Positions 1-64,000 of a DNA stretch of 64,000 bases are shown piece after piece. How positions within the stretch are numbered: the first letter of the stretch is position 1; each line of letters starts with the position of its first letter. Source of the stretch: Lentisphaera profundi (GTDB lineage Bacteria > Verrucomicrobiota > Lentisphaeria > Lentisphaerales > Lentisphaeraceae); assembly GCF_028728065.1 (NCBI RefSeq), contig NZ_CP117812.1:992001-1056000 (forward strand), in the 5' to 3' direction. The translations under genes were made by a program, and so were the position numbers. The notes under the pieces are model-generated. The model did not search any database. It was not told the origin of the DNA and saw only the letters and a program-made list of their open reading frames with translations.

Positions 1-1456
1 TATCAAGACCTAGTTCTTGAGCCCGAATGAATTCATCTAAGCAAGCAACTTCTAATGCTTGCCAAATTTCACTATCCTCCGCTATTTCACCCATGAGGAT
101 ATTTTCGCGAATACTAGAATGGAATATTCCTGGGGCTTGTAGAACAACGCCTATATTGTCACGTACTTTATCGAGGCCAATATCGAGGATGTCCATACCG
201 TTAAATAAGACAGAGCCCTGATCCGCTTTATAAAGACCTGTGATCATTTGAACTAAGGTACTTTTGCCTCCACCAGTTGCACCAACTATGGCAATATGTT
301 GGCCTGCGGGGATTTTGAAACTCACTTTGTTGAGAACTGGAATGCCTTTTTGATAACTGAAACTCACATCCTTGAACTCAATATCTATATTATCGCCATA
401 GATAAACTCAATACCTTTACTCTTTCCTTTATTTTCCTCTTCTTCATTCATGAATTTGTTCAGTCGCTCTAAAGCAGCTGAAGCGGCAAACCATGAATAT
501 TGAATTGTAATTAAGTTTTGTACGGGGGTCATCATGACCCAAAGGTAACTAAAAACGGCAATCATTTCGCCAACACTTAGGTCCACACTCGTGAAAGCAA
601 TATAAACTGCAGCAGCTCTAAAAAGATCAAAACCCATAAGGAAAATGACAAAGCTTCCACGTGAAGCGGCATCGCTTTTCCATCTCGAGTTAATCGTAGT
701 GTCACGCATATTAGCTGCGGAATCAATAATTTTATTAAGGAAAAAACGATCCCGGCGACTGATGCGTAATTCGTGCATAGCATCCAGGAAATCGGTCAGT
801 TTTTCTTGAAAAGAAGCAATAGCTTTATTTTCACTTCTCTTTAACTTTTTAACTTTCTTACCCATTTTTATGGTCGCGAAAACGACAATAGGATTGAGGA
901 TTAAAATAAAGAGTCCGAGCTGAACATTAATCCACAGAAGAATGGCCGCAGTAGCGATGAGTTGAAGGATAGAAAGGATGAGCTGACTAATAGTTTTGGA
1001 AATGAATTGTTCTACCGTATCGACATCATTGGTAAAAAGAGCAGCTGTTTTGCCACTACCAGTATTTTCGAAATATTTAATGGCTACATTTTTGAGCCGT
1101 TTGAGAAGCTTTATTCGAAGGTCATGACAGATGGCTTGAGATAATCGAGTGAATATTTTACTTTGTAGAATATTTAAAGACAAACTCATGAGCCGAAGCA
1201 AGACAGTGAGGAAAAGAGTGATGGCAATAAAACTCGTGGCCTCGTGCATGGATTCGGGTAAAATGATCTTGAGTTTATTCAGGAGCTTTCCTGGACCATT
1301 CAACAAGAGATCATCTATTAATAAAGGGATGAGCAAGGGTTGAAGTACCGTTGTGAAAGCAGCTGCAACGGCACAAATATGTGCTTTGATCAAAATTGAT
1401 TTATCTTTGAATAGAAGTGCTTTAATTGTATTAAAGTTGATATTTTGTTTCGTCAT
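1..1456 (-). CDS. ABC transporter, fused permease-ATPase (exporter type), C-terminus outside window
   Basis: The frame is open from an ATG at 1456 to the left edge, giving 485 residues with no stop, so the 3' end is missing. The N-terminal ~300 residues contain several hydrophobic helices typical of a type-1 exporter membrane domain. Then comes a nucleotide-binding domain with Walker A VGATGGGKST at about residues 392-401 and a Q-loop-like segment (GVVLQAPGIFHSSIRENIL). Such proteins form homo- or heterodimers that export lipids, peptides or drugs, or act as siderophore-related exporters. The substrate cannot be told from sequence. The start overlaps by four bases (ATGA) the stop of a decayed iron/heme-type ABC ATPase, so the two were once co-transcribed and an iron-related role is possible. 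The signature motif lies past the edge. Confidence 0.9.
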   Translation of the reverse strand, partial: MTKQNINFNTIKALLFKDKSILIKAHICAVAAAFTTVLQPLLIPLLIDDLLLNGPGKLLNKLKIILPESMHEATSFIAITLFLTVLLRLMSLSLNILQSKIFTRLSQAICHDLRIKLLKRLKNVAIKYFENTGSGKTAALFTNDVDTVEQFISKTISQLILSILQLIATAAILLWINVQLGLFILILNPIVVFATIKMGKKVKKLKRSENKAIASFQEKLTDFLDAMHELRISRRDRFFLNKIIDSAANMRDTTINSRWKSDAASRGSFVIFLMGFDLFRAAAVYIAFTSVDLSVGEMIAVFSYLWVMMTPVQNLITIQYSWFAASAALERLNKFMNEEEENKGKSKGIEFIYGDNIDIEFKDVSFSYQKGIPVLNKVSFKIPAGQHIAIVGATGGGKSTLVQMITGLYKADQGSVLFNGMDILDIGLDKVRDNIGVVLQAPGIFHSSIRENILMGEIAEDSEIWQALEVACLDEFIRAQELGLD

Positions 1457-1686
1457 TTTTTTACCCTCGGATTATAGATCAGTATTTGATCATCTTCCTT
1501 GCGGATATCTACATTGATATTAAAAACTTTAGCAATTTTTTCTTGGCTTAAAATTTCTTCCGTATCTCAATAAAACTTAATTTTTCCTTCGTGAAGAAAG
1601 GCAATTTGATCTGCATAGGCGGCGGCTAAATTGAGATCGTGCACTATAACAAAGACTGCGGTACCTTGTTCGAGGGCTTTCTCGGG
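1453..1686 (-). pseudogene. Remnant of a heme/iron-type ABC ATPase (HmuV/FecE-like), C-terminal tail only
   Basis: Reading leftward from 1686, the frame gives a typical end of a FecE/HmuV ATPase: EKALEQGTAVFVIVHDLNLA with the switch histidine (VHDLNLAAAYADQIAFLHEG), then a tail of about 35 residues. A TGA at 1569-1567 interrupts it where the family usually has Gly (HEGKIKFY-stop-DTEEIL), a one-base change from GGA. Upstream, an in-frame TAA at 1689-1687 ends the homology, and Walker A, the signature and Walker B are all absent, so most of the gene has been deleted. Its stop overlaps the ATG of the exporter by four bases. Family assignment rests on the tail alone. Confidence 0.8.
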
Positions 1687-1751
1687 TTATTTTTATTCAA
1701 CTGTTCGACCTGCTTTCACCTTATCAAAAGAAAGGTTTTGGCTATACAATT

Positions 1752-1770
1752 AATCAATCAATCAATCAAT
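1752..1770. repeat. AATC tetranucleotide microsatellite
   Basis: Four perfect AATC units followed by AAT. It lies about 65 bases beyond the deletion end of the ABC ATPase remnant, in the 230-base stretch before the porin gene. That stretch shows no gene of its own. It may be a slippage-prone site or a scar of the rearrangement; no function is visible. Confidence 0.7.
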
Positions 1771-1836
1771 TAGTATAAATAAGAAAGCTCATAAACACTA
1801 AGTATCTAGAAACACAATGAGAACCCGGATGTGCAA

Positions 1837-1853
1837 ATGAGATAATATCTCAT
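1837..1853. promoter_or_regulatory. 17-bp perfect palindrome, candidate operator
   Basis: ATGAGATAATATCTCAT has two 8-base arms around a central A. It is centred 74 bases upstream of the porin start and followed by a second small inverted repeat (ACTAA-N7-TTAGT, 1871-1887) and an AT-rich TATAAT at 1903-1908. It would be well placed to bind a dimeric repressor controlling the porin-imelysin-oxidoreductase operon. It does not match the classical Fur box closely, so the regulator is unknown. Confidence 0.45.
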
Positions 1854-1918
1854 CTTTTGATTTGAAATATACTAATTGAGATTTAGTATCAGTTAAGTTA
1901 TATATAATAGGATATGAA

Positions 1919-3169
1919 ATGAATAATAAGATGACCATGACTTTTATGGCTATTTTTACGAGTATAGGAGTAGGTGCGCAAGAGACTGAACTTAAGAGTG
2001 ATGGACACAATCACCCCGAGCATAATATGGCCAATACTTACTTAAAAAATGAAAATAGTGATCTCAAATCGGGAAGTAATAGGCATACTGACGGTGGTAA
2101 ATTAGATAGTTTTTTGGGCATGGAAGAATATTTCAAGGTGTCTGGGGTTCTTGGCGTTTATAGTCAAACAATGGATGACCAAGATGCAAACATTGATCGA
2201 GATGAATTTTCAAATCTCTACGGTAGTCTACATTTAGAAACAGTAGAATGGGAAGGTTTTAGATTTGGCTTAACGGGACTTTTTAATCAAGAATTAAATG
2301 ATCATAATGATAATTATGGTGACTACTATAATCAGAAAAAAGCTATTCTTTCAGAAGCCTTCCTTAAGTATAATTATGAACAAACTGAATTTACTCTTGG
2401 TCGTCAGGGTGTCGATTGGCTTATGCTCGGCGATTACTTTGAAGGTGTATTTATAGAGTCTGAAGCAATTGAGAACTTCTTAATTAGAGCTGCGTGGGTA
2501 CAAAAGGGTGCCGTACTTGATCCAGACGAAGTCATTGACTATACAGACCTTAATGATAGTGATGGAGTTTATGGCACTGAGATCACTTATACAGGAATAG
2601 ACGGACTTGCAGTGACGGGTTTATATTACCATGCACCGGATGCCTATGATATTTTCGGTGGTGAAGTCTTCTTAGAAAATGAGATTACTGAAGACTTTAG
2701 TAATGCTTTCTTAGTTCAATATTTTGTTACAGATGAAAAAGAAAGTTACGATGATTACCCTGGTGGTGATGGCTCTATTATTCACATTAATAATACTGTG
2801 ACTTATAGAAATTTGAGCGTCGGAGCAGGTTATATTGAAGCAGATGAAGATGGGGGAGCAGGCAGTATGCTTAACAACCCTTGGGACCCATTTGACGAGG
2901 ATACTCACACCGATCGTCCCAATGCATCTACTTGGTATGTACAAGCTGAGTATGCTGTAACAGATGACTTGACACTTATGACTATATACGGAGAGAGTGA
3001 CACTGATGAAGGCAATGGCGACGCTAAATTTAAAGAATTTGATATAGGTCTTGCTTATCAATTACGTGAAGATGTAATGGTAGAAGCGACTTATGTACAC
3101 TTAACAACTACAGATGATGCTGATGAAGGTTTTGATAAACTTTGGCTCAATGTCACTTACGCATTTTAA
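1919..3169 (+). CDS. Outer-membrane porin-like beta-barrel protein
   Basis: 416 residues. A short hydrophobic N-terminus (about residues 4-20, ending VGAQ) looks like a signal peptide. A His-rich stretch follows (DGHNHPEHN, about residues 28-36), then many alternating aromatic/hydrophobic strands. The chain ends in a terminal Phe (WLNVTYAF), the usual barrel assembly signal. It resembles phosphate-, alginate- or metal-linked porins of the OprB/OprP style, but I cannot name a subfamily. AGGAT stands about five bases before the ATG. It heads a tight operon with an imelysin and a diheme oxidoreductase 18 and 7 bases apart, so it probably admits iron or another metal; the His cluster agrees. Substrate is inference. 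Confidence 0.7.
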   Translation: MNNKMTMTFMAIFTSIGVGAQETELKSDGHNHPEHNMANTYLKNENSDLKSGSNRHTDGGKLDSFLGMEEYFKVSGVLGVYSQTMDDQDANIDRDEFSNLYGSLHLETVEWEGFRFGLTGLFNQELNDHNDNYGDYYNQKKAILSEAFLKYNYEQTEFTLGRQGVDWLMLGDYFEGVFIESEAIENFLIRAAWVQKGAVLDPDEVIDYTDLNDSDGVYGTEITYTGIDGLAVTGLYYHAPDAYDIFGGEVFLENEITEDFSNAFLVQYFVTDEKESYDDYPGGDGSIIHINNTVTYRNLSVGAGYIEADEDGGAGSMLNNPWDPFDEDTHTDRPNASTWYVQAEYAVTDDLTLMTIYGESDTDEGNGDAKFKEFDIGLAYQLREDVMVEATYVHLTTTDDADEGFDKLWLNVTYAF

Positions 3170-3187
3170 TTTAAAGGAATAAACAAT

Positions 3188-4330
3188 ATGAAATCACTCG
3201 TACTTCAATTTAGTTTCTTACTCTCAATCAACCTTGTTGCCTCGGCACATGATCATACCGAAAGTGTGGCACAGAATCATGCGCAAGTCGTTTACCTTTC
3301 CTATATGGATACTTTGCAAGACGCGCAAAACTTACAAAAACAAATTAATCAATTTTCAGAAAAACCAAGTGAAGCAAGTTTAGAGCAAGCTAAGAAGGCT
3401 TGGTTGCAAAGTCGTGAATCTTATGGTCAGACAGAAGCGTTTCGCTTTTATGATGGTCCCATTGATTTCGCTAATGAGAAAACTGGTGAAGAAGGTCCAG
3501 AAGGAGAACTCAATGCTTGGCCAGTGAATGAAGCATTCATGGATTATGTTAAAGGAGCGCCTACATCAGGGATTATTAATTCCGACAAAGAAATTACTTT
3601 GGAATTGATCAATTCATCTAATATCAAAAATGATGAAGCTGACGTAACGACTGGTTATCACGCCATTGAGTTTTTACTCTGGGGTCAAGATCTAAGTTTA
3701 GAATCTGCAGGAATTCGTCCTGCGAGTGATTATAAAAAAGGTGATAAAGTTAATGAACGCCGTCGTTTATACTTAAACTTAATCACCCAAAAATTAATCA
3801 GTGATCTCCAGTATTTAGTGACTGAATGGACTCCAAAAAAAGATAACTTCCGTAAAAGCTTTGAAAAACAAAGTGATGAAGAAACTTTGAGCTTACTTTT
3901 AACTTCACTCGCTACTCTAAGTGCCTTTGAAATGGGCTCTGAACGTATGGGTACGGCTTTGGATTCAGGTGATCAAGAAGATGAACATTCTTGCTTTAGT
4001 GATAATACTCACAGAGATTTTATCACCAATCAAGTCGGTATGATGAATGTATACTTTGGGAATTACGGATCTTATCACGGTAAAAGCCCCAAAGAAATTT
4101 TGGCGAAAAAAGATGAAAAATTAGCAAACAAAATCACAAAGGCATTGAAAAAAACTGCTGATGCTTTAGTACTTATCCCCGCGCCAATTGATCGTGTATT
4201 AGCCTCTGAAAAAGGAAGTGAAGCAAGAGAGATAATGGAAGCTGCCATAAGCGCCCTTAACGAACAAGCGGAGTTGTTTGTTGAAGCAGGTAAAGTATTA
4301 AAAGTTGATGTTAAAATCATAGCCGAGTAG
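3188..4330 (+). CDS. Imelysin-family periplasmic (iron-regulated) protein
   Basis: 380 residues with a cleavable signal peptide (about 1-20). The imelysin GxHxxE motif is present as GYHAIE at residues 156-161, followed by FLLWGQDLS. This motif is conserved in IrpA/ICMP-type proteins, which act in iron uptake or sensing at the cell envelope. The usual duplicated helical-bundle length is kept. AAAGGA precedes the ATG. It sits between a porin gene and a DUF1111 diheme protein, the partner most often found beside imelysins. No second imelysin or DUF1513 gene follows, so the cluster is a short version. Iron involvement is known for the family; the exact ligand here is unknown. Confidence 0.88.
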   Translation: MKSLVLQFSFLLSINLVASAHDHTESVAQNHAQVVYLSYMDTLQDAQNLQKQINQFSEKPSEASLEQAKKAWLQSRESYGQTEAFRFYDGPIDFANEKTGEEGPEGELNAWPVNEAFMDYVKGAPTSGIINSDKEITLELINSSNIKNDEADVTTGYHAIEFLLWGQDLSLESAGIRPASDYKKGDKVNERRRLYLNLITQKLISDLQYLVTEWTPKKDNFRKSFEKQSDEETLSLLLTSLATLSAFEMGSERMGTALDSGDQEDEHSCFSDNTHRDFITNQVGMMNVYFGNYGSYHGKSPKEILAKKDEKLANKITKALKKTADALVLIPAPIDRVLASEKGSEAREIMEAAISALNEQAELFVEAGKVLKVDVKIIAE

Positions 4331-4337
4331 AAAAAAT

Positions 4338-5684
4338 ATGCGCACTCGATTGACCTTAGTTCTTTTATTGCTATCATGTTTTATTTGGGCTGAAAACTCT
4401 GAAAAACTTGGTGGTGATTTAACTGTATACAAAGAGAGTAAATACTCTTTTGGCATGAGTGCGCCAAATATTCCCATCAAAAATTTACGCGATTTTGCCT
4501 TTGGCAATCGCATGTTTAACACGAATTGGGTCACGGCACCTAGCAGTGTTCCCAGTTTAGACGGTTTAGGACCACTCTTTAATAGAGTCGCTTGTTCTCA
4601 ATGTCATTTGCGCGATGGTCGTGGTCGTGCCCCTCATGATTCAAATGAAATGATGAACTCAATGCTGGTGCGGATGAGTGCGATCAATGAAAAGGGCGAA
4701 GTAATTGATCATCCTATTTATGGTGGCCAATTGAGTGATCGCGCGATTCAAGATTTAAAAGCAGAAGCTCGCGTGCGAGTTTCTTGGCATGAAAGCCAAG
4801 GGCAATTTGCGGATGGCCAAACTTATTCTTTGCGTAAACCGCAATACAAATTCGAGTTCTTTCGGGGCGATGCGGGTGAATTTTTATTTTCACCTCGGGT
4901 AACGCCTGCAGTCTATGGCCTTGGTCTTTTAGAAGCCTTAGATGAAAAAAGTATTTTAACTCATGCAGACCCGGAAGATCAGGATGGTGACGGCATTTCA
5001 GGTAAAGCTAATTACGTATGGGATGCAGTTTCTAAGAGTACCCAGTTGGGACGCTTTGGCCTAAAAGCGAATGCTCCCAACCTCTTGCATCAAAATACGG
5101 GAGCCGCTAATGGTGATATAGGCTTGACCAGTAAATATTTTCCGAAGAAGAATCACCAAGTCATACATAAAGATTTAGAAAATCATAAAAGAGCAGGTTT
5201 CGACCTATCCGAAGAGCAAGCTCGACGCTTAACTTTATATATCCAGAGCTTAGGTGTTCCCGTTCGTAGAAATATGGATGATGAACAAGCAAAGCAGGGG
5301 GAAAAGTTTTTTAAGCAAATTAATTGTCAGTCATGCCATGTGGAATCTTTCACAACTGGGAAAGATCATGAATTAGAGTTTTTGCGTAATCAGCAAATTT
5401 TTCCTTACACAGATCTCTTACTCCATGATATGGGAGCTGACTTAGCCGATAATCGTCCTGATGGCCTAGCTAATGGTTTCGAGTGGCGTACACCACCTCT
5501 TTGGGGCTTGGGTTTGCACAAGATGGTGAATGGCAATGATTACTTTCTTCACGATGGCCGCGCTCGTACAATTGAAGAAGCAATTCTATGGCATGGTGGC
5601 GAAGCAGAAGCCAGTCGTGATGCGTATAAAAAGCTCAATAAAGAAGAGCGTGAATCTTTAATGAAATTCCTTAAGTCACTGTAG
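4338..5684 (+). CDS. Diheme oxidoreductase of the DUF1111 (DHOR) family
   Basis: 448 residues with an N-terminal signal peptide (1-18). There are two c-type heme sites: CSQCH at residues 86-90 and CQSCH at 330-334. Between them is a calcium-site-like DQDGDGISG (about 214-222), and near the C-terminus the segment WRTPPLWGLGLHKMVNG is typical of this family. Members are periplasmic cytochromes related to MauG/cytochrome c peroxidases and are nearly always coupled with imelysins. A role in periplasmic iron redox chemistry is assumed for such clusters but is not proven. Seven bases separate it from the imelysin stop, and an imperfect terminator follows at 5834. Confidence 0.88.
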   Translation: MRTRLTLVLLLLSCFIWAENSEKLGGDLTVYKESKYSFGMSAPNIPIKNLRDFAFGNRMFNTNWVTAPSSVPSLDGLGPLFNRVACSQCHLRDGRGRAPHDSNEMMNSMLVRMSAINEKGEVIDHPIYGGQLSDRAIQDLKAEARVRVSWHESQGQFADGQTYSLRKPQYKFEFFRGDAGEFLFSPRVTPAVYGLGLLEALDEKSILTHADPEDQDGDGISGKANYVWDAVSKSTQLGRFGLKANAPNLLHQNTGAANGDIGLTSKYFPKKNHQVIHKDLENHKRAGFDLSEEQARRLTLYIQSLGVPVRRNMDDEQAKQGEKFFKQINCQSCHVESFTTGKDHELEFLRNQQIFPYTDLLLHDMGADLADNRPDGLANGFEWRTPPLWGLGLHKMVNGNDYFLHDGRARTIEEAILWHGGEAEASRDAYKKLNKEERESLMKFLKSL

Positions 5685-5833
5685 AATCACTAGCTGAATA
5701 CTTATGGCTATGAGCATGCTTACTAAGTTAAATCGTACGTTACTTACAGATTTATAATGAGAAGTGATTGCTTAAACTACTTCAGTAGATATAAGCTGAT
5801 TACCCCTATGGAACTAATCAAATCATAAAAATA

Positions 5834-5860
5834 GGCCAGTCCTTTAAGAACTGACCTTTT
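5834..5860. terminator. Imperfect hairpin between convergent genes
   Basis: GGCCAGT and ACTGACC pair around a short loop with one C-A mismatch, flanked by TTTT on the right and a run of A on the left. It lies between the convergent diheme oxidoreductase and the giant cytochrome gene, so it could stop transcription from both sides. Confidence 0.55.
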
Positions 5861-5877
5861 ATTGAGATGTGCTGGGC

Positions 5878-8800
5878 TTACTTCATTGAGTGTAAATATT
5901 CAATGATAGAAGTGAACTCATGGAGGTTGAGGTTAAAGACTAAGCCCGGGGGCATTTGAGACATCTTTAATATCGTTTTCCCAGTAATGTATTCTTTAGT
6001 GACTTTCTCATAATGGCCCGCGGCATTCATGAGGTAGTAGTAGGTATTATCTTCATCCACTAAGAAACCCATGTGAGGATTGGACTGCTTTTTGGATGTC
6101 AGTTGGTAAGTGGGGAATCCTTGGGCAATGGCTGCCGCGGGGTTTAAGACCGATTCAATAAGGAAATCACGTTGAAATTGACTTCCCGCTGTTCCCATAT
6201 AAGGACCTTTTTGTAATGCTGCATTATTAACAGCGTGGCAGGCGATACAGCCTTGCTTATTAAAGAGCTTAGAACCTAAGACACTATCGCCCTTATTGCT
6301 CATGGCGTATTTCGCGGCACCCTCTAGGCCTGCGGTGGTAAGTGGCATAGATTTTTTAGCATCTTTTGCGATGGTCGCAACATTTTGGTGCATATCTAAA
6401 ACGGCTTTGGCAGCTTTGCGAGTACCGGCGTAATCCCAAGTTAGATTAGCCTGTGCGCGTTTTTTGAATTTTTCATCAAGTAAGTAGATATCCGCAATAG
6501 CTTGATAATAACCAGGATTATGGAGACCAATTTCGCCATCAATGATTTTTTGATTAGCGACAATTTTCTCACCAATATTTCTGTAGAAGGCAAAGAAGAT
6601 TTTTTTCCAAGCAAGAGTTGCGGCTTGATCATCAACTTCGTTAGCCGTTTTAGCTAAGTTTTCAAAATCGTTCTTACTTTTAAGGGGTGCAGTCCAATAA
6701 TCGAGGAGCATTGCATCAATCTGTGTACGTGAATTATCTTTTTTAGATAGTGAGAGAGATTCTGTTTGCCATTTTGATAGACTCGTAATCAAAGCTTTGC
6801 TTGAAAGAGTTCTAAGTTCTGTGGCGGCTATAATTTTCTTTTCATTGACGACTCTTAGCTTAGGGGCCTTTCTATTTGCGCCCTTTTTTCTTTTGAAGGT
6901 AATGGCGCCTGGATCAAACCACTCTTGAAATTCGGCAAGTTTTTTAGCTGCTTTGAAACGGGTTTTCCAGGCTTTGTTTGTGTCCATTGCCGTGAGTTGT
7001 AATGTTTTGATATGCTGTTGACTAGGAACGCTTGTGTCTAAGGCAGCAAAAAGTATATCCACGCCTTTTAGTTGGAGTTTAGTTGTGTCAATTTTATTGA
7101 GAGTTATGGCCTCAATGACATCGAGTTGTGATTCTGCTTTGAACTTCGTGAAGTTAACTTCAATTGCCTTTTCAATGGGCTGAGTATATTCCCATGTTTT
7201 TGTAGCAAAATAAGGACCTTCATCATAAGGGCGAGTTCCCCACCAATCAACTAAATTCCAATCAGCTTCTTTATGACTGAGACGCGCCAAAATATCGAGA
7301 ATAATTAAACGGCTCTGATCATTCCATTGATCACTGGCGAGTTCTAGTATGAGGGCATCAATGAGTTTCGGATTGTGAATTGTTTTTAAACCGTAAGAGA
7401 GAACTTTCTGTGTTTTTAAATCACCTGATTTGAAACGTGAAAGATAAGCCTGCCATGCTTGGTCATGGCTTTGTCCTAGGCTTGATAATGTACGTGAAGC
7501 CATGTGAGGCAGTGCCATGGTTCCAAGTTGACCAACGCTATCAACTTTCCATGATTGAATAGCCATATCAATAAGTTGCTCAATGGATTTCGGAGAAAAT
7601 TTATTTAATCTACGCAAGCTAATAGCGGCTTGTAAACGAACTTTTGGATTAGGGTCCTTTAAATATTCTGCGATTAAATCAGGTGAAACATTGGCCATTT
7701 GAGTTTTTCTGTCAGTCAAGGCTTTTAAGGCCATTTCGCGCATGCTACCGTCAGCTAAAAGATTTTGGCAAAGGCTATGGCTCTTTTCTCCAATGGCTTG
7801 TTTAAGTGTAAATAAGGCGGCTGTACGAGAATTGATGGGTAGCTTTTTATTCAGTGCTGCATTGCTGAGTAATTGACTCGCTTGTTTGCTGATGGGCTTT
7901 TGCAAGAGGAACTGCTGAGCTTGTAGTCGAATAGAGGCGCTGGGGCCAATAAGGTGTTTTACCAAATCATTGTCATTAGCTGATTTTAGATCAGGTACAG
8001 CAGGGGCCTTATAGCCTTTTAATTTAGCTTTGAAGATACGACTCACAGGTTTTTCTTGACCCGCATAAGCAAATTTACCGCCTAACCAATCAGAGAAGTA
8101 AAGGTTTGATTCTCCATCCACATCAAGGTCAGTGGCACGCGTTAGAGTAGTAAATACATTTTGCTTGATTTTATACGTGGCGTCCTTTGCTTCCATCTCA
8201 AATGAAAAGACTTTTCCAGAAGTCCAATCACAAGTATATAATTTATTGTTGACATCTTTTGGAAAACCGGGTTCATCTAGGAATAAAACTCCCATGCCTG
8301 AGCCACCACCATAATCGCCGAGTGAGGCAATATGTTCATCGGGAAAATTTTGGTAGAGTCGAGGATAACCAAAGTCAGATTCGGGAACTTGATGATGAAC
8401 GCGGAGGTTCCAGCCTTTGCCATCATTAGTATTGTCACGAGTGAAGAGCTCTAAAGTCGGTGAAATTGCGACATCAAATTGATTTCTTGTATTATAGACA
8501 TACATCTCTAATTCACTGCCATCAGGGCGGACTCGGGCTACACCGCCACCGTGATAACGAAGGACTTTGCCATCAGTTCCTTTAGAATCTTTAAGGCCGA
8601 AGTCGCCAACGGCGATATAAAGCCAGCCATCGATGCCCATACGTACACCATTTGTTGTATGATCGGCACCACGTGAGTGTTCAATGCCCGCACCAAAGCC
8701 ATCGGCAAGAAGGGTTCTTTTGTCAGCTATACCATCACCATCGGTATCTTTGAAAGAAGTGAGAAAGGGTGGGTGAAGTAGGTAATAGGTACCTGCAACA

Positions 8801-9216
8801 ATGTGCCCGCCGCGAGCAGAGGTGAGCTTAGGGATGAACTCGACAAATTTATCTGCTTTGCCATCGCCGTTAGTGTCCTTTGCGGTAATGACGTTGCCTA
8901 AGCCTTCGTAATGTCCTAAACTACCGTTAGGGTCTTGAGATATATAAAGCGTGCCATCAATATCGGCAGAAATTGCGGTCACATATTCGGCATAAGGGGG
9001 AGACGCAAAGAGGGTTCTTTCGAAGCGATCATCCAAGGAAAGATTATCTTTTCTATGTTCCTTATAGATTTGACTTTGATAAGCTTTATCCTTATCGATA
9101 GTTTTATCAGCAAAAGGAAAAGGCTTAATATTACTTTTTGTTTGAGGTGCAGCAATCATTGAACAGGTCAATAAAGCCAAAGTGGTTTGTAGAGGGAGGT
9201 AGTTAAATTTTTTCAC
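5878..9216 (-). CDS. PVC-type giant cytochrome: dehydrogenase-like propeller, HEAT repeats, C-terminal heme-binding domain
   Basis: 1,112 residues with an N-terminal signal peptide. Residues ~55-400 form a beta-propeller of the membrane-bound dehydrogenase/sorbosone-dehydrogenase type, with repeated DTNGDGKADK-like acidic loops. Residues ~410-830 are helical HEAT-like repeats. The C-terminus carries a single c-type heme site, CIACH at 990-994, in the Pirellula/Verrucomicrobium-type heme-binding domain (GSKLFNKQGCIACHAVNN). Such proteins are common in planctomycetes and Lentisphaerae and are thought to oxidise sugars or alcohols outside the cytoplasm, but few have been tested. It appears monocistronic, with a small membrane protein gene transcribed in the same direction upstream. 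Confidence 0.88.
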   Translation of the reverse strand: MKKFNYLPLQTTLALLTCSMIAAPQTKSNIKPFPFADKTIDKDKAYQSQIYKEHRKDNLSLDDRFERTLFASPPYAEYVTAISADIDGTLYISQDPNGSLGHYEGLGNVITAKDTNGDGKADKFVEFIPKLTSARGGHIVAGTYYLLHPPFLTSFKDTDGDGIADKRTLLADGFGAGIEHSRGADHTTNGVRMGIDGWLYIAVGDFGLKDSKGTDGKVLRYHGGGVARVRPDGSELEMYVYNTRNQFDVAISPTLELFTRDNTNDGKGWNLRVHHQVPESDFGYPRLYQNFPDEHIASLGDYGGGSGMGVLFLDEPGFPKDVNNKLYTCDWTSGKVFSFEMEAKDATYKIKQNVFTTLTRATDLDVDGESNLYFSDWLGGKFAYAGQEKPVSRIFKAKLKGYKAPAVPDLKSANDNDLVKHLIGPSASIRLQAQQFLLQKPISKQASQLLSNAALNKKLPINSRTAALFTLKQAIGEKSHSLCQNLLADGSMREMALKALTDRKTQMANVSPDLIAEYLKDPNPKVRLQAAISLRRLNKFSPKSIEQLIDMAIQSWKVDSVGQLGTMALPHMASRTLSSLGQSHDQAWQAYLSRFKSGDLKTQKVLSYGLKTIHNPKLIDALILELASDQWNDQSRLIILDILARLSHKEADWNLVDWWGTRPYDEGPYFATKTWEYTQPIEKAIEVNFTKFKAESQLDVIEAITLNKIDTTKLQLKGVDILFAALDTSVPSQQHIKTLQLTAMDTNKAWKTRFKAAKKLAEFQEWFDPGAITFKRKKGANRKAPKLRVVNEKKIIAATELRTLSSKALITSLSKWQTESLSLSKKDNSRTQIDAMLLDYWTAPLKSKNDFENLAKTANEVDDQAATLAWKKIFFAFYRNIGEKIVANQKIIDGEIGLHNPGYYQAIADIYLLDEKFKKRAQANLTWDYAGTRKAAKAVLDMHQNVATIAKDAKKSMPLTTAGLEGAAKYAMSNKGDSVLGSKLFNKQGCIACHAVNNAALQKGPYMGTAGSQFQRDFLIESVLNPAAAIAQGFPTYQLTSKKQSNPHMGFLVDEDNTYYYLMNAAGHYEKVTKEYITGKTILKMSQMPPGLVFNLNLHEFTSIIEYLHSMK

Positions 9217-9334
9217 AGAATAGAATCTCTAGTTAATTTTGTTATTAATGATTAACTAAAGAAAAATAATCTATTCTCAACAGTATTAAGATATAAATAC
9301 AAAATAAATATTGAGCACAGAGATGTAGAGGGCA

Positions 9335-9361
9335 CAAAAAAAGCCCACATAAGTGTGGGCT
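9335..9361 (-). terminator. Rho-independent terminator of the 9390-9800 gene
   Basis: A perfect 8-bp stem AGCCCACA/TGTGGGCT with a TAAG loop (9342-9361). On the minus strand it is followed by seven T. It ends the small membrane protein transcript. Confidence 0.88.
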
Positions 9362-9389
9362 ATAAAATCTTACTTGAGTAAGTGAAAAA

Positions 9390-9800
9390 CTATTTTTGAG
9401 TGACTAGTTTATTGTAAGTGGCTTCACCCATATTGAAAGTTTTGTCATCAACTACTTTGAGTTGGTGAGCAATGGAACCGAGTTTATTACCTTTTTTATC
9501 ACGTCCCATCTTAAAGAGAGTGAAAGAATTATCTTTAGTTTTTATAAAAAGCATGGGTTTCTTTACTTTTTCTACTTGGCAAAAACCTTTGGTGTTAAAT
9601 TCCATGTTCTGCTTTCCGCTAAGTTCGTTCCATGAACCAATAATAGCTTCATTCACATATATTTTCGGGGGCTGACTATTGAACTTAGGAATAAGATGTT
9701 GGTTGCTGTAAGTAACCGCAGCCGCAACAATGATAGATAGGACAGTTGCTTTTAGATAATCTAGTTTCTTAGGCTTTCTAGCCTTTGTTGGTTCACTCAT
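9390..9800 (-). CDS. Small single-pass membrane protein of unknown function
   Basis: 136 residues. A basic N-terminus (KARKPKKLDYLK) is followed by one hydrophobic segment (about 18-36), then a soluble domain predicted outside the cytoplasm. That domain begins IIGSWNELSG and continues with F-x3-GFC. No known family is recognised. The protein at 47906-48313 has the same plan: similar length, one N-terminal helix, IVGQWTN, then F-x3-GVC. The two may be distant paralogs of a small beta-barrel or lipocalin-like anchored domain. The gene has its own terminator at 9335 and a poor ribosome site. Confidence 0.72.
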   Translation of the reverse strand: MSEPTKARKPKKLDYLKATVLSIIVAAAVTYSNQHLIPKFNSQPPKIYVNEAIIGSWNELSGKQNMEFNTKGFCQVEKVKKPMLFIKTKDNSFTLFKMGRDKKGNKLGSIAHQLKVVDDKTFNMGEATYNKLVTQK

Positions 9801-9994
9801 AGTTTTTCCTCATTTGATTGTTTATAAACTTAATCGCTCATATTAGAGCATATCTTTCACGTAAATCAAAAAATATTTAAATTTGTTTATTCATGTTGAA
9901 CTTATTCATTACTATTTAACATAACTAAACTCTATGTTTTTATAATTATTGACAGTAAAACGTAAAAAATAGTAATTATTAAGCAATATTTAAC

Positions 9995-12900
9995 TTAGGC
10001 CTCACATTTGCGAAGAACGCGAAGCAATTCTGTGACTGACCAAGCTTGAGAATCACAACCTCGAGGGGTGTGCGGTGCTGAGCCATCCATTACTTCAGGG
10101 ATTTGTTCTAAAGCACCGGTGTTAAATAAAACTCTCGAGCTATAAAGAAGTGATTTAGCAGTAGGGATAGCTTCTTTACCATATATTTTAAGCATTGCTT
10201 CTGGATAAGATGGGAAAGGCCAATTCCATGCGGTGCCATTATGATAAGCGGGCTTTCTTTTCGTATCTTCATCGCCTTCATAATGATGGAAGTAGGGATT
10301 GTCGGGATTATTCAAGAGTTCACCATAAGTAGAATAAACTGGTAGTGGATAATCATTTTGTTTATCCGCTAAGCTTCTAATGGCACCGGGGATGAGCAAG
10401 CAAGATGAAGATTCAAATATGGCTTGTTGAGTTTCTTTATCTTCAATGACATCCAAAGTCACAGCAAAAAGTTGATTCGAACGTAAAGCATCGTCAGCTT
10501 GAGCTTCAGCCGCGGGGCAATAGTTAGTAGAATGCAAGCAATCAGATAAGTAGCCTCTTTCAGCTGACCAAAAGTATTTCATGAATGATTCCAAAGCGTG
10601 TTCAGCGAGTTGAGACCATTTTTTATCCTGAGTATATTTAAAAAGGATTTTAAGTGACTTAATCCAGAAGACCTGAATTTCTACAGGATAGCCTTCGCGC
10701 GGAGTTCCAGCCGGATAATTGGTATCCATCCATGTGAAGTGAGAAGGGCTATAGACGAGTAGTGACTCTGGGTCAACTTTTATGCCATTAGGGGCACCCT
10801 TAATATAGTTATCCGCAATGGACTTCATTATTTCAAGCATAGTGCGACCATTACAGTCTACATCTAGAATTGATCTCTCACCCGATTCTTCAATATAATC
10901 ATCACAGGCAATAAAAAACCATAGAGGAGCATCACTCGTATCACGATTTGCGGCATCAGCACCATGTATTGAGTTAGGCAGTGTTCCCGCTTCTTCAAAG
11001 CTAGCAAAGCGTTGGAGAATTTTAAGGACATCATCACCAAATCCAGCACTAATTAAACCACGGCAACAGATAAGTGTATCGCGACCCCAGTCCAAAAACC
11101 AAGGGTAGCCAGCAATAACTGTTTTCATGCCATCACGAGCCACGACGTAATGACTAACGGCTTCAGTTAGTTGTTCAATATAAGTGTTGGCATTTTGTTT
11201 ATCAGGATATGGAATTTGACTAAGCTCAATTTTATCCACTTGCTTTTCTCTAAGTACTTGACCTAAAAGCGTGCAAGAATCGCCTGGTTTTAAATCGAGA
11301 AGGAAAAAGCCTGGGCTATATAGATCACAGTGACTTTCTAAACCGCGTAGGGCTTCATTGCGTTGATATTGATTATACGACCATTCATCTTCGCGATGAA
11401 ATTCACCATTAGAACTGGAGAGATGTAACTGGCGGTCTTCGTCAGGCGCAAAAAGTAATTCGCGTTTTTGCGATGTTACTTTACTTGCCCATAAGCCTTC
11501 GAGTCCTGCCCCTGCTTTGGTGTCTGAATGGAAGTCTCGGTCTTCTAAGTCTACACGGATATAGATTTTAACACTTGTTTGTGAGGCATTGGCGAGTTTA
11601 CTTTTTTCGCGAGAGATAATAAATGTCGTGGCATTCTCTCCTGGAATCATAAAAGCTTGGACACTCAGGATTAAGCAGCGGTGATGTCCGAGGGGTAGTT
11701 CATAAATGAGTTTTCTATTGCGACCCGAGCCACGGATTTCAGTAAGGAATTTATCGGTGAGTTCATAAGTCGCATGATGACAATCAACATAAATGCGGTT
11801 ACGTCTCCACATAATATGGCGGTTCTCGGGATAATCGGGACTTAGATTTGCAGCGAGTAAAGCATCATAACGAGTCCAGATTTTTGAAATCCCGGTATTG
11901 AGTCTCATCATGGCACCCTTGCCATTGGTATCTAAAATAATATTATTATAATCTTCTACAGGATATTTATCCGTAAATGGAGCATCAATGGTAGTTAAAC
12001 GCATGATAGTCGATTCATGTTTTTTAATACCGTCAGGAGTATTGATCTCGATTAATAATTTTTCATAGGTGATTTTATCTTGATTCTCAAGGGGCAATAA
12101 TAAGATATAATGAGCGCCATCATCGCCCTGGAAAGAAGTGTGCTTACTTTCAAAGACAAAGATATTAAAACTATGCGGAGCTTTAAAAAGCAGTGACGAG
12201 TCAACTGGGCAAGGAACTTGTCTCACTAAGTCTTCTGGGAAACTCCAAGTTGTAGGGATGATTTCAAGACTTTTAAGCCATTTTAAAGGTGAAGTTAAAA
12301 GGGCATCTACATGAGCATCGATTTCATCTAAGATCGCGTAATTAGATAGTTTATAAGAAAGCTTAGTAATGATTTTTTGAGCTTTACTGCGATTCATCTT
12401 TGTTTTGGGAGAAGTGATTTGGTCTTCTTTGTTCCCTAGGCAAATGATTTCACCTGGCTTGAGGGTAAGAGCTAGTTTATCGTCATTATAGAGATGATTC
12501 GATTGACCAATAAGTGTATCTGAAAATTTGATACTATAAGATAAGTCTAAATCTTGAGCGTCTTCCATGTGTAAGTTTATAAGAACGATGAGTGGTGTTT
12601 CACCGGACTCTGATCGTCTTTCAAAAGCTATTAATGATGAATTGGCTAAAGGGAGTTCAGTAATCTGGGAGTTTTCAAAAAAGGCAGGGTGACTATGTAA
12701 AAGTGTATTGAGCTCTTTAATTTTTTTAATTAAATTGTGATCACTTCCCCAATTTAAGCCACTCGCACCGTGAACATTTACTTTTTCCGTAGCTAACCAC
12801 TCAACACCGTTGGTGAAACCAAAGCAACCATTGTGTGAAAGAAGGGCAGATAAAGTCGTTCTTGCTTCAGCCCATAGTGGTGAGGTAGCCGCTAATCTCA

Positions 12901-14140
12901 TGTTATCATGAGTTTCTGCATAGTGTACCATCGCACCATATTTATGACTGAAGTCTTCGGAATACTTCATGTAGTTACTGATTTGATCTTTACTATAATT
13001 CTGAAAAAGCTCGGAGTAGGCCCAGTTTAAATTGCAGTGATTGAGCATGTGCTCGGTTATTTCCCACGCACCTCCAAGACCCTCTAACAAGAATATAGTC
13101 TCTGGATAATGTTGACGTACTTTTGCCGAAATATATTTCCAGGCCGGCTCGGGAATCATGTATCCTGCATCGCAACGGAAACCATCTACACCACGTTCGC
13201 ACCAGGTTAAGAATACATCAGCTAAATAAACCCAGAGTTGAGTGTCTTTGTGATTGAGTTCAGTTAAATCTTCCCAGACAGTGCCCCAGGCACCGGGTTG
13301 GTAAATGTCGCCATTATCGTGACGTCGAACCCATTCGGGATTAGTCTCATGAATTTTTGATGCCCAACCGGTATGGTTAATAGCAATATCAATAATGATG
13401 CGGCCTTCTTTTTGATGAACGGCATCAACGAGCTCACAGAATTGCTCTACGGGAGTTGTTTTTAAATTGAAGTTACATAATTCAGGGTTTACAGCAGTGA
13501 AATCTAGAGCTGCATAAGGAGAGCCATAGCGGCCCATGCGACCATAACTTGTTGGCGTCGGGTTTATAGGGAGGAGGTGAAGGATGTCGCAATTTAGATC
13601 GTCAAATATATGATCAAGCTCATTGATGAGGTCGCTAAATTTTCCTGAAGGAGGGATGATTGTGTAACCTTCCTTATCAAGTTCTTCTAGCTTGTCGTAT
13701 GAAGGTGCTTGTGAAAGATTTTTATTTTGTCCAAATTGACGTGGGAAAGCACAGTAGATGGCATTTGAGAAGCGGCTGCTATTAGGTTCGATATTTAGGA
13801 CTATGTCAGGGCCTTCTTGCCAAACTTGTTCACCGTCATCTAGAAGGATGTAGGCTTTCGCTCTAAAATGGCCGGATTCACTTAGTGGTAAAGTAATAGA
13901 GTAACTATCTGTCCCATCGAAGTTCATTTCATAGTCATTCCAACCTAATTCAAATTCGTTCAAGCCAAGTTCAATATGATGAATAACTTGTGTGTTCTTG
14001 ATCGAAGATTGATTGAGGTTGGTTCTTAAAAAAGCTTTTCCTATTATGGCACTATGTATAATGAACTTTTGTATATCACCTGAAAATTTAACTAAATGGT
14101 CGCCAGATTTGGGTGAGCTTGATAATTTAGCATTTGACAT
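9995..14140 (-). CDS. Two-domain glycogen debranching enzyme (GH13-like glucanotransferase plus GH133 amylo-1,6-glucosidase)
   Basis: 1,381 residues, cytoplasmic (no signal peptide). The N-terminal half is a GH13-type barrel: DIAINHTG (region I), GFRCDAGY near residue 322 with the nucleophile Asp, FLLEGLGG near 350 with the acid Glu, and ETHDNMR near 408. The C-terminal part (~980-1381) is an amylo-alpha-1,6-glucosidase domain with WFLDWGRDTLICCRG near 1020 and a GTAWNWPFPSYPEA segment near the end. This order matches eukaryotic AGL, which shifts maltotriosyl units and then removes the alpha-1,6 glucose. Most bacteria use the single-domain GlgX or a stand-alone GH133 instead. It seems monocistronic, followed by a gene-poor 190 bases. 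No other glycogen gene is in the window. Confidence 0.88.
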   Translation of the reverse strand: MSNAKLSSSPKSGDHLVKFSGDIQKFIIHSAIIGKAFLRTNLNQSSIKNTQVIHHIELGLNEFELGWNDYEMNFDGTDSYSITLPLSESGHFRAKAYILLDDGEQVWQEGPDIVLNIEPNSSRFSNAIYCAFPRQFGQNKNLSQAPSYDKLEELDKEGYTIIPPSGKFSDLINELDHIFDDLNCDILHLLPINPTPTSYGRMGRYGSPYAALDFTAVNPELCNFNLKTTPVEQFCELVDAVHQKEGRIIIDIAINHTGWASKIHETNPEWVRRHDNGDIYQPGAWGTVWEDLTELNHKDTQLWVYLADVFLTWCERGVDGFRCDAGYMIPEPAWKYISAKVRQHYPETIFLLEGLGGAWEITEHMLNHCNLNWAYSELFQNYSKDQISNYMKYSEDFSHKYGAMVHYAETHDNMRLAATSPLWAEARTTLSALLSHNGCFGFTNGVEWLATEKVNVHGASGLNWGSDHNLIKKIKELNTLLHSHPAFFENSQITELPLANSSLIAFERRSESGETPLIVLINLHMEDAQDLDLSYSIKFSDTLIGQSNHLYNDDKLALTLKPGEIICLGNKEDQITSPKTKMNRSKAQKIITKLSYKLSNYAILDEIDAHVDALLTSPLKWLKSLEIIPTTWSFPEDLVRQVPCPVDSSLLFKAPHSFNIFVFESKHTSFQGDDGAHYILLLPLENQDKITYEKLLIEINTPDGIKKHESTIMRLTTIDAPFTDKYPVEDYNNIILDTNGKGAMMRLNTGISKIWTRYDALLAANLSPDYPENRHIMWRRNRIYVDCHHATYELTDKFLTEIRGSGRNRKLIYELPLGHHRCLILSVQAFMIPGENATTFIISREKSKLANASQTSVKIYIRVDLEDRDFHSDTKAGAGLEGLWASKVTSQKRELLFAPDEDRQLHLSSSNGEFHREDEWSYNQYQRNEALRGLESHCDLYSPGFFLLDLKPGDSCTLLGQVLREKQVDKIELSQIPYPDKQNANTYIEQLTEAVSHYVVARDGMKTVIAGYPWFLDWGRDTLICCRGLISAGFGDDVLKILQRFASFEEAGTLPNSIHGADAANRDTSDAPLWFFIACDDYIEESGERSILDVDCNGRTMLEIMKSIADNYIKGAPNGIKVDPESLLVYSPSHFTWMDTNYPAGTPREGYPVEIQVFWIKSLKILFKYTQDKKWSQLAEHALESFMKYFWSAERGYLSDCLHSTNYCPAAEAQADDALRSNQLFAVTLDVIEDKETQQAIFESSSCLLIPGAIRSLADKQNDYPLPVYSTYGELLNNPDNPYFHHYEGDEDTKRKPAYHNGTAWNWPFPSYPEAMLKIYGKEAIPTAKSLLYSSRVLFNTGALEQIPEVMDGSAPHTPRGCDSQAWSVTELLRVLRKCEA

Positions 14141-14189
14141 TTTTCTATCCTTCGAATTACGATGTGTTTAGGTCTACAAGCGAGTAGGT

Positions 14190-14972
14190 TTATACTTGAC
14201 CTAGTTGAAGTTCTTTGAATTTTTGCGGATCTCGCATGAGTGATTCACCTACTAGGATTGCGGAACAACCGCAATCTAGAAGCTGACGGCTATCTTTACC
14301 AGTTTTTATGCCACTCTCACCCACAAGAGTTTTATTGTCGGGAATGAATTGAGCGAGTTTGGCCGTTAAAGTCAGGTCGGTAGTGAAATTGCGTAAGTCG
14401 CGATTGTTTACACCAATGATATTTGCTCCCGCAGCGAGTGCTTTGTGGGCTTCTTCTTCATCGTGGATTTCTACAAGAGCTTCCATGCCGAATGATCTGC
14501 CTATAGTGAGGAAATTGGCGATTTCCTCTTCTCTTAAGACGGCTGCGATTAATAAGAAAGTGTCCGCGCCTGCAGCACGGGCTTCATGTATCTGAAGTTC
14601 ATCAATAATAAAATCTTTACGCAGTAGAGGAAGATCCACCTGAGTACGAATTTCTTTTAAATAGTCAAGTGAGCCTTGGAAATAATCACGATCCGTAAGT
14701 ACAGAAATGGCCGCCGCGCCTATTCGTTCATAGTTTTTAGCTATTTTTATAGGATCAAAATCAGGTGATATGATACCAGCCGAAGGGGATGCTTTTTTCA
14801 CTTCAGCAATCACTGCGAGGCCGTTTTGCGCTTTGAGTGCTTGAGCAAAATCTTTTTTTGTAGGACCTGCAGCAATGGCGAGTGCTTTGAGTTCTTCACG
14901 TTGATTTTCTTGAGCTTTAATTTCTTCGTGCTTAGTGGCAATGATTTTTTTTAAAATATCAGCAAGGTTCAT
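14190..14972 (-). CDS. trpC: Indole-3-glycerol-phosphate synthase
   Basis: 260 residues, normal for the family. It closes the indole ring of CdRP in tryptophan synthesis. Visible motifs are AEVKKASPSAG near residue 56 with the catalytic Lys, LPLLRKDFIID near 114 with the second Lys, GANIIGVNNRDL near 180, and VGESGIKT near 217. The start overlaps the SirB1-like gene upstream by 14 bases. It is the last gene of a four-gene overlapping operon with no other trp gene, so its transcription is tied to cell-envelope functions instead of to a trp operon. Confidence 0.96.
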   Translation of the reverse strand: MNLADILKKIIATKHEEIKAQENQREELKALAIAAGPTKKDFAQALKAQNGLAVIAEVKKASPSAGIISPDFDPIKIAKNYERIGAAAISVLTDRDYFQGSLDYLKEIRTQVDLPLLRKDFIIDELQIHEARAAGADTFLLIAAVLREEEIANFLTIGRSFGMEALVEIHDEEEAHKALAAGANIIGVNNRDLRNFTTDLTLTAKLAQFIPDNKTLVGESGIKTGKDSRQLLDCGCSAILVGESLMRDPQKFKELQLGQV

Positions 14973-15789
14973 TATTATTTGTATTTAAGAGGTTATCGTT
15001 TTTTTGTCCTATAGGGAAGGGGAAGTTAGTAAGGTCCATATCACTTAATGTTGCCATCAGTGATGACAGCGTGTGCAATATTTTAAGTTGACCTTCGACT
15101 AAGGCAGAAAGATATAAGTTGGCAATGATAGTTAAAATCAGGTTCTGTTCTGAGCAGGGATGAGCTTTTATTTTTTCAGTAATAAGAGTCGTTTTCCAAT
15201 TATTAGCAGGCTCAATTAGAGTTTTATGTGCATCTATGAGGCAATGATGACCTTTGTATAGGACAATTTGGAATTGAGTAGAAAAGCGCCTGCCAAGAAG
15301 TTGAGAAATAATACAAAGCATCAAGGGGCTGCCTTCACCATTAATGAGAACGCTACTAATTAGGTTGACCCCTGAATCTAAAATATCGTGTTTGGGGGCA
15401 TAGTAACTTTTGTCCTTCATATAGTCACACAAAGCTTTAGTATTAAAGTCTTTAGCACTTAAATCTTTGTAGAGTTCTTCCATGGATGATTGTAGTTCAG
15501 AATTTTTTAATTCCGGATAATAAATGGAATTTATAAAAATGAGATCTTCCCAAATAAGCACTTGTTCATTATTAACTCTTTCAAGAAAACACTTTAAGTC
15601 ATTTTTTTTCTTAAGGATAGCTTCTATTTGATGCACGCGTTTTCTTACAAGCTTATTGGGCGACTCTTGCAGCTCTCGAAGATCAGGTAAAATCCCCGTG
15701 CCATACTTGATGAGTCTGCCAACAGTAATAGTGGCAATATTTTGATCCTCATCTTCCAAAAGCTTTAAAAGAGCTTTTTTTTCAGTCAT
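14959..15789 (-). CDS. SirB1-like transglutaminase-fold protein with N-terminal HEAT-like helices
   Basis: 276 residues. The first ~70 residues are helical and HEAT-like (DQNIATITVGRLIKYG). Residues ~95-230 match the SirB1/tetratricopeptide transglutaminase-like family: DSGVNLISSVLINGEGSPLM followed by LGRRFSTQF, where related proteins have G-x-P-x-x-L and an ARRLGL segment, then YKGHHCLIDA. The family is thought to be a non-catalytic or peptidase-like relative of transglutaminases, and no catalytic Cys is evident here. It overlaps the lytic transglycosylase gene by four bases upstream and trpC by 14 downstream. Function unknown. Confidence 0.72.
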   Translation of the reverse strand: MTEKKALLKLLEDEDQNIATITVGRLIKYGTGILPDLRELQESPNKLVRKRVHQIEAILKKKNDLKCFLERVNNEQVLIWEDLIFINSIYYPELKNSELQSSMEELYKDLSAKDFNTKALCDYMKDKSYYAPKHDILDSGVNLISSVLINGEGSPLMLCIISQLLGRRFSTQFQIVLYKGHHCLIDAHKTLIEPANNWKTTLITEKIKAHPCSEQNLILTIIANLYLSALVEGQLKILHTLSSLMATLSDMDLTNFPFPIGQKNDNLLNTNNNEPC

Positions 15790-16325
15790 TTGTCGTACTC
15801 CAAATATTCAGTTCTATAGAGCAGTATATCACTTACATATTTTTTAGTCGTGGGAAAAGTAATTCTTTCCAAAACTTTTTCATTATATTTTTTTGGATTC
15901 CACTTTTCCTTACGGAGGTTACCAAGCCCCGCATTGTACTCAGCTAGCGCTAAAACAAGCCTGTCATCATAGCGCTGCCATCTTTTTAAATTTACCGATA
16001 AAAGATAGGTGCCTATGTCAATATTTATTTCTGGATCATATAAAGAGGCATAATACGATAGCTTTTTTCTGTTATTGAGGCGAGCCCACTCATCTGCAGC
16101 AATGGGCATAATTTGCATGAGGCCATATTCACCTGCGGCACCTTTTTGTTTGGCAATAAAGCTACTCTCTTTACGAATGACCGCCTTGATAAGAGAGAAG
16201 GGGACTTGATGGCGTTGAGCTGCTTTGTGAATTACACTATCGTAGAGGTCACTCTGCTTACTTCTGTTGAGGTAGCTAATGACCCCGAGGGAGATGAGCA
16301 AGCAGATGAATATAGCTTTTCTCAT
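15786..16325 (-). CDS. Lytic transglycosylase (SLT/Slt70-type catalytic domain)
   Basis: 179 residues: an N-terminal hydrophobic anchor (about 4-20) and one goose-type lysozyme-like domain. The catalytic Glu is in IRKESSF (about residue 52); GEYGLMQIMP and ALAEYNAGLGNLRK are the other two family motifs. It cleaves peptidoglycan glycan strands to 1,6-anhydromuropeptides in the periplasm. It overlaps both neighbouring genes by four bases, so all four genes from 17050 to 14190 form one translationally coupled operon. Confidence 0.93.
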   Translation of the reverse strand: MRKAIFICLLISLGVISYLNRSKQSDLYDSVIHKAAQRHQVPFSLIKAVIRKESSFIAKQKGAAGEYGLMQIMPIAADEWARLNNRKKLSYYASLYDPEINIDIGTYLLSVNLKRWQRYDDRLVLALAEYNAGLGNLRKEKWNPKKYNEKVLERITFPTTKKYVSDILLYRTEYLEYDK

Positions 16326-17050
16326 TCAGTAAAAACTTGATCCAATAAAGCTTGTTTGTCTAAACTTAAGTTTTCATCATTAATGAACGGCGATATTTTG
16401 AGTCTCTGAATTAATTTCTCACATTGGCTCAGAGTGTCTGTGACATCTTCTAGTTCAGCGAGATTAAAAGCTTTAGGTTTAAGACGGATATCGTTAGCGA
16501 GCTCATCAAGAGAGTCTTTTATGTCTTGAAGAATTCCACTTTTAACGGAATTGTTTTTTGACTTAGTTCTCAGGTTCTCTTGAACTTCTTTCCTGAGTAT
16601 GTCTAAATCTTCACTGATTTCTTCAAGTAGATATTCGCGTTTAAAGTTGCTTTCACCATTGAGTTGACTGGGGAATACGGTGATGAATAGCAGTTCACAG
16701 AGTATAATAGAGGCAATTAAACCTCTAGCAGTCCAAGATTTGATATCTTCTTTTTTGGCAATATCCACCCGTTCACTTTTTATTGAAGCGACAAAATTTA
16801 ATTGATTGATGATAAATTCTCTACCGCTAGGTAAATGAACCTTAGTTCCTTCACTAATGAGATGGCCTTCCAGTAGTGCGGTTCCTTGTTCCATAGTTAA
16901 TTCAAACCCACGTGAACTTTCTTGTAGGGAAAAAATTGAAGGAGCAAGCATTTGATTGACTTGCTCATGAGTGGCGCTTTGAAAAGCCATCCCCTGATTA
17001 TCAATAATAAATGATTCTGTTTTATTTTTAACAAATAAGCTGAAAGCCAT
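16322..17050 (-). CDS. Membrane protein of unknown function, first gene of the transglycosylase operon
   Basis: 242 residues. The N-terminal ~100 residues are a beta-rich domain that resembles an FHA- or PilZ-like fold only loosely (SLFVKNKTESFIIDNQGMAF; LLEGHLISEGTKVHLPSGRE). A single transmembrane helix follows (about 108-126), then a ~110-residue helical, charged, probably coiled-coil region (EEISEDLDILRKEVQENLRT). No family is recognised. It overlaps the lytic transglycosylase gene by four bases, which suggests an envelope or division-related scaffold. The tRNA-Gln cluster lies upstream on the other strand. Confidence 0.7.
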   Translation of the reverse strand: MAFSLFVKNKTESFIIDNQGMAFQSATHEQVNQMLAPSIFSLQESSRGFELTMEQGTALLEGHLISEGTKVHLPSGREFIINQLNFVASIKSERVDIAKKEDIKSWTARGLIASIILCELLFITVFPSQLNGESNFKREYLLEEISEDLDILRKEVQENLRTKSKNNSVKSGILQDIKDSLDELANDIRLKPKAFNLAELEDVTDTLSQCEKLIQRLKISPFINDENLSLDKQALLDQVFTE

Positions 17051-17187
17051 GAATGTTGCACCCTAAAAAATTGTTTATTTTAGCAATCTAATCTAATATT
17101 TGTTTTTATCCCCAAGAAAAGTGATATTTTTGCTCTGTATCCAGTGGAAATATTTTTGACCTTGATTATGTTTCAAATCGTTTAGCA

Positions 17188-17259
17188 TACCCGATGGTGT
17201 AATTGGTAACACAGGAGGTTTTGATCCTCTCATTCTTGGTTCAAGTCCAGGTCGGGTAG
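17188..17259 (+). tRNA. tRNA-Gln(UUG), copy 1 of 3
   Basis: 72 nt. Acceptor TACCCGA pairs with TCGGGTA, with G discriminator. The D arm is GTGTAATTGGTAACAC. The anticodon stem is GGAGG/CCTCT with loop TTTTGAT, giving anticodon TTG. The T arm is CTTGGTTCAAGTCCAG. U1-A72 and G73 are both glutamine identity features. CCA is not encoded. Confidence 0.95.
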
Positions 17260-17273
17260 TTAATATTTTGTTT

Positions 17274-17345
17274 TACCCGATGGTGTAATTGGTAACACAG
17301 GAGGTTTTGATCCTCTCATTCTTGGTTCAAGTCCAGGTCGGGTAG
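17274..17345 (+). tRNA. tRNA-Gln(UUG), copy 2 of 3
   Basis: Identical to copy 1 over all 72 nt and preceded by the same 14-base spacer (17260-17273). The repeat period is 86 bases, so it arose by recent tandem duplication. Confidence 0.95.
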
Positions 17346-17359
17346 TTAATATTTTGTTT

Positions 17360-17431
17360 TACCCGATGGTGTAATTGGTAACACAGGAGGTTTTGATCCT
17401 CTCATTCTTGGTTCAAGTCCAGGTCGGGTAG
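17360..17431 (+). tRNA. tRNA-Gln(UUG), copy 3 of 3
   Basis: Identical to the other two copies and preceded by the same 14-base spacer (17346-17359). The sequence after it diverges at once. The three genes are probably one transcript processed into three tRNAs. Confidence 0.95.
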
Positions 17432-17485
17432 CAAATTAAGTATTATTGATTCCCTCCCATTTTACAGATGACTTTAATTTCTGCT

Positions 17486-18109
17486 CTAAATCTTTTTTAG
17501 ATATATATTGAACTCATAGTTATCAGATCCGCCTTGGTTGATTTTTGCAATTAACAAAGCTTGCTCTTGCTTATTTAATTTCTGCAGAAGCTTATCTTTT
17601 TGATTAAGTGGATTATTGGGAAAATACATTTGAGTCGTAATGGGGTGATAATCTTTTTTTGAGACTTTGAAATGGATATGTGGAGGACGCATACGTTTCT
17701 TTCCTATAGGATAGGCACCTGGAAGAATTGTTTTAAATTTGAAGCTTCCATCCTTTGAACTGGGAATAATGGCCCAGCCCTGAAAATATGGATCAATGGG
17801 TGCTTTGTTATCATCGTGAGGGTGACGATAGCGGCCTGCCGCATTAGCTTGCCATAAATCCACGGTGGCATCCTCAATGGCTGATCCATCTAAATCGAGA
17901 ACTTTACCCGTGATATGGATTATAGTGCCTTTAGCGACGCCATTTTGTCCTTGAATTTGAGTTAAATCAAAATCCTTATCTTTTGCTTCAAAACGGGGAT
18001 AGAAAGGGCCTTCGATTTGTTTTGGGGTGGGGAGTTCTTGAGCATGACTACTTAAGCCTAGAAGGCTAGCAAATGAAGCAGATTTAATGAAACGACGGCG
18101 ATTAGACAT
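17486..18109 (-). CDS. Intradiol ring-cleavage dioxygenase-like protein, Tat-exported
   Basis: 207 residues. The N-terminus RRRFIKSASFASLLGLSS is a twin-arginine signal. The core matches the protocatechuate 3,4-dioxygenase fold: IEGPFYPR, ITGKVLDLDG, VDLWQANAAGRYRHPHD with one Tyr ligand, GAYPIG with the second, and RPPHIHFK with the two His ligands of the ferric iron. Cytoplasmic PcaG/PcaH cleave protocatechuate, but short exported members are common in PVC and soil bacteria and their substrates are mostly unknown. No aromatic catabolic gene is nearby. It stands alone between the tRNA cluster and a long gene-free zone. Confidence 0.85.
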   Translation of the reverse strand: MSNRRRFIKSASFASLLGLSSHAQELPTPKQIEGPFYPRFEAKDKDFDLTQIQGQNGVAKGTIIHITGKVLDLDGSAIEDATVDLWQANAAGRYRHPHDDNKAPIDPYFQGWAIIPSSKDGSFKFKTILPGAYPIGKKRMRPPHIHFKVSKKDYHPITTQMYFPNNPLNQKDKLLQKLNKQEQALLIAKINQGGSDNYEFNIYLKKI

Positions 18110-18179
18110 TTATAAAAATCCTTTTTTATAAACATAAGTCATCAAAGCTCCTGAAAGAAATATCTAGCTAATAGAAATT

Positions 18180-18347
18180 CTAGCAGCCAGTCGGACTTCT
18201 CCCCGTTCGACTGCAAAATAGCGATATTTCGACGAATTATTCCCCAGGAATCGTTAAATATGCCCGATGTTTGCCTCATTTTGGGCAATCAGCGAATTGG
18301 TTTAGCTCATTTTTCGCTGTGAAGCTCAAAGTCCGACAGGCTGCTAG
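18180..18347. mobile_element. MITE-like element with 18-bp terminal inverted repeats
   Basis: TAGCAGCCAGTCGGACTT (18181-18198) and AAGTCCGACAGGCTGCTA (18329-18346) are inverted repeats with one mismatch, extended by C/G at 18180 and 18347. The 168-bp unit has no coding frame, as expected of a non-autonomous element mobilised in trans by a DDE transposase. CTAG occurs at both termini. The parent transposon is not in the window, and I do not name its family. Confidence 0.7.
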
Positions 18348-18415
18348 CTCGTTGTACTTAACTATTAATCCGATGACAATATAGATTGATAAAAAGGTGT
18401 AAATGAATGCTGTAG

Positions 18416-18622
18416 TTTGAGCCAATGGCGTCAGGCAAGTGAATTAGCAAGGGTTGCAAGCCCGACATAAAATAAGGTGTGGGGTCAGCCACACGATCAG
18501 GCCTGTGAAAAAGCTTGAGGGCTCACTTGTGAGTCCGGTATATATCGGACCCAAGTATGGGCCCTATAATCACCTCCAAAATCAGTCATGCACCTCAGGG
18601 TGCATGACTAATTTTGGAGGTG
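18416..18622. repeat. Densely folded non-coding segment ending in a 24-bp hairpin
   Basis: Several adjacent hairpins are visible: GGGTTGCAAGCCC, GTGTGG/CCACAC, GGCTCAC/GTGAGTCC, TCCG/CGGA. The last is a very long hairpin with arms 18571-18594 and 18599-18622, a TCAG loop and one C-A mismatch. A short frame across it (about 64 codons from 18454) has no ribosome site and is better explained by the structure. It could be a structured RNA, a palindromic repeat or part of a transposon end. No known RNA family is recognised. Confidence 0.5.
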
Positions 18623-18777
18623 CAATGCAGCTATTAATACGGCAATAAAATAGAGATTTTTTAAAAAAAACACTCGGAAGTGCTGTAAGTATGACTCAAT
18701 TAAGCCCAATGGAGTAAGCCTTGGGGGACGTATTATAGAGAATGATGTTATGAATACTGTAAGCATGGATTAGAGCT

Positions 18778-18870
18778 TTAATGCGTTCCTACAGAACTCA
18801 CTAATTCTTCATGTGCTCGTTTTTCCTAGCTCTGACGAGCTAGGCTAAGTTAATGCGTACTTTCAGCACT
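18778..18870. repeat. REP-like bipartite palindromic repeat
   Basis: TTAATGCGT occurs at 18778-18786 and 18850-18858. After each there is a small weak hairpin (GTTC-CTACA-GAAC after the first). Between them is a perfect 8-bp hairpin CCTAGCTC-TGAC-GAGCTAGG at 18825-18844. The same small-hairpin / strong-hairpin / small-hairpin layout recurs at 37281-37365 with different sequence. This resembles REP elements mobilised by RAYT transposases; no RAYT gene is present. The remaining bases to 18941 show nothing else. Confidence 0.5.
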
Positions 18871-18941
18871 AAAAAGTAAATCTAATTCATTGACGAATTA
18901 ATAGCTAAGTTGAGGGTGACGATCGGCGAAAATAAGGATTG

Positions 18942-19619
18942 TTATTTTTCAATTATTTCTAGGCTTTCCGTGAGTACTTTATTGAAGCCTAAGCCATATA
19001 GGACTTGCATGCTATTATAAGCTTCTACATGTCCATCAACAAAAACAATATTGGCTTTGTTAAGGTGAAGTAAGTGAATTTTGTTATCATTTAAGTTTGA
19101 GATTGTTGGAGTGGGTGCTTTCCAAGGGGCAAAATAAGAATCAACTAGTAGCCAGCGCTCAGTAATCTCACGACCATTTTTCCACACTCCTGAAACACCT
19201 GTTTTGGAGTTTCCATTAAGTAAATGGATTTCTTCTGGATTAGCAGCATCACTTAACTGAGTAGTATTGGGTGCACCATAAGCGACACGGTTATCAGTTG
19301 ACCTCCGCATTGCGGCTTCTTCTTGCAGAGGACAGACAACATTTTTTTTACTTCCATTAGGCCAATAATCACTTAAAACTCGCTCGCTCCAGACTTTGGC
19401 GGAATCGGGGTAATGCTGCGAAATCCGCCTATTATTAAAGTAGCCTTCGTGGTCATCAACCATTAATTGAATCATGATAAAATTTTGTTTTAATCGACTC
19501 GTACATGTTGTCGCTAAAGCTTGTTTCTTAGACTTTGCGAGAACAGGAAGTAACAAAGAAGCTAAAATACCTATAATCGCAATGACGACTAAGAGTTCTA
19601 TCAGCGTGAAGCGTTTCAT
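18942..19619 (-). CDS. Prepilin-type N-terminal methylation domain protein (Lentisphaerae pseudopilin-like)
   Basis: 225 residues. The N-terminus MKRFTLIELLVVIAIIGILA is a type IV prepilin leader and helix with Glu5 of the mature form. The C-terminus has a VFVDGHVEAYN segment, the DG motif of the large DUF1559-like/prepilin family that is hugely expanded in Lentisphaerae and planctomycetes. These proteins are probably displayed on the cell surface, perhaps in polysaccharide capture, but their role is untested. The start overlaps the DUF1552 gene by four bases, making it the last gene of the leftward sulfatase operon. Confidence 0.88.
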   Translation of the reverse strand: MKRFTLIELLVVIAIIGILASLLLPVLAKSKKQALATTCTSRLKQNFIMIQLMVDDHEGYFNNRRISQHYPDSAKVWSERVLSDYWPNGSKKNVVCPLQEEAAMRRSTDNRVAYGAPNTTQLSDAANPEEIHLLNGNSKTGVSGVWKNGREITERWLLVDSYFAPWKAPTPTISNLNDNKIHLLHLNKANIVFVDGHVEAYNSMQVLYGLGFNKVLTESLEIIEK

Positions 19620-21145
19620 TTTAATTCTTCAATTTTGGTAACTTCAGTGATCATCCAATGACCTTTGTCTAATTTGCCTTTAGCCTCGATATAAACGTTT
19701 CTTGTGCAATAATAGGCGAGGTTGACTTTGTTGAAGTTACCGAAAGAAACTTCTATTTTGACACTTTTGGCATTCGCTACTTTCATGGTGTGAAGACGGG
19801 GGGTATCGATATTTGGACTTTGCTGAAGTGTGCCCTGAATTTTGATAGTTCCATTTTCTTCTTTAATAAAAGTGTCGATTTGTTTAGTGACAAAGTGATC
19901 ATAGTTCGAATCATTCAGTCCAGTCATACTTTGTGAATAGCCTTGATAGGAATCGCGTTTGATACCGTATTGTTGCATGATAGCCATATGTAAAGCACGA
20001 GGATCTTGGCCTTGAGCATGATTGATATAACGGCCAGTTTTTACGATATTTTTACCGCCCGCTAAGACTGCGGGGATACGACTACCTGCGTGAGTATCGC
20101 TATGGCCCATGCCACTGCCGAAGTAGATCAGTGTATTATCGAGTAGGGTACCATTGCCATCTTTTAAGCCTTGGAGTCTACTCATCATATAGGCGAATTT
20201 TTGGAGGTGCCAATAATTGATTTTGTTGAGTTTAGTAATATTGCCAATACTGAAATTACGGAAAAAATGTGATAGCCAATGATGCTGTTCCTGAATGCCG
20301 AGAAAGTCAAAAATGAGACGACTGTTATCATTGCCGAGCATGTAAGTAGAGACTCGTGTTGTATCAGTCCACAAAGCTAGAGCCATGATATCCATCATAG
20401 CAGTTACTTGCTCGTCTAGGTTTGTACTCGCTTGGGGGCGAATAAAAGATGAAGAGTCTATGGCTTTATTTTTTTTAGAATTGGCTAATTTAATCTCCGT
20501 TTCGCGAATGATGGTATAGTACTCGTCAAGAGTTTCTTGGTCTTCTTTGCCGACGCGTCTTTTCAAAAAGCTGGCGTTATCCTTGACTCCATCGAGAATG
20601 CTCGTCATTTCTTGACGGCGCTTTACGTTGTTGAGGGGGCTACGAAAGAGCTTGTCAAAAACAAGCTGTGGATCACTTTCCCGCGGGACGTAACGTCCCT
20701 TGTCATCATAAGAAATGTAACTACAATCGGGCTGATTAGTGAAAATCCCTTCTGTCGTTAACTCGAGTGAACGAACATTAGTATCATTGCCAATTTCCTT
20801 GGCAATGACTTGATCAAGGGAGGCTTCTTTAGGACGTTGATTACCACAGAGAAAATTATAACCGTGATGACTTGCCTGATGCTTGTTACCGATGTTATCT
20901 AAAATGAGTAAATCGTTTTTGTAAGGCTGAAGTGGACGCATAAGAGCAGATAAGTCGAACTGTTTTTCTTTGCCGTTTTGAATGGCCCAAGTAGGGGGGT
21001 GAACACCATTGGGTTTAAAAAGGGCGAGGAATCTTTTTTGCGCTTTTGGAGCTTTAGAATTTTTGGCCATGAGATTGAGGTAAGGTAAGGGCATGGCTAC
21101 GCCCACACCTGAGAGGAAAGAACGACGTGAAATTTTATAAGACAT
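19616..21145 (-). CDS. DUF1552 protein, Tat-exported
   Basis: 509 residues. SRRSFLSGVGVAMPLPYL is a twin-arginine signal. KRFLALFKPNGVHPPTWA and the later SGMGHSDTHAGSRIPAVLAG are hallmarks of the DUF1552 family, related to the alkaline-phosphatase/sulfatase-like DUF1501 group. Members are almost always paired with DUF1592-type cytochromes in PVC bacteria, as here (eight bases apart). Biochemical function is unknown. A C-terminal ~100-residue beta-rich extension mentions no known domain. Its place inside a sulfatase operon suggests a role in handling sugars outside the cytoplasm. Confidence 0.88.
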   Translation of the reverse strand: MSYKISRRSFLSGVGVAMPLPYLNLMAKNSKAPKAQKRFLALFKPNGVHPPTWAIQNGKEKQFDLSALMRPLQPYKNDLLILDNIGNKHQASHHGYNFLCGNQRPKEASLDQVIAKEIGNDTNVRSLELTTEGIFTNQPDCSYISYDDKGRYVPRESDPQLVFDKLFRSPLNNVKRRQEMTSILDGVKDNASFLKRRVGKEDQETLDEYYTIIRETEIKLANSKKNKAIDSSSFIRPQASTNLDEQVTAMMDIMALALWTDTTRVSTYMLGNDNSRLIFDFLGIQEQHHWLSHFFRNFSIGNITKLNKINYWHLQKFAYMMSRLQGLKDGNGTLLDNTLIYFGSGMGHSDTHAGSRIPAVLAGGKNIVKTGRYINHAQGQDPRALHMAIMQQYGIKRDSYQGYSQSMTGLNDSNYDHFVTKQIDTFIKEENGTIKIQGTLQQSPNIDTPRLHTMKVANAKSVKIEVSFGNFNKVNLAYYCTRNVYIEAKGKLDKGHWMITEVTKIEELK

Positions 21146-21153
21146 AAGAACTC

Positions 21154-23079
21154 CTATTCTACTATAGTGTGAGTGAAGGCTAAACTAGTGACAATATCTT
21201 TGATAAGGTCGCGGTAAGTACCGTCCTTATCAATCATTTTTGTTGAAATGCTGTTGACGATGGGGCGGTCAGTAGCGTTTAAGCTTCTTGCTAGACCATA
21301 GGTATACATTTTTTCTGTAATATTATGAATAATATCTTCATCATAACGTTTGAGTAAAATTTTCTTGAGACCTGCAAAATCTTCAAATTTATCTCCATTG
21401 GGAGTTACACCAGATGAGTCAATATCTTTACCGGATTCACGAAAAGTTCCTAGGTAATCAAAGTTTTCTAGACCGAAACCAAGAGGATCAATTTTGTGAT
21501 GACAAATCATACAGCTTGGACTACTTCGATGTTTTTCAAAAATCTCCCTAAAGGACAATTTTTCGCCGGGTGCTTGTTTCTTAATAGCAGGTACATCCAT
21601 CGGGGCTTCGCCGAGTTCATCTCCTAGTATTCGTTCAAGAAACCAAACTCCGCGAAGAATAGGGCTAGTGCGTTTATGTCCACTATACATGCTGAGGATA
21701 CCTGGCATCGTCAGGATTCCACCACGATGAGCGGTGTGTTCCAGGGTGATTTTGTTATGTTCTTGAACAATAACTTCAACACCTCTATCTTTGCGAGTTT
21801 TTTTGATTTTTAAAGCGTCTTTTTGATCGTAAAACTTATAGAGGAATGGGTTTGCATAAGTAACCTTGGAATCAATGAGCTCCATGAGTGGGCGATCTTC
21901 TCGGATAAGGTAATCGACAAAGTGAATAGGTTGGTAAAATTTAGCATGAACTTCTGGCCATTTCTTAGATGATTTTTTTATCTCGTCAAGTGCTAGCCAT
22001 TCGCGGGCAAAAAGTTCAGAGAATACTTGTGAGCGCTCGTGATTAAGCATGCGATCAACTTGTTTAATTAAAATAGTTTTCTGATTTAAATGCTTCTTTG
22101 ATGCCAATGAGAGCAGTTCATTATCGGGTAGAGTTCCCCAGAGGAAATAGGAAAGCCTTTGTGCGAGTTCGTATTGATTAACTGGCTGTAAGCCCTTTTT
22201 AGTCAAGCTATATTTCCCGTTGTAGAGAAACTGAGGAGAAATCAGTACTGTTTTGAGTTCTTTTTTACAGCTATCAATCAGACTTATGTTCATTTTCAGA
22301 TCTTTAATGATGCGCTGTATACTTTTTTTGATGTGTTCACTACAAGCAGTCGTTTTAAAAGCCCTTTGAGTGAACTTGGTAATTAAACTTTGGGCATTTT
22401 TCTTGGAGAATTTTTGAGCTATAGGGCCGGAGTAAAGCTCTAGGTGCTTTTTATTCTTTTTAGAAAAAAGTTCTTCAACTGCTGAGTTCGCAATAAAATT
22501 ATATTTTTCCCAAAGTGTGTTGGTGATGGGGCTTTGGCTAGTATCATTGCTGAAACCACTTTCACCAGGTGGGTCAGCGGGCAAGATTTTTATAATTAGA
22601 GAGTTTTCTACGACAGTTTCTGGGGTGCCTACAATATTGACGCTGAGATCAAACCCCAGCAGGGTACGAATTGAATTACGGTAATATTCGGTGGACAGAC
22701 GTGTGAGTTTTGCTTTTGCGGGCAAAGCTTTAATATTGATGAATTTTTTGGTGTACCAGTTTTTGAGGGTAGTTAATTCTTTTTGGCTAGGACGTTCGAC
22801 AGGTGCAGGAGCTGGCTTACCTTTTTCTTTTTTCTTCTCCGGTGGCATTTCTCCATCTTCAATCAAGTCTATAACATCCTCCCAAAGATGATGTTTCTTA
22901 TAGGCTTGTTCCATATTATTTATGGATTTGAGATTGATGTGGCCCTTGGTTTCCTTGCCACCGTGACATGAAATACAATATTTATCGAGCAGAGGACGAA
23001 TTGACTCTTGATATTGATCTGAGCCAAAGGCAAAACTCGATAAGCCAATTATAAAGCTTAATAAAAGCTGTTTTAACAT
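21154..23079 (-). CDS. PSCyt1/DUF1587-DUF1592-DUF1588-DUF1585 cytochrome
   Basis: 641 residues with a signal peptide (1-19). A planctomycete cytochrome c domain comes first, with CISCHG near residue 35 and EDGEMPPEKKKEKG. The DUF1587 to DUF1585 blocks follow: TRLSTEYYRNSIRTLLGFDL, NQYELAQRLSYFLWGTLPD, HRGGILTMPGILSMYSGHKR and CMICHHKIDPLGFGLENFDY, the last holding a second CxxCH. It is shorter than the usual 750-1,000 residues because the carbohydrate-binding insert often found in the middle is absent. Paired with DUF1552. It may pass electrons from an exported dehydrogenase; not proven. Confidence 0.88.
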   Translation of the reverse strand: MLKQLLLSFIIGLSSFAFGSDQYQESIRPLLDKYCISCHGGKETKGHINLKSINNMEQAYKKHHLWEDVIDLIEDGEMPPEKKKEKGKPAPAPVERPSQKELTTLKNWYTKKFINIKALPAKAKLTRLSTEYYRNSIRTLLGFDLSVNIVGTPETVVENSLIIKILPADPPGESGFSNDTSQSPITNTLWEKYNFIANSAVEELFSKKNKKHLELYSGPIAQKFSKKNAQSLITKFTQRAFKTTACSEHIKKSIQRIIKDLKMNISLIDSCKKELKTVLISPQFLYNGKYSLTKKGLQPVNQYELAQRLSYFLWGTLPDNELLSLASKKHLNQKTILIKQVDRMLNHERSQVFSELFAREWLALDEIKKSSKKWPEVHAKFYQPIHFVDYLIREDRPLMELIDSKVTYANPFLYKFYDQKDALKIKKTRKDRGVEVIVQEHNKITLEHTAHRGGILTMPGILSMYSGHKRTSPILRGVWFLERILGDELGEAPMDVPAIKKQAPGEKLSFREIFEKHRSSPSCMICHHKIDPLGFGLENFDYLGTFRESGKDIDSSGVTPNGDKFEDFAGLKKILLKRYDEDIIHNITEKMYTYGLARSLNATDRPIVNSISTKMIDKDGTYRDLIKDIVTSLAFTHTIVE

Positions 23080-23080
23080 T

Positions 23081-23980
23081 TTATTTATTTCCTTTGTTTC
23101 TCATAGACCAGCTACGACCAGGGTTTTCTACACGAAATGTTTCAATATTCCCACGATCCGCAACGGTTACGTAGGCAGTTTTTCCATCAGGACCACCAAA
23201 GGCAATATTGGTAGGCTGTTGTCCTTTAAGTTTGATGGTCTCTAACAAGTTCCCAGAAGGACTTAGTTTGGCGATGCAAGAGCTGCTCCAGCGCGCGACA
23301 TATATGTTCCCTTCGGAATCGCAGCGCATACCATCGAGGCCGCCATCTTTGAAAGAATGGAGGAGCCTCTTGTTACTAATGTCACCATCTTTAGTCAAAT
23401 CATAGACCCATATTTTAAGCTGCTTACTCTCGTTAACATATAATCGTTTTTGGTCAGTAGAAACCTCTATGCCATTTGTTGTGCCCATATTTTTTTCGAG
23501 TAAACTGACCTTGCCTTTGGTGTCAATTTTCCACATTTGGCCAGTACCTTCAGCCCAATTGGGGTCACTAGCAAAAAGTATGCCATTATCCATAATAGCC
23601 AAATCATTGGGTTGGTTCATATTGGCTTCGTGAGCAAAGACAGAGACATTTCCTTTGAGATCAGCTTTGAGCACATTGTGTCCAGTATAATCAGCAATAA
23701 ACATCTCTTCATTTTGGTTGAAACGAATGCCATTAGCCGTACTGCCTTTAGGCATTTTAATGAAGATTTTACCCTTGCCATCAGGGCTTATTTTGCCAAT
23801 GGTTTCTTTATGATCAAAACTCACCGCATAAAGATTGCCAGCGGCATCCACGGCGGGACCTTCAGCTTCTGCAGTGAAACTTCCTGGAGCGGTGAAATCA
23901 CTACTTGTATACAAGTTAGTACTTGTGCAGCTAGAGATGCCGATTATGCTTGCCATGGTGATGAAATTTTTAATAAACAT
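23081..23980 (-). CDS. SMP-30/gluconolactonase-like lipoprotein
   Basis: 299 residues. The N-terminus MASIIGISSC is a lipobox, so the mature protein is probably anchored by a lipidated Cys. The rest is a six-bladed propeller of the SMP-30/gluconolaconase/LRE group: EGPAVDAAGNLYAVSFD, NGIRFNQNEEMFIADYTG, QPNDLAIMDNGILFASDPNW, GTTNGIEVSTDQKRLYVNES and GLDGMRCDSEGNIYVARW. These hold the Glu, Asn and Asp metal ligands of lactonases. The family hydrolyses aldonolactones to aldonic acids. It lies one base from the cytochrome gene and 18 from the sulfatase, which fits a sugar-oxidation step. Its true lactone is unknown. Confidence 0.86.
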   Translation of the reverse strand: MFIKNFITMASIIGISSCTSTNLYTSSDFTAPGSFTAEAEGPAVDAAGNLYAVSFDHKETIGKISPDGKGKIFIKMPKGSTANGIRFNQNEEMFIADYTGHNVLKADLKGNVSVFAHEANMNQPNDLAIMDNGILFASDPNWAEGTGQMWKIDTKGKVSLLEKNMGTTNGIEVSTDQKRLYVNESKQLKIWVYDLTKDGDISNKRLLHSFKDGGLDGMRCDSEGNIYVARWSSSCIAKLSPSGNLLETIKLKGQQPTNIAFGGPDGKTAYVTVADRGNIETFRVENPGRSWSMRNKGNK

Positions 23981-23998
23981 ATGATCAATTCCTTAGAG

Positions 23999-25669
23999 TT
24001 ATTTTGATGTAGGAGTGTAATAAAGTTTGGGCATGCCTTTGGATACAGTTTTAATTTTTTCTTTTGCTACAAAATTCTTTTCTGCCCAAGAGTTCCACAT
24101 TTTACTGAGCTCAGCGACTTTCTCGGGGTGCTGAGAGGATAAGTCGCTTGTTTCTGAGCGGTCATTATCGATATTGTAGAGTTGCCATTTTTGTGTGTAG
24201 TTGATCCAGAGGAGCTTCCATTTTCCTTGACGTATGGCGCGATTGCCCTCGTGCTCAAAGTAAAGAGGAGCTTGACTTGCTTTTTGTCCTTTAATAAAAG
24301 GCAATAGACTTTTTCCTTGGATGGGATAAAGTTCTTGGCCATGCCATCCTTTTGGATAAGTTACCTCAGCGATATCGAGAATTGTAGCTGCAATATCAAT
24401 GACGTGTTGCGGCTCTCTGGCAATAGTACCCTTACGGGCGAGCTCAGAGGGGAAGTGAATGATAGTTGGTGAAGAAATTCCTCCTTCGTATGTATAATGT
24501 TTATAGGAAGAGAGCGGTGTATTACAGGCGTTGGCCCAGCCACTTCCGTAACTGTGGAAGGAGCCTTTTTGACCGATTTTGTTTAAGTCATCACCTTCAT
24601 GAAGAAGATTTTGAGGATAGGGATTATTATCAAATCCATGTGGGTCCCATTCGGCACACGCACCATTATCAGAAAGGAAAAAGATACAGGTATTATCCAA
24701 TTCATTATTTTCCTCTAAGTCTTTAAGTACGCGTCCGATATTTTGGTCGACACTATCAACCATAGCGGCGAAAGTTGCCATGCGTCGAGTGAGGTCTTTG
24801 CGGCGCGCTAGATCCAAGCTATTCCACGCGGGGATTTCTTTGCCGTAGTATTGCGAGTCTTTATTGCGGTTTGGAACTTTGGGTACAATGCCTTTCGCCG
24901 AAATAGTGATGTTTTTGGAGATGATTCCTAATTCTTGCATTTTCTGGAATCGTGTTTCGCGTATATGATCCCAGCCTTTTTCGTAGGTCTTTACATATTT
25001 GTCAATAAGCTCTTTAGGAGCCTGAAGCGGGAAGTGTGGAGCATTGTAAGCGAGGTAGAGGTAATAGGGCTGCTTTGCGCTTCGAGCTTCATCGATGAAG
25101 CTTAAGGCATAGTCAGTGATTGCATCGGTAGCGTAAAAATCTTTATTTGTCTCTGCTAGCGCTTTCCGGTTTTTCGGTAAACGGAAGTAGAGTTCTTTGC
25201 GGTAAAAGCTGGCGTAGTCGTGAAAAGGCCCGTAAAACTCATCAAAGCCACGATTAGTGGGGGTACATTCGCTCCCATTTTTACCTCGTAGATGCCATTT
25301 TCCGGCAAGGTAAGTTTTATAACCAGATTTCTGTAGAAGAGAAGCGGTAGTGACACAACGATTATTTAATACACCACGATAACCGGGTTTGCCGTTATCG
25401 GCAGTCATGAAGCCGACGCCCGTTTGATGTGGGTAGAGACCCGTCATCAGGGCAGCTCTGGTGGGACAACAGCGGGCTGAATTGTAAACTTGTGTCATGC
25501 GCAAGCCTGTATTTCCGAGGCGGTCGATATTTGGTGTTTCAATTTCGCCACCGTAACAGCCTAGATCCGAGAAGCCTAGATCATCAACTAAAATGAGGAT
25601 AATATTGGGTTTTTGGGATTGGCCAAAGAGACTGCAGGCACCCAGTAAGAGCAAGAGGATTTTGTTCAT
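23999..25669 (-). CDS. Sulfatase (arylsulfatase, type I FGly)
   Basis: 556 residues with a signal peptide (about 1-16). The metal-binding start LILVDDLGFSDLGCYGGEIE is followed by the formylglycine site ARCCPTRAALMTG (CxPxR, about residues 67-71). The family's GKWHLRG and FLSDNGA motifs are also present. It hydrolyses sulfate esters in the periplasm or on the surface after FGly maturation. It overlaps the D-amino-acid dehydratase-like gene by four bases and is second in the leftward operon, so its substrate probably is the sulfated form of the sugar the operon handles (for example GalNAc sulfate). That substrate is inference. Confidence 0.95.
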   Translation of the reverse strand: MNKILLLLLGACSLFGQSQKPNIILILVDDLGFSDLGCYGGEIETPNIDRLGNTGLRMTQVYNSARCCPTRAALMTGLYPHQTGVGFMTADNGKPGYRGVLNNRCVTTASLLQKSGYKTYLAGKWHLRGKNGSECTPTNRGFDEFYGPFHDYASFYRKELYFRLPKNRKALAETNKDFYATDAITDYALSFIDEARSAKQPYYLYLAYNAPHFPLQAPKELIDKYVKTYEKGWDHIRETRFQKMQELGIISKNITISAKGIVPKVPNRNKDSQYYGKEIPAWNSLDLARRKDLTRRMATFAAMVDSVDQNIGRVLKDLEENNELDNTCIFFLSDNGACAEWDPHGFDNNPYPQNLLHEGDDLNKIGQKGSFHSYGSGWANACNTPLSSYKHYTYEGGISSPTIIHFPSELARKGTIAREPQHVIDIAATILDIAEVTYPKGWHGQELYPIQGKSLLPFIKGQKASQAPLYFEHEGNRAIRQGKWKLLWINYTQKWQLYNIDNDRSETSDLSSQHPEKVAELSKMWNSWAEKNFVAKEKIKTVSKGMPKLYYTPTSK

Positions 25670-26931
25670 GCCTTAAGCGTCCTTAATAGTGAGCTCGTCG
25701 CTTGAGACTTGTGATTGCGCTCAAAATGACTTTCGATGAAATCAATAACTTGATAATCATCATCAATGAGGGCAATTTGTGGCCATTTATCAAAAGTAAG
25801 GCAGGGGTGAGAGACCTGACAAGAGATGATGTCTCCTACTTGAATTTTATGTTCTTTCGGGAAGGCCATGAAGGCATGTTGATCATTGAGGTCATTAAGT
25901 AGCCAATTTGAATCAAGCTGATGCAGTTTTTTGTTTGAGATCGAAAAGTGCTTGTGAGGTGTGGGTAGTCCGCTGTCAAAGGATACATCTCTTTTACCAA
26001 TATTGAGGATAGCCAAACCTGGCTCAGGTATGGATTGGATATAAGAAAGAACTTCGATAGTGGATTCAAGCGTACCGTCTATTTTTTTTGCAATAGGATC
26101 TCTATCAGTGAGTTCTTTTTGGAATTGTTCGTATATACCCGAGTCATGGGAGAGATAACAGCCAGGACGAATGAGTAAGTCATAATCCAGGCTCAGTTTA
26201 ACTTTACCTAAAATATCACTGACGCGATCAAAAAATACTGTTCCACCGCCAGATAAAATAAGCTTATCTTTTCCGAAGAGTCCTAGTTGGTCAATCTCAA
26301 TGCTAGTCTCAGCGACAAAATGGAGGAATTTATCCACCTCTGGAATTGGATTATTACAATGAATGACGCCTTCGTAACATTCGATTCCAGCAAGTTGTAA
26401 GTTTGGTGCGTAAGAATGGATGTATTGAGCGAGCTTAATAACATCTGGCTTTGTTCTGAGGCCAGCACGTCCATGTTCGGGAGCAATTTCAATGAGTACT
26501 TGAAGGGGGCGGGAGAGTTTTGTGCTAGCACTGTTGAGTTGATCAATATTGTCACGATTATCTACGAGACAATAAAACTCAAAGTCAGGATCTTTTTGAA
26601 GTATATCAGTAATAGAGGCGATATTTTGTTTGCCTACCAATTGGTTCGCCATGAGGATTTTTTTGATGCCATGACTATAAGCGGTTGTTACTTGGTAGCT
26701 AGTAGCTAGGGTCATGCCCCAGGCGCCTTGCTGTACTTGTAGTTTAAATAGTTCTGGGCACATGGTGGTTTTACCATGAGGGGCGAGTTTTACATTTGCT
26801 AAATCCGCATAAGTCTGCATCCATTGACAATTATTTAGAAGGCTAGATTTATTGATCGTCATGAGTGGGAGTTGATAATCTTCATCTAAAAGATTCAGTC
26901 TCGATTTCTGTTTTTTACTTCCTGACATCAT
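25666..26931 (-). CDS. PLP-dependent D-amino acid (sugar acid) dehydratase/deaminase, DSD1/D-threonine-aldolase fold
   Basis: 421 residues, cytoplasmic. The alanine-racemase-type barrel begins LPLMTINKSSLLNNCQWMQT; the PLP lysine is K54 in LAPHGKTTMCPEL. Near the C-terminus SCQVSHPCLTFDKWPQ supplies the His and Cys zinc ligands of the D-serine dehydratase (DSD1) group. It is divergent from RpiR/deacetylase/RidA/KDGal genes. Enzymes of this fold remove water and ammonia from D-3-hydroxy-amino acids, and 2-amino-2-deoxy-aldonates are such compounds, so I propose hexosaminate dehydration to a 2-keto-3-deoxyaldonate. D-serine or D-threonine are alternatives. AGGA stands six bases before the first ATG. 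Confidence 0.86.
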   Translation of the reverse strand: MMSGSKKQKSRLNLLDEDYQLPLMTINKSSLLNNCQWMQTYADLANVKLAPHGKTTMCPELFKLQVQQGAWGMTLATSYQVTTAYSHGIKKILMANQLVGKQNIASITDILQKDPDFEFYCLVDNRDNIDQLNSASTKLSRPLQVLIEIAPEHGRAGLRTKPDVIKLAQYIHSYAPNLQLAGIECYEGVIHCNNPIPEVDKFLHFVAETSIEIDQLGLFGKDKLILSGGGTVFFDRVSDILGKVKLSLDYDLLIRPGCYLSHDSGIYEQFQKELTDRDPIAKKIDGTLESTIEVLSYIQSIPEPGLAILNIGKRDVSFDSGLPTPHKHFSISNKKLHQLDSNWLLNDLNDQHAFMAFPKEHKIQVGDIISCQVSHPCLTFDKWPQIALIDDDYQVIDFIESHFERNHKSQATSSLLRTLKA

Positions 26932-27015
26932 GACATCCTGGCTTGTTCTTATTATATGTATTAAAGCTTCGGTAAGCTTAAGATCTAAATAGTGTAAACA
27001 TGTGAATAGATACGT

Positions 27016-27030
27016 TGTTAGTTACTAACA
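27016..27030. promoter_or_regulatory. Candidate RpiR operator 1 (TGTTA-N5-TAACA)
   Basis: TGTTAGTTACTAACA is a perfect 15-bp palindrome, 85 bases upstream of the leftward operon start. It is one of three sites with the same half-sites and spacing in the 310-base divergent control region. Confidence 0.6.
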
Positions 27031-27077
27031 TAAATCTACTTTAACGATATATCCTTGATAATTCAAGCGTGATAAAA

Positions 27078-27092
27078 TGTTATTTTGTAACA
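27078..27092. promoter_or_regulatory. Candidate RpiR operator 2 (TGTTA-N5-TAACA)
   Basis: TGTTATTTTGTAACA has the same half-sites and 15-bp span. It is extended outward to AAAATGTTA/TAACATTTT (27074-27096). Its centre is 62 bases from site 1, close to six helical turns. Confidence 0.55.
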
Positions 27093-27136
27093 TTTTGAAC
27101 TTTTCACCCTTGTATTATCTTGTTTTTAAATAATAA

Positions 27137-27151
27137 TGTTAGTAAGTAACA
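27137..27151. promoter_or_regulatory. Candidate RpiR operator 3 (TGTTA-N5-TAACA)
   Basis: TGTTAGTAAGTAACA keeps TGTTA and TAACA with an imperfect core. It lies about 90 bases upstream of the rpiR-like start, 59 bases from site 2. A lone half-site ACTAACA follows at 27213-27219. The position suits autoregulation and control of both operons. Confidence 0.55.
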
Positions 27152-27241
27152 AATGCTTTTGACGAATGGAATGAGTTCAATTAGATTAACTCAAGAATGA
27201 TTTCGGACGATCACTAACATTTTAAAAATAAAGAAGGCAAT

Positions 27242-28120
27242 ATGAACTATCAATTTGATATAGTATCTAAAATTAAATCACTTGAAGAAGAACTTAAGAC
27301 TTCCGAGAAGAAAGTGGCCCAAGTGATTATGTCTGATCTGGAATGGGCGGGTAACGCTAGTATTCATGAGATCGCAAGCGCCGCAGGTGTGAGTGAAGCC
27401 TCTGTGACTCGTTTTTCACGAAGTGTTGGTTGCAAGAACGTTCCCGACCTTAAAAAGTCCTTAGTGAGTAGTTTTGCCATAGGCCAACGTTTTCTAGAAG
27501 GTCACATGGACCCTATTACAGAAGAAAGTGGGGCCATTGGTCAGGTAGTGAAAGGTATAATAGAGGCGCTCAATACTGTAAATACTCAAACATCTCAGAA
27601 AAAAATTGAGCAGGTGGCTCAGTTAATTCATTCGGTAGATAAAGTTGTTGTCTTTGGATCAGGTGGTGGAGCGACTGTGATAGCCGATGATGCAGTCAAT
27701 AGAATGTTCCGCTTTGGTGTGAACATTAGCTCATACAATGATTTCTTGATGCAGCGTATGGTCGCTTCAAGTCTAGATGAAAAATCTCTTGTGCTTGTTA
27801 TATCTACAACGGGACAAATTGCTGAAATTAATGACTGCGCCCAAATCGCTAAGCAATATGGAGCACAAGTGGTGGCCATAACTCGAGGTGACTCTCCTTT
27901 AGCGCAATTAGCAAATATTCACCTTCAAGTTCATATAGCCGAAGAAGAGGGCATTTACAAAGCCACTGCATCACGTTATGCCTTATTGGCAGTAGTGGAT
28001 GCTATCGCCTTAGAATTGGCTATTTTACGTAAGGATAGTGCCAAAGAATCTTTAAGGAGAATCAAGTATAACCTTGATACAGTTCGTGGAGGTGATCGAC
28101 GCTTCCCGGTGGGGGATTGA
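27242..28120 (+). CDS. RpiR-family transcriptional regulator (HTH plus SIS domain)
   Basis: 292 residues. Residues 1-78 are the HTH_6 domain (SEKKVAQVIM; IHEIASAAGVSEASVTRFSR). Residues ~120-260 form the sugar isomerase (SIS) domain that binds phosphosugars (VVVFGSGGGATVIADDA; VLVISTTGQIAEINDCAQIA). The natural ligand is likely a phosphorylated intermediate of the operon, such as a 2-keto-3-deoxy-6-phospho sugar acid. It is the first gene of the rightward operon; the next start follows its stop directly with no gap. AAGG precedes the ATG. The three TGTTA-N5-TAACA palindromes upstream are its probable operators. Confidence 0.93.
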   Translation: MNYQFDIVSKIKSLEEELKTSEKKVAQVIMSDLEWAGNASIHEIASAAGVSEASVTRFSRSVGCKNVPDLKKSLVSSFAIGQRFLEGHMDPITEESGAIGQVVKGIIEALNTVNTQTSQKKIEQVAQLIHSVDKVVVFGSGGGATVIADDAVNRMFRFGVNISSYNDFLMQRMVASSLDEKSLVLVISTTGQIAEINDCAQIAKQYGAQVVAITRGDSPLAQLANIHLQVHIAEEEGIYKATASRYALLAVVDAIALELAILRKDSAKESLRRIKYNLDTVRGGDRRFPVGD

Positions 28121-29575
28121 ATGGACAAAAAATACACTTATCTATTTAAAAATGCACTCATATTTAATGGCTCAGAGTCTCCTCCTTATAAGGCTGATGT
28201 AGCTATCAAACAAAATGTGATTTGTGCCATCGGAAACTTATCGGCAGTCGAGAGTGATGAAGTTTTTGATCTTGAGGGTAAAGCCTTAGCACCAGGTTTT
28301 ATTGATGTCCATACTCACGATGATAATGCCGTCTTGCAATCACCGGATTGTTTAGCGAAGATTAGCCAAGGAGTCAGTACAGTCATCGTAGGTAACTGCG
28401 GATTAAGTGTCGCACCTGTACGACTCAGTACAGAACCGCCTGATCCTTTAAATCTACTTGGAAATCAAAGCGATTTTATATTTAAAGATTTCAAATCTTA
28501 TGTCGCCGCTATTAATGAACGTAAACCAGCCGTTAATGTAGCAGCCTTAGTAGGACACACTTCTTTAAGAGTCAACCACATGGATGATTTATATAGGGAA
28601 GCCACGAGTGACGAACTTGTAGCAATGAAAGATGAGTTAGATGCTTGTATGCAAGAGGGTGCCATTGGTTTGAGTACTGGATTAGCTTATGCAACTGCAC
28701 GGGATTCGAGTACGGAAGAAATCATTGCATTGGCCAAAGTTTTGGCCAAAAATGATGGTATCTATGTCACTCATTTACGCAATGAATTTGATCAGGTGAT
28801 TGAGGCGATTGAAGAATCCTTTACTATTGCTGAGAGTGGCGATATCCCCCTCATTATTTCTCATCTCAAATGTGCTGGTCCCGATAATTGGGGGCGTAGT
28901 GATGAGCTGCTTAAATTTATAGAAAACTCATCCTATAGTCATCGCGTTCATATGGATTGTTATCCCTATGCGGCGGGTTCCAGTACTCTAGATTTGGGAC
29001 AAGTCGATGAAAGAGTCGAGATATTGATAACGTGGTCTGAAACACACCCAGAGAAATCGACTCAGTACCTTCACGAAATAGCTAAAGACTGGGGTTTAAG
29101 TCAATATGAAGCGGCAGAGAAACTAAAGCCTGCAGGAGCGGTTTATTTTTCTATTAGTGAAGAGGATATGAAGAAAATCATAAGTCATCCAAAGACCATG
29201 ATTGGTTCAGATGGTCTGCCGCATGATCCTCACCCGCATCCCCGTTTATGGGGGACTTTTCCACGGGTCATAGGACGTTTAGCACGTGAACAAAAACTTA
29301 TGTCCATGAGTACGGCCATTCATAAAATGACGGCTTTGTCAGCAAAAAACTACAAGCTTGAGGGACGTGGACAAATCGCTATTGGATCTTTTGCAGACCT
29401 CGTCGTTTTTGATCCGGAGAGAGTTGCGGACACCGCAACATTCGATAAACCGATCAGTATGGCTAGCGGCATTGAACAAGTCTATGTCAATGGCGTCCTC
29501 AGTTTTGAAAAAGGCAGGTCCACAAATCAACGTGCAGGTATTTACGTGGGTGCTAAACAAAAATCTAATATTTAA
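28121..29575 (+). CDS. D-aminoacylase-like amidohydrolase (candidate N-acetyl-hexosaminate deacetylase)
   Basis: 484 residues, cytoplasmic. Metal ligands of the N-acyl-D-amino-acid deacylase subgroup are visible: HTH at residues 64-66 (FIDVHTHDD), the bridging Cys93 in VGNCGLSVAP, VTHLRNE and IISHLKCAG near residues 223 and 249, and MIGSDGLPHDPHPHPR with the catalytic Asp near 366. Classical members hydrolyse N-acetyl-D-amino acids. N-acetyl-D-hexosaminates have the same D-amino-acid head group, and the neighbours (deaminase, RidA, KDGal kinase and aldolase) make them the better guess. Start codon directly follows the regulator stop (TGA ATG). Confidence 0.88.
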   Translation: MDKKYTYLFKNALIFNGSESPPYKADVAIKQNVICAIGNLSAVESDEVFDLEGKALAPGFIDVHTHDDNAVLQSPDCLAKISQGVSTVIVGNCGLSVAPVRLSTEPPDPLNLLGNQSDFIFKDFKSYVAAINERKPAVNVAALVGHTSLRVNHMDDLYREATSDELVAMKDELDACMQEGAIGLSTGLAYATARDSSTEEIIALAKVLAKNDGIYVTHLRNEFDQVIEAIEESFTIAESGDIPLIISHLKCAGPDNWGRSDELLKFIENSSYSHRVHMDCYPYAAGSSTLDLGQVDERVEILITWSETHPEKSTQYLHEIAKDWGLSQYEAAEKLKPAGAVYFSISEEDMKKIISHPKTMIGSDGLPHDPHPHPRLWGTFPRVIGRLAREQKLMSMSTAIHKMTALSAKNYKLEGRGQIAIGSFADLVVFDPERVADTATFDKPISMASGIEQVYVNGVLSFEKGRSTNQRAGIYVGAKQKSNI

Positions 29576-29610
29576 AATCTGAAATCTCAACCAAATAAAA
29601 GGAAAATATT

Positions 29611-30003
29611 ATGAGCGCAATTAAACGCTACGGAACAAAAAAAGATGGTGCAGGGGGACAAAGTCTTCCCTTCGCAAGAGCAGTACAAGCCGATGGATGG
29701 TTACATGTTTCAGGTCAAGTGGCCATGGAAAATGGTGAAATCGTAGGTGGCAATATTGTTCAACAATCCCACAAAACGATTGAAAACCTCTTAGCCATTA
29801 TTCATGAAGCAGGCTATACCAAGGACGATATCGTACGCTGTGGTGTGTGGTTAGATGATCCTCGTGATTTTTGGAGTTTTAATGGTGTTTATGCCGAGTA
29901 TTTCGGTGGCGAACATGCACCTGCTCGTGCCTGTGTACAAGCGACAATGATGGTGGATTGCAAAGTCGAGATTGACGCTATCTGCTATAAAAAGCCGGAA
30001 TAA
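29611..30003 (+). CDS. RidA-family enamine/imine deaminase
   Basis: 130 residues, the usual RidA size. The family signature PARACVQATMMVDCKVEIDA holds the catalytic Arg and the Glu near the C-terminus. RidA hydrolyses reactive 2-aminoacrylate-like enamines and imines released by PLP dehydratases, which protects PLP enzymes and speeds keto-acid release. Here the partner is probably the DSD1-fold enzyme transcribed in the opposite direction. AAAGGAAAA precedes the ATG, and the transporter gene starts five bases after its stop. Confidence 0.93.
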   Translation: MSAIKRYGTKKDGAGGQSLPFARAVQADGWLHVSGQVAMENGEIVGGNIVQQSHKTIENLLAIIHEAGYTKDDIVRCGVWLDDPRDFWSFNGVYAEYFGGEHAPARACVQATMMVDCKVEIDAICYKKPE

Positions 30004-30008
30004 TTATT

Positions 30009-31484
30009 ATGACGCCGACCCTATTTCTTACAGTCTTTGCTCTCTACGTCATTGGCATGATCGTTTTGAGTATTTGGATATCTCGCAAGCAGACTTCTGG
30101 TGAAGATTTTCTCTTGGGAAATCGAAGTGTTCCACTCTTTCTAATTTTAGGAACAACTGTAGCAACTATGGTCGGCACAGGCTCCAGTATGGGAGCCGTT
30201 GGTTTCGGCTATTCCAATGGATGGGCCGGAGCTTTATATGGTATTGGAGGTGCCTTGGGGATTTTGCTTTTAGCAAAGCTTTTTAGCGGTGTTCGCAAAT
30301 ATAATTTCATGACTTTTTCCGAGGAAATGTCATTTTACTATGGAGCAGATAAAAGGATCAAAGGGATTATTGCAATCTTGATCCTTATTGCCTCTATAGG
30401 TTGGTTAGGGGCACACATTCTTGGTGGAGGTATGTACTTAGCTTGGATTGCGGGTATCGACTTACTTTGGGCCAAAATCATCATTGCTTTAGCTTTTGGC
30501 ATCTATGTAATCATTGGTGGTTATATGGCAGTGGTATGGACTGATACGATACAAGCATTCATCTTGTTCTTTGGTTTTATCCTAATGGCAGTTATGGCAG
30601 TGGATAAAATTGGTGGGATAGGGGAATTTAATCAAGCATTAGGACCTAATCAGTTTGCCTTCCTTGAAGCAGGAAGTTTACTGCCTTCGATTTCACTTTC
30701 ATTTGTTATCCTAGTGGGGGTGATGGCGACTCCGTCCTATCGCCAAAGAATTTATTCGGCGGATAATATTGCCACGGTAAAAAAGAGTTTTTACATCAGT
30801 GGAACACTCTATCTGTTTTTCTCTTTTATCCCTGCAATTATTGGCATTAGTGCACAAATCATTAATCCTGAATTAAAAAATACAAATTTTGCCTTTCCTT
30901 ATTTAGCCGTAGAAGTCCTGCCCGTTTGGATTGGTCTCATCGTATTAATTGCAGGGCTGAGTGCAACCATGTCATCGGCAAGTTCCGATGCTATTGCGGG
31001 TGTCTCAATTCTTTTGCGTGATGTCTATATTCTTGTCTTTGGCCGCATGCCAGAAAAAGATAAGATGGTGAAGTTATCCCGTTGGGGTTTAATGGGCATT
31101 ACTGGTCTTGCTCTGCTATTTACCATGTACTCTGAAGATATCATTTCGTATATCAAAAATATGATCTCAGTTGTCATGAGCGGAATGTTTGTTTGTTCAC
31201 TTCTGGGGCGTTTCTGGAAACGTGCCACCTGGCAGGGTGGATTAGCTTCATTACTGGGAGGAGCCCTATGTGCAAGTTTGTTCATGACTCAAAAAGGATG
31301 GATGGATTTTTGGGGAAACTCCTCAATCCCGTCTGTTTTAAGCGCTTTAGTTTTTGGTGTAGTGGTAAGTTTACTCACACCCAAAAATAAGATTACGGAT
31401 CAAGAAGCATTAGACTTACTCGCCAAAGAACGAGAAGAAATGGAATTGCATGAAGAAAAAATTCTTGATGCGGAGTCAGTATAA
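30009..31484 (+). CDS. Sodium:solute symporter (SSS family)
   Basis: 491 residues with about 13 hydrophobic helices. The SSS fold is seen in GNRSVPLFLILGTTVATMVG (sodium-site helix 1), YNFMTFSEEMSFYYG and AGLSATMSSASSDAIAGVSI (sodium-site helix 8 Ser-rich). It would import the operon substrate (an aldonate or N-acetyl-aldonate) with Na+, in keeping with a marine cell. The C-terminal tail is charged (LLAKEREEMELHEEK). It is followed with no gap by the kinase gene. Substrate not determined by sequence. Confidence 0.93.
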   Translation: MTPTLFLTVFALYVIGMIVLSIWISRKQTSGEDFLLGNRSVPLFLILGTTVATMVGTGSSMGAVGFGYSNGWAGALYGIGGALGILLLAKLFSGVRKYNFMTFSEEMSFYYGADKRIKGIIAILILIASIGWLGAHILGGGMYLAWIAGIDLLWAKIIIALAFGIYVIIGGYMAVVWTDTIQAFILFFGFILMAVMAVDKIGGIGEFNQALGPNQFAFLEAGSLLPSISLSFVILVGVMATPSYRQRIYSADNIATVKKSFYISGTLYLFFSFIPAIIGISAQIINPELKNTNFAFPYLAVEVLPVWIGLIVLIAGLSATMSSASSDAIAGVSILLRDVYILVFGRMPEKDKMVKLSRWGLMGITGLALLFTMYSEDIISYIKNMISVVMSGMFVCSLLGRFWKRATWQGGLASLLGGALCASLFMTQKGWMDFWGNSSIPSVLSALVFGVVVSLLTPKNKITDQEALDLLAKEREEMELHEEKILDAESV

Positions 31485-32363
31485 ATGCAAAAACTTTTTT
31501 GTGATTGGGGAACTTCTAATCTACGGGCTTACCTCATTGAAAATGGTGAAGTTCTGAGACAATATAATTCTGATCTAGGAATTTTAAAAGCCTCGAAAAT
31601 CGGCTTCGAAAAAGTTATAGCTTCAGTTTGCCAGGAATTGGATTGTACAGGGATCAAGGAAATCTACCTCAGTGGCATGATTGGCTCGAAAAATGGCTGG
31701 CAAGAAGCTTCTTACCTAGAGACGCCCTTAAGTACTAATGCGATGAAAACTAATTTTATTCACCCATCAAATTGTTCTCATATCAAAATATTTGGTGGCG
31801 TCAAGCACCTTGATCAATCAAGGGATTACGATGTCATGAGAGGTGAAGAAGTTCAGGTTTTTGGTGTTTTAGTTCAAGCTCCCAAGGCCTCCTTGATTTG
31901 CCTTCCAGGAAGCCATTCAAAATGGGTTCATGTAGATGCCGGTCAAATTAAAAGCTTTTCCACTTGGATGACGGGTGAGCTCTTTAAGTGTTTGAGTCAA
32001 AATACGATCTTTGCGAAGCAAATTGATTCTGAGAATTTTGATAAAGAATCTTTTGTTCAAGGAGTCGAATATGCTCGTGAACATCACGAGCTCGGTACGA
32101 GCCTGTTTAAACTGCGAACGCAATACCTTTTTGAACGATTGGATCAAAGTAATTTTCATTCTTACCTATCGGGTTTTTTGATTGCGAGTGAAATCCGTGA
32201 AGCCGCGGGAAATGTTAAAGAAGTTTATTTATGTAGCTCAGATGAATTGATGAATTTGTATGAGATTGCACTAGATATTTTTGGAATAGCAACAAAAAAG
32301 TTTTCGGTATCCGAATCTACTATTTTAGGAATTAAAGCTATTTGCGGAGAGAGCTATGAATAA
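31485..32363 (+). CDS. dgoK: 2-dehydro-3-deoxygalactonokinase
   Basis: 292 residues, family length. FCDWGTSNLRAYLI is the N-terminal DgoK phosphate loop; YLSGMIGSKNGW, MRGEEVQVFG, LICLPGSHSKWVHVD and STWMTGELFKCL are conserved DgoK segments. It phosphorylates 2-keto-3-deoxy-D-galactonate to the 6-phosphate with ATP in the cytoplasm. No galactonate dehydratase (DgoD) is nearby, so the keto-deoxy acid must come from another route, here probably the PLP dehydratase. The start abuts the symporter stop and the end overlaps the aldolase gene by eight bases. Confidence 0.93.
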   Translation: MQKLFCDWGTSNLRAYLIENGEVLRQYNSDLGILKASKIGFEKVIASVCQELDCTGIKEIYLSGMIGSKNGWQEASYLETPLSTNAMKTNFIHPSNCSHIKIFGGVKHLDQSRDYDVMRGEEVQVFGVLVQAPKASLICLPGSHSKWVHVDAGQIKSFSTWMTGELFKCLSQNTIFAKQIDSENFDKESFVQGVEYAREHHELGTSLFKLRTQYLFERLDQSNFHSYLSGFLIASEIREAAGNVKEVYLCSSDELMNLYEIALDIFGIATKKFSVSESTILGIKAICGESYE

Positions 32364-32967
32364 AGATTATTTGAAACAAGTCCCCCTAATTGCTATCATT
32401 AGAGGGGTGAAACCAAGCGAAGTACTAGCTGTGACCCAAGCCATCTATGATGGTGGTATTCGCTGTGTCGAAGTGCCTTTGAATTCTCCTCGTGCCTACG
32501 AAAGTATAAAACTTATCGCTGATAAATTCGGAGATAAAATGCTTTTGGGGGCAGGAACCGTACTCAGCATTGATCAGGTTCAGAAAGTTAAAGAAGCTGG
32601 CGGAGAAATAATTGTCTCTCCTAATGTTAACTCTAAAGTCATTAAAGAAACAAAGAAATTAGCTATGCTTTCCTATCCAGGTATCATGACAATGAGTGAA
32701 GCATTTATGGCTTTAGAAGCAGGAGCTGATGCCCTTAAGTTATTTCCCGCGGATTCAGTAGGAAAAAGTTTTATCAAAGCGTCTAAGGCCGTTTTGCCGA
32801 AAGGTACCGAGATCTACGCTGTAGGTGGAGTGGACCTGAGTAATGTTAAAGATTGGACTGAAGCAGGTGCCGATGGCTTTGGTTTGGGTGGTAGCCTGTA
32901 TAAGCCAGGAAAAGATTTATCTCAATTAGCGCAAGATGCCCAAAGCTTCTGTCTCTTAGTAAAATAA
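32356..32967 (+). CDS. dgoA: 2-dehydro-3-deoxy-6-phosphogalactonate aldolase
   Basis: 203 residues. It is closer to DgoA than to Eda: VEVPLNSPRAYESI carries Glu39 and the LNSP segment seen in DgoA, GAGTVL precedes the barrel core, ALKLFPADSVG holds the Schiff-base Lys128, and IYAVGGV closes the site. It splits 2-keto-3-deoxy-6-phosphogalactonate into pyruvate and glyceraldehyde-3-phosphate. It overlaps dgoK by eight bases. A decayed copy of its 3' end lies at 34060, beyond the leucine-rich-repeat gene, next to the real terminator. Confidence 0.92.
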   Translation: MNKDYLKQVPLIAIIRGVKPSEVLAVTQAIYDGGIRCVEVPLNSPRAYESIKLIADKFGDKMLLGAGTVLSIDQVQKVKEAGGEIIVSPNVNSKVIKETKKLAMLSYPGIMTMSEAFMALEAGADALKLFPADSVGKSFIKASKAVLPKGTEIYAVGGVDLSNVKDWTEAGADGFGLGGSLYKPGKDLSQLAQDAQSFCLLVK

Positions 32968-33098
32968 AACACGATTAAGCATAAAACAGGGCATAGCCCC
33001 CTAGTCGCATGGTTACGGATTGGCAAATCCTTACAGGGAGAGCTCGAGAGGGACAGCGTCCATCTCGTACGGGTCGTATTATACCCATTATGATGGGT
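32968..33098. other. Hairpin-rich spacer between the aldolase and the LRR gene
   Basis: Several small stems: GGGCATAGCCCC, GGATTGGCAAATCC, GGAGAGCTC and ACCCAT-TATG-ATGGGT (33083-33098). No gene and no clear poly-T terminator is seen. It is one breakpoint flank of the LRR insertion inferred from the duplicated aldolase end. Confidence 0.45.
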
Positions 33099-33132
33099 GA
33101 TTTTAAACAAAAATCTAATAGAGAATTCAATC

Positions 33133-34032
33133 ATGCTTAAAATGATATTAGCAATCTTGTGTATATTAACACTCACGCTAAATGCATCTCAGGAAAAACT
33201 CGAATCCCTCGGAGTTCGCTTTCAAAATCAAACTGTTATTTTTGATGAAAAGTGGAAGGGTAATTCAGAGGATCTCAAGCTTCTAGAGGATTTAAATACA
33301 ATGAAAGATCTCTGTTTTTCAGGTGCTAAAATTAGAGATGAAGACGTATTGAATCTAGAAAGTATCAGCTGGATTGAAACTCTTGTACTAAGGAAATTAA
33401 CAATTTCAGACCTTGCACTTAGTAATATTCCCTCAATGAAAAAACTAAAACAACTCAGCATTGCGTCTTGCACTCAAATCCAAGGTCTTGGCATTGTTGA
33501 GCTAGCTAAATCGAATACTATTACGCAACTACATCTGCCACACATGCACCTCGATGATAAGGATGTAGCTCCTTTAGAAAAAATGACACAACTTGAGTAT
33601 CTTTCGCTCCATTCGAACGATATCACCACTGCATCCATTCAGTATTTACGCACCCTGAAAAAGCTAAAGTGGCTATATTTGAAAGGAGTGAAAATTGCTC
33701 CCGAGGACTGTCAATATATAGCCGGTCTTAGTAGCCTAAAAGAATTAAGTTTAACCTTTACGAGATTAGATGAGAGGCACCTTAACATCCTCAGTGTATT
33801 GCCAGATCTGAAAAGCCTTCGTATTCGGAATTCAAATATCACTGACAAGGACCTGTACCCCATCGCTAACTTTAAAGCACTTAGGTATTTGCAACTTAGG
33901 GGTAAAGGGCAAAAGTATACGGTCACTGAAACAGGTTTATCTTGGCTAGCTCAAAACTGCCCACACATTGAATTTTTTGAGAAAGATACAAGTGACCCTG
34001 AACTTAGCTCGCCACTAAAGAAGATTAAATAA
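33133..34032 (+). CDS. Secreted leucine-rich-repeat protein
   Basis: 299 residues from the ATG at 33133. That start yields a clean signal peptide (MLKMILAILCILTLTLNA). A GTG at 33097 would add 12 residues and overlap a hairpin, so it is less likely. About eight degenerate LRR units of 22-25 residues follow (LEYLSLHSNDITTASIQYL; LRTLKKLKWLYLKGVKI; LSSLKELSLTFTRLD; LPDLKSLRIRNSNITD), of the cysteine-poor bacterial type. It probably binds a protein or glycan partner outside the cytoplasm. It is inserted between dgoA and dgoA's ancestral terminator and shares no clear function with the operon. Confidence 0.83.
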   Translation: MLKMILAILCILTLTLNASQEKLESLGVRFQNQTVIFDEKWKGNSEDLKLLEDLNTMKDLCFSGAKIRDEDVLNLESISWIETLVLRKLTISDLALSNIPSMKKLKQLSIASCTQIQGLGIVELAKSNTITQLHLPHMHLDDKDVAPLEKMTQLEYLSLHSNDITTASIQYLRTLKKLKWLYLKGVKIAPEDCQYIAGLSSLKELSLTFTRLDERHLNILSVLPDLKSLRIRNSNITDKDLYPIANFKALRYLQLRGKGQKYTVTETGLSWLAQNCPHIEFFEKDTSDPELSSPLKKIK

Positions 34033-34059
34033 AACACCTAAATGCATACTGGTGGCAAA

Positions 34060-34132
34060 CAGATGCCTTTAAGCTATTCCCTGCGGATACAGTAGGGCAA
34101 ATTTCATGAAAACTGCTGTCTCTTAGTAAAAT
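34060..34132 (+). pseudogene. Decayed duplicate of the dgoA 3' end
   Basis: Translation gives DAFKLFPADTVGQIS and a stop, against DALKLFPADSVGKSF in dgoA. After an internal deletion of about 150 bases, CTGTCTCTTAGTAAAATAAA matches the last codons and stop of dgoA exactly. The remnant runs into the terminator at 34133. This shows that the terminator once directly followed dgoA and that the LRR gene was placed between two copies of the aldolase tail. Confidence 0.85.
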
Positions 34133-34157
34133 AAAAAAGCCCGTTGAACCGGGCTTT
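34133..34157 (+). terminator. Rho-independent terminator of the dgo operon
   Basis: AAAGCCCG-TTGAAC-CGGGCTTT with A-rich left and T-ending right flank. It lies just after the decayed aldolase tail and the LRR gene. It may also serve the convergent sulfatase gene at 34198. Confidence 0.88.
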
Positions 34158-34197
34158 AATTGTAGAACTATGTAGAGACTTTTAAGCGTCCTATTTA

Positions 34198-35766
34198 TTA
34201 TTTTCCGTATACCCAAGGAGCAGTGAAGGTAGATTCGGGAACTTTAAATTCCTGACGTTGTTGCTTAAGTTGAGATAATAGCTTCTTTTTGATTTCAGCA
34301 TACTCAGGATTATTGGCGACACTGTTAACTTCGTTTGGATCATTCTTTAAATCGTAGAGTTCAAATTCATTATTGGTATAGAAATTAATGAGCTTGTAGC
34401 GCTCTGTACGAATACCTTCGTGGCGAGGTACATTATGAGCACCATGATGGTAATAATGATAGTAGATGGCCTCACGTATTTCTTCTTTATCACCAGAGAA
34501 GATAGGGATAAGTGATTTTCCTTGGAAGACACTAGGCACTGTTGCACCAGCAGCTTCAATAAAAGTTGGTGCGTAATCAATATTTTGAATCATGGCTTGT
34601 GGTTTACTCCCAGCTTTGATTTTGCCAGGCCAGCGAATGATGAAAGGCATTTTTAAAGCTTCTTCATACATCCAGCGTTTTTCAGCCCAGCCGTGCTCAC
34701 CAATAAAGTAACTTTGGTCAGAGCTATAAATCACAATGGTATCTTCTTCTAAACCACTTTCCTCAAGCCACTCGAGTAAACGACCCACGTTATCATCAAT
34801 GGCTTGTACACAACGCAGGTAATTCTTGATGAAAAACTGATACTTAAGTTTACGAGATTGTACAGGATCATCAAAGGCACCGGATTTTTTGAGTTCGTAA
34901 TATTCACGATTTTGATCGTCCATCGCATCGAGCAAAGCTTTGCGTTGTGCAGGGTTCATACGATCTAAGTGCTTTGCTTGTTTTTTATTGACTTTTTCAT
35001 CAACATTCTTTGGGGGAAAATAAGCGAGTACTTCTTCGTTTTGACCATTGATCTCCATCCAAGCATTAGATGCGCCCTCAAGACGGTTCTTGTAGTTATC
35101 GTTAAGTGTTGCGGGTTCCGCAATGTCTTCGGTATACATTTTCATATAACGGGGATGAGGGATGCGGGGTACATGAGGAGATTTAAATTGAACCATCATC
35201 AAAAAAGGTTTCTTTTTATCGCGTTGATTGAGCCATTTGATGGATTCATCTGCCACTACGTCAGTGCAATAACCGGTGATTTGTTCCTTTCCTTTATCGA
35301 TAGACATAAATTCGGGGTTGTAGTAATCGCCTTGACCGCCAGAACCGACAAGAACTTTCCAGTAATCAAATTCATTAGTGGGGTTGGGGTGCATGTGCCA
35401 TTTACCGATGAGAGCTGTTTGGTAACCCGCTTTTTTGAGTTCACGTGGAAATACAGTCTGATTACCATTCCAATGAGCACCATTATAAGTAACACCATTT
35501 ATGTGACTATGAGTTCCTGTAAGGATAGAGGCACGACTTGGTTGACATATGGAGTTGGCGCAGAAGCTTTTTTCAAAGACGGCACCTTCATCGGCAATGC
35601 GGTCAATATTGGGCGTCTTGTTAATTTTAGACCCATAAGCACCAATGGCATTAGTTGAATGATCATCGGAAAAGATAAACAAGATATTGGGCTGTTTTTG
35701 TTTAGCTGAAACACCCAAACAAATTAGCATAAAAAGACAAATGACTTGACGATACAAAGATGACAT
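34198..35766 (-). CDS. Sulfatase (type I FGly)
   Basis: 522 residues from the ATG at 35766, chosen because GGAG lies seven bases upstream within an earlier in-frame ATG. A signal peptide (about 1-21) precedes ILFIFSDDHSTNAIGAYGSK. The formylglycine site is ICQPSRASILTGTHSHINGV; GKWHMHP and YSSDQSYFIGEHG are further family motifs. The IFSDDH start and SHING segment are shared with the sulfatase at 63121, so the two belong to one subfamily. Related enzymes act on GlcNAc-6-sulfate, iduronate-sulfate or similar sites; the target is not known here. No lyase or hydrolase is adjacent. Confidence 0.95.
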   Translation of the reverse strand: MSSLYRQVICLFMLICLGVSAKQKQPNILFIFSDDHSTNAIGAYGSKINKTPNIDRIADEGAVFEKSFCANSICQPSRASILTGTHSHINGVTYNGAHWNGNQTVFPRELKKAGYQTALIGKWHMHPNPTNEFDYWKVLVGSGGQGDYYNPEFMSIDKGKEQITGYCTDVVADESIKWLNQRDKKKPFLMMVQFKSPHVPRIPHPRYMKMYTEDIAEPATLNDNYKNRLEGASNAWMEINGQNEEVLAYFPPKNVDEKVNKKQAKHLDRMNPAQRKALLDAMDDQNREYYELKKSGAFDDPVQSRKLKYQFFIKNYLRCVQAIDDNVGRLLEWLEESGLEEDTIVIYSSDQSYFIGEHGWAEKRWMYEEALKMPFIIRWPGKIKAGSKPQAMIQNIDYAPTFIEAAGATVPSVFQGKSLIPIFSGDKEEIREAIYYHYYHHGAHNVPRHEGIRTERYKLINFYTNNEFELYDLKNDPNEVNSVANNPEYAEIKKKLLSQLKQQRQEFKVPESTFTAPWVYGK

Positions 35767-36094
35767 AAATAACTCCATTTTGTTATATTTAATAGTACTA
35801 CGCTCAGTAAGTAAAGCTTATGACAAGAGACGTATATTTATGAATGTTTTGTTGATACATATTTTTCTAATAAATGAATAAGTCGATTGCATGGAGAATT
35901 TCTTATTAGAGATAATCACCGTTTTCGTAAGTGTTTTTTGAATGAAAGGTACATTTACGGATACCCTAATAAGTATATTTGACTTGGCTACTCTATATAA
36001 TCACTTAGCTAGCAATAGATTGAGTGATGAAGGGTGCTTTAGAGTTCCATACATGCTGTATGTTCAGATATATAAATAACTTTAGGATAGAATC
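35767..36094. other. 328-base intergenic region, divergent promoters only
   Basis: AT-rich sequence between the leftward sulfatase and the rightward NnrS gene. It should hold both promoters. I see no gene, no strong inverted repeat and no repeat element in it. Confidence 0.6.
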
Positions 36095-37255
36095 ATGACT
36101 TCTTTCGCTCTCGCAAAAAAACCTTTAGGTTTTCGCGCCTTCTTTTTACTCGCGGCTTATTCCACAGTTTTTTCGATGTTATTGTGGGGAGGGGTTTATG
36201 CTCATGGAACTCCCGTTAATAGTTCTTACGGCATGCTGTATTGGCATAGCCATGAAATGATTTTTGGTTTTACCCTGGCAATTATAGCAGGCTTTCTGCT
36301 GACTGCTGTACAGAATTGGACGGGCATTGCTCTAGCATCAGGAATAAAACTAGCGCCACTTATTATTGTATGGTTGGCTGGACGTATAGTTCCTTTTTTA
36401 TCTTTATCACCCTTAATGATTAGTATAATTGACTTGAGTTTTATCCCTTTGCTGATGCTCTATCTTGCGCCACCTCTGATCAAAGCTAAAAAATTCAAAA
36501 ATCTCGTGATGCTGGTTTTATTAGCCTTGCTTTTTGTTTGTAATCTCTTTTTCCATTTAGAACTATTGCAAGTGACCCAGCTAACGCTTCGCAAAGCTAT
36601 CTTTGTAAGTGTGGACCTCACCCTCATCATGATCTGTATCATTAGTGGTCGCATTATTCCATTTTTCACTGGCAAAGTTCTCGACCCAGAAAAATCAGTG
36701 AAAAAGCCTGTCTTTGAAATCTTATCTATCCTTAGTATTCTGCTGCTCGTTTTTTCTGACCTTCACTTAATTGAAGAAAGCCTACTGCGCTGGCTCTACA
36801 TTCCTGCGGCAATCATTCATTTACTTCGTATCAAGGGATGGTACCAGAAAGGCGTGGCCAAAATTCCCGTTTTATTCGTTCTCTATACGGGATATAGCTG
36901 GCTAATCATTGGCTTCGTTCTCAAAGGCTTATCAGGCTTTGGTATTATCAATGGCTTTACACTGATTCACGCTTTTACCTCGGGTTGTATGGGTGTAATA
37001 ATCCTTGCCATGATTAGCCGTGTAAGTCTTGGTCATACGGGTCGTAAAATCAAAAGTTCAAAAGCCGTGAATGTGAGCTTTATAGTCATTAACCTCGTCG
37101 CACTAGTGCGAGTTTTCGTGCCATTAATTAATGAAAGCTACTATATAAAAGCGATACTATGGTCGAGTAGCCTTTGGGTTTTAGCATTTTTGATTTTTAG
37201 CTGTGCTTTCACACCCATATTACTTGGGGTCCGTGCCGATGGCGAAGAAGGTTAA
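36095..37255 (+). CDS. NnrS-family heme-copper membrane protein
   Basis: 386 residues with about 12 transmembrane helices. The N-terminal FRAFFLLAAYSTVFSMLLWG and YWHSHEMIFGFTLAIIAGFL carry the conserved His of NnrS, and SGRIIPFFTGKVL and SRVSLGHTGR are later family segments. NnrS proteins contain heme and copper and protect against nitric-oxide-linked nitrosative stress. No nitrite or NO reductase gene is nearby, so this is an isolated stress gene. AGGATAG lies before the ATG. A repeat-rich region follows the stop. Confidence 0.9.
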   Translation: MTSFALAKKPLGFRAFFLLAAYSTVFSMLLWGGVYAHGTPVNSSYGMLYWHSHEMIFGFTLAIIAGFLLTAVQNWTGIALASGIKLAPLIIVWLAGRIVPFLSLSPLMISIIDLSFIPLLMLYLAPPLIKAKKFKNLVMLVLLALLFVCNLFFHLELLQVTQLTLRKAIFVSVDLTLIMICIISGRIIPFFTGKVLDPEKSVKKPVFEILSILSILLLVFSDLHLIEESLLRWLYIPAAIIHLLRIKGWYQKGVAKIPVLFVLYTGYSWLIIGFVLKGLSGFGIINGFTLIHAFTSGCMGVIILAMISRVSLGHTGRKIKSSKAVNVSFIVINLVALVRVFVPLINESYYIKAILWSSSLWVLAFLIFSCAFTPILLGVRADGEEG

Positions 37256-37280
37256 TAGGGTCTTGGGATTTTCAAGGGTG

Positions 37281-37365
37281 CTACATACCTTCGGCATGAA
37301 TATCATTTTTTAACAATGCCCACCGGATAAATCCGGTGGCTACCATACTACATACCTTCGGCATG
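37281..37365. repeat. REP-like bipartite palindromic repeat
   Basis: CTACATACCTTCGGCATG occurs exactly twice, at 37281-37298 and 37348-37365. Between them is the perfect 9-bp stem CCACCGGAT-AA-ATCCGGTGG (37320-37339), followed by CTACCATA. The layout (small hairpin, strong hairpin, small hairpin) parallels the element at 18778-18870. It follows the NnrS gene and may stabilise or end its transcript. Confidence 0.65.
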
Positions 37366-37540
37366 TGTTTAAGTTCCCACTCATTAGGAGAGCCTCCGTG
37401 GGCGGGTAAAAAATATGGGCCCGTACGGAAGTACCTTGAGCGAGGTTGGGAGCGGAGCTCCAGTATAAATACCTCCGGTGGCCGAGGAGCCCTCGGGGCC
37501 ATACTAAAAAAGGTGGCCGCATGTATAAAAACCCCTTAAG
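37366..37540. repeat. GC-rich folded spacer after the REP-like repeat
   Basis: Clearly richer in GC than the flanks. Short inverted repeats include GGGCCCGTAC, GGAGCGGAGCTCC, CCTCCGGTGG and GGCCGAGG with CCTCGGGGCC. Short frames run across it in both directions but none has a ribosome site or plausible protein. It is probably further repeat or relic DNA. A palindrome with CTAGTTTTAG-like arms lies near 37552-37580 before the sulfatase end. Confidence 0.45.
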
Positions 37541-37588
37541 TGCCCTATCATTAGAACTAGTTTTAGTTCCAATGATAAAACTTGTATT

Positions 37589-38926
37589 TTACTTGCTATA
37601 AGGAGCGTCTTTTTTGATCTCAGTGAGAATAGTTAAGTACTCTTTATACATTTCTTGGGTAATTTCGGGGGATTCTTTCGCCAAGTTTGTAGTCTCTTTT
37701 GAATCTGTTTTTAGATCATAAAGCTCGCGAGATTTCTTGTTGACAACGAGTTTATAATTATCTTTGCGAAGAGCGCCAGAGCCTTTGCCATTCTCCCACA
37801 AGAGCGTGCGTTTCTCAAGCTTTTTATTATTGAATAGGCTAGGGTGGATATTGATTCCATCTAATTGATGACCATTGGGAAGCTGTACCTGTGCAGCAAT
37901 AATAGTACTTGCCATGATATCATAAGTCATCAGTGTTTGATCGGATATAGTACCAGCCTTAATTCGACCAGGAGCCCAAACGAGTGCTGGTACACGGTGA
38001 CCACCTTCGTACATGCTACCTTTTGCACCACGGGTATTTTCGCTATGACTAAAATTACCTTTGGCGGCGCCATTATCACTGAGAAACCAAACGATGGTAT
38101 TTTTCTCTATTTTGAGTTCGATTAGCTTATCTAAAATGCGATTGACACCTTCGTCTACAGGAAGAGTGAAATGACGGATGAGCCAGTTGTCATCACCAGC
38201 TTCTTTAGTGTATTCAACTTTTGGTGCCCATGCGGGGATGGTTCCCTTGTCGGGACCACGCTGGATTTTTGATCCACGGGCCTGAAAAGGTGAGTGTGGT
38301 GTTCCGTGAGCCACATAAAGAAAGAAAGGCTGATCTTTTTTACGCTCAATAAAATCTAATGCGTGCTCCGTGATTAAATCAGAATGATGACCCGGTTCAT
38401 CTTTGAGTTCACGATTCTGCCACCAATCAAAAGTCTCCATGCGATCATAATGCGATTGTGCATCAATGTTACCACTTATGAAACCAGCAAATTCGTCGAA
38501 GCCATGATTCATGGGATGGAATTCAGGCTTGTAACCCAAGTGCCACTTGCCGAACATAGCCGTTGCGTAACCCGCAGATTTCATTGCTTCGGGAAAAGTC
38601 CATTCTTCATCGGAGATGCCGCGCACGTGATCGGCATGCTTGGGATCAGCATTAATAACCACATCGCAACCACTGCGCTGTTGATAACGACCCGTCATTA
38701 ATGCCGCACGAGTCGGGCTACAAACGACGCCATTAGAATGGAAGTCAGTGAGTTTGATCCCTTCATTCGCCATGCGATCAATACCAGGGGTTTTAAAGTA
38801 TTTATTATCGTAGCAACTAACACCAGCCCAGCCCATATCATCGACCATGATCAGAATGATATTGGGCTTTGCGCTTTCCGCAAAAAGCGGGGAGCAGATC
38901 ATAAAAGCGAGAAGGAATCTGTACAT
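37589..38926 (-). CDS. Sulfatase (type I FGly)
   Basis: 445 residues with a signal peptide (about 1-16). IILIMVDDMGWAGVSCYDNK is the metal-binding start. The formylglycine site is VVCSPTRAALMTGRYQQRSG (CSPTR, about residues 69-73). GKWHLGYKPE and FLSDNGAAKGNFSH follow. It resembles GalNAc-6/arylsulfatase A-like enzymes, but I cannot set the subfamily without an alignment. The next sulfatase gene ends two bases upstream of its start, so the pair is one operon. Substrate unknown; the two may act in series on one glycan. Confidence 0.95.
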   Translation of the reverse strand: MYRFLLAFMICSPLFAESAKPNIILIMVDDMGWAGVSCYDNKYFKTPGIDRMANEGIKLTDFHSNGVVCSPTRAALMTGRYQQRSGCDVVINADPKHADHVRGISDEEWTFPEAMKSAGYATAMFGKWHLGYKPEFHPMNHGFDEFAGFISGNIDAQSHYDRMETFDWWQNRELKDEPGHHSDLITEHALDFIERKKDQPFFLYVAHGTPHSPFQARGSKIQRGPDKGTIPAWAPKVEYTKEAGDDNWLIRHFTLPVDEGVNRILDKLIELKIEKNTIVWFLSDNGAAKGNFSHSENTRGAKGSMYEGGHRVPALVWAPGRIKAGTISDQTLMTYDIMASTIIAAQVQLPNGHQLDGINIHPSLFNNKKLEKRTLLWENGKGSGALRKDNYKLVVNKKSRELYDLKTDSKETTNLAKESPEITQEMYKEYLTILTEIKKDAPYSK

Positions 38927-38928
38927 AA

Positions 38929-40512
38929 TTAGTCCTGAACTAATTGAGGGAATTTACTTAGGATATTTTTTGGAAAAGGACTATTGCCTTCGTTGCTTTG
39001 TTTGGCTCCTTTTGTCGAACGTCCCTCTTTAATGACTTTGGCCAAGTGATTAACAAACTTATCAACAATTTCAGGGTGATTAGCTTGGAGGTTAATTTTC
39101 TCAGCAGGATCAGTTTCAAGGTTATAGAGTTGAATCTCAGCTAGATCTTTAGTGTCTTTGCCTGGACGAGGGAAACTCCAACCACCCGAACCAGCGCAGA
39201 GGTTGAGCTTCCATTTACCTTGGCGTATGGCAAAACTACCATTGATTGAGTGATGGATAATGAAAGGGCGAGTTGTTGTACCTGATTGCATTAAGTCTGC
39301 CATGAAGGAATAGCTATCTTCGGCAATAGTTTCTTTGATTAAATTTGTGCTACCGGTAGCTTCAGCTGCCGTGGCAAAAAAATCAGTGGTACAGATAGTT
39401 GAATCTGAAAGTGTACCGCTTTTGATTTTTGCAGGCCAGCGAACTAAGAAAGGAACGCGATGACCGCCTTCAAAAATATCCGCTTTGTGACCGCGCCAGT
39501 CACCATTAGATTTATGACCAAGAGCCGTATGTTCAGGAATGCTACCAGTCGGTGAGCAACCATTATCCGCAGTGAAAATAATGAGTGTGTTATCATCAAT
39601 ACCATTTTTTTCTAACTCGGCAATCACTTCACCAATGACCCAATCCGTTTCCATAACAAAATCGCCGTAAGTTGTTTTTGTCGGTGATTTACCACGCCAT
39701 TTGGCCGAAGGTACAATGGGAGTATGAGGTGATGTTAAAGGAAGATAAAGGAAAAAGGGTTTTGATTTATCAGCCGCTTGTTCAGCAATGAATTCACGTG
39801 ATTTTTTGGCAAAGGTAATAAGGCATTGAGATGCGTCAAAACTGGGGCCAGCAGGTCCCGGACGATAAGGAGTCGCAAAACCTTTTTCGTGAGTTGCCAT
39901 TTCCACAGCACGATCATTTTCTATGTAAACATAAGGAGGCATGTCTAGTGAAGCCGCAATCCCATAGAAATAATCAAAACCATTATTAGTAGGAGTTATA
40001 GCAGGCTTGGAATAATCAATATCCCATCCGCCACCATAAGAACCACGTTTTTTCTTTTTTACGTATCCTTCTTTTAGAAAAGATTTTTCAGGAGATTTAA
40101 TTTCGCCATTGGCAAGTTTTTGCCAAGTAATACCGAGATGCCATTTACCCACCATGCCGGTATTGTAGCCTTGGTCTTTGAGAAAGTTTGCAATAGTGAC
40201 TCGCTCTTTTGGGATTAAGGCTGGAGAAGTTCCACTCAAAACAGATTTTTTGAGTTTAGATCTCCAGTTATAGCGCCCCGTTAAAATACCATAGCGAGTA
40301 GGGCTACAGACAGAACTAGAAGTATGAGCATCGGTAAACTTCATGCCTTCGGCAGCCATGCGATCACAGTTAGGAGTGGGGATAATGCCACCAGCGTTAG
40401 ACATGTCACCATAGCCCATGTCATCGGCGAGGATAAAAATAATATTAGGTTTTTCTTGTGCGGAACAGAGTCCAGTAAATAAGATGGCTGCGATGAAGTA
40501 TAATGATTTCAT
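38929..40512 (-). CDS. Sulfatase (type I FGly)
   Basis: 527 residues from the ATG at 40512. This start gives a signal peptide (MKSLYFIAAILFTGLCSAQ) and has AAGGGA about eight bases upstream; an upstream in-frame ATG lacks both. IIFILADDMGYGDMSNAGG is the metal site and SSVCSPTRYGILTGRYNWRS the formylglycine site. GKWHLGITW and FTADNGCSPTGS follow. The CSPTRYGILTGRYNWRS form is typical of GalNAc-6-sulfatase/arylsulfatase A-like members. First gene of the two-sulfatase operon. Confidence 0.95.
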   Translation of the reverse strand: MKSLYFIAAILFTGLCSAQEKPNIIFILADDMGYGDMSNAGGIIPTPNCDRMAAEGMKFTDAHTSSSVCSPTRYGILTGRYNWRSKLKKSVLSGTSPALIPKERVTIANFLKDQGYNTGMVGKWHLGITWQKLANGEIKSPEKSFLKEGYVKKKKRGSYGGGWDIDYSKPAITPTNNGFDYFYGIAASLDMPPYVYIENDRAVEMATHEKGFATPYRPGPAGPSFDASQCLITFAKKSREFIAEQAADKSKPFFLYLPLTSPHTPIVPSAKWRGKSPTKTTYGDFVMETDWVIGEVIAELEKNGIDDNTLIIFTADNGCSPTGSIPEHTALGHKSNGDWRGHKADIFEGGHRVPFLVRWPAKIKSGTLSDSTICTTDFFATAAEATGSTNLIKETIAEDSYSFMADLMQSGTTTRPFIIHHSINGSFAIRQGKWKLNLCAGSGGWSFPRPGKDTKDLAEIQLYNLETDPAEKINLQANHPEIVDKFVNHLAKVIKEGRSTKGAKQSNEGNSPFPKNILSKFPQLVQD

Positions 40513-40678
40513 GTGTATTTCCCTTTTGGTTTTTATATTGTACTTAGTCAATACGGGCAAAAGAAGTATCCTTGACTTGAAGGGGGAAGTTTTTTTATTT
40601 TTTTACAGTTATATTATTATAAGCTGATTTTATTCTTAAGTGGATTGGCTCATTAAATGATTATTAAAAAGAGAATGC

Positions 40679-41275
40679 ATGTCGGAAACTTTTAATACAA
40701 GAATGACGCTTTTGGGGCGTTTGCGTAATCAGCACGATGATAATGCTTGGCAGGATTTTGTATTTTTCTATCAGAAATATATTTTCACGGTATTGCTGCG
40801 CTTGGGTGTGCCGAATGCTGATGTCGAAGACCAATCGCAAAAGGTATTATTAGCCTTGTGGGAGAAGTTACCTGATTTTAATTACCAAGCACAAAATTGT
40901 AAGTTTCGCACATGGATGAGTCGTATCATTCGCAACAAAGTCAGTCATTATTTTGAAAAACAAAAACGTTATAGCAATGACTTAGAGCGAGCTGAATTAC
41001 TGCAACGCAATAATGATGAAAAAAACGAAGCAGAAATTTATCAAATTTATGAGCAGCAATGGAAGTTACATGTGGCTGAATTGGCTTGGGGTCAACTGAG
41101 TACAGAATTTTCGGTGAGTGCACTTAAATGTTTTGAGGCTTTAGCTAAAGGTGAAAAAGCCGCAGATATAGCAGCTGAACTTGAACTCAAAATTAATTCC
41201 GTGTTTGTTAACCGAAAACGAGTTCAAGAAGCTTTTCACCGTGAAATACGTCGACTTAATGAGGAGTTGAGTTAA
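40679..41275 (+). CDS. ECF-type RNA polymerase sigma factor
   Basis: 198 residues. Region 2 is WQDFVFFYQKYIFTVLLRLG with ADVEDQSQKVLLALWEKLP and FRTWMSRIIRNKVSHYFEKQ. Region 4 is LKCFEALAKGEKAADIAAEL with an HTH, NSVFVNRKRVQEAF. It lacks a visible anti-sigma gene. Its stop overlaps the kinase start by one base (TAATG). PVC bacteria often pair an ECF sigma factor with a Ser/Thr kinase that controls it; here the kinase has a damaged active site. Target promoters are unknown. Confidence 0.92.
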   Translation: MSETFNTRMTLLGRLRNQHDDNAWQDFVFFYQKYIFTVLLRLGVPNADVEDQSQKVLLALWEKLPDFNYQAQNCKFRTWMSRIIRNKVSHYFEKQKRYSNDLERAELLQRNNDEKNEAEIYQIYEQQWKLHVAELAWGQLSTEFSVSALKCFEALAKGEKAADIAAELELKINSVFVNRKRVQEAFHREIRRLNEELS

Positions 41276-43311
41276 TGGATAGAGATAAATCTTGGCTAAT
41301 GGAAAGTTTCGATGAAGCCCTTGGAGATGAAAAATCACTCTTAAAAGATTCTGCTTTAGTGAGAGAAATAAAGGATCTAGGCGGGCGTTATAAAATAGGG
41401 ACTTCTTTGGGAAAGGGAGGTCAGAAAAATATTTTAAGTTGTGAAGACAAGTTTACGCAAAGACAATTAGCCATGGCCGTTTTGCGAGATTCGCAGAAAT
41501 TAAGTCACAATGAATCATTTATAAATGAAGCACGTATAGCCGCGCATTTAGAGCATCCTAATATAGTTCCACTCTATGACTTGGGACTCAATGAAGATAA
41601 TGAACCTTATTTCACAATGAAGCTTTTGAGCGGTGATAATCTACAGCAAAAAATTGAGAAGAGGGATTTATCTCTCAATGAAAAACTTGAGGTCTTTCTC
41701 AAGGTCTGTGATGCGATGTCCTATGCACATGCTCAAGGAATTATTCACCTAGATTTAAAACCTGATAATATACAAGTGGATGATTATGGTCAAGTGCTAG
41801 TATGTGACTGGGGGCTGGCACAAAAAATAAGTGAAGTAGAAGGTCGAGGTCAATTAAAAGGAAGCTTGGGGTATATGGCGCCAGAGCAAGTCAAAGGCGA
41901 GTCACTTAGTACGGCTTGTGATATTTATGCACTCGGAGGAGTTTTATATGCCTTGCTGAGTTCTAAGTCACCACATTCACCACATTCACCAAGCGCCCTT
42001 AAAGAACGGCTCACGGGACCAGATATAGCTTTCCAAGTTTTGAGCCCAGAAGAATTAAAAAATATCCCCAAAAGTCTGCAGGCAGTTTTTGTTAAAGCAC
42101 TGTCTATAGCAAAGCAAGATCGTTATCAAACGGTAGGAGAACTGTCTAATGAAATCAGAGCTTACATAGGTGGTTTTGCGACAAGCGCTGAAAATCCAGG
42201 GCTTATGACCGTAATGAAAAAAACTATTAAGCGCCATAAAACTTTGAGTGTGGTGCTTATGAGTTCAGTGATTTTTATTACAGTACTTACGCTCTTATCC
42301 ATCCTTCGTATTAATGATGAAAAAAAACAGGCTGATTATGCGCGTAAAAAAGCTGAGCTTTCCGAACTCAAATCAAAAACGTTACTGGTGGATCTCAATC
42401 AAGAACAGCGGCAAGGTCGGATTATCAGTGATTCGGCTGCAGAGCTTTTTTTTCAAAATGCAACAAATGCATATAAGGAAGGTCTTTATAAAGAATCATT
42501 TTCCGCAATAGAGCAAGTGACTCAGTTAAATCCAGAGCTAAAAAAAGCTTGGGATTTACAGGGTAAACTTCTTTTTGGTATGCTTCGTTTTCGTGAAGCT
42601 CAAGAAAGTCTGAAACACGGAACCATGGATAAAAAAAATAAGTGGTTAATCGAACTTGCTGATTTGGGGAAAACTTCAGAGGGGATGGATAAACCATCTG
42701 CACGCCAAATTTATGATGTGAGAAGGCATATTGTACGGGGTAAGTATAAGTTTTCTGGTCTTCATGCGGTTATGTTTTATAATATGGTCAAAAATTATAA
42801 TATAGAAGAACGCTGGATGTTTGCGGAACAAAGTTATCGAGATAATCATCGTTTTTTTGCTAAGCAAAGTGATCAAGTAAACTTCAAAGTAAGTCAATCC
42901 GAGGGCTATTATACAGTAGATGCGAGTGGCAATAAAGGGACAAGGATGACGATAGTTTTAAGCGGTTTGCCTATAGTGAACTTAAATCTAAGTTCTTCTG
43001 GTGTTAAAAGTCTTAACAATTTAAGAGGTATGCCTCTTAGGAAATTAGATATTTCCCATACTCAAGTATCGTCAATAAGCCATCTAGTAAGTACTCAAAT
43101 TGAAGAACTCAATATCCGAGATACGCAAATTTTTGATTTATCTCCTTTGCGACAAACGCAAATCAAGCGACTAGAGTTAGGAGATGATCCGATAGACATA
43201 AGGAGTCTTAAATATTGTAAGCAACTTGAGTACTTAGAGATCCCAAAAAATGTATATTCAGAAAAATTACTCGAGGAATTAAAACTTACAGATAAAGTGG
43301 TCTATCGTTAA
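41275..43311 (+). CDS. Transmembrane Ser/Thr kinase-like protein with TPR and LRR ectodomain; beta-3 lysine missing
   Basis: 678 residues. Kinase domain ~38-300: Gly loop IGTSLGKGGQKN, alpha-C Glu85 in FINEARIA, HLDLKPDN at 158-165, DWG at 178-180 and APEQ. The usual VAVK segment reads LAMA, so Ala68 stands where the ATP-binding Lys belongs. HRD is also HLD. It may be a pseudokinase or use another Lys, as WNK kinases do. Transmembrane helix ~324-345. Outside it are a coiled coil, TPR-like helices (~395-450) and five to six LRR units (~565-665). Co-translated with the ECF sigma factor, which it probably binds or regulates. Confidence 0.9.
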   Translation: MDRDKSWLMESFDEALGDEKSLLKDSALVREIKDLGGRYKIGTSLGKGGQKNILSCEDKFTQRQLAMAVLRDSQKLSHNESFINEARIAAHLEHPNIVPLYDLGLNEDNEPYFTMKLLSGDNLQQKIEKRDLSLNEKLEVFLKVCDAMSYAHAQGIIHLDLKPDNIQVDDYGQVLVCDWGLAQKISEVEGRGQLKGSLGYMAPEQVKGESLSTACDIYALGGVLYALLSSKSPHSPHSPSALKERLTGPDIAFQVLSPEELKNIPKSLQAVFVKALSIAKQDRYQTVGELSNEIRAYIGGFATSAENPGLMTVMKKTIKRHKTLSVVLMSSVIFITVLTLLSILRINDEKKQADYARKKAELSELKSKTLLVDLNQEQRQGRIISDSAAELFFQNATNAYKEGLYKESFSAIEQVTQLNPELKKAWDLQGKLLFGMLRFREAQESLKHGTMDKKNKWLIELADLGKTSEGMDKPSARQIYDVRRHIVRGKYKFSGLHAVMFYNMVKNYNIEERWMFAEQSYRDNHRFFAKQSDQVNFKVSQSEGYYTVDASGNKGTRMTIVLSGLPIVNLNLSSSGVKSLNNLRGMPLRKLDISHTQVSSISHLVSTQIEELNIRDTQIFDLSPLRQTQIKRLELGDDPIDIRSLKYCKQLEYLEIPKNVYSEKLLEELKLTDKVVYR

Positions 43312-43314
43312 AGT

Positions 43315-43740
43315 CTAACTTTCTAATAATTTATAGGCACGTTTTTGAAGTCGATAAACTTTTAAAAGATTAAATAAAATAATGCCGACAATAATAGTTA
43401 GAATAATGAAAGTGCGTGCTAAAATACTCATAGTCGCTGTAAATAAGACAAATAGACTTAAGACCATGGGGGCAAACCCTAGTTTTGGCTTATTGCTTTG
43501 CCAATCAGTCGTAAGGTTTTTGCAGACTAAAGCATTGAATTCACCTGCGCCGGGCAAGCCAATAACTTTGATTTTATCGCCATTATTAATCATAGAAAGA
43601 GAACTCGTCTTTAATAAAATACGCTCATTACCAAGTTTAAAGAGCGCTTTATGAGTCAGGCCAGACCTTTTGTCGGGACCACAAACTTCAGTATTTAGCT
43701 CAAGACCACAGATCTCGCCTTCTAGGATTTCTAGATCCAT
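43315..43740 (-). CDS. Membrane protein of unknown function
   Basis: 141 residues from the ATG at 43740, chosen because TGGAG lies a few bases upstream; in-frame ATGs up to 43755 are possible. The first ~80 residues are a beta-rich cytoplasmic domain, OB-fold-like in pattern (ILLKTSSLSMINNGDKIKVI), followed by two transmembrane helices (~90-110 and ~114-130) and a basic tail. It resembles NfeD-like membrane proteins only in plan. It is convergent with the kinase gene, four bases apart, and stands alone. Confidence 0.65.
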   Translation of the reverse strand: MDLEILEGEICGLELNTEVCGPDKRSGLTHKALFKLGNERILLKTSSLSMINNGDKIKVIGLPGAGEFNALVCKNLTTDWQSNKPKLGFAPMVLSLFVLFTATMSILARTFIILTIIVGIILFNLLKVYRLQKRAYKLLES

Positions 43741-43755
43741 TTTATTCTCCATCAA

Positions 43756-44069
43756 TTAATAGCTAAGATCTTACTTAAATCTATGAAGAATTCAAGTAGG
43801 AAATAAGCTTCCTTTTTAATCCATTCGTTAAATTTTAATCAAAGAATTTAGGAATCATGTGTTTATTTCATGAGACGGAATAAGTGACTCAAAGCTTTTT
43901 TTGTATGTTTCTATAGTTCGTTGATGAGTAAATGCATGTTCAGTCATGGACTCAGATTATAGCTCTAAAATCAAATAAAATTCTCAAACAGGATATGATA
44001 GCGGTATATAATTCTTGTAAGAAGAGGATTAAAAGTTTATCTTTTATGATCATATAAAATAGGTGCTTT
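43756..44069. other. 314-base intergenic region, no gene seen
   Basis: AT-rich sequence between the leftward membrane protein and the rightward Cache-kinase gene. A weak GGAA/TTCC hairpin with a T run lies near 43800. Nothing else is distinct; it should contain both promoters. Confidence 0.55.
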
Positions 44070-46328
44070 GTGAAAGAAGAAGAAATTAAAACTTTGGTAG
44101 AATGTCCCACGATAAAAGTTGAACGTGCAGACCTAAACTTATCGACAACTGTGATTCGAAAAGGTCACAGTATTGTACCAAAGCTAAGTACTCAAACAGC
44201 CGATATTATCGATACACAGATATTTCAAGAACAGCAAAGTTCTACTAGCATTAATTTAAGTGAAGAAAGCATAAGTGAAGAAAGCTTAGAAAAACATGTC
44301 AATATTGATCTTGTTTACGACTTAGGAGAAGCTTTTGCGGAAGGGGCACAAGGTTCTATTCATTCGGCTAAGGATATACATTTAAAAAGAATTGTTGCCG
44401 TGAAAGCTCTGAAAGAACATTCGATGAGGCGTTCTTTTATTAACGAAGCGCAATTAACGGCTCAACTGGACCATCCCGCTATTATTCCGATCTATAGTCT
44501 TAATTCAGATGAGAATAGCGGCATTTATTTTTCAATGAAGAAGGTCAATGGGGTCACGCTTAACCAGTACCTTACTAAAGTTTGTGATCATTATTACTTC
44601 CATGGCTTTAATTTAAAAAATGAAGCCAGCTCTTTAGTGACTCGCTTGGAACATTTCATAAAGATTTGCGAAGCGGTTCAGTATGCCCATTCAAAAGCCG
44701 TAGTTCACCGTGATTTAAAGCCTGATAATATCATGATTGGTGAGTCACGAGAAGTTTATGTTATGGACTGGGGTATTGCTTACTGCATGGATGGTCCCGA
44801 GAACCAAAAACCGGAAGTTATAGAGAGAACTAAAAAAATCATTTGTGGCTCACCGGGTTATATCGATCCTCAAATGGTGTGTAATAATACTCCAGCGGAA
44901 TGTACTGATATTTACTCTTTAGGCATGATTCTCCATGAAATGTGTACTTTGCAAAGAGGCTTTACGGGATTTAGTACCAATGAACTTTTTGAACAAGCCG
45001 TGAAAGGTGATTTTCCTGAAATAAAGCATCGTTTTAGTAGTGGAGTAATATCAGCGGAACTAAAAGCTATTATTGAAAAAGCACGTGCTCCAGAACTTAT
45101 CTTTCGCTACAATTCCGTAGAAGAACTTTGCGAAGATGTAAGACGTTTGTTACGCAATGATGAAGTATCGAGTTTGCCCGATAAACCCCTAAGAAAAGTC
45201 ATGCGATGGGCACAGAAAAACCCTCATAAAATAACGGTAATAATGATCTCGCTAATCATGAGTTTATCTAGTTTGGTTATTTATAGTTTATTCAAACAAA
45301 ATCAGACGATCGTTGAAGCTCGTATACGTGAAAATACTTTTGCTCAACTACAGAGTCATGTTGCAGAAAAAGCTCATTTGATTGATAGCCAAATGACTAA
45401 GTTAGAACAGTTATTAAGTCGTGTAAGTGCAAGTTTATTAAGTATGCCCACGGTTCGTGATGAGACGCTTAAACTCTATTCATCAAATGATTTTTCTAAG
45501 CCCGAGACAAAACCTCCTGGGACCGTTTATTCCAGTATATTTGGCAAAGAAGTAAATGTTAATACCATGGTGTATAAGCTCGCTCCAGAAGTCAAATTTA
45601 ATGAAGTTGAAAATATATTAGATTACTTATTCTCTTTTAAAGATGACTTTGTGAAGGTCATGTTGAAAAGTAAGCTAAATAGCCCGAGCCATTTGAGTAG
45701 AGAGCAAATCAATCCAGAGCAGATACTGATGAGTCCTCTACCTGCACGCTGGCTTTACTGCGGTTTGGAGAACGGCGTTTTTGTCTCATTTCCAGGAAAA
45801 GGTGGTTACCCAGCAGAATATGACCACCGTAATCGCCCTTGGTATAAAGATGCGAAAAATCGAAAGGGTGTTTACTGGGCGAAACCTTATTACGATATTA
45901 ATGGTCTAGGAATAGTGCTTCCATGTACAATTGGACTCTACAATAAAGAAAATGAATTTAGTGGCGTTTTGGCTCTTGATGTAACATTAGATTTTCTAGC
46001 CAAAAAGTTGATGTTAAATGATGATGAAAAACGAATTGTAGGATTACAAGAATCAACAATTTTGAATCCGGATGGCGAGATTATCATTACTAGTTCACTC
46101 TTGAAAAGTAAGGAGAAAAATACGGAGTTCAATAATCAAGCTATTGAACGTCGGCCTTATCATAATGATTTAGTATTAAAAGCAGTACAAGCCAATAAAA
46201 ACACAATCATCTATGTGAGAGAGGGCGGGCAAAAAGTTATTTATGCACTGAACCGTATTCCCGCTTTAAATTGGTTTTATATAGAAAAGTACGACGCTCA
46301 AAAAATACTTAAAAAGAAGGTCAATTAG
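44070..46328 (+). CDS. Transmembrane Ser/Thr kinase with C-terminal Cache sensor domain
   Basis: 752 residues, GTG start with AGGTG just upstream. An 80-residue acidic/Ser-rich N-terminal tail precedes the kinase domain (~82-365): Gly loop GEAFAEGAQGS, Lys112 in IVAVKALK, HRDLKPDN at 213-220, DWG at 233-235 and SPGYIDPQ. Unlike the kinase at 41275 it keeps all catalytic residues. One transmembrane helix (~389-408) is followed by a double-Cache ectodomain (~410-745) with YDHRNRPWYKDAKNRKGVYW and GVLALDVTLDFLAKKL. Cache domains sense small periplasmic ligands. A second transmembrane helix is not evident, so the C-terminus stays outside. It is a ligand-gated kinase; the ligand is unknown. Confidence 0.9.
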   Translation: MKEEEIKTLVECPTIKVERADLNLSTTVIRKGHSIVPKLSTQTADIIDTQIFQEQQSSTSINLSEESISEESLEKHVNIDLVYDLGEAFAEGAQGSIHSAKDIHLKRIVAVKALKEHSMRRSFINEAQLTAQLDHPAIIPIYSLNSDENSGIYFSMKKVNGVTLNQYLTKVCDHYYFHGFNLKNEASSLVTRLEHFIKICEAVQYAHSKAVVHRDLKPDNIMIGESREVYVMDWGIAYCMDGPENQKPEVIERTKKIICGSPGYIDPQMVCNNTPAECTDIYSLGMILHEMCTLQRGFTGFSTNELFEQAVKGDFPEIKHRFSSGVISAELKAIIEKARAPELIFRYNSVEELCEDVRRLLRNDEVSSLPDKPLRKVMRWAQKNPHKITVIMISLIMSLSSLVIYSLFKQNQTIVEARIRENTFAQLQSHVAEKAHLIDSQMTKLEQLLSRVSASLLSMPTVRDETLKLYSSNDFSKPETKPPGTVYSSIFGKEVNVNTMVYKLAPEVKFNEVENILDYLFSFKDDFVKVMLKSKLNSPSHLSREQINPEQILMSPLPARWLYCGLENGVFVSFPGKGGYPAEYDHRNRPWYKDAKNRKGVYWAKPYYDINGLGIVLPCTIGLYNKENEFSGVLALDVTLDFLAKKLMLNDDEKRIVGLQESTILNPDGEIIITSSLLKSKEKNTEFNNQAIERRPYHNDLVLKAVQANKNTIIYVREGGQKVIYALNRIPALNWFYIEKYDAQKILKKKVN

Positions 46329-46828
46329 TTTTTTGCACAGCGTTTCTTAAGCCAATCCTGATGATAATCTTCTGCGATATAAAATTCACTTGCAGGAAGA
46401 ATTAAAGTTAGAGTATTCTCGGCATCATATTGCTTTCTTAAATTTTCAAGAATAGCTTTTTGCTCAAGGTTGAAGTAATAAATTCGACCTCGAAAATCTT
46501 TTCCAAACATATCATTCTTGGCTTTGATTCTTTTTGCTGGAAATTCTGAAAAGAATTTTCTTGCCACTTTTAAAAAAGCCCCTTTTTCTAAACTGACTTC
46601 AACAGCTTCGACGTGACCATTTTTGCGTGCATTTTCATAAGTGGGATTGGTTGTTGTGCCACCCGTGTAACCGCATTTAGTATCTTGAACGCCTTGCTGG
46701 GATTGCATGAATGACTGCACGTTCCAAAAACATCCAGAAGAAATCATGAGAGTAGGATTATCATATTCTTCTGCACATGAGAGGAGAAGTGAAAGAACGA
46801 TAAATACAGTGGAAAATATTTTAAGCAT
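46325..46828 (-). CDS. msrA: Peptide-methionine (S)-S-oxide reductase, lipoprotein
   Basis: 167 residues. The N-terminus ends in a lipobox (VLSLLLSC), so the mature enzyme is predicted to be anchored in the envelope. The MsrA motif is SSGCFWNVQSFMQSQQGV, with the catalytic Cys, followed by CGYTGGTTTNPTYENA and GHVEAVEVSLE, which carries the catalytic Glu. The usual GCFWGxE has Asn and Gln in place of Gly and Glu here. It repairs oxidised methionine in exported proteins. Its stop overlaps the stop of the Cache-kinase gene by four bases in convergent orientation. Confidence 0.9.
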   Translation of the reverse strand: MLKIFSTVFIVLSLLLSCAEEYDNPTLMISSGCFWNVQSFMQSQQGVQDTKCGYTGGTTTNPTYENARKNGHVEAVEVSLEKGAFLKVARKFFSEFPAKRIKAKNDMFGKDFRGRIYYFNLEQKAILENLRKQYDAENTLTLILPASEFYIAEDYHQDWLKKRCAKN

Positions 46829-46945
46829 GGATTAATCATATCGAAGTAGGTTCTAAAAACAAATCAGTAGCTCTAAAGTATAAGAGCTTTTCTTGAAGTC
46901 TTTTATTGTTTCATGGCATACAAACAATAAATAGGGATCAATAAA

Positions 46946-47902
46946 ATGACAAGATTTGAATACTTTTACAATTCAATGAAACGTGAATTAAGTCTACAAG
47001 CAAAATCAGAAAAAACTCAAGAGGCATATCTACGAGCTTTGAGAAGAATAGGGAAAAGGCAAAATAAAGATTTGAATGAGATCAGCCAAGAAGACATCAA
47101 AGAGTACTTTTATCGTTTAAAACTTTGTTATTCGATGCCAAGCTTAAAAGCCGATCGAAGTGGCTTACTTTTTTTCTATACTTATGTTTTATTTAGAGAT
47201 TGGGACTGGAACAAAATCATTCGTGTAAGAGTCAAGAGTCGACTACCTGATATACTGAGTCAATCTGAGTTGAGTCATGTTTTCTCTTATGTGAATAAAT
47301 GGCGCTTTAGGGTGTGTTTATTTACTATTTATAGTATGGGTCTCCGTATTAGTGAAGCCCTGAGAATACGCCCTGGCGATATTTGTCCCGATAGGAAGCT
47401 TTTACATGTACGTGATGGGAAAACATGTAGAGATCGTTTAGTGCCCATACCAGATCTAACTTTAATCATGATAAACGATTACTGGTTAAGTCATCAAAAT
47501 TCATTTTACATATTTCCGAAAGTAAATAAACGAGGAATAGCTCTTCAAGAAAACAATCAGATGTCAATCCCTTCGGTTCAAGCAGCATTTAGAATGGCAG
47601 TTTTGGAGAGTTCGGTAATGAAACGTCTAAGTGTGCATAGTCTTAGGCATAGCTATGCGACACATTTACTTGAATCCGGTGTTCCTATCCTAGCTATAAA
47701 AGAAGTTCTAGGGCACAAAAGTATTGTGACAACAATGGTGTATATGAGATTGACTAATGTGATGCAAGAAAATCGTAATGAGCAAATAAGACAGTTGATG
47801 TCTCAATACGTATTTTTAAATAGTTGTGATGATTTAAGTTTAAACCTATCCGTTTATAGCAAGGATGAGTTCCATCAACTCAAGGGCAAAAAGAATGAGT
47901 AA
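46946..47902 (+). CDS. Tyrosine recombinase (phage integrase/XerC-like family)
   Basis: 318 residues. The N-terminal SAM-like core-binding domain (LSLQAKSEKTQEAYLRALRR) and the catalytic domain are intact: Arg in YSMGLRISEALRI, HSLRHSYATHL with His and Arg, GHKSIVTTMVYM with His and the nucleophile Tyr. The domain resembles integrases that accompany IS91-like and integron elements, but no IS91 transposase, attI or attC site is seen. It stands alone between msrA and a small membrane protein gene, so it may be a chromosomal integron-like or orphan mobile-element gene. AGGGATCA lies upstream of the ATG. Confidence 0.92.
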   Translation: MTRFEYFYNSMKRELSLQAKSEKTQEAYLRALRRIGKRQNKDLNEISQEDIKEYFYRLKLCYSMPSLKADRSGLLFFYTYVLFRDWDWNKIIRVRVKSRLPDILSQSELSHVFSYVNKWRFRVCLFTIYSMGLRISEALRIRPGDICPDRKLLHVRDGKTCRDRLVPIPDLTLIMINDYWLSHQNSFYIFPKVNKRGIALQENNQMSIPSVQAAFRMAVLESSVMKRLSVHSLRHSYATHLLESGVPILAIKEVLGHKSIVTTMVYMRLTNVMQENRNEQIRQLMSQYVFLNSCDDLSLNLSVYSKDEFHQLKGKKNE

Positions 47903-47905
47903 GAC

Positions 47906-48313
47906 TTACTTTTTGCTGTATTTCCTAGGATCTTGATCTTCAAAACTTGAGAGTATGTGGATGGAGTTCGGATTTTTAATGTGTATCTCAAAAGCAACCT
48001 GACCGCTACGGCTATATAAGTAATAGGTATTATGATTTATTTTGCGGTAATCAAGGTAATTATTCAAAGTCTCACAAACGCCATTTGCATAGAAAGTCAG
48101 AGGGTGATAAGCCTGCTTCGTGTTAGTCCATTGACCAACGATGGGGTCTTCATCATAGAGCATTGCATCTACATATTCTTCTTGAGTACCCCAAGAAACA
48201 ACTGCAAATTTTAACATACTGAGAGCGAGTAAAAGTAGTAATAAGGAGAAACGCCTTTTATCACGCTTTTGCGGAATAAGGGGGAGTTGACTTAGTGTTT
48301 TTACTTTTTTCAT
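47906..48313 (-). CDS. Small single-pass membrane protein of unknown function
   Basis: 135 residues. A basic N-terminus (IPQKRDKRR), one hydrophobic helix (about 23-40), then an exported domain starting IVGQWTN and F-x3-GVC. Length, helix position and the I-V/I-G-x-W and G-x-C features resemble the protein at 9390-9800. No known family. It is convergent with the recombinase, with three bases between stops. Confidence 0.68.
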   Translation of the reverse strand: MKKVKTLSQLPLIPQKRDKRRFSLLLLLLALSMLKFAVVSWGTQEEYVDAMLYDEDPIVGQWTNTKQAYHPLTFYANGVCETLNNYLDYRKINHNTYYLYSRSGQVAFEIHIKNPNSIHILSSFEDQDPRKYSKK

Positions 48314-48439
48314 ATGAGAGGCTTTTCTTAAATTTTAAGTATATATACTATATAAACGATGCAATTCGTCACATATTGTCACGAATGCTTATTTATTTTC
48401 AATAAAAAAACTTTACGTCTCTAATATATTACTTTATAG

Positions 48440-50983
48440 ATGTTTTTTAAAGCTTTGCGCAATGATGCTTTAAGGTTACTTTGCATAAGTTTATTTATAT
48501 CTAATAAAAAGTCCTCTATGCCTTTCTTTAATAATTTCATTTTCCCAAAATCATTTGTGTTGATGCTAATGGTTTTTGTGAATGTTCTTTATTCAGTAGA
48601 GATGCGAAGTGGTGTGGATGCTCAAGGACTTATTCACGTTCGTGTTTGGGGCTTAGTTCAAGGTCCCGGAAGTACTTCCGCAGAACGTGCCGATTGGCGA
48701 GTTTTAAAAGCCTTTGAAAAGGCTTATCCGCATATTCGCCTGCACAATGCGGCTGGAATTAATTTACCCGGTGTAGGCAATGAAAATGATGTGGGCCCTT
48801 TATTAGCGATATCAGGTGGAATAGCCCCGGATATTCTCTACGTCAATTTCAGAAAGTCAGCTTCCTATATAGATAATGAATTTCTCTATCCCTTAGATGA
48901 ATATATTGCAGAGTACGCAAAGCTTCATGGCGAATCTAGTCTAAAAGATCTTATCCACCCAGCCCTCAATAAAGTAGTGACTCGTCTAGGCCCAGTCCAA
49001 GGCGATCGTCAAATGAAGACTTGGATGATTCCCGCAGAGCCCTTAGTGATGACCATGATTTACCGCAAAGATCTATTTGCAAGAAGTGGTCTAGATCCCA
49101 ATAAAGCTCCCGAAAACTGGACTCAAATGTATGCGGCATGTGAGCAGATAGTGGCTTCGGATCCTTCAAGTTATGGCGTCTTAGCGACGGCAAGAGGGGG
49201 GACATCATGGAATTTCATGCCTTACTTGAGTAGTAGTGGAACACAAGTTTTGACTGAAGATGCACAAGGGGAATGGAAAGCTAGTTTTGCTCGAAAAGAA
49301 GCCGTTTCTGCTTTGGAGTTTTATGCCCGTTTACATGCAGGGCTGCGCAAAGATGGGAAAACGAGAGGCTTTGCTACTTCGAATAAAAACCTTTTAGACG
49401 AAGGGAAAATCGCCATGGCCATGACCTACCTTGGTGGAGATGAAATGGCAAAGGTTGATACTTCAGGAGCCCAATGGGGTTTTGCTCCCGTACCAAAAGG
49501 CCCCACGGGAATTAGTAGTGCTGAAATTAATGCACGTATGTGGGGGATTTTTCGAGGTCAAAAAGATAAACGCGTTCGTGATGCAGCTTTTGAATGGTTA
49601 GCTTACCGCAAATCGAAAGCAGCGGTTAAAATCCGTGTGGATACTTTTATTGAGGCCAATGAAATTTCGGCTATTAATCCCAATCTATTAGATCGTTTAG
49701 GAGAAGAATACAAAAAGTACGAAATTTTTATTAACCAAGATCTGAAAAAACTCTATAAAGATTTAATTACGACTGCCAAGCCAGAGCCCTATGGAACGAA
49801 TTGTGATTTAGTTTACGATTATTTAGATAAGCCGGTACAGGCGGCTATTTTATGGGCTAGAGAGGGGAATCTCGAAAATCAATCAGAGCCAGTCATTCAC
49901 AAAACTCTATTTGCCTTTTTAAGTGAGGGACAAAAAGAACTTGAACGGGAGATGCTCAAAGAATTGCCCGAAAAAGAACGAAAAAAGAGGAATAGGGTGG
50001 CGATGATCGTTACGATTAGCCTATTTACTATTTTCTTATTCACCTTTTATAAAGTCCTAAAAATCCTTTCTCCTGTGGGGCAACGCAATAATTCTTGGCA
50101 AATTAAGAAGTATTGGAAAGCTTATGTCATCTTGCTACCTGCGCTAGCAATCATATGTCTTTGGCAGTATTACCCCTTGTTGAGAGGCGCACTTATGGCC
50201 TTTCAAGATTATAAGATCTCAATTCCCATTGTTAATTGGGTAGGTTTTGATAATTTTGCCGATGTGCTTTATGATAAAAACTTTTGGTACTCATTGTGGT
50301 TAACTTTTTATTATTCCTTTTTAGTGATTAGTTTTACTTGGTTGCCACCCTTGTTACTGGCAATTATGCTGGATGAAATCCCCAAGTTTTCAGTATTTTT
50401 TCGAGTTCTCTATTACTTACCTGCATTAATTTCCGGCTTAGTCGTCATTTTTCTTTGGAAGCAATTTTTTGATCCCAGTCCTCAGGGTTTATTTAATCAA
50501 GTCCTGGCTTATGTGCATATTGGGCAACAGTATTGGTTTGAAGATCCTCACTTAGCGATGTTTTGCCTGATTATTCCTCTTGCATGGGCAAGTTTGGGGC
50601 CTGGGTGTTTGATATATTTAGCTGCCTTGAAAGGAGTGGCACCCGACTTGTATGAAGCGGCTGAAATTGATGGTGCTAATTATTGGCAAAAAATACGTTT
50701 TGTTCTCGTACCCAAACTTTGGCCCTTGCTAATTATTACCCTTATTGGTCAAATGATCATAAGTTTCAATGCCGCTGAAAACGTTTTAGCAATGACTGGT
50801 GGTGGTCCTAATGGAGCGACCAATGTCACGGGCTTATTGATCTTCAAAAAAGCCTTCGTGTATACTGAATTTGGAACGGCTACAGCAATGGCCTGGATCA
50901 TGAGTTTATTTCTAATTGGTTTCACCGTTTATCAATTAAAAATTCTTTCCAATCTCGAATTTAAAACCACGGGCAATGACTAA
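48440..50983 (+). CDS. Fused ABC sugar-type solute-binding protein and MalF-type permease
   Basis: 847 residues from ATG 48440; Met27 (48518) begins a better signal peptide (MPFFNNFIFPKSFVLMLMVF), and neither start has a strong ribosome site. Residues ~50-470 form a family-1 extracellular solute-binding domain (VRVWGLVQGPGS; GIAPDILYVNFRKSASYID). One helix (~515-535) then leads to a six-helix permease (~550-845) with the EAA loop EAAEIDGANYWQKIRFVLVP. Binding protein and permease are normally separate genes; here they are one chain. The next gene is the second permease, overlapping by one base (TAATG). The ATPase is not in the window and is probably shared. Oligosaccharide import is likely. 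Confidence 0.9.
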   Translation: MFFKALRNDALRLLCISLFISNKKSSMPFFNNFIFPKSFVLMLMVFVNVLYSVEMRSGVDAQGLIHVRVWGLVQGPGSTSAERADWRVLKAFEKAYPHIRLHNAAGINLPGVGNENDVGPLLAISGGIAPDILYVNFRKSASYIDNEFLYPLDEYIAEYAKLHGESSLKDLIHPALNKVVTRLGPVQGDRQMKTWMIPAEPLVMTMIYRKDLFARSGLDPNKAPENWTQMYAACEQIVASDPSSYGVLATARGGTSWNFMPYLSSSGTQVLTEDAQGEWKASFARKEAVSALEFYARLHAGLRKDGKTRGFATSNKNLLDEGKIAMAMTYLGGDEMAKVDTSGAQWGFAPVPKGPTGISSAEINARMWGIFRGQKDKRVRDAAFEWLAYRKSKAAVKIRVDTFIEANEISAINPNLLDRLGEEYKKYEIFINQDLKKLYKDLITTAKPEPYGTNCDLVYDYLDKPVQAAILWAREGNLENQSEPVIHKTLFAFLSEGQKELEREMLKELPEKERKKRNRVAMIVTISLFTIFLFTFYKVLKILSPVGQRNNSWQIKKYWKAYVILLPALAIICLWQYYPLLRGALMAFQDYKISIPIVNWVGFDNFADVLYDKNFWYSLWLTFYYSFLVISFTWLPPLLLAIMLDEIPKFSVFFRVLYYLPALISGLVVIFLWKQFFDPSPQGLFNQVLAYVHIGQQYWFEDPHLAMFCLIIPLAWASLGPGCLIYLAALKGVAPDLYEAAEIDGANYWQKIRFVLVPKLWPLLIITLIGQMIISFNAAENVLAMTGGGPNGATNVTGLLIFKKAFVYTEFGTATAMAWIMSLFLIGFTVYQLKILSNLEFKTTGND

Positions 50984-52857
50984 TGCCTTTATTAAATGAA
51001 GTGTCGCAAAAATCGACTAAGGGACGAGGACTCATATTAGCTTTCTATTTCTTTTTAGCTTTAGGTGCCTTAAGCATGATAGTGCCTTTCTTACTGATGT
51101 TTTCAGGTTCGATGAAAGGACAGTATAACTCAAGTAGGCTCAATCTCGTTCCTCAGTATTTATATGATGACTTAGAATTGTATCGTACTTGGTGCGAAAG
51201 TAAATACACTAAAATTGACAATTATAATGCGTCGAATGAAATTCCTTATATGAGTTTTTCTGAGTTAGAAGTTCTAGCTGCGGAAAAAGAAAAAGAACTT
51301 TTAAAACAGTATAAATCATATCTGAATGAGAATGTAGGGAGTATCTATAATTCGCGCTTAGGTCATGTGAATGCGAGTAATAAAAATCTTCCGGAACTGG
51401 GATTGGAATTCATTCGACATTTGGATGATAATTTTGGCGGACTCAATAAGACTAATCAAGCCTTGAAACTCAATATGCCTAACTGGCAATCACTTGCTGG
51501 CGCCGTTATCCAACAGAATTTTTTTAGTAAAAGCTTTACTGCAAATGATTCTGCCTTAATGACAGAATTGATCGAATTTAAGCAGCAAGCTAATCAAGCG
51601 GATTTATTTTACCCTAGTGTAGATGGTCAGTTTCGCAGTCAAATGATTTTGCCTTTTACGGGGACGGACTTAGAAGAGATCAGTAAAATGACGGGCTTAG
51701 AAATCAAGGCAATTCACGAGCTCCATTTATCTCATACACAAGGCAATGATTGGTACAATAAACAACGATCAAGTTTTATTAGGCAATTTTTAAATCCTCG
51801 ATATATCGACTTGAAAAAGACAGCAACACAAAAAATAAATTATCAGGATTTCATAAAAAATAATTTTCTCGGAGATATCAATACAGCACAAAAAGTTTTC
51901 CCGCATCTCAGTTCTTTTGAAGAAATAGAATTGATTACGCAAATGCCTAATAATTCTCAAGAAGCCGTGCTCTATGGTGCATATATAGAAAGATCTGCAG
52001 ACTTTGATTCATTGCTTTTGCGAGGTCCGCAAAGAGGCTTTCAAGGATTTTTATTAGATGAGTATGGTGATTTAAAAAGTATTAATAAGGCGCTCAAGAG
52101 GGATTTTAATTCTATTCACGAAATTTATATTCCACAATCATCGCTTGATTATAACTATGTCTTAGAGAATAAAACTAAGTTGCGTTGGGATTTGGCAAGT
52201 ATTAATATTCGTTTCGTATTTAACTACCTCACCCAGCAAGGTCGTGCCGCTTGGGTGACTTTGGTTTTTTGTCTTTTAACCATCATTAGTTCACTAATCG
52301 TCAACCCTTTAGCTGCTTACGCCTTAAGTCGCTACCAGCTGCCTAGTACTTACAAAATTTTAATGTTTTTTATGGCAACCATGGCTTTCCCCGTCGCGGT
52401 TACTCAAATCCCTTCTTTTCTTTTGCTGAAAGACTTGGGCTTACTGAATACTTTTTGGGCTTTGGTATTGCCGACAATGGCGAATGGTTATTCGATTTTC
52501 ATTCTTAAAGGCTTTTTTGATTCTCTGCCCAAGGAACTCTATGAAGCTGCTTCTATTGATGGCGCAGGGGAGTTTCGCATGTTTTGGCAGATTACGCTGA
52601 ATTTATCTAAGCCCGTACTAGCTTTAATTGCCTTAAACAGTTTTACTGCGGCTTACGGAAACTTTATGTATGCCTTACTGATTTGCCAGGATGAATCTAT
52701 GTGGACCATAATGGTTTATCTCTTTAAGTTGCAGACAGAAGCCTCGCAGGCCGTGATATATGCGAGTTTAGTCGTTGCAGGAATACCCACTCTGATTATA
52801 TTTTTATCTTGTCAGAAAGTCATCATGAAGGGGATTGTGATTCCTTCTGAAAAGTGA
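50983..52857 (+). CDS. MalG-type ABC permease with a ~370-residue extra domain between helix 1 and the rest
   Basis: 624 residues, about 340 longer than MalG. TM1 is at ~15-40 (LILAFYFFLALGALSMIVPF). Residues ~45-415 are a soluble, mainly helical, exported insert of no known family (NLVPQYLYDDLELYRTWCES; LLLRGPQRGFQGFLLDEYGD). Then the permease core resumes with AAWVTLVFCLLTIISSLIVN and the EAA loop EAASIDGAGEFRMFWQITLN. The insert would face the periplasm and may dock the fused binding domain of the partner. Translationally coupled to it through TAATG. Confidence 0.9.
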   Translation: MPLLNEVSQKSTKGRGLILAFYFFLALGALSMIVPFLLMFSGSMKGQYNSSRLNLVPQYLYDDLELYRTWCESKYTKIDNYNASNEIPYMSFSELEVLAAEKEKELLKQYKSYLNENVGSIYNSRLGHVNASNKNLPELGLEFIRHLDDNFGGLNKTNQALKLNMPNWQSLAGAVIQQNFFSKSFTANDSALMTELIEFKQQANQADLFYPSVDGQFRSQMILPFTGTDLEEISKMTGLEIKAIHELHLSHTQGNDWYNKQRSSFIRQFLNPRYIDLKKTATQKINYQDFIKNNFLGDINTAQKVFPHLSSFEEIELITQMPNNSQEAVLYGAYIERSADFDSLLLRGPQRGFQGFLLDEYGDLKSINKALKRDFNSIHEIYIPQSSLDYNYVLENKTKLRWDLASINIRFVFNYLTQQGRAAWVTLVFCLLTIISSLIVNPLAAYALSRYQLPSTYKILMFFMATMAFPVAVTQIPSFLLLKDLGLLNTFWALVLPTMANGYSIFILKGFFDSLPKELYEAASIDGAGEFRMFWQITLNLSKPVLALIALNSFTAAYGNFMYALLICQDESMWTIMVYLFKLQTEASQAVIYASLVVAGIPTLIIFLSCQKVIMKGIVIPSEK

Positions 52858-52985
52858 TTTTTACTTAGATAAAGTCCTTTTGATCAAGTCTTGGCGGAAG
52901 AACTTTTTTCAGTAAAGCTAAAGATTTATCGCCGATCACAGTGCAAGCAATAGATTAGCACTTATTTTGTGCGAATTAAATTTAT

Positions 52986-54584
52986 ATGGAACATTCAAGC
53001 ATGGACTTAAATCAAGAAATAACTAGGCGTCGAACCTTCGCCATAATTTCTCACCCTGATGCGGGTAAAACTACACTTACAGAGAAGCTCCTCCTTTATT
53101 CCGGTATGATTCGTACGGCTGGTATGGTAGGATCAAGAAAGGGACAAAAAGCAGCCTCTTCAGACTGGATGAGTATGGAGCAGGAACGTGGTATTTCGAT
53201 TACAGCATCCGCGATGCAGTTTGAATATAAAGACTGTAAAATCAATATCCTTGATACTCCTGGTCACCAAGACTTTTCGGAGGATACTTACCGTACACTG
53301 ACGGCAGCAGATTCTGTGATCATGGTTATTGACTGTGCAAAAGGTGTGGAAACACAAACACGTAAATTGTTTGAGGCCTGTCGTTTGCGCGGTATTCCAG
53401 TGCTTACCTTTGTCAATAAAATGGATTCTTATGGTAAAGGCCCAATTGAATTAATGGAAGAAGTTGAAAGCGTTTTAGGTATTCCAGCGGCAGCATTAAA
53501 CTGGCCGATTGGTTGTGGTAAAGAATTTAAAGGCCTTGCAGATCGTGCGAAAAATGAGATTAATCTTTATACCAAAGCTAAATCGGGTGGGGCGGCAAAG
53601 CCACACGTCGATTATATGGATGTCGCTACTGCTCAGGGCAATGATAAAATTTCTGACGAAGAGATTGCAAGTGTTCGTGAAGATTTAGAACTTTTAGAAA
53701 TGGCCGGAAATGAGTTCACTCGTGAGGCTTACTTAAATTGTAAAGTCACTCCCGTATTTTTTGGTTCTGCCATTTATAATTATGGTGTTGAACCACTTTT
53801 TGATGCCTTAGTCGAATTGGCGCCATCGCCGGCTCCCCGTCCTGCAGATAAAAATGATGGTGAAGAAATTGAAATTGCTCCAGATGAAGATTTCTCTGCT
53901 TATGTCTTTAAGCTTCAGGCCAATATGAATCCTAAGCATCGTGACTGTATTGCTTTTTTACGTGTGAATTCGGGCGTCTATGAGAAAGACATGAGTGTTT
54001 TACATCATAGGACTAAGAAAAAGGTTCGTCTCGCGGCTCCACAAGTATTAATGGCGGCTTCACGTGAGACATTGGAAAGTGCTTATCCTGGCGATGTTAT
54101 AGGTATTGTTAATACGGCCGGTTTAGCGATCGGTGATACAGTTTCACATAAAGGTGGCTTTGAATTTAAAAAACTTCCCTACTTTCAGCCAGAACTCTTT
54201 GCTCGTGTTGTTCCTAAAGATTTGGGTAAACGTAAAGCGATTGATAAAGGCTTGGCACAGTTGTCTGCAGAAGGAACGATTCAACTCATGTATGAGTATA
54301 ATGATACCTTCTCTTATCCCTTCTTAGCGGCAGTAGGTCGACTTCAGTTTGAGGTTTTACAGCATCGCCTGCGCGACGAGTATAAAGTTGATACCCGTTT
54401 GGATATGTTGCCCTATACTTGTTCTGCTTGGATCAAGGGTGATGCGTCTAAGTTTAAAGTTCCCTTTAATTCAAAACTCGTCCAAGATTGTTTTGATCGA
54501 CCCATGATTTTATTCTCAAATCCTTGGGAGAAAGATTACGCACGGAAAGAAAACCCGGATCACGAACTCTTAGATTATGCCTGA
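52986..54584 (+). CDS. prfC: Peptide chain release factor 3
   Basis: 532 residues, normal length. A translational GTPase that recycles RF1/RF2 after peptide release. G motifs: HPDAGKTT (P-loop), DTPGHQDF (G3), NKMD (G4); MSMEQERGISITASAM is the switch region. The later AYVFKLQANMNPKHRD and LQFEVLQHRLRDEY are RF3-specific domains. The next gene starts eight bases before its stop, so both are co-transcribed. An in-frame ATG at 53001 is an alternative start. Confidence 0.97.
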   Translation: MEHSSMDLNQEITRRRTFAIISHPDAGKTTLTEKLLLYSGMIRTAGMVGSRKGQKAASSDWMSMEQERGISITASAMQFEYKDCKINILDTPGHQDFSEDTYRTLTAADSVIMVIDCAKGVETQTRKLFEACRLRGIPVLTFVNKMDSYGKGPIELMEEVESVLGIPAAALNWPIGCGKEFKGLADRAKNEINLYTKAKSGGAAKPHVDYMDVATAQGNDKISDEEIASVREDLELLEMAGNEFTREAYLNCKVTPVFFGSAIYNYGVEPLFDALVELAPSPAPRPADKNDGEEIEIAPDEDFSAYVFKLQANMNPKHRDCIAFLRVNSGVYEKDMSVLHHRTKKKVRLAAPQVLMAASRETLESAYPGDVIGIVNTAGLAIGDTVSHKGGFEFKKLPYFQPELFARVVPKDLGKRKAIDKGLAQLSAEGTIQLMYEYNDTFSYPFLAAVGRLQFEVLQHRLRDEYKVDTRLDMLPYTCSAWIKGDASKFKVPFNSKLVQDCFDRPMILFSNPWEKDYARKENPDHELLDYA

Positions 54585-55062
54585 TATACTGAGTTTAGAT
54601 TTACGGCAAGCACTCGATGAATTGACTCGCTTGGAGACAAGCGAACTTAAAGTCCTTATTCTAGATGCAGCAGCAGAAGCTATTCAACTCAATGAATCTC
54701 AGAGTGATGGCGAGAGACTTAATTACTTACTAGAAATTTTGGTTCAAAGTCTTTTGTACTATGGTGAAGCGGTCCTAGATAAGATCAATTTACTCGACGG
54801 TGATGATCGTCAGCTACTGTTTAATGAGTGGAATAAAAAAACTAAAGATTTTGTCAAATATATTCGTATGCCTCATGATTTTGAAGATACACTAAATCAG
54901 GTGGACCCATCTCTTTTATGGGATTGGGCTATTATTGCGGCACAATCTTTTGTTGGAGCTAATCCATCGATAGAAATGAATCCAGAGCATGCAGAAGACC
55001 GTCGTGTCGAGGCCTTCGATTTAATGATGCGCATTCTCGCTAGAATATTAAATAGTCCATAA
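54577..55062 (+). CDS. Hypothetical protein coupled to prfC
   Basis: 161 residues, acidic and almost entirely helical, no signal peptide and no transmembrane segment. No family is recognised. Conserved-looking aromatic segments are LLYYGEAVLDKINLLD and LLWDWAIIAAQSFVGAN. It overlaps prfC by eight bases and is followed by a terminator at 55126, so the two genes form one operon. It may be a small cytosolic accessory protein. Confidence 0.72.
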   Translation: MPDILSLDLRQALDELTRLETSELKVLILDAAAEAIQLNESQSDGERLNYLLEILVQSLLYYGEAVLDKINLLDGDDRQLLFNEWNKKTKDFVKYIRMPHDFEDTLNQVDPSLLWDWAIIAAQSFVGANPSIEMNPEHAEDRRVEAFDLMMRILARILNSP

Positions 55063-55125
55063 TTAAACAATCCTGTGTACCAGCTGTAACTTTGTCATAA
55101 ATCTTTTGTTTATATAGAGTCAAAT

Positions 55126-55149
55126 GCCCTTTCTTTTTTAAGGGCTTTT
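55126..55149 (+). terminator. Rho-independent terminator of the prfC operon
   Basis: GCCCTT and AAGGGC pair across an 8-base T-rich loop, followed by TTTT. It lies between the hypothetical gene and kdsD. Confidence 0.72.
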
Positions 55150-55186
55150 GCTAGTTTATAAAAACTTAATTTACCAAAGAGACATA

Positions 55187-56158
55187 ATGGACTACTTACC
55201 ACAAGCTCGTCAAGTTTTGGATATCGAATCAAAAGGAATCCAAAGTATTGCCGATCAGCTCGATGAACGTTTCAATCACTTTGTTAGTATCTGCTTAAAA
55301 GCCCTCAAGAATAAGAATAAACTCGTCCTCTCCGGTATTGGCAAGAGTGGTCAGATCGCTCAAAAAATGGCGTCGACTTTATCTAGTACGGGATCACGTG
55401 CAGTCTTTATTCATCCTGTAGAGGCGATGCATGGTGACTTGGGTATGATGTATGATGACGATATTTTTATTGGACTTAGTTATAGTGGTGAAACAGATGA
55501 ACTACTTAAAGTTATCCCCGCAGTTAAGCGTCTTGGTTTAGAAGTACTTTCACTCACAGGAAATGTTGATTCTAGCTTGGGCCAACTATCTTCAGTATCA
55601 CTTCCCTGTAAAATTGATTCCGAGGCCTGTCCTTTTAATTTAGCTCCGACCACTACAACGACCGCAATGCTTGCTTTAGGGGATGCGATTGCCATGGTAT
55701 TGATGGGTGAGCATGATTTTAAAATTCATGATTACGGAAAGCTTCACCCATCAGGAGCCATCGGTCGTGCGATAACATTGACAGTTGATGATCTGATGAG
55801 AACGGATGAGCGTGTGGCCATTATCGAAGCAGATAATCTTGTTCAAGAAGCAGTATTAGCTATGTGTAAAAGCAAAGGTGGCATTGCGATTGTATCCAAT
55901 CAAGACAAAGATTTATTAGGTGTGTTTACTACCGGTGATTTAAAGCGTGGTATTGCGAATGATATAGATTTCCTCAAGCTAAAAGTTTCGGATATCATGG
56001 TGAAAAGTCCCACCAAGCTCTATAAAAGCCAAATGGCAGTAGATATTTTGGATATTTTACGCGAAAAAAATATTAATGCGATACCCGTTGTGGATGAAGA
56101 TGATAAAGTATCTGGAGTGATCGATATTCAAGATCTACCAAAATTTAAAGTTATGTAA
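55187..56158 (+). CDS. kdsD: D-arabinose 5-phosphate isomerase (KpsF/GutQ family)
   Basis: 323 residues from the ATG at 55187 (AAAGAGAC upstream); an earlier TTG would add 13 residues inside the terminator and is unlikely. The N-terminal SIS domain carries LVLSGIGKSGQIAQKMASTL, STGSRAVFIHPVEAMHGDLG and ISLSYSGETDEL-like segments. Two CBS domains (~190-320) follow: DDLMRTDERVAII and VSDIMVKSPTKLYKS. It makes arabinose-5-phosphate for the KDO of lipopolysaccharide from ribulose-5-phosphate. The kinase gene follows after 19 bases, so they may share a transcript. Confidence 0.95.
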   Translation: MDYLPQARQVLDIESKGIQSIADQLDERFNHFVSICLKALKNKNKLVLSGIGKSGQIAQKMASTLSSTGSRAVFIHPVEAMHGDLGMMYDDDIFIGLSYSGETDELLKVIPAVKRLGLEVLSLTGNVDSSLGQLSSVSLPCKIDSEACPFNLAPTTTTTAMLALGDAIAMVLMGEHDFKIHDYGKLHPSGAIGRAITLTVDDLMRTDERVAIIEADNLVQEAVLAMCKSKGGIAIVSNQDKDLLGVFTTGDLKRGIANDIDFLKLKVSDIMVKSPTKLYKSQMAVDILDILREKNINAIPVVDEDDKVSGVIDIQDLPKFKVM

Positions 56159-56177
56159 TTTACAAAAGGACACGTTG

Positions 56178-57233
56178 ATGGGTTTAATGGGAATACTAGG
56201 ATTGGGGAATGATGAAAAATCAAAAATAGCCAAGTTTGAAAAAGGCGTTTTTCCTTGCTCTAAGTGCAACAAAAAACTTCCTATTGCAGAATACGCTCCC
56301 TTAAACATGATTAATTGTCCCAAGTGTGATGATTTAAATTTAGTTCCTTTGAAGCTTGATCAGTGGTGGGTTTATAAACCTATTGGTAGCGGAGGAATGG
56401 GCGCAGTTTATCAAGCTCGACATATAGAAGATCCCGACGTTAAAGGCGCCGTGAAAGTCCTCCAAGCAAATGAAGTCCGAGAAAATATTATTGAACTACT
56501 TTTAGCTGAAGCTAAAATCGGCCACAAGTTTGGCGACCATGAAAATATGGCTCAAGTTTTTGCCTATGGTAAAGATAATGGCAATGCTTATATGGTCATG
56601 GAAATGGTCGACGGAATACGCTTGGACCAGATAATGGACATAGCAGGGGGCTTCGATTTAGAGCTTTCTTTGTATTATGCTTTGGATATTCTTATTGGCC
56701 TTCAACACATGTATGAAGCAGGCTACTTATACCGTGACTTAAAACCCGAAAATATTATTATAGCTCCAGATAACAAGGTTGTTCTTGTAGACTATGGTCT
56801 CTGTATGGAACTCATGGAAGCCTGGCAGTACGATGGTGACGATATATTAGGTTCACCACTCTATATGCCTCCAGAGAGAATTAAGGGACAGGGCGAAGAT
56901 ATAAGAGCTGATATGTACTCATTAGGCATGGTGCTTTATCAATTGATTAAAGGTCAGCCCTATTTCAACGCCAAAGATATTATGAATATCGTCAAGAGTC
57001 AGATAAAGAATGTTCGTTTGCAGACAAGTAGTAAAATGTCTGGCATTCCTGAAGATGTTCAAGTTTTTGTCGATACTTTAATTCGTCTTGAACGCGATGA
57101 ACGCTATAACTATTACACAGAAGCTATGCAAGTTTTGGTAGAAATTTTAGGTGGTATGAAGAAAAATAAGAAGACTACTGATCCACGTATTCAGCAAAGA
57201 CGAAAAGCACTTTCGAAATTAAAAATTAATTAG
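56178..57233 (+). CDS. Soluble Ser/Thr protein kinase with N-terminal zinc ribbon
   Basis: 351 residues from the ATG at 56178; AAGGA lies eight bases upstream. An N-terminal zinc ribbon has CSKC (27-30) and CPKC (47-50). The kinase domain follows (~63-330): GSGGMG at 70-75, Lys93 in GAVKVLQ, YRDLKPEN at 185-192, DYG at 205-207 and SPLYMPPERIKG. No transmembrane helix is present, so it acts in the cytoplasm. HRD is YRD but the catalytic Asp and Lys remain. Downstream, seven bases away, is a MazG-like gene. Confidence 0.9.
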   Translation: MGLMGILGLGNDEKSKIAKFEKGVFPCSKCNKKLPIAEYAPLNMINCPKCDDLNLVPLKLDQWWVYKPIGSGGMGAVYQARHIEDPDVKGAVKVLQANEVRENIIELLLAEAKIGHKFGDHENMAQVFAYGKDNGNAYMVMEMVDGIRLDQIMDIAGGFDLELSLYYALDILIGLQHMYEAGYLYRDLKPENIIIAPDNKVVLVDYGLCMELMEAWQYDGDDILGSPLYMPPERIKGQGEDIRADMYSLGMVLYQLIKGQPYFNAKDIMNIVKSQIKNVRLQTSSKMSGIPEDVQVFVDTLIRLERDERYNYYTEAMQVLVEILGGMKKNKKTTDPRIQQRRKALSKLKIN

Positions 57234-57239
57234 GTAAAT

Positions 57240-57626
57240 ATGTACTGTACAAAAGTAAAAGAATTTTCTGATGCCTGTAACGAGGCAAATCCCGCGAAAC
57301 CGATTGAAATGACAAGGGATGCCATTGCATTTATTCGCAGCATGGTAAATGATGAACTAGATGAGCTCGAAGAAGCAACAAATATCACCGAACAGTCCGA
57401 TGCTTTAATTGATGCTATTTATTACATCTGTGATACTGCAGTGCGTCACGGTATGAACTTGGATCCACTTTTTGATATCGTTCACACTGCTAATATGCAA
57501 AAAGTTGTCGATGGCAAAGTGATTCGTCGTGATGATGGGAAAATCATGAAACCCAAGTCGTGGAAAGATCCCGCTCCTTACCTCGATAAAGAAGTCGATC
57601 GCCAACAAACAGAAGGTAGCTGGTAG
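57240..57626 (+). CDS. MazG-like all-alpha NTP pyrophosphohydrolase-like protein
   Basis: 128 residues. The segment VNDELDELEEATNITEQSDA then LIDAIYYICDTAVRHG shows the ExxE-x12-28-ExxD-like metal motif of the all-alpha NTP-PPase superfamily (HisE/MazG/Cof-like group). DPAPYLDKEVDRQQTEGSW at the end is unfamiliar to me. It may remove non-canonical nucleotides, or hydrolyse phosphoribosyl-ATP-type substrates. It is seven bases from the kinase stop and is followed by a strong terminator, so the two genes form one unit. Confidence 0.75.
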   Translation: MYCTKVKEFSDACNEANPAKPIEMTRDAIAFIRSMVNDELDELEEATNITEQSDALIDAIYYICDTAVRHGMNLDPLFDIVHTANMQKVVDGKVIRRDDGKIMKPKSWKDPAPYLDKEVDRQQTEGSW

Positions 57627-57649
57627 TTTTCAATATTTAGCTTACATAA

Positions 57650-57685
57650 AAAAAACGCTAGCTTAATTGAGCTGGCGTTTTTTTT
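57650..57685 (+). terminator. Rho-independent terminator
   Basis: ACGCTAGCT-TAATTG-AGCTGGCGT with one G-T pair, A-run on the left and eight T on the right. It ends the kinase/MazG transcript and could also act on the convergent tetR-like gene. Confidence 0.9.
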
Positions 57686-57738
57686 ATCCAGTAAAGCTGA
57701 AAAATCCTTGCTTTGAAACTAAAAAGTGCGCTAAATTC

Positions 57739-58293
57739 TTATTTAAGAAAAGCAAGAGCTTGCTGTTTAGCGAGTTCTAAAGGTTCGATACTTTTATTAA
57801 TGTAAGCAGAAATGACGGCACCTTGGTAGAGTGTGATAATCAATTTAGAAGTCGACTCAGCACTTGGGTGCTGGAAGTCGTATAATTTCATATCAATTGA
57901 GTGGCGGATGTTTTCGTAGGCATCGCGAACGATTTTAACGAATTCAGGGTGTTCATTGCCAAGTTCTAAAGCTGAACATATTAATGGACAGGCACGGTTA
58001 TTCTCAGTTTTACATTTCTCTATGGCAAGTGTAAAGAAATTATTGATACATTCTTGTGTTTCACGAGATGCGCAAATTTCATTGAATTTGTTAATGGCCT
58101 GTTGTGAAATAAAGTCTAAGTAGGCTTTGATGAGACCATTCTTTGACTCAAAATATTTATAAAGAGTCATCTTAGCGACGCCAGAACGTGCGCTGATGAG
58201 GTCTACTCCGCTAATGGTGATGCCCTGTTCGTTGAAGAGAGCAATAGTGGTATGAAGAATTTTGTCGTACTTCAACTTACTGTTTTTGCGCAT
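57739..58293 (-). CDS. TetR-family transcriptional regulator
   Basis: 184 residues. The N-terminal HTH is clear: ILHTTIALFNEQGITISGVD, then ISARSGVAKMTLYKYFESK. The remaining helices form the usual ligand domain with several Cys (CASRETQECINNF; ENNRACPLICSALELGN). It is divergent from typA, 186 bases apart. TetR regulators often control an adjacent efflux or metabolic gene, but no such neighbour is evident, so its target is unknown. Confidence 0.92.
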   Translation of the reverse strand: MRKNSKLKYDKILHTTIALFNEQGITISGVDLISARSGVAKMTLYKYFESKNGLIKAYLDFISQQAINKFNEICASRETQECINNFFTLAIEKCKTENNRACPLICSALELGNEHPEFVKIVRDAYENIRHSIDMKLYDFQHPSAESTSKLIITLYQGAVISAYINKSIEPLELAKQQALAFLK

Positions 58294-58479
58294 AATATAA
58301 CTCAGTCATTAGTTTTTTGTGTTTAGGTCTTTAGATCATTTTAAAAGGAAAAATTTGATTTGCAATGGCTTAAAGATAAATCAATCGCTTTTTTTTCTTT
58401 CGAGTTGATAAATAAGACTTTGTGAGTACCCTACGAGGGAAAAATATTATTAATCCTATTATATATAAAAGAGACAAGC

Positions 58480-60276
58480 ATGAGCTTAACTAGAAATGTT
58501 GCAATTATTGCCCACGTTGATCACGGCAAAACCACTCTCGTAGATGAGATTTTGAAACAGGCGTCAGTATTTCGCGAAAATGAAGAAACAGTAGACTGTG
58601 TCCTCGATTCGAATGACCAAGAACGTGAGCGTGGTATCACAATTCTTTCTAAAATTATTTCCGTTAATTATGGCGGATGTAAAATGAATATCATTGATAC
58701 ACCTGGTCACGCGGATTTCGGTGGTCAAGTAGAGCGTGTACTTAAGAAAGCTGATTGTGTACTACTTCTTGTAGATGCGTCAGAAGGTCCGATGCCTCAG
58801 ACTCGTTTCGTACTCAATAAAGCAATTCAACTCAACCTCCAGCCAATCGTAGTTATCAATAAAGTTGATAAAAATGATGCACGTTGTGATGAAGTTCTTG
58901 ATGAAGTCCATGATCTTTTCTTTGAACTCGGTGCAACTGAGGAACAAGTTTTCTGTCCAGTATTCTACGGTTCAGGTCGTGATGGTTGGTTTGCAGAGTC
59001 ACCTGATGGTTCACAAGAGAATATCATCCCTTTACTTGATTGTATTGTAAATGATATCAAGCCACCTGCTCAAGTTGAAGGTCCAGTTCAATTACAGATT
59101 ACAACTATTGATTATAGTTCTTATGTTGGTCGTATTGGTATTGGTCGTGTTTATCGCGGTACACTTAATAAAAATAAGCCAGTAATGACTATTACCGCAG
59201 ACGGTAAAGAAGAGCGTACACAAATCAAACAACTTTTTGTTTTTGATGGCCTCGGTCGTCGTGAAGTAGAAGAAGTTGAGTGCGGTGATATCTGTGCAAT
59301 CGTTGGTTTGAGTAACTGTGATATCGGCGTGACAATTTGTGATGCTGAAGAGCCAGAAGCTTTACCTCCTTTGGATTTAGATAAGCCAACATTATCCATG
59401 CTCTTCCGCGTGAATGATTCGCCACTCTTCGGTCAAGAAGGTGAACTCGTAACAAGTCGTCAGGTTGCTGATCGTCTCACTAAAGAAATAGAAAAAGATG
59501 TGGCACTAGAAGTAGAAGACGTCAACGGCGAGGCTTTCCGTGTATCGGGTCGTGGTATTCTTCACTTATCAATTTTGATTGAAAGCATGCGTCGTGAAGG
59601 TTATGAGCTATCAGTATCTCAGCCACAGGTTATTACCCGTGAAATTGATGGTGTAAAACATGAACCAATCGAAAATCTTTCAGTAGAAGTGCCAGAAGAG
59701 TCAGCAGGTAAAGTTATCGAAATCGTTGGCGCACGTCGCGGTGAGATGAAAACTATGGAGACTCGTTCGGGTCGTACTATGCTTAACTTCTCAATCCCTA
59801 CACGTGGTATTATCGGTCTTCGTAGCCGTTTACTTACAGCGACTCAAGGTGAAGCTATCATTGGTCACTCATTCGAAGCTTATGAGCCAATGAAAGGCGA
59901 ATTCCCACACCGTCGTAATGGTGTACTTATTTCCATGACTCAGGGTCAGTCAACTGCTTTCGCAATTGATGCCCTTCAACAGCGTGGTACTTTCTTCGTA
60001 GATCCAAACGTTGAAGTATATGAAGGTATGGTTGTTGGTGAGAATAGTCGTGAAGGAGATATGATGGTTAACGTACTTAAAGCTAAACAGCTTACAAACG
60101 TACGTTCATCTGGTACTGATAAAGCTATCAAAGTAACACCAGCATCAGTTAAGAGTCTTGAGGAATACCTCGAGTACGTAGGTGCTGATGAACTTGTAGA
60201 ATGTACTCCAAAAACAATTCGTCTCCGTAAAAAGCTTCTTAGAGAAGTAGAACGTAAGCGTGGTTCTAAGATCTAA
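58480..60276 (+). CDS. typA: GTP-binding protein TypA/BipA
   Basis: 598 residues, family length. A ribosome-associated translational GTPase needed at low temperature or stress. P-loop AHVDHGKTTLVDEIL, G2 ERERGITILSK, G3 DTPGHADFGGQVERVL, G4 NKVDK. The C-terminal BipA domain shows RGIIGLRSRLLTATQGEAII and RRNGVLISMTQGQSTAFAID. KRERGSKI-like basic tail. GAGACAAGC lies upstream of the ATG. Monocistronic, ended by the palindrome at 60300. Confidence 0.97.
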   Translation: MSLTRNVAIIAHVDHGKTTLVDEILKQASVFRENEETVDCVLDSNDQERERGITILSKIISVNYGGCKMNIIDTPGHADFGGQVERVLKKADCVLLLVDASEGPMPQTRFVLNKAIQLNLQPIVVINKVDKNDARCDEVLDEVHDLFFELGATEEQVFCPVFYGSGRDGWFAESPDGSQENIIPLLDCIVNDIKPPAQVEGPVQLQITTIDYSSYVGRIGIGRVYRGTLNKNKPVMTITADGKEERTQIKQLFVFDGLGRREVEEVECGDICAIVGLSNCDIGVTICDAEEPEALPPLDLDKPTLSMLFRVNDSPLFGQEGELVTSRQVADRLTKEIEKDVALEVEDVNGEAFRVSGRGILHLSILIESMRREGYELSVSQPQVITREIDGVKHEPIENLSVEVPEESAGKVIEIVGARRGEMKTMETRSGRTMLNFSIPTRGIIGLRSRLLTATQGEAIIGHSFEAYEPMKGEFPHRRNGVLISMTQGQSTAFAIDALQQRGTFFVDPNVEVYEGMVVGENSREGDMMVNVLKAKQLTNVRSSGTDKAIKVTPASVKSLEEYLEYVGADELVECTPKTIRLRKKLLREVERKRGSKI

Positions 60277-60296
60277 TAAGTCTTAAATAAAATTTT

Positions 60297-60333
60297 AAAG
60301 GCCCCTGATCAATTGATCAGGGGCCTTTTTTTT
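60297..60333 (+). terminator. Strong Rho-independent terminator of typA
   Basis: GGCCCCTGATC-AATT-GATCAGGGGCC (60300-60325) is a perfect 26-bp palindrome followed by eight T, with AAA before it. Confidence 0.95.
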
Positions 60334-60475
60334 ATTTGCCTAACAAAGCTAAAAAGTATTCGCTTGAAAGAAGCTGAGGGATTCATAAGGCATGGATTAT
60401 ATTCGCTAGTGCGTCTTGTTAACTGTAGGAGTGATCAGTTCGACCTGACATGCTTTATTTGATGGCTATAAAACG

Positions 60476-61312
60476 CTAAGGAAGTACTTGGCTGACAGAG
60501 CGAGAAAGTTCAGGGATCAGAGCCTTAATGGCTTCTTGATCTTCGAGTTCTCGTTTTTCTACAGAGACTAATAATCTAGCTTCGTGATAAAAAAACATTT
60601 CACTACGCGTGAAATTGCTGGATTCTTCAGTTTTGTAGCCAGTTTGACCATTATGTTTATCTTCGGCATTGCTCTCGTCTTTACCAGTTTTGATACCGAT
60701 ACCTCCACCGAGACCAAGTGATCGATTAGTATTTGAATGGCTATTGGTATTCTTGGAAGTCTCATTGAGTTGATTCGAATTATTATGACTTACTTTAGTT
60801 TCGAATTCTTTTCCGATTTTTTCGCCTAGGCGAATATCTATCACGATATCCTTAGTTACCATTTTATCATAATTGTCAGCTATTTTACCTACAAGACCTC
60901 CAATGAGTATGGTGATAAGATCTGTGCCATGCCCAAGGGCTTCACTGCCACCTGCCGCGACCACCATGCCGCCAGCCGTATTGTGATAACCTGTTTCAGA
61001 TTTTGAACCATAGTAACGAAGGTTGATCATGAGCACGTAGCTGGCTTGATCAAGATCATCAGTGATTTTATAGCCGATTTTTATAACTTCTTTTTTTACA
61101 GTCTCTGAAAATTCAATATTTTTTAAAGAGGTATTGCGAACAGAAAGGTATACCAATTTTCCTTCAGCACTAACAGGTCGAGCTTTGGGGACGGTATTCA
61201 ACCATTTTCCACTAAGTTGCAGTTCATTACCTTCCGGATCAATGTAGCTGGCACAGGAACAGAAAATACCTGTCGTTATCAGCATAAGAAGTGGTGGTAG
61301 TATTTTTTTCAT
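60476..61312 (-). CDS. TraT-like outer-membrane lipoprotein
   Basis: 278 residues. The lipobox is TTGIFCSCAS, so a Cys near residue 18-20 is likely lipidated. Residues ~35-150 resemble the TraT complement-resistance/surface-exclusion family (GKLVYLSVRNTSLKNIEFSE; GYKITDDLDQASYVLMINLR; GSEALGHGTDLITILIGGLV). Unlike plasmid TraT, the middle carries a ~50-residue Asn/Ser/His/Gly-rich stretch (SHNNSNQLNETSKNTNSHSN) that is probably flexible. No conjugation genes are present. Chromosomal TraT-like proteins of this type have unknown roles. Confidence 0.75.
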   Translation of the reverse strand: MKKILPPLLMLITTGIFCSCASYIDPEGNELQLSGKWLNTVPKARPVSAEGKLVYLSVRNTSLKNIEFSETVKKEVIKIGYKITDDLDQASYVLMINLRYYGSKSETGYHNTAGGMVVAAGGSEALGHGTDLITILIGGLVGKIADNYDKMVTKDIVIDIRLGEKIGKEFETKVSHNNSNQLNETSKNTNSHSNTNRSLGLGGGIGIKTGKDESNAEDKHNGQTGYKTEESSNFTRSEMFFYHEARLLVSVEKRELEDQEAIKALIPELSRSVSQVLP

Positions 61313-61479
61313 TTTCTATCTCCTCGTTAATTCACGGTTTTGTTGAATCATCATAAGCTATGACTTAGTCTAAAACCATTTGTACTAAAGTAGATATAGA
61401 AAATCTATTAGTTATCTATTGATTAAATCAATATAGGAAATCATTAAAATTAATTGCTTTATTGATGGGCTAGGGTCCT

Positions 61480-62862
61480 TTAAAGTTTTTTATGATTAGG
61501 ATAAGTCGGACGTTGTTTAGTGTTTTTATCTGCCTTTATATTTTCTGGAGCAGGGGGACAAGTATCTAGAAAGCTTTTTAATTTTTCATGTGCAGTCATC
61601 ATGACTTCAGAATTCATCTTTTTGGAAAGATCATTTCTTTCAGTTAAGTCTTTGGCTGTTTCGTAAAAGCGTCCATCTCGATAGAGTTTATATTTTGCGG
61701 TCCTCGCAAACTGACCGGGCTTTTTGTTCCAGTAAGGCTGATAATGACATAAGACGAAATCGCGCCTCGTGGATTTGTTGCCCAATAATTGCGGTAAAAA
61801 ACTATAGCCATCAATGGGATCATTCTCGCCAAGATCAATATTGGCGATTTCCGCAAACGTAGTATAGAAATCAGTGAAATCTACTAAGGCATCAGTCTTC
61901 GCAGACTTTAGTGACTTGCCTTCCCATGAGACGATGAGTGGGACATGAGTTCCTGGATCAGTCATGCCGCCTTTACCACCTTTAACCTCTTGGCCTTTCC
62001 AATTTGAAGTGATCTTTGGGTGGGTGCCATTATCTGCGGTGAAAAGGATGATCGTATTTTCCGATTGACTAATTTCTTCAAGTTTCTTTCTGATTTTGCC
62101 AATAATTTTATCAGTGTATTCCACCATAGAAACAAAATTGGCTTTACGCTGTTTTTTGTCTTTGGGTTCTTTATTTCTTTCTGCACCTCGACTCGCGTTA
62201 CCCACCGTGTCAGGTGAAGGAATGAAAGGGTCATGAACTAAAACCATAGGGTAGTAAATAAAAAAGGGTTCATCCTTGTGGCGTTCCATAAAATCGCAGA
62301 TGAAATCGGAAAAAATATCAGGGCCGAAGAGATCTTTGTTTGTATCTTTTGAGATTTCTTCACCATTTTTCTCAAGCATAGGTGACCAAAAACGTTCTCC
62401 TCCTGATTTTTTTTCTTTAGTTAGTTGCCATAGGCAGTACTCATCAAAACCCGCCTTGTAGGGTCGTGTTTTATCGTCGTGACCAGGTAGTTTATTGTAG
62501 AGACCATTGAGTTGCCACTTTCCTGCGATTGCCGTTTTGTAGCCATTTTCTTGGAGTAGGTTCCCAAAAGTTTTTTCCTTTGGGTTCAAGTATCCAAAGT
62601 GAGTGTAATTGCGGAAGTTGTATTGACCTGTCATAATCATCACGCGTGAAGTTGTACAAATGGGTGTGGAATAACAATGATTAAATTGAACCCCATTTGC
62701 AGCTAAGGCATCCAGATTTGGAGTTTTATAATCTTCTGTACCATAAGAGCCAAAAGCTTCCCAGCCGACATCATCAGCCATGATTAAGATGATATTCGGT
62801 TTATCTGATGCGGCTATTATATAAGTCGATAAAAATAATAAAATGCTAATGATTTTTGACAT
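61480..62862 (-). CDS. Sulfatase with a non-canonical CTTSR site
   Basis: 460 residues with a signal peptide (about 1-18). ILIMADDVGWEAFGSYGTED is the metal-binding start. The formylglycine site reads PICTTSRVMIMTGQYNFRNY: Thr stands where CxPxR or CxAxR sulfatases have Pro or Ala. Metal and base residues elsewhere look intact (GKWQLNG, FTADNGTHPK). It may be modified by a tolerant FGly enzyme or be inactive. It is divergent from the sulfatase at 63121 and stands alone. Substrate unknown. Confidence 0.9.
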   Translation of the reverse strand: MSKIISILLFLSTYIIAASDKPNIILIMADDVGWEAFGSYGTEDYKTPNLDALAANGVQFNHCYSTPICTTSRVMIMTGQYNFRNYTHFGYLNPKEKTFGNLLQENGYKTAIAGKWQLNGLYNKLPGHDDKTRPYKAGFDEYCLWQLTKEKKSGGERFWSPMLEKNGEEISKDTNKDLFGPDIFSDFICDFMERHKDEPFFIYYPMVLVHDPFIPSPDTVGNASRGAERNKEPKDKKQRKANFVSMVEYTDKIIGKIRKKLEEISQSENTIILFTADNGTHPKITSNWKGQEVKGGKGGMTDPGTHVPLIVSWEGKSLKSAKTDALVDFTDFYTTFAEIANIDLGENDPIDGYSFLPQLLGNKSTRRDFVLCHYQPYWNKKPGQFARTAKYKLYRDGRFYETAKDLTERNDLSKKMNSEVMMTAHEKLKSFLDTCPPAPENIKADKNTKQRPTYPNHKKL

Positions 62863-63120
62863 ACCTTCTCCTCGTTGTTTATATTTAATTTTGACTCTAG
62901 TTAAACCATCTACACCGCCAAATATTTGAATATCTGCTTTTTATTGTAATTTATCCTATTTTGTGGTGTAGAATGAGAAAAGTTTGGGTGAATTTATGAG
63001 AAAAACTAAATCACAGAAGAATAAAAAATAAATTTTAGATAAATTCATCAAAGTATAGATAAATAATGTCATTTTCCTTATATAAGAGCGTATTAAAAAT
63101 AAAAACCTTAGAGGAGCACC

Positions 63121-64000
63121 AATGTCAAAATTCATGAGTAGCCTTTTATTCCTGTTGATTACTAGTCCAATTTTTGCAAAAAATGAAAAACCCAATATTA
63201 TTTGGATTTTTTCAGATGATCATACCCAGAAATCTATAGGGGCGTATGGGGGTATTTTAAAGTCAGTCAATCCAACACCAAACCTAGATCGACTTGCCGA
63301 GGAAGGTATGCTATTTGAACGCAGTTACGTTGCTAACTCTATTTGTGCTCCTAGTCGTGCGACACTTTTAACAGGTAAACACAGTCATATTAACGGTAAA
63401 GTTGATAATCGTGGAGGTTTTAATCACGATCAGCAACAGTTTCAGAAAATCCTCCAAAAAAATGGTTACCAAACAGCGATGATTGGCAAGATTCATCTCA
63501 ATGGGAAAATGCAGGGTTTTGATTATTGGGAAGTACTTCCAGGTCAAGGGAGTTATTATAATCCTGATTTTATTACTGAGGAAGGGACAAAAAGTTATAC
63601 TGGTTATGTCGCGGATATAGTAACAGAGAAATCACTGGATTGGTTAGAAAATAAACGAGATAAAGAGAAGCCATTTATGCTAATGGTTCATCATAAAGGA
63701 ACCCATCGTACGTGGATGGGAGCACCGCGTCATGTGGGACTGTTCGATGATGTAACTTTACCTGAGCCCAAAAATCTTTTCGATGATTACCAGGGACGTG
63801 GCACTGCAGCACATAAGCAGGATATGTCTTTAAGAATCACAATGAACAAGGCCAGTGATTTAAAAGTTAGAAATGAAGAAGAAAAGAAGGCTATGACTGA
63901 AAACTTCAAAAAAAAGAAGGGTAAGCCGCATGGTGAGCATGGTGCTTATTACCGTATGAATAGCGAACAAAGAAAGATTTGGGATGCGGCATATGATCCG
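63121..64000 (+). CDS. Sulfatase, C-terminus outside window
   Basis: 293 codons to the right edge, no stop. AGGAG lies about eight bases before the ATG. A signal peptide (about 1-20) precedes PNIIWIFSDDHTQKSIGAYG, and the formylglycine site is ICAPSRATLLTGKHSHINGK (CAPSR). YFDYWEVLPGQGSYYNPDF-like features and the SHING motif match the sulfatase at 34198, so they are one subfamily. The later His-rich MVHHKGTHRTWMGAPRH is typical of this group. The promoter region shared with the divergent sulfatase (62863-63120) shows no clear repeat. Confidence 0.92.

Follow-up and report, generated by a model that had tools for sequence, protein, structure and literature searches.

How does an ABC importer operate when its solute-binding domain is fused to one of its two permeases, the other permease carries a large insertion and the locus holds no ATPase gene? 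The question is raised by a gene pair of Lentisphaera profundi, located in a stretch of 64,000 nucleotides (hereafter the window; C2:992001-1056000 of a two-contig genome) between an integrase/MsrA region on one side and a peptide-release-factor-3 gene on the other. The gene order 3' of the pair is identical in L. marina, the closest named relative found, and scanning for promoters and terminators gave chance-level results only. Ser/Thr-kinase-like genes also occur on both sides of the region (window 44070-46328 and 56175-57233), the former additionally encoding a transmembrane (TM) segment and what is probably an extracellular sensor part.

Organisation of the gene pair

The first gene joins a binding protein (SBP) and a permease in a single chain, with the following features.

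48440..50983, + strand: solute-binding domain, TM helix and MalF/UgpA-type permease in one ORF of 847 aa (P0001; profile matches, hydropathy)
48701..49624, + strand: SBP_bac_1 domain, residues 88-395 (Pfam PF01547, E 1.4e-24, above cut-off)
50003..50059, + strand: TM helix between binding domain and permease, residues about 522-540 (hydropathy; conserved junction alignment A6)
50105..50944, + strand: MalF/UgpA-type permease core, residues 556-835 (NCBIfam UgpA 5.1e-22, MalF 3.3e-15)
50981..50985, + strand: stop-start overlap TAATG of the SBP-MalF and MalG genes (sequence)

These matches bear out the original prediction that the first chain consists of a solute-binding domain, a helix and a MalF-type permease. 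The N-terminus is signal-like, and the true start is probably Met27 (position 48518), because the protein would then comprise 821 aa, compared with 820 aa in L. marina, and the signal sequences would match; the two counterparts are 80% identical. The EAA coupling motif of this half is intact (residue 739), and no MalF-P2-like domain was recognised in the MalF part. Judging from the topology, the added TM helix would bring the chain back across the membrane to the cytoplasm after the periplasmic binding domain, the position required for a permease of the MalF type, with its N-terminus inside, to follow. The TAATG overlap suggests translational coupling to the second gene, which encodes the features listed below.

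50983..52857, + strand: MalG/UgpE-type permease with large insert, 624 aa (P0002; profile matches)
51028..51084, + strand: MalG TM1, residues 16-34 (hydropathy)
51118..52206, + strand: insert in the TM1-TM2 (P1) loop, residues 46-408, 363 aa, an array of GH42-like units (alignment, profile comparison)
52240..52839, + strand: MalG/UgpE-type core, residues 420-619 (NCBIfam UgpE 1.5e-25, MalG 3.5e-18)

The EAA motif is likewise intact in this half (residue 521), and the protein shares 72% identity with the MalG of L. marina (L039). An insert of about 370 residues between TM1 and the core had been anticipated, in good agreement with the 363 residues found. Since insert-free MalG homologues of Chloroflexi measure 293-295 aa, with a core starting at about residue 89, the net gain brought by the insert amounts to about 320 aa.

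Repeat units of the insert

The insert is a tandem array of units of about 60 residues, five in most members of the family. In an alignment of 29 inserts (A4), five successive stretches share the pattern F..FL..KYg.l..lN...gT.y.sF.eI.lP...dW..F, and the five unit profiles are mutually homologous (pairwise hhalign probability 94.5-98.5, column-shuffled units reaching no more than 9.4). In the window protein, the units were scored with a model built without Lentisphaera, against a null made up of 200 shuffled sequences and the remaining ORFs of the window, which set 4.8 bits as the score to beat.

51175..51366, + strand: unit R1, residues 65-128 (18.5 bits, above null)
51406..51621, + strand: unit R2, residues 142-213 (10.3 bits, above null)
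51628..51813, + strand: unit R3, residues 216-277 (orthologous position; not found by the Lentisphaera-free model)
51838..52008, + strand: unit R4, residues 286-342 (orthologous position; not found by the Lentisphaera-free model)
52033..52194, + strand: unit R5, residues 351-404 (26.5 bits, the strongest unit)

R3 and R4 are too diverged for this model, and their placement follows the orthologues. The insert sequences are 15-59% identical, yet the repeat pattern is kept. The number of units varies among homologues, with seven in L104, six to seven in L103 and L106, four recognisable ones in L041 and L042 and fewer in diverged members, down to one.

The insert had been described from the outset as long and helical, which fits its predicted secondary structure. 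AlphaFold2, run on the insert alone with a six-sequence alignment, yielded a helical model with short strands and moderate confidence (pLDDT 62.9, pTM 0.53), in which R3-R5 lie mostly at pLDDT 70-92, while the model of the full-length MalG was poor (45.5). A Foldseek search with the insert model returned no significant match, the local alignments to beta-amylase reaching a probability of up to 0.84 (E 1.6). Structural support is weak.

Glycosidase homology of the units

The insert had been thought to belong to an unknown family, a view that the homolog search overturned. The Pfam GH42 family (PF02449) is matched by 25 of the 29 family inserts (best 5.5e-12) and Pfam GH14 by four; the window insert alone reaches only E 0.55 against Pfam GH42, and the homology rests on the family. 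Matches of the insert and unit profiles in the PDB are almost all glycosidases, including the GH42 enzymes 9ta3 (8.8e-8) and 1kwg (3.8e-5), beta-amylase 3voc, agarase 4bq4 and related barrels; a direct PDB search with the window insert by itself gave no match.

In each unit, the homology corresponds to one helical segment of about 40-55 residues of GH42-type enzymes, situated after strand 4. The stretch matched covers about positions 147-231 of the 376-position Pfam GH42 model, and residues 158-196 of 1kwg (extent about 155-265). This region of 1kwg falls after the acid/base residue Glu141 and before the nucleophile Glu312, so that both catalytic positions lie outside. Profile comparison thus indicates that a single helical segment of a clan-A barrel, GH42 above all, gave rise to the units or has a common ancestor with them.

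The significant Pfam GH42 matches might be taken to mean that a catalytically active glycosidase domain has been fused to the permease. Such a function is extremely improbable, and the insert was rejected as an enzyme, because the match is partial and the complete (beta/alpha)8 TIM barrel with both catalytic glutamates that defines GH42 membership is absent.

Conservation and distribution

The distribution of the architecture was assessed in 388 genomes of GTDB Verrucomicrobiota. The insert profile (A3) matches 139 of these at E <= 0.001, the weak matches possibly including true glycosidases, and is strong (about E <= 1e-10) in 93; the SBP-TM-MalF junction profile (A6) is strong in 127. Both are strong together in 88 genomes, that is, in 88 of the 93 with a strong insert, with a co-occurrence odds ratio of about 115, a value that overstates independence as many of the genomes are related. 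Furthermore, in the 23 loci that contain the upstream gene, the fusion is a single ORF beside the insert-bearing MalG. A sequencing or assembly artefact is therefore ruled out, as the same architecture is kept in L. marina and in dozens of genomes.

Ten genomes with the junction only were checked. Eight of them encode a long MalG (465-641 aa) with a diverged insert, mostly with one or no recognisable unit, at a separate locus, and hence do not constitute clear exceptions. In the remaining two, an insert-bearing MalG occurs at another place in G190, and G316 has ordinary MalG-like matches only. Conversely, the insert-bearing MalGs of L086 and L091 have no adjacent SBP-MalF, the fused gene apparently residing on another contig of each genome. 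The insert is also carried by three contigs of planctomycete metagenome-assembled genomes (MAGs; L040-L042). In the complete copy on L040, one ORF encodes the SBP with its TM helix and the next one the MalF core, so that the joining point of the pieces is visible. No relatives were found in the viral contigs searched, and of the 2,556 plasmid records with a match to the MalG part, none covers 80% of the protein; the insert architecture was not found there.

The strong link between insert and SBP fusion bears on the possibility that the array has no part in transport specificity and acts as a structural spacer or scaffold, one that might contact peptidoglycan or the outer membrane, for instance, and keep the importer close to an outer-membrane channel. 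Such a role would suit long helical repeats, the sequences of which diverge fast while the pattern is retained; nevertheless, the association with the fusion points to a role together with the tethered binding domain, and we regard a mere spacer as improbable.

Several variants of the system were noted besides. On contig L040 (1-7541), the importer system is present in tandem, in two copies or more. The planctomycete MalGs of L041 (1649-3640) and L042 (10354-12351) have a further TM-like insertion of about 54 residues inside the core, and the corresponding MalFs have extra hydrophobic segments. In MAG G270, an in-frame TAG (L087 6447-6449) interrupts the SBP-MalF fusion, which is open in other genomes. 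The genome of the window itself encodes a second SBP-MalF system beside a GH95 gene (L079; G000:C1:1551000-1560000), the fusion of which is broken at about 5880-5950 by an apparent frameshift at a short C run after 'WSYYP'; this may reflect sequencing error, decay or phase variation, and the fusion is intact as one ORF in L099 of the same genus. A third CUT1-type system of this genome (L083; G000:C2:26000-35000, 3705-5845) has an unfused SBP and a MalG of 413 aa with an insertion of another kind, some 130-160 residues long and lacking GH42-like units.

A candidate ATPase partner

An adjacent ATPase gene is present neither in the window nor in L. marina, in keeping with the original prediction that the pair depends on a shared one. 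The genome has 51 ABC ATPase matches, of which only C1:1867067-1868143 exceeds the curated UgpC cut-off (484 bits). This UgpC/MalK-type gene lies on the other contig (C1, the pair being on C2) and is an orphan, no MalF/MalG-type permease adjoining it. The other two Lentisphaera genomes have one above-cut-off UgpC each, and in four relatives (L085, L094, L068 and L078) UgpC/MalK directly follows MalG on its 3' side. The single UgpC of the genome, together with the position of UgpC directly after MalG in relatives, supports the use of a shared UgpC/MalK-type ATPase encoded elsewhere, from which the pair would draw its energy.

Substrate and proposed function

Glycosidase genes occur near the loci of several relatives, namely GH43 (L041, L042), GH4 (L090, L095) and GH38 (L096), while a GH95 gene and an acetyl-xylan-esterase-like gene lie near the second system of the window's genome. 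These neighbours support sugars as the substrate and have no bearing on the size of the glycan; a sugar is thus the likely substrate, whereas the original suggestion that the importer may handle large or insoluble glycans found no direct support. Beside the pair itself, no glycosidase gene was found in the window or in L. marina.

Contacts of E. coli MalE with both MalF-P2 and MalG-P1 are reported (Daus et al. 2007, cited in PMC3150292). The pair would encode the membrane components of an oligosaccharide importer of the CUT1 type (MalFGK2/UgpABCE-like), with its solute-binding domain tethered to the MalF half. By analogy with E. coli, the five-unit array in MalG-P1 would most likely be a superstructure on the periplasmic side that docks the tethered binding domain and orients it above the channel, thereby elaborating the role of E. 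coli MalG-P1; it may also touch the sugar. With no MalF-P2 recognised, an SBP attached to MalF and a much enlarged MalG-P1, a docking platform is the simplest reading of the array. A CUT1 importer with an SBP tethered to MalF, a MalG-P1 array that docks it and perhaps contacts the sugar, and a shared ATPase is accordingly the explanation that we favour, with moderate confidence.

The main rival, in line with the idea put forward at the outset, gives the array the primary role of a lectin-like vestibule for binding glycans: its units would hold oligosaccharides near the tethered SBP and feed them in. The units stem from a segment of sugar enzymes that adjoins the active site, their number varies from one recognisable unit to seven in homologues, and several relatives have the glycosidase genes named above. 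However, the aromatic and charged positions of the glycosidase segment are kept only loosely from unit to unit, the match is to a helical region comprising neither a barrel nor full sugar subsites, and the glycosidase neighbours are absent in the window and in L. marina. Binding of glycans as the primary role is rather unlikely.

Alongside the docking platform favoured here, a wider generalisation may be offered tentatively, and with more doubt than conviction: a phylum-wide class of importers in which a non-catalytic array, arisen from a multiplied segment of a glycosidase barrel, serves as a sugar-guiding and SBP-docking domain of MalG, the SBP is fused to MalF and one ATPase serves several systems. 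Multiplication of a glycosidase segment into an array in a transporter loop would represent a new use of a fold element. Furthermore, how 1:1 tethering alters transport kinetics could be studied in a naturally occurring case, a heterodimeric sugar importer with the SBP attached to one half. The design is found across Verrucomicrobiota and in planctomycete MAGs, groups with few studies of glycan uptake, and its components would in most annotations be named merely 'permease' or 'solute-binding protein'.

Comparison with known systems

A search of the open literature found no description of this architecture. Its parts are known, and it is the combination, together with the glycosidase-derived repeat array in MalG-P1, that appears to be undescribed. 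A carbohydrate-type SBP and two distinct MalF/UgpA- and MalG/UgpE-related permeases with EAA motifs, as expected of CUT1 importers, which transport oligosaccharides or glycerol phosphates, are present. Like E. coli MalFGK2-MalE and UgpABCE, the system has an SBP_bac_1 domain, two BPD_transp_1 permeases with EAA motifs and, as a candidate partner, an available MalK/UgpC-type ATPase. In contrast to these, the SBP is covalently attached to MalF via an added TM helix, MalF-P2 is not recognised, MalG-P1 holds the 363-residue repeat array and the ATPase is encoded far away.

Covalent linkage of substrate-binding domains to the transmembrane subunit is known from GlnPQ (PMC8025302), and is a feature shared with GlnPQ and OpuA; here it takes the form of a single ORF conserved across the phylum. 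GlnPQ is, however, a homodimer for amino acids with N-terminal tandem binding domains, whereas the present system would be a heterodimer with a single sugar-type SBP on one half. Instead of a homodimeric transmembrane subunit with two tethered sites, there are two different permease genes, of which one has a binding domain; therefore, one binding domain per transporter is to be expected. Lastly, GH42 beta-galactosidases (1kwg, 9ta3), GH14 enzymes and agarases share one segment with each unit, but here this segment is repeated five times in a permease loop, with neither a barrel nor catalytic residues.
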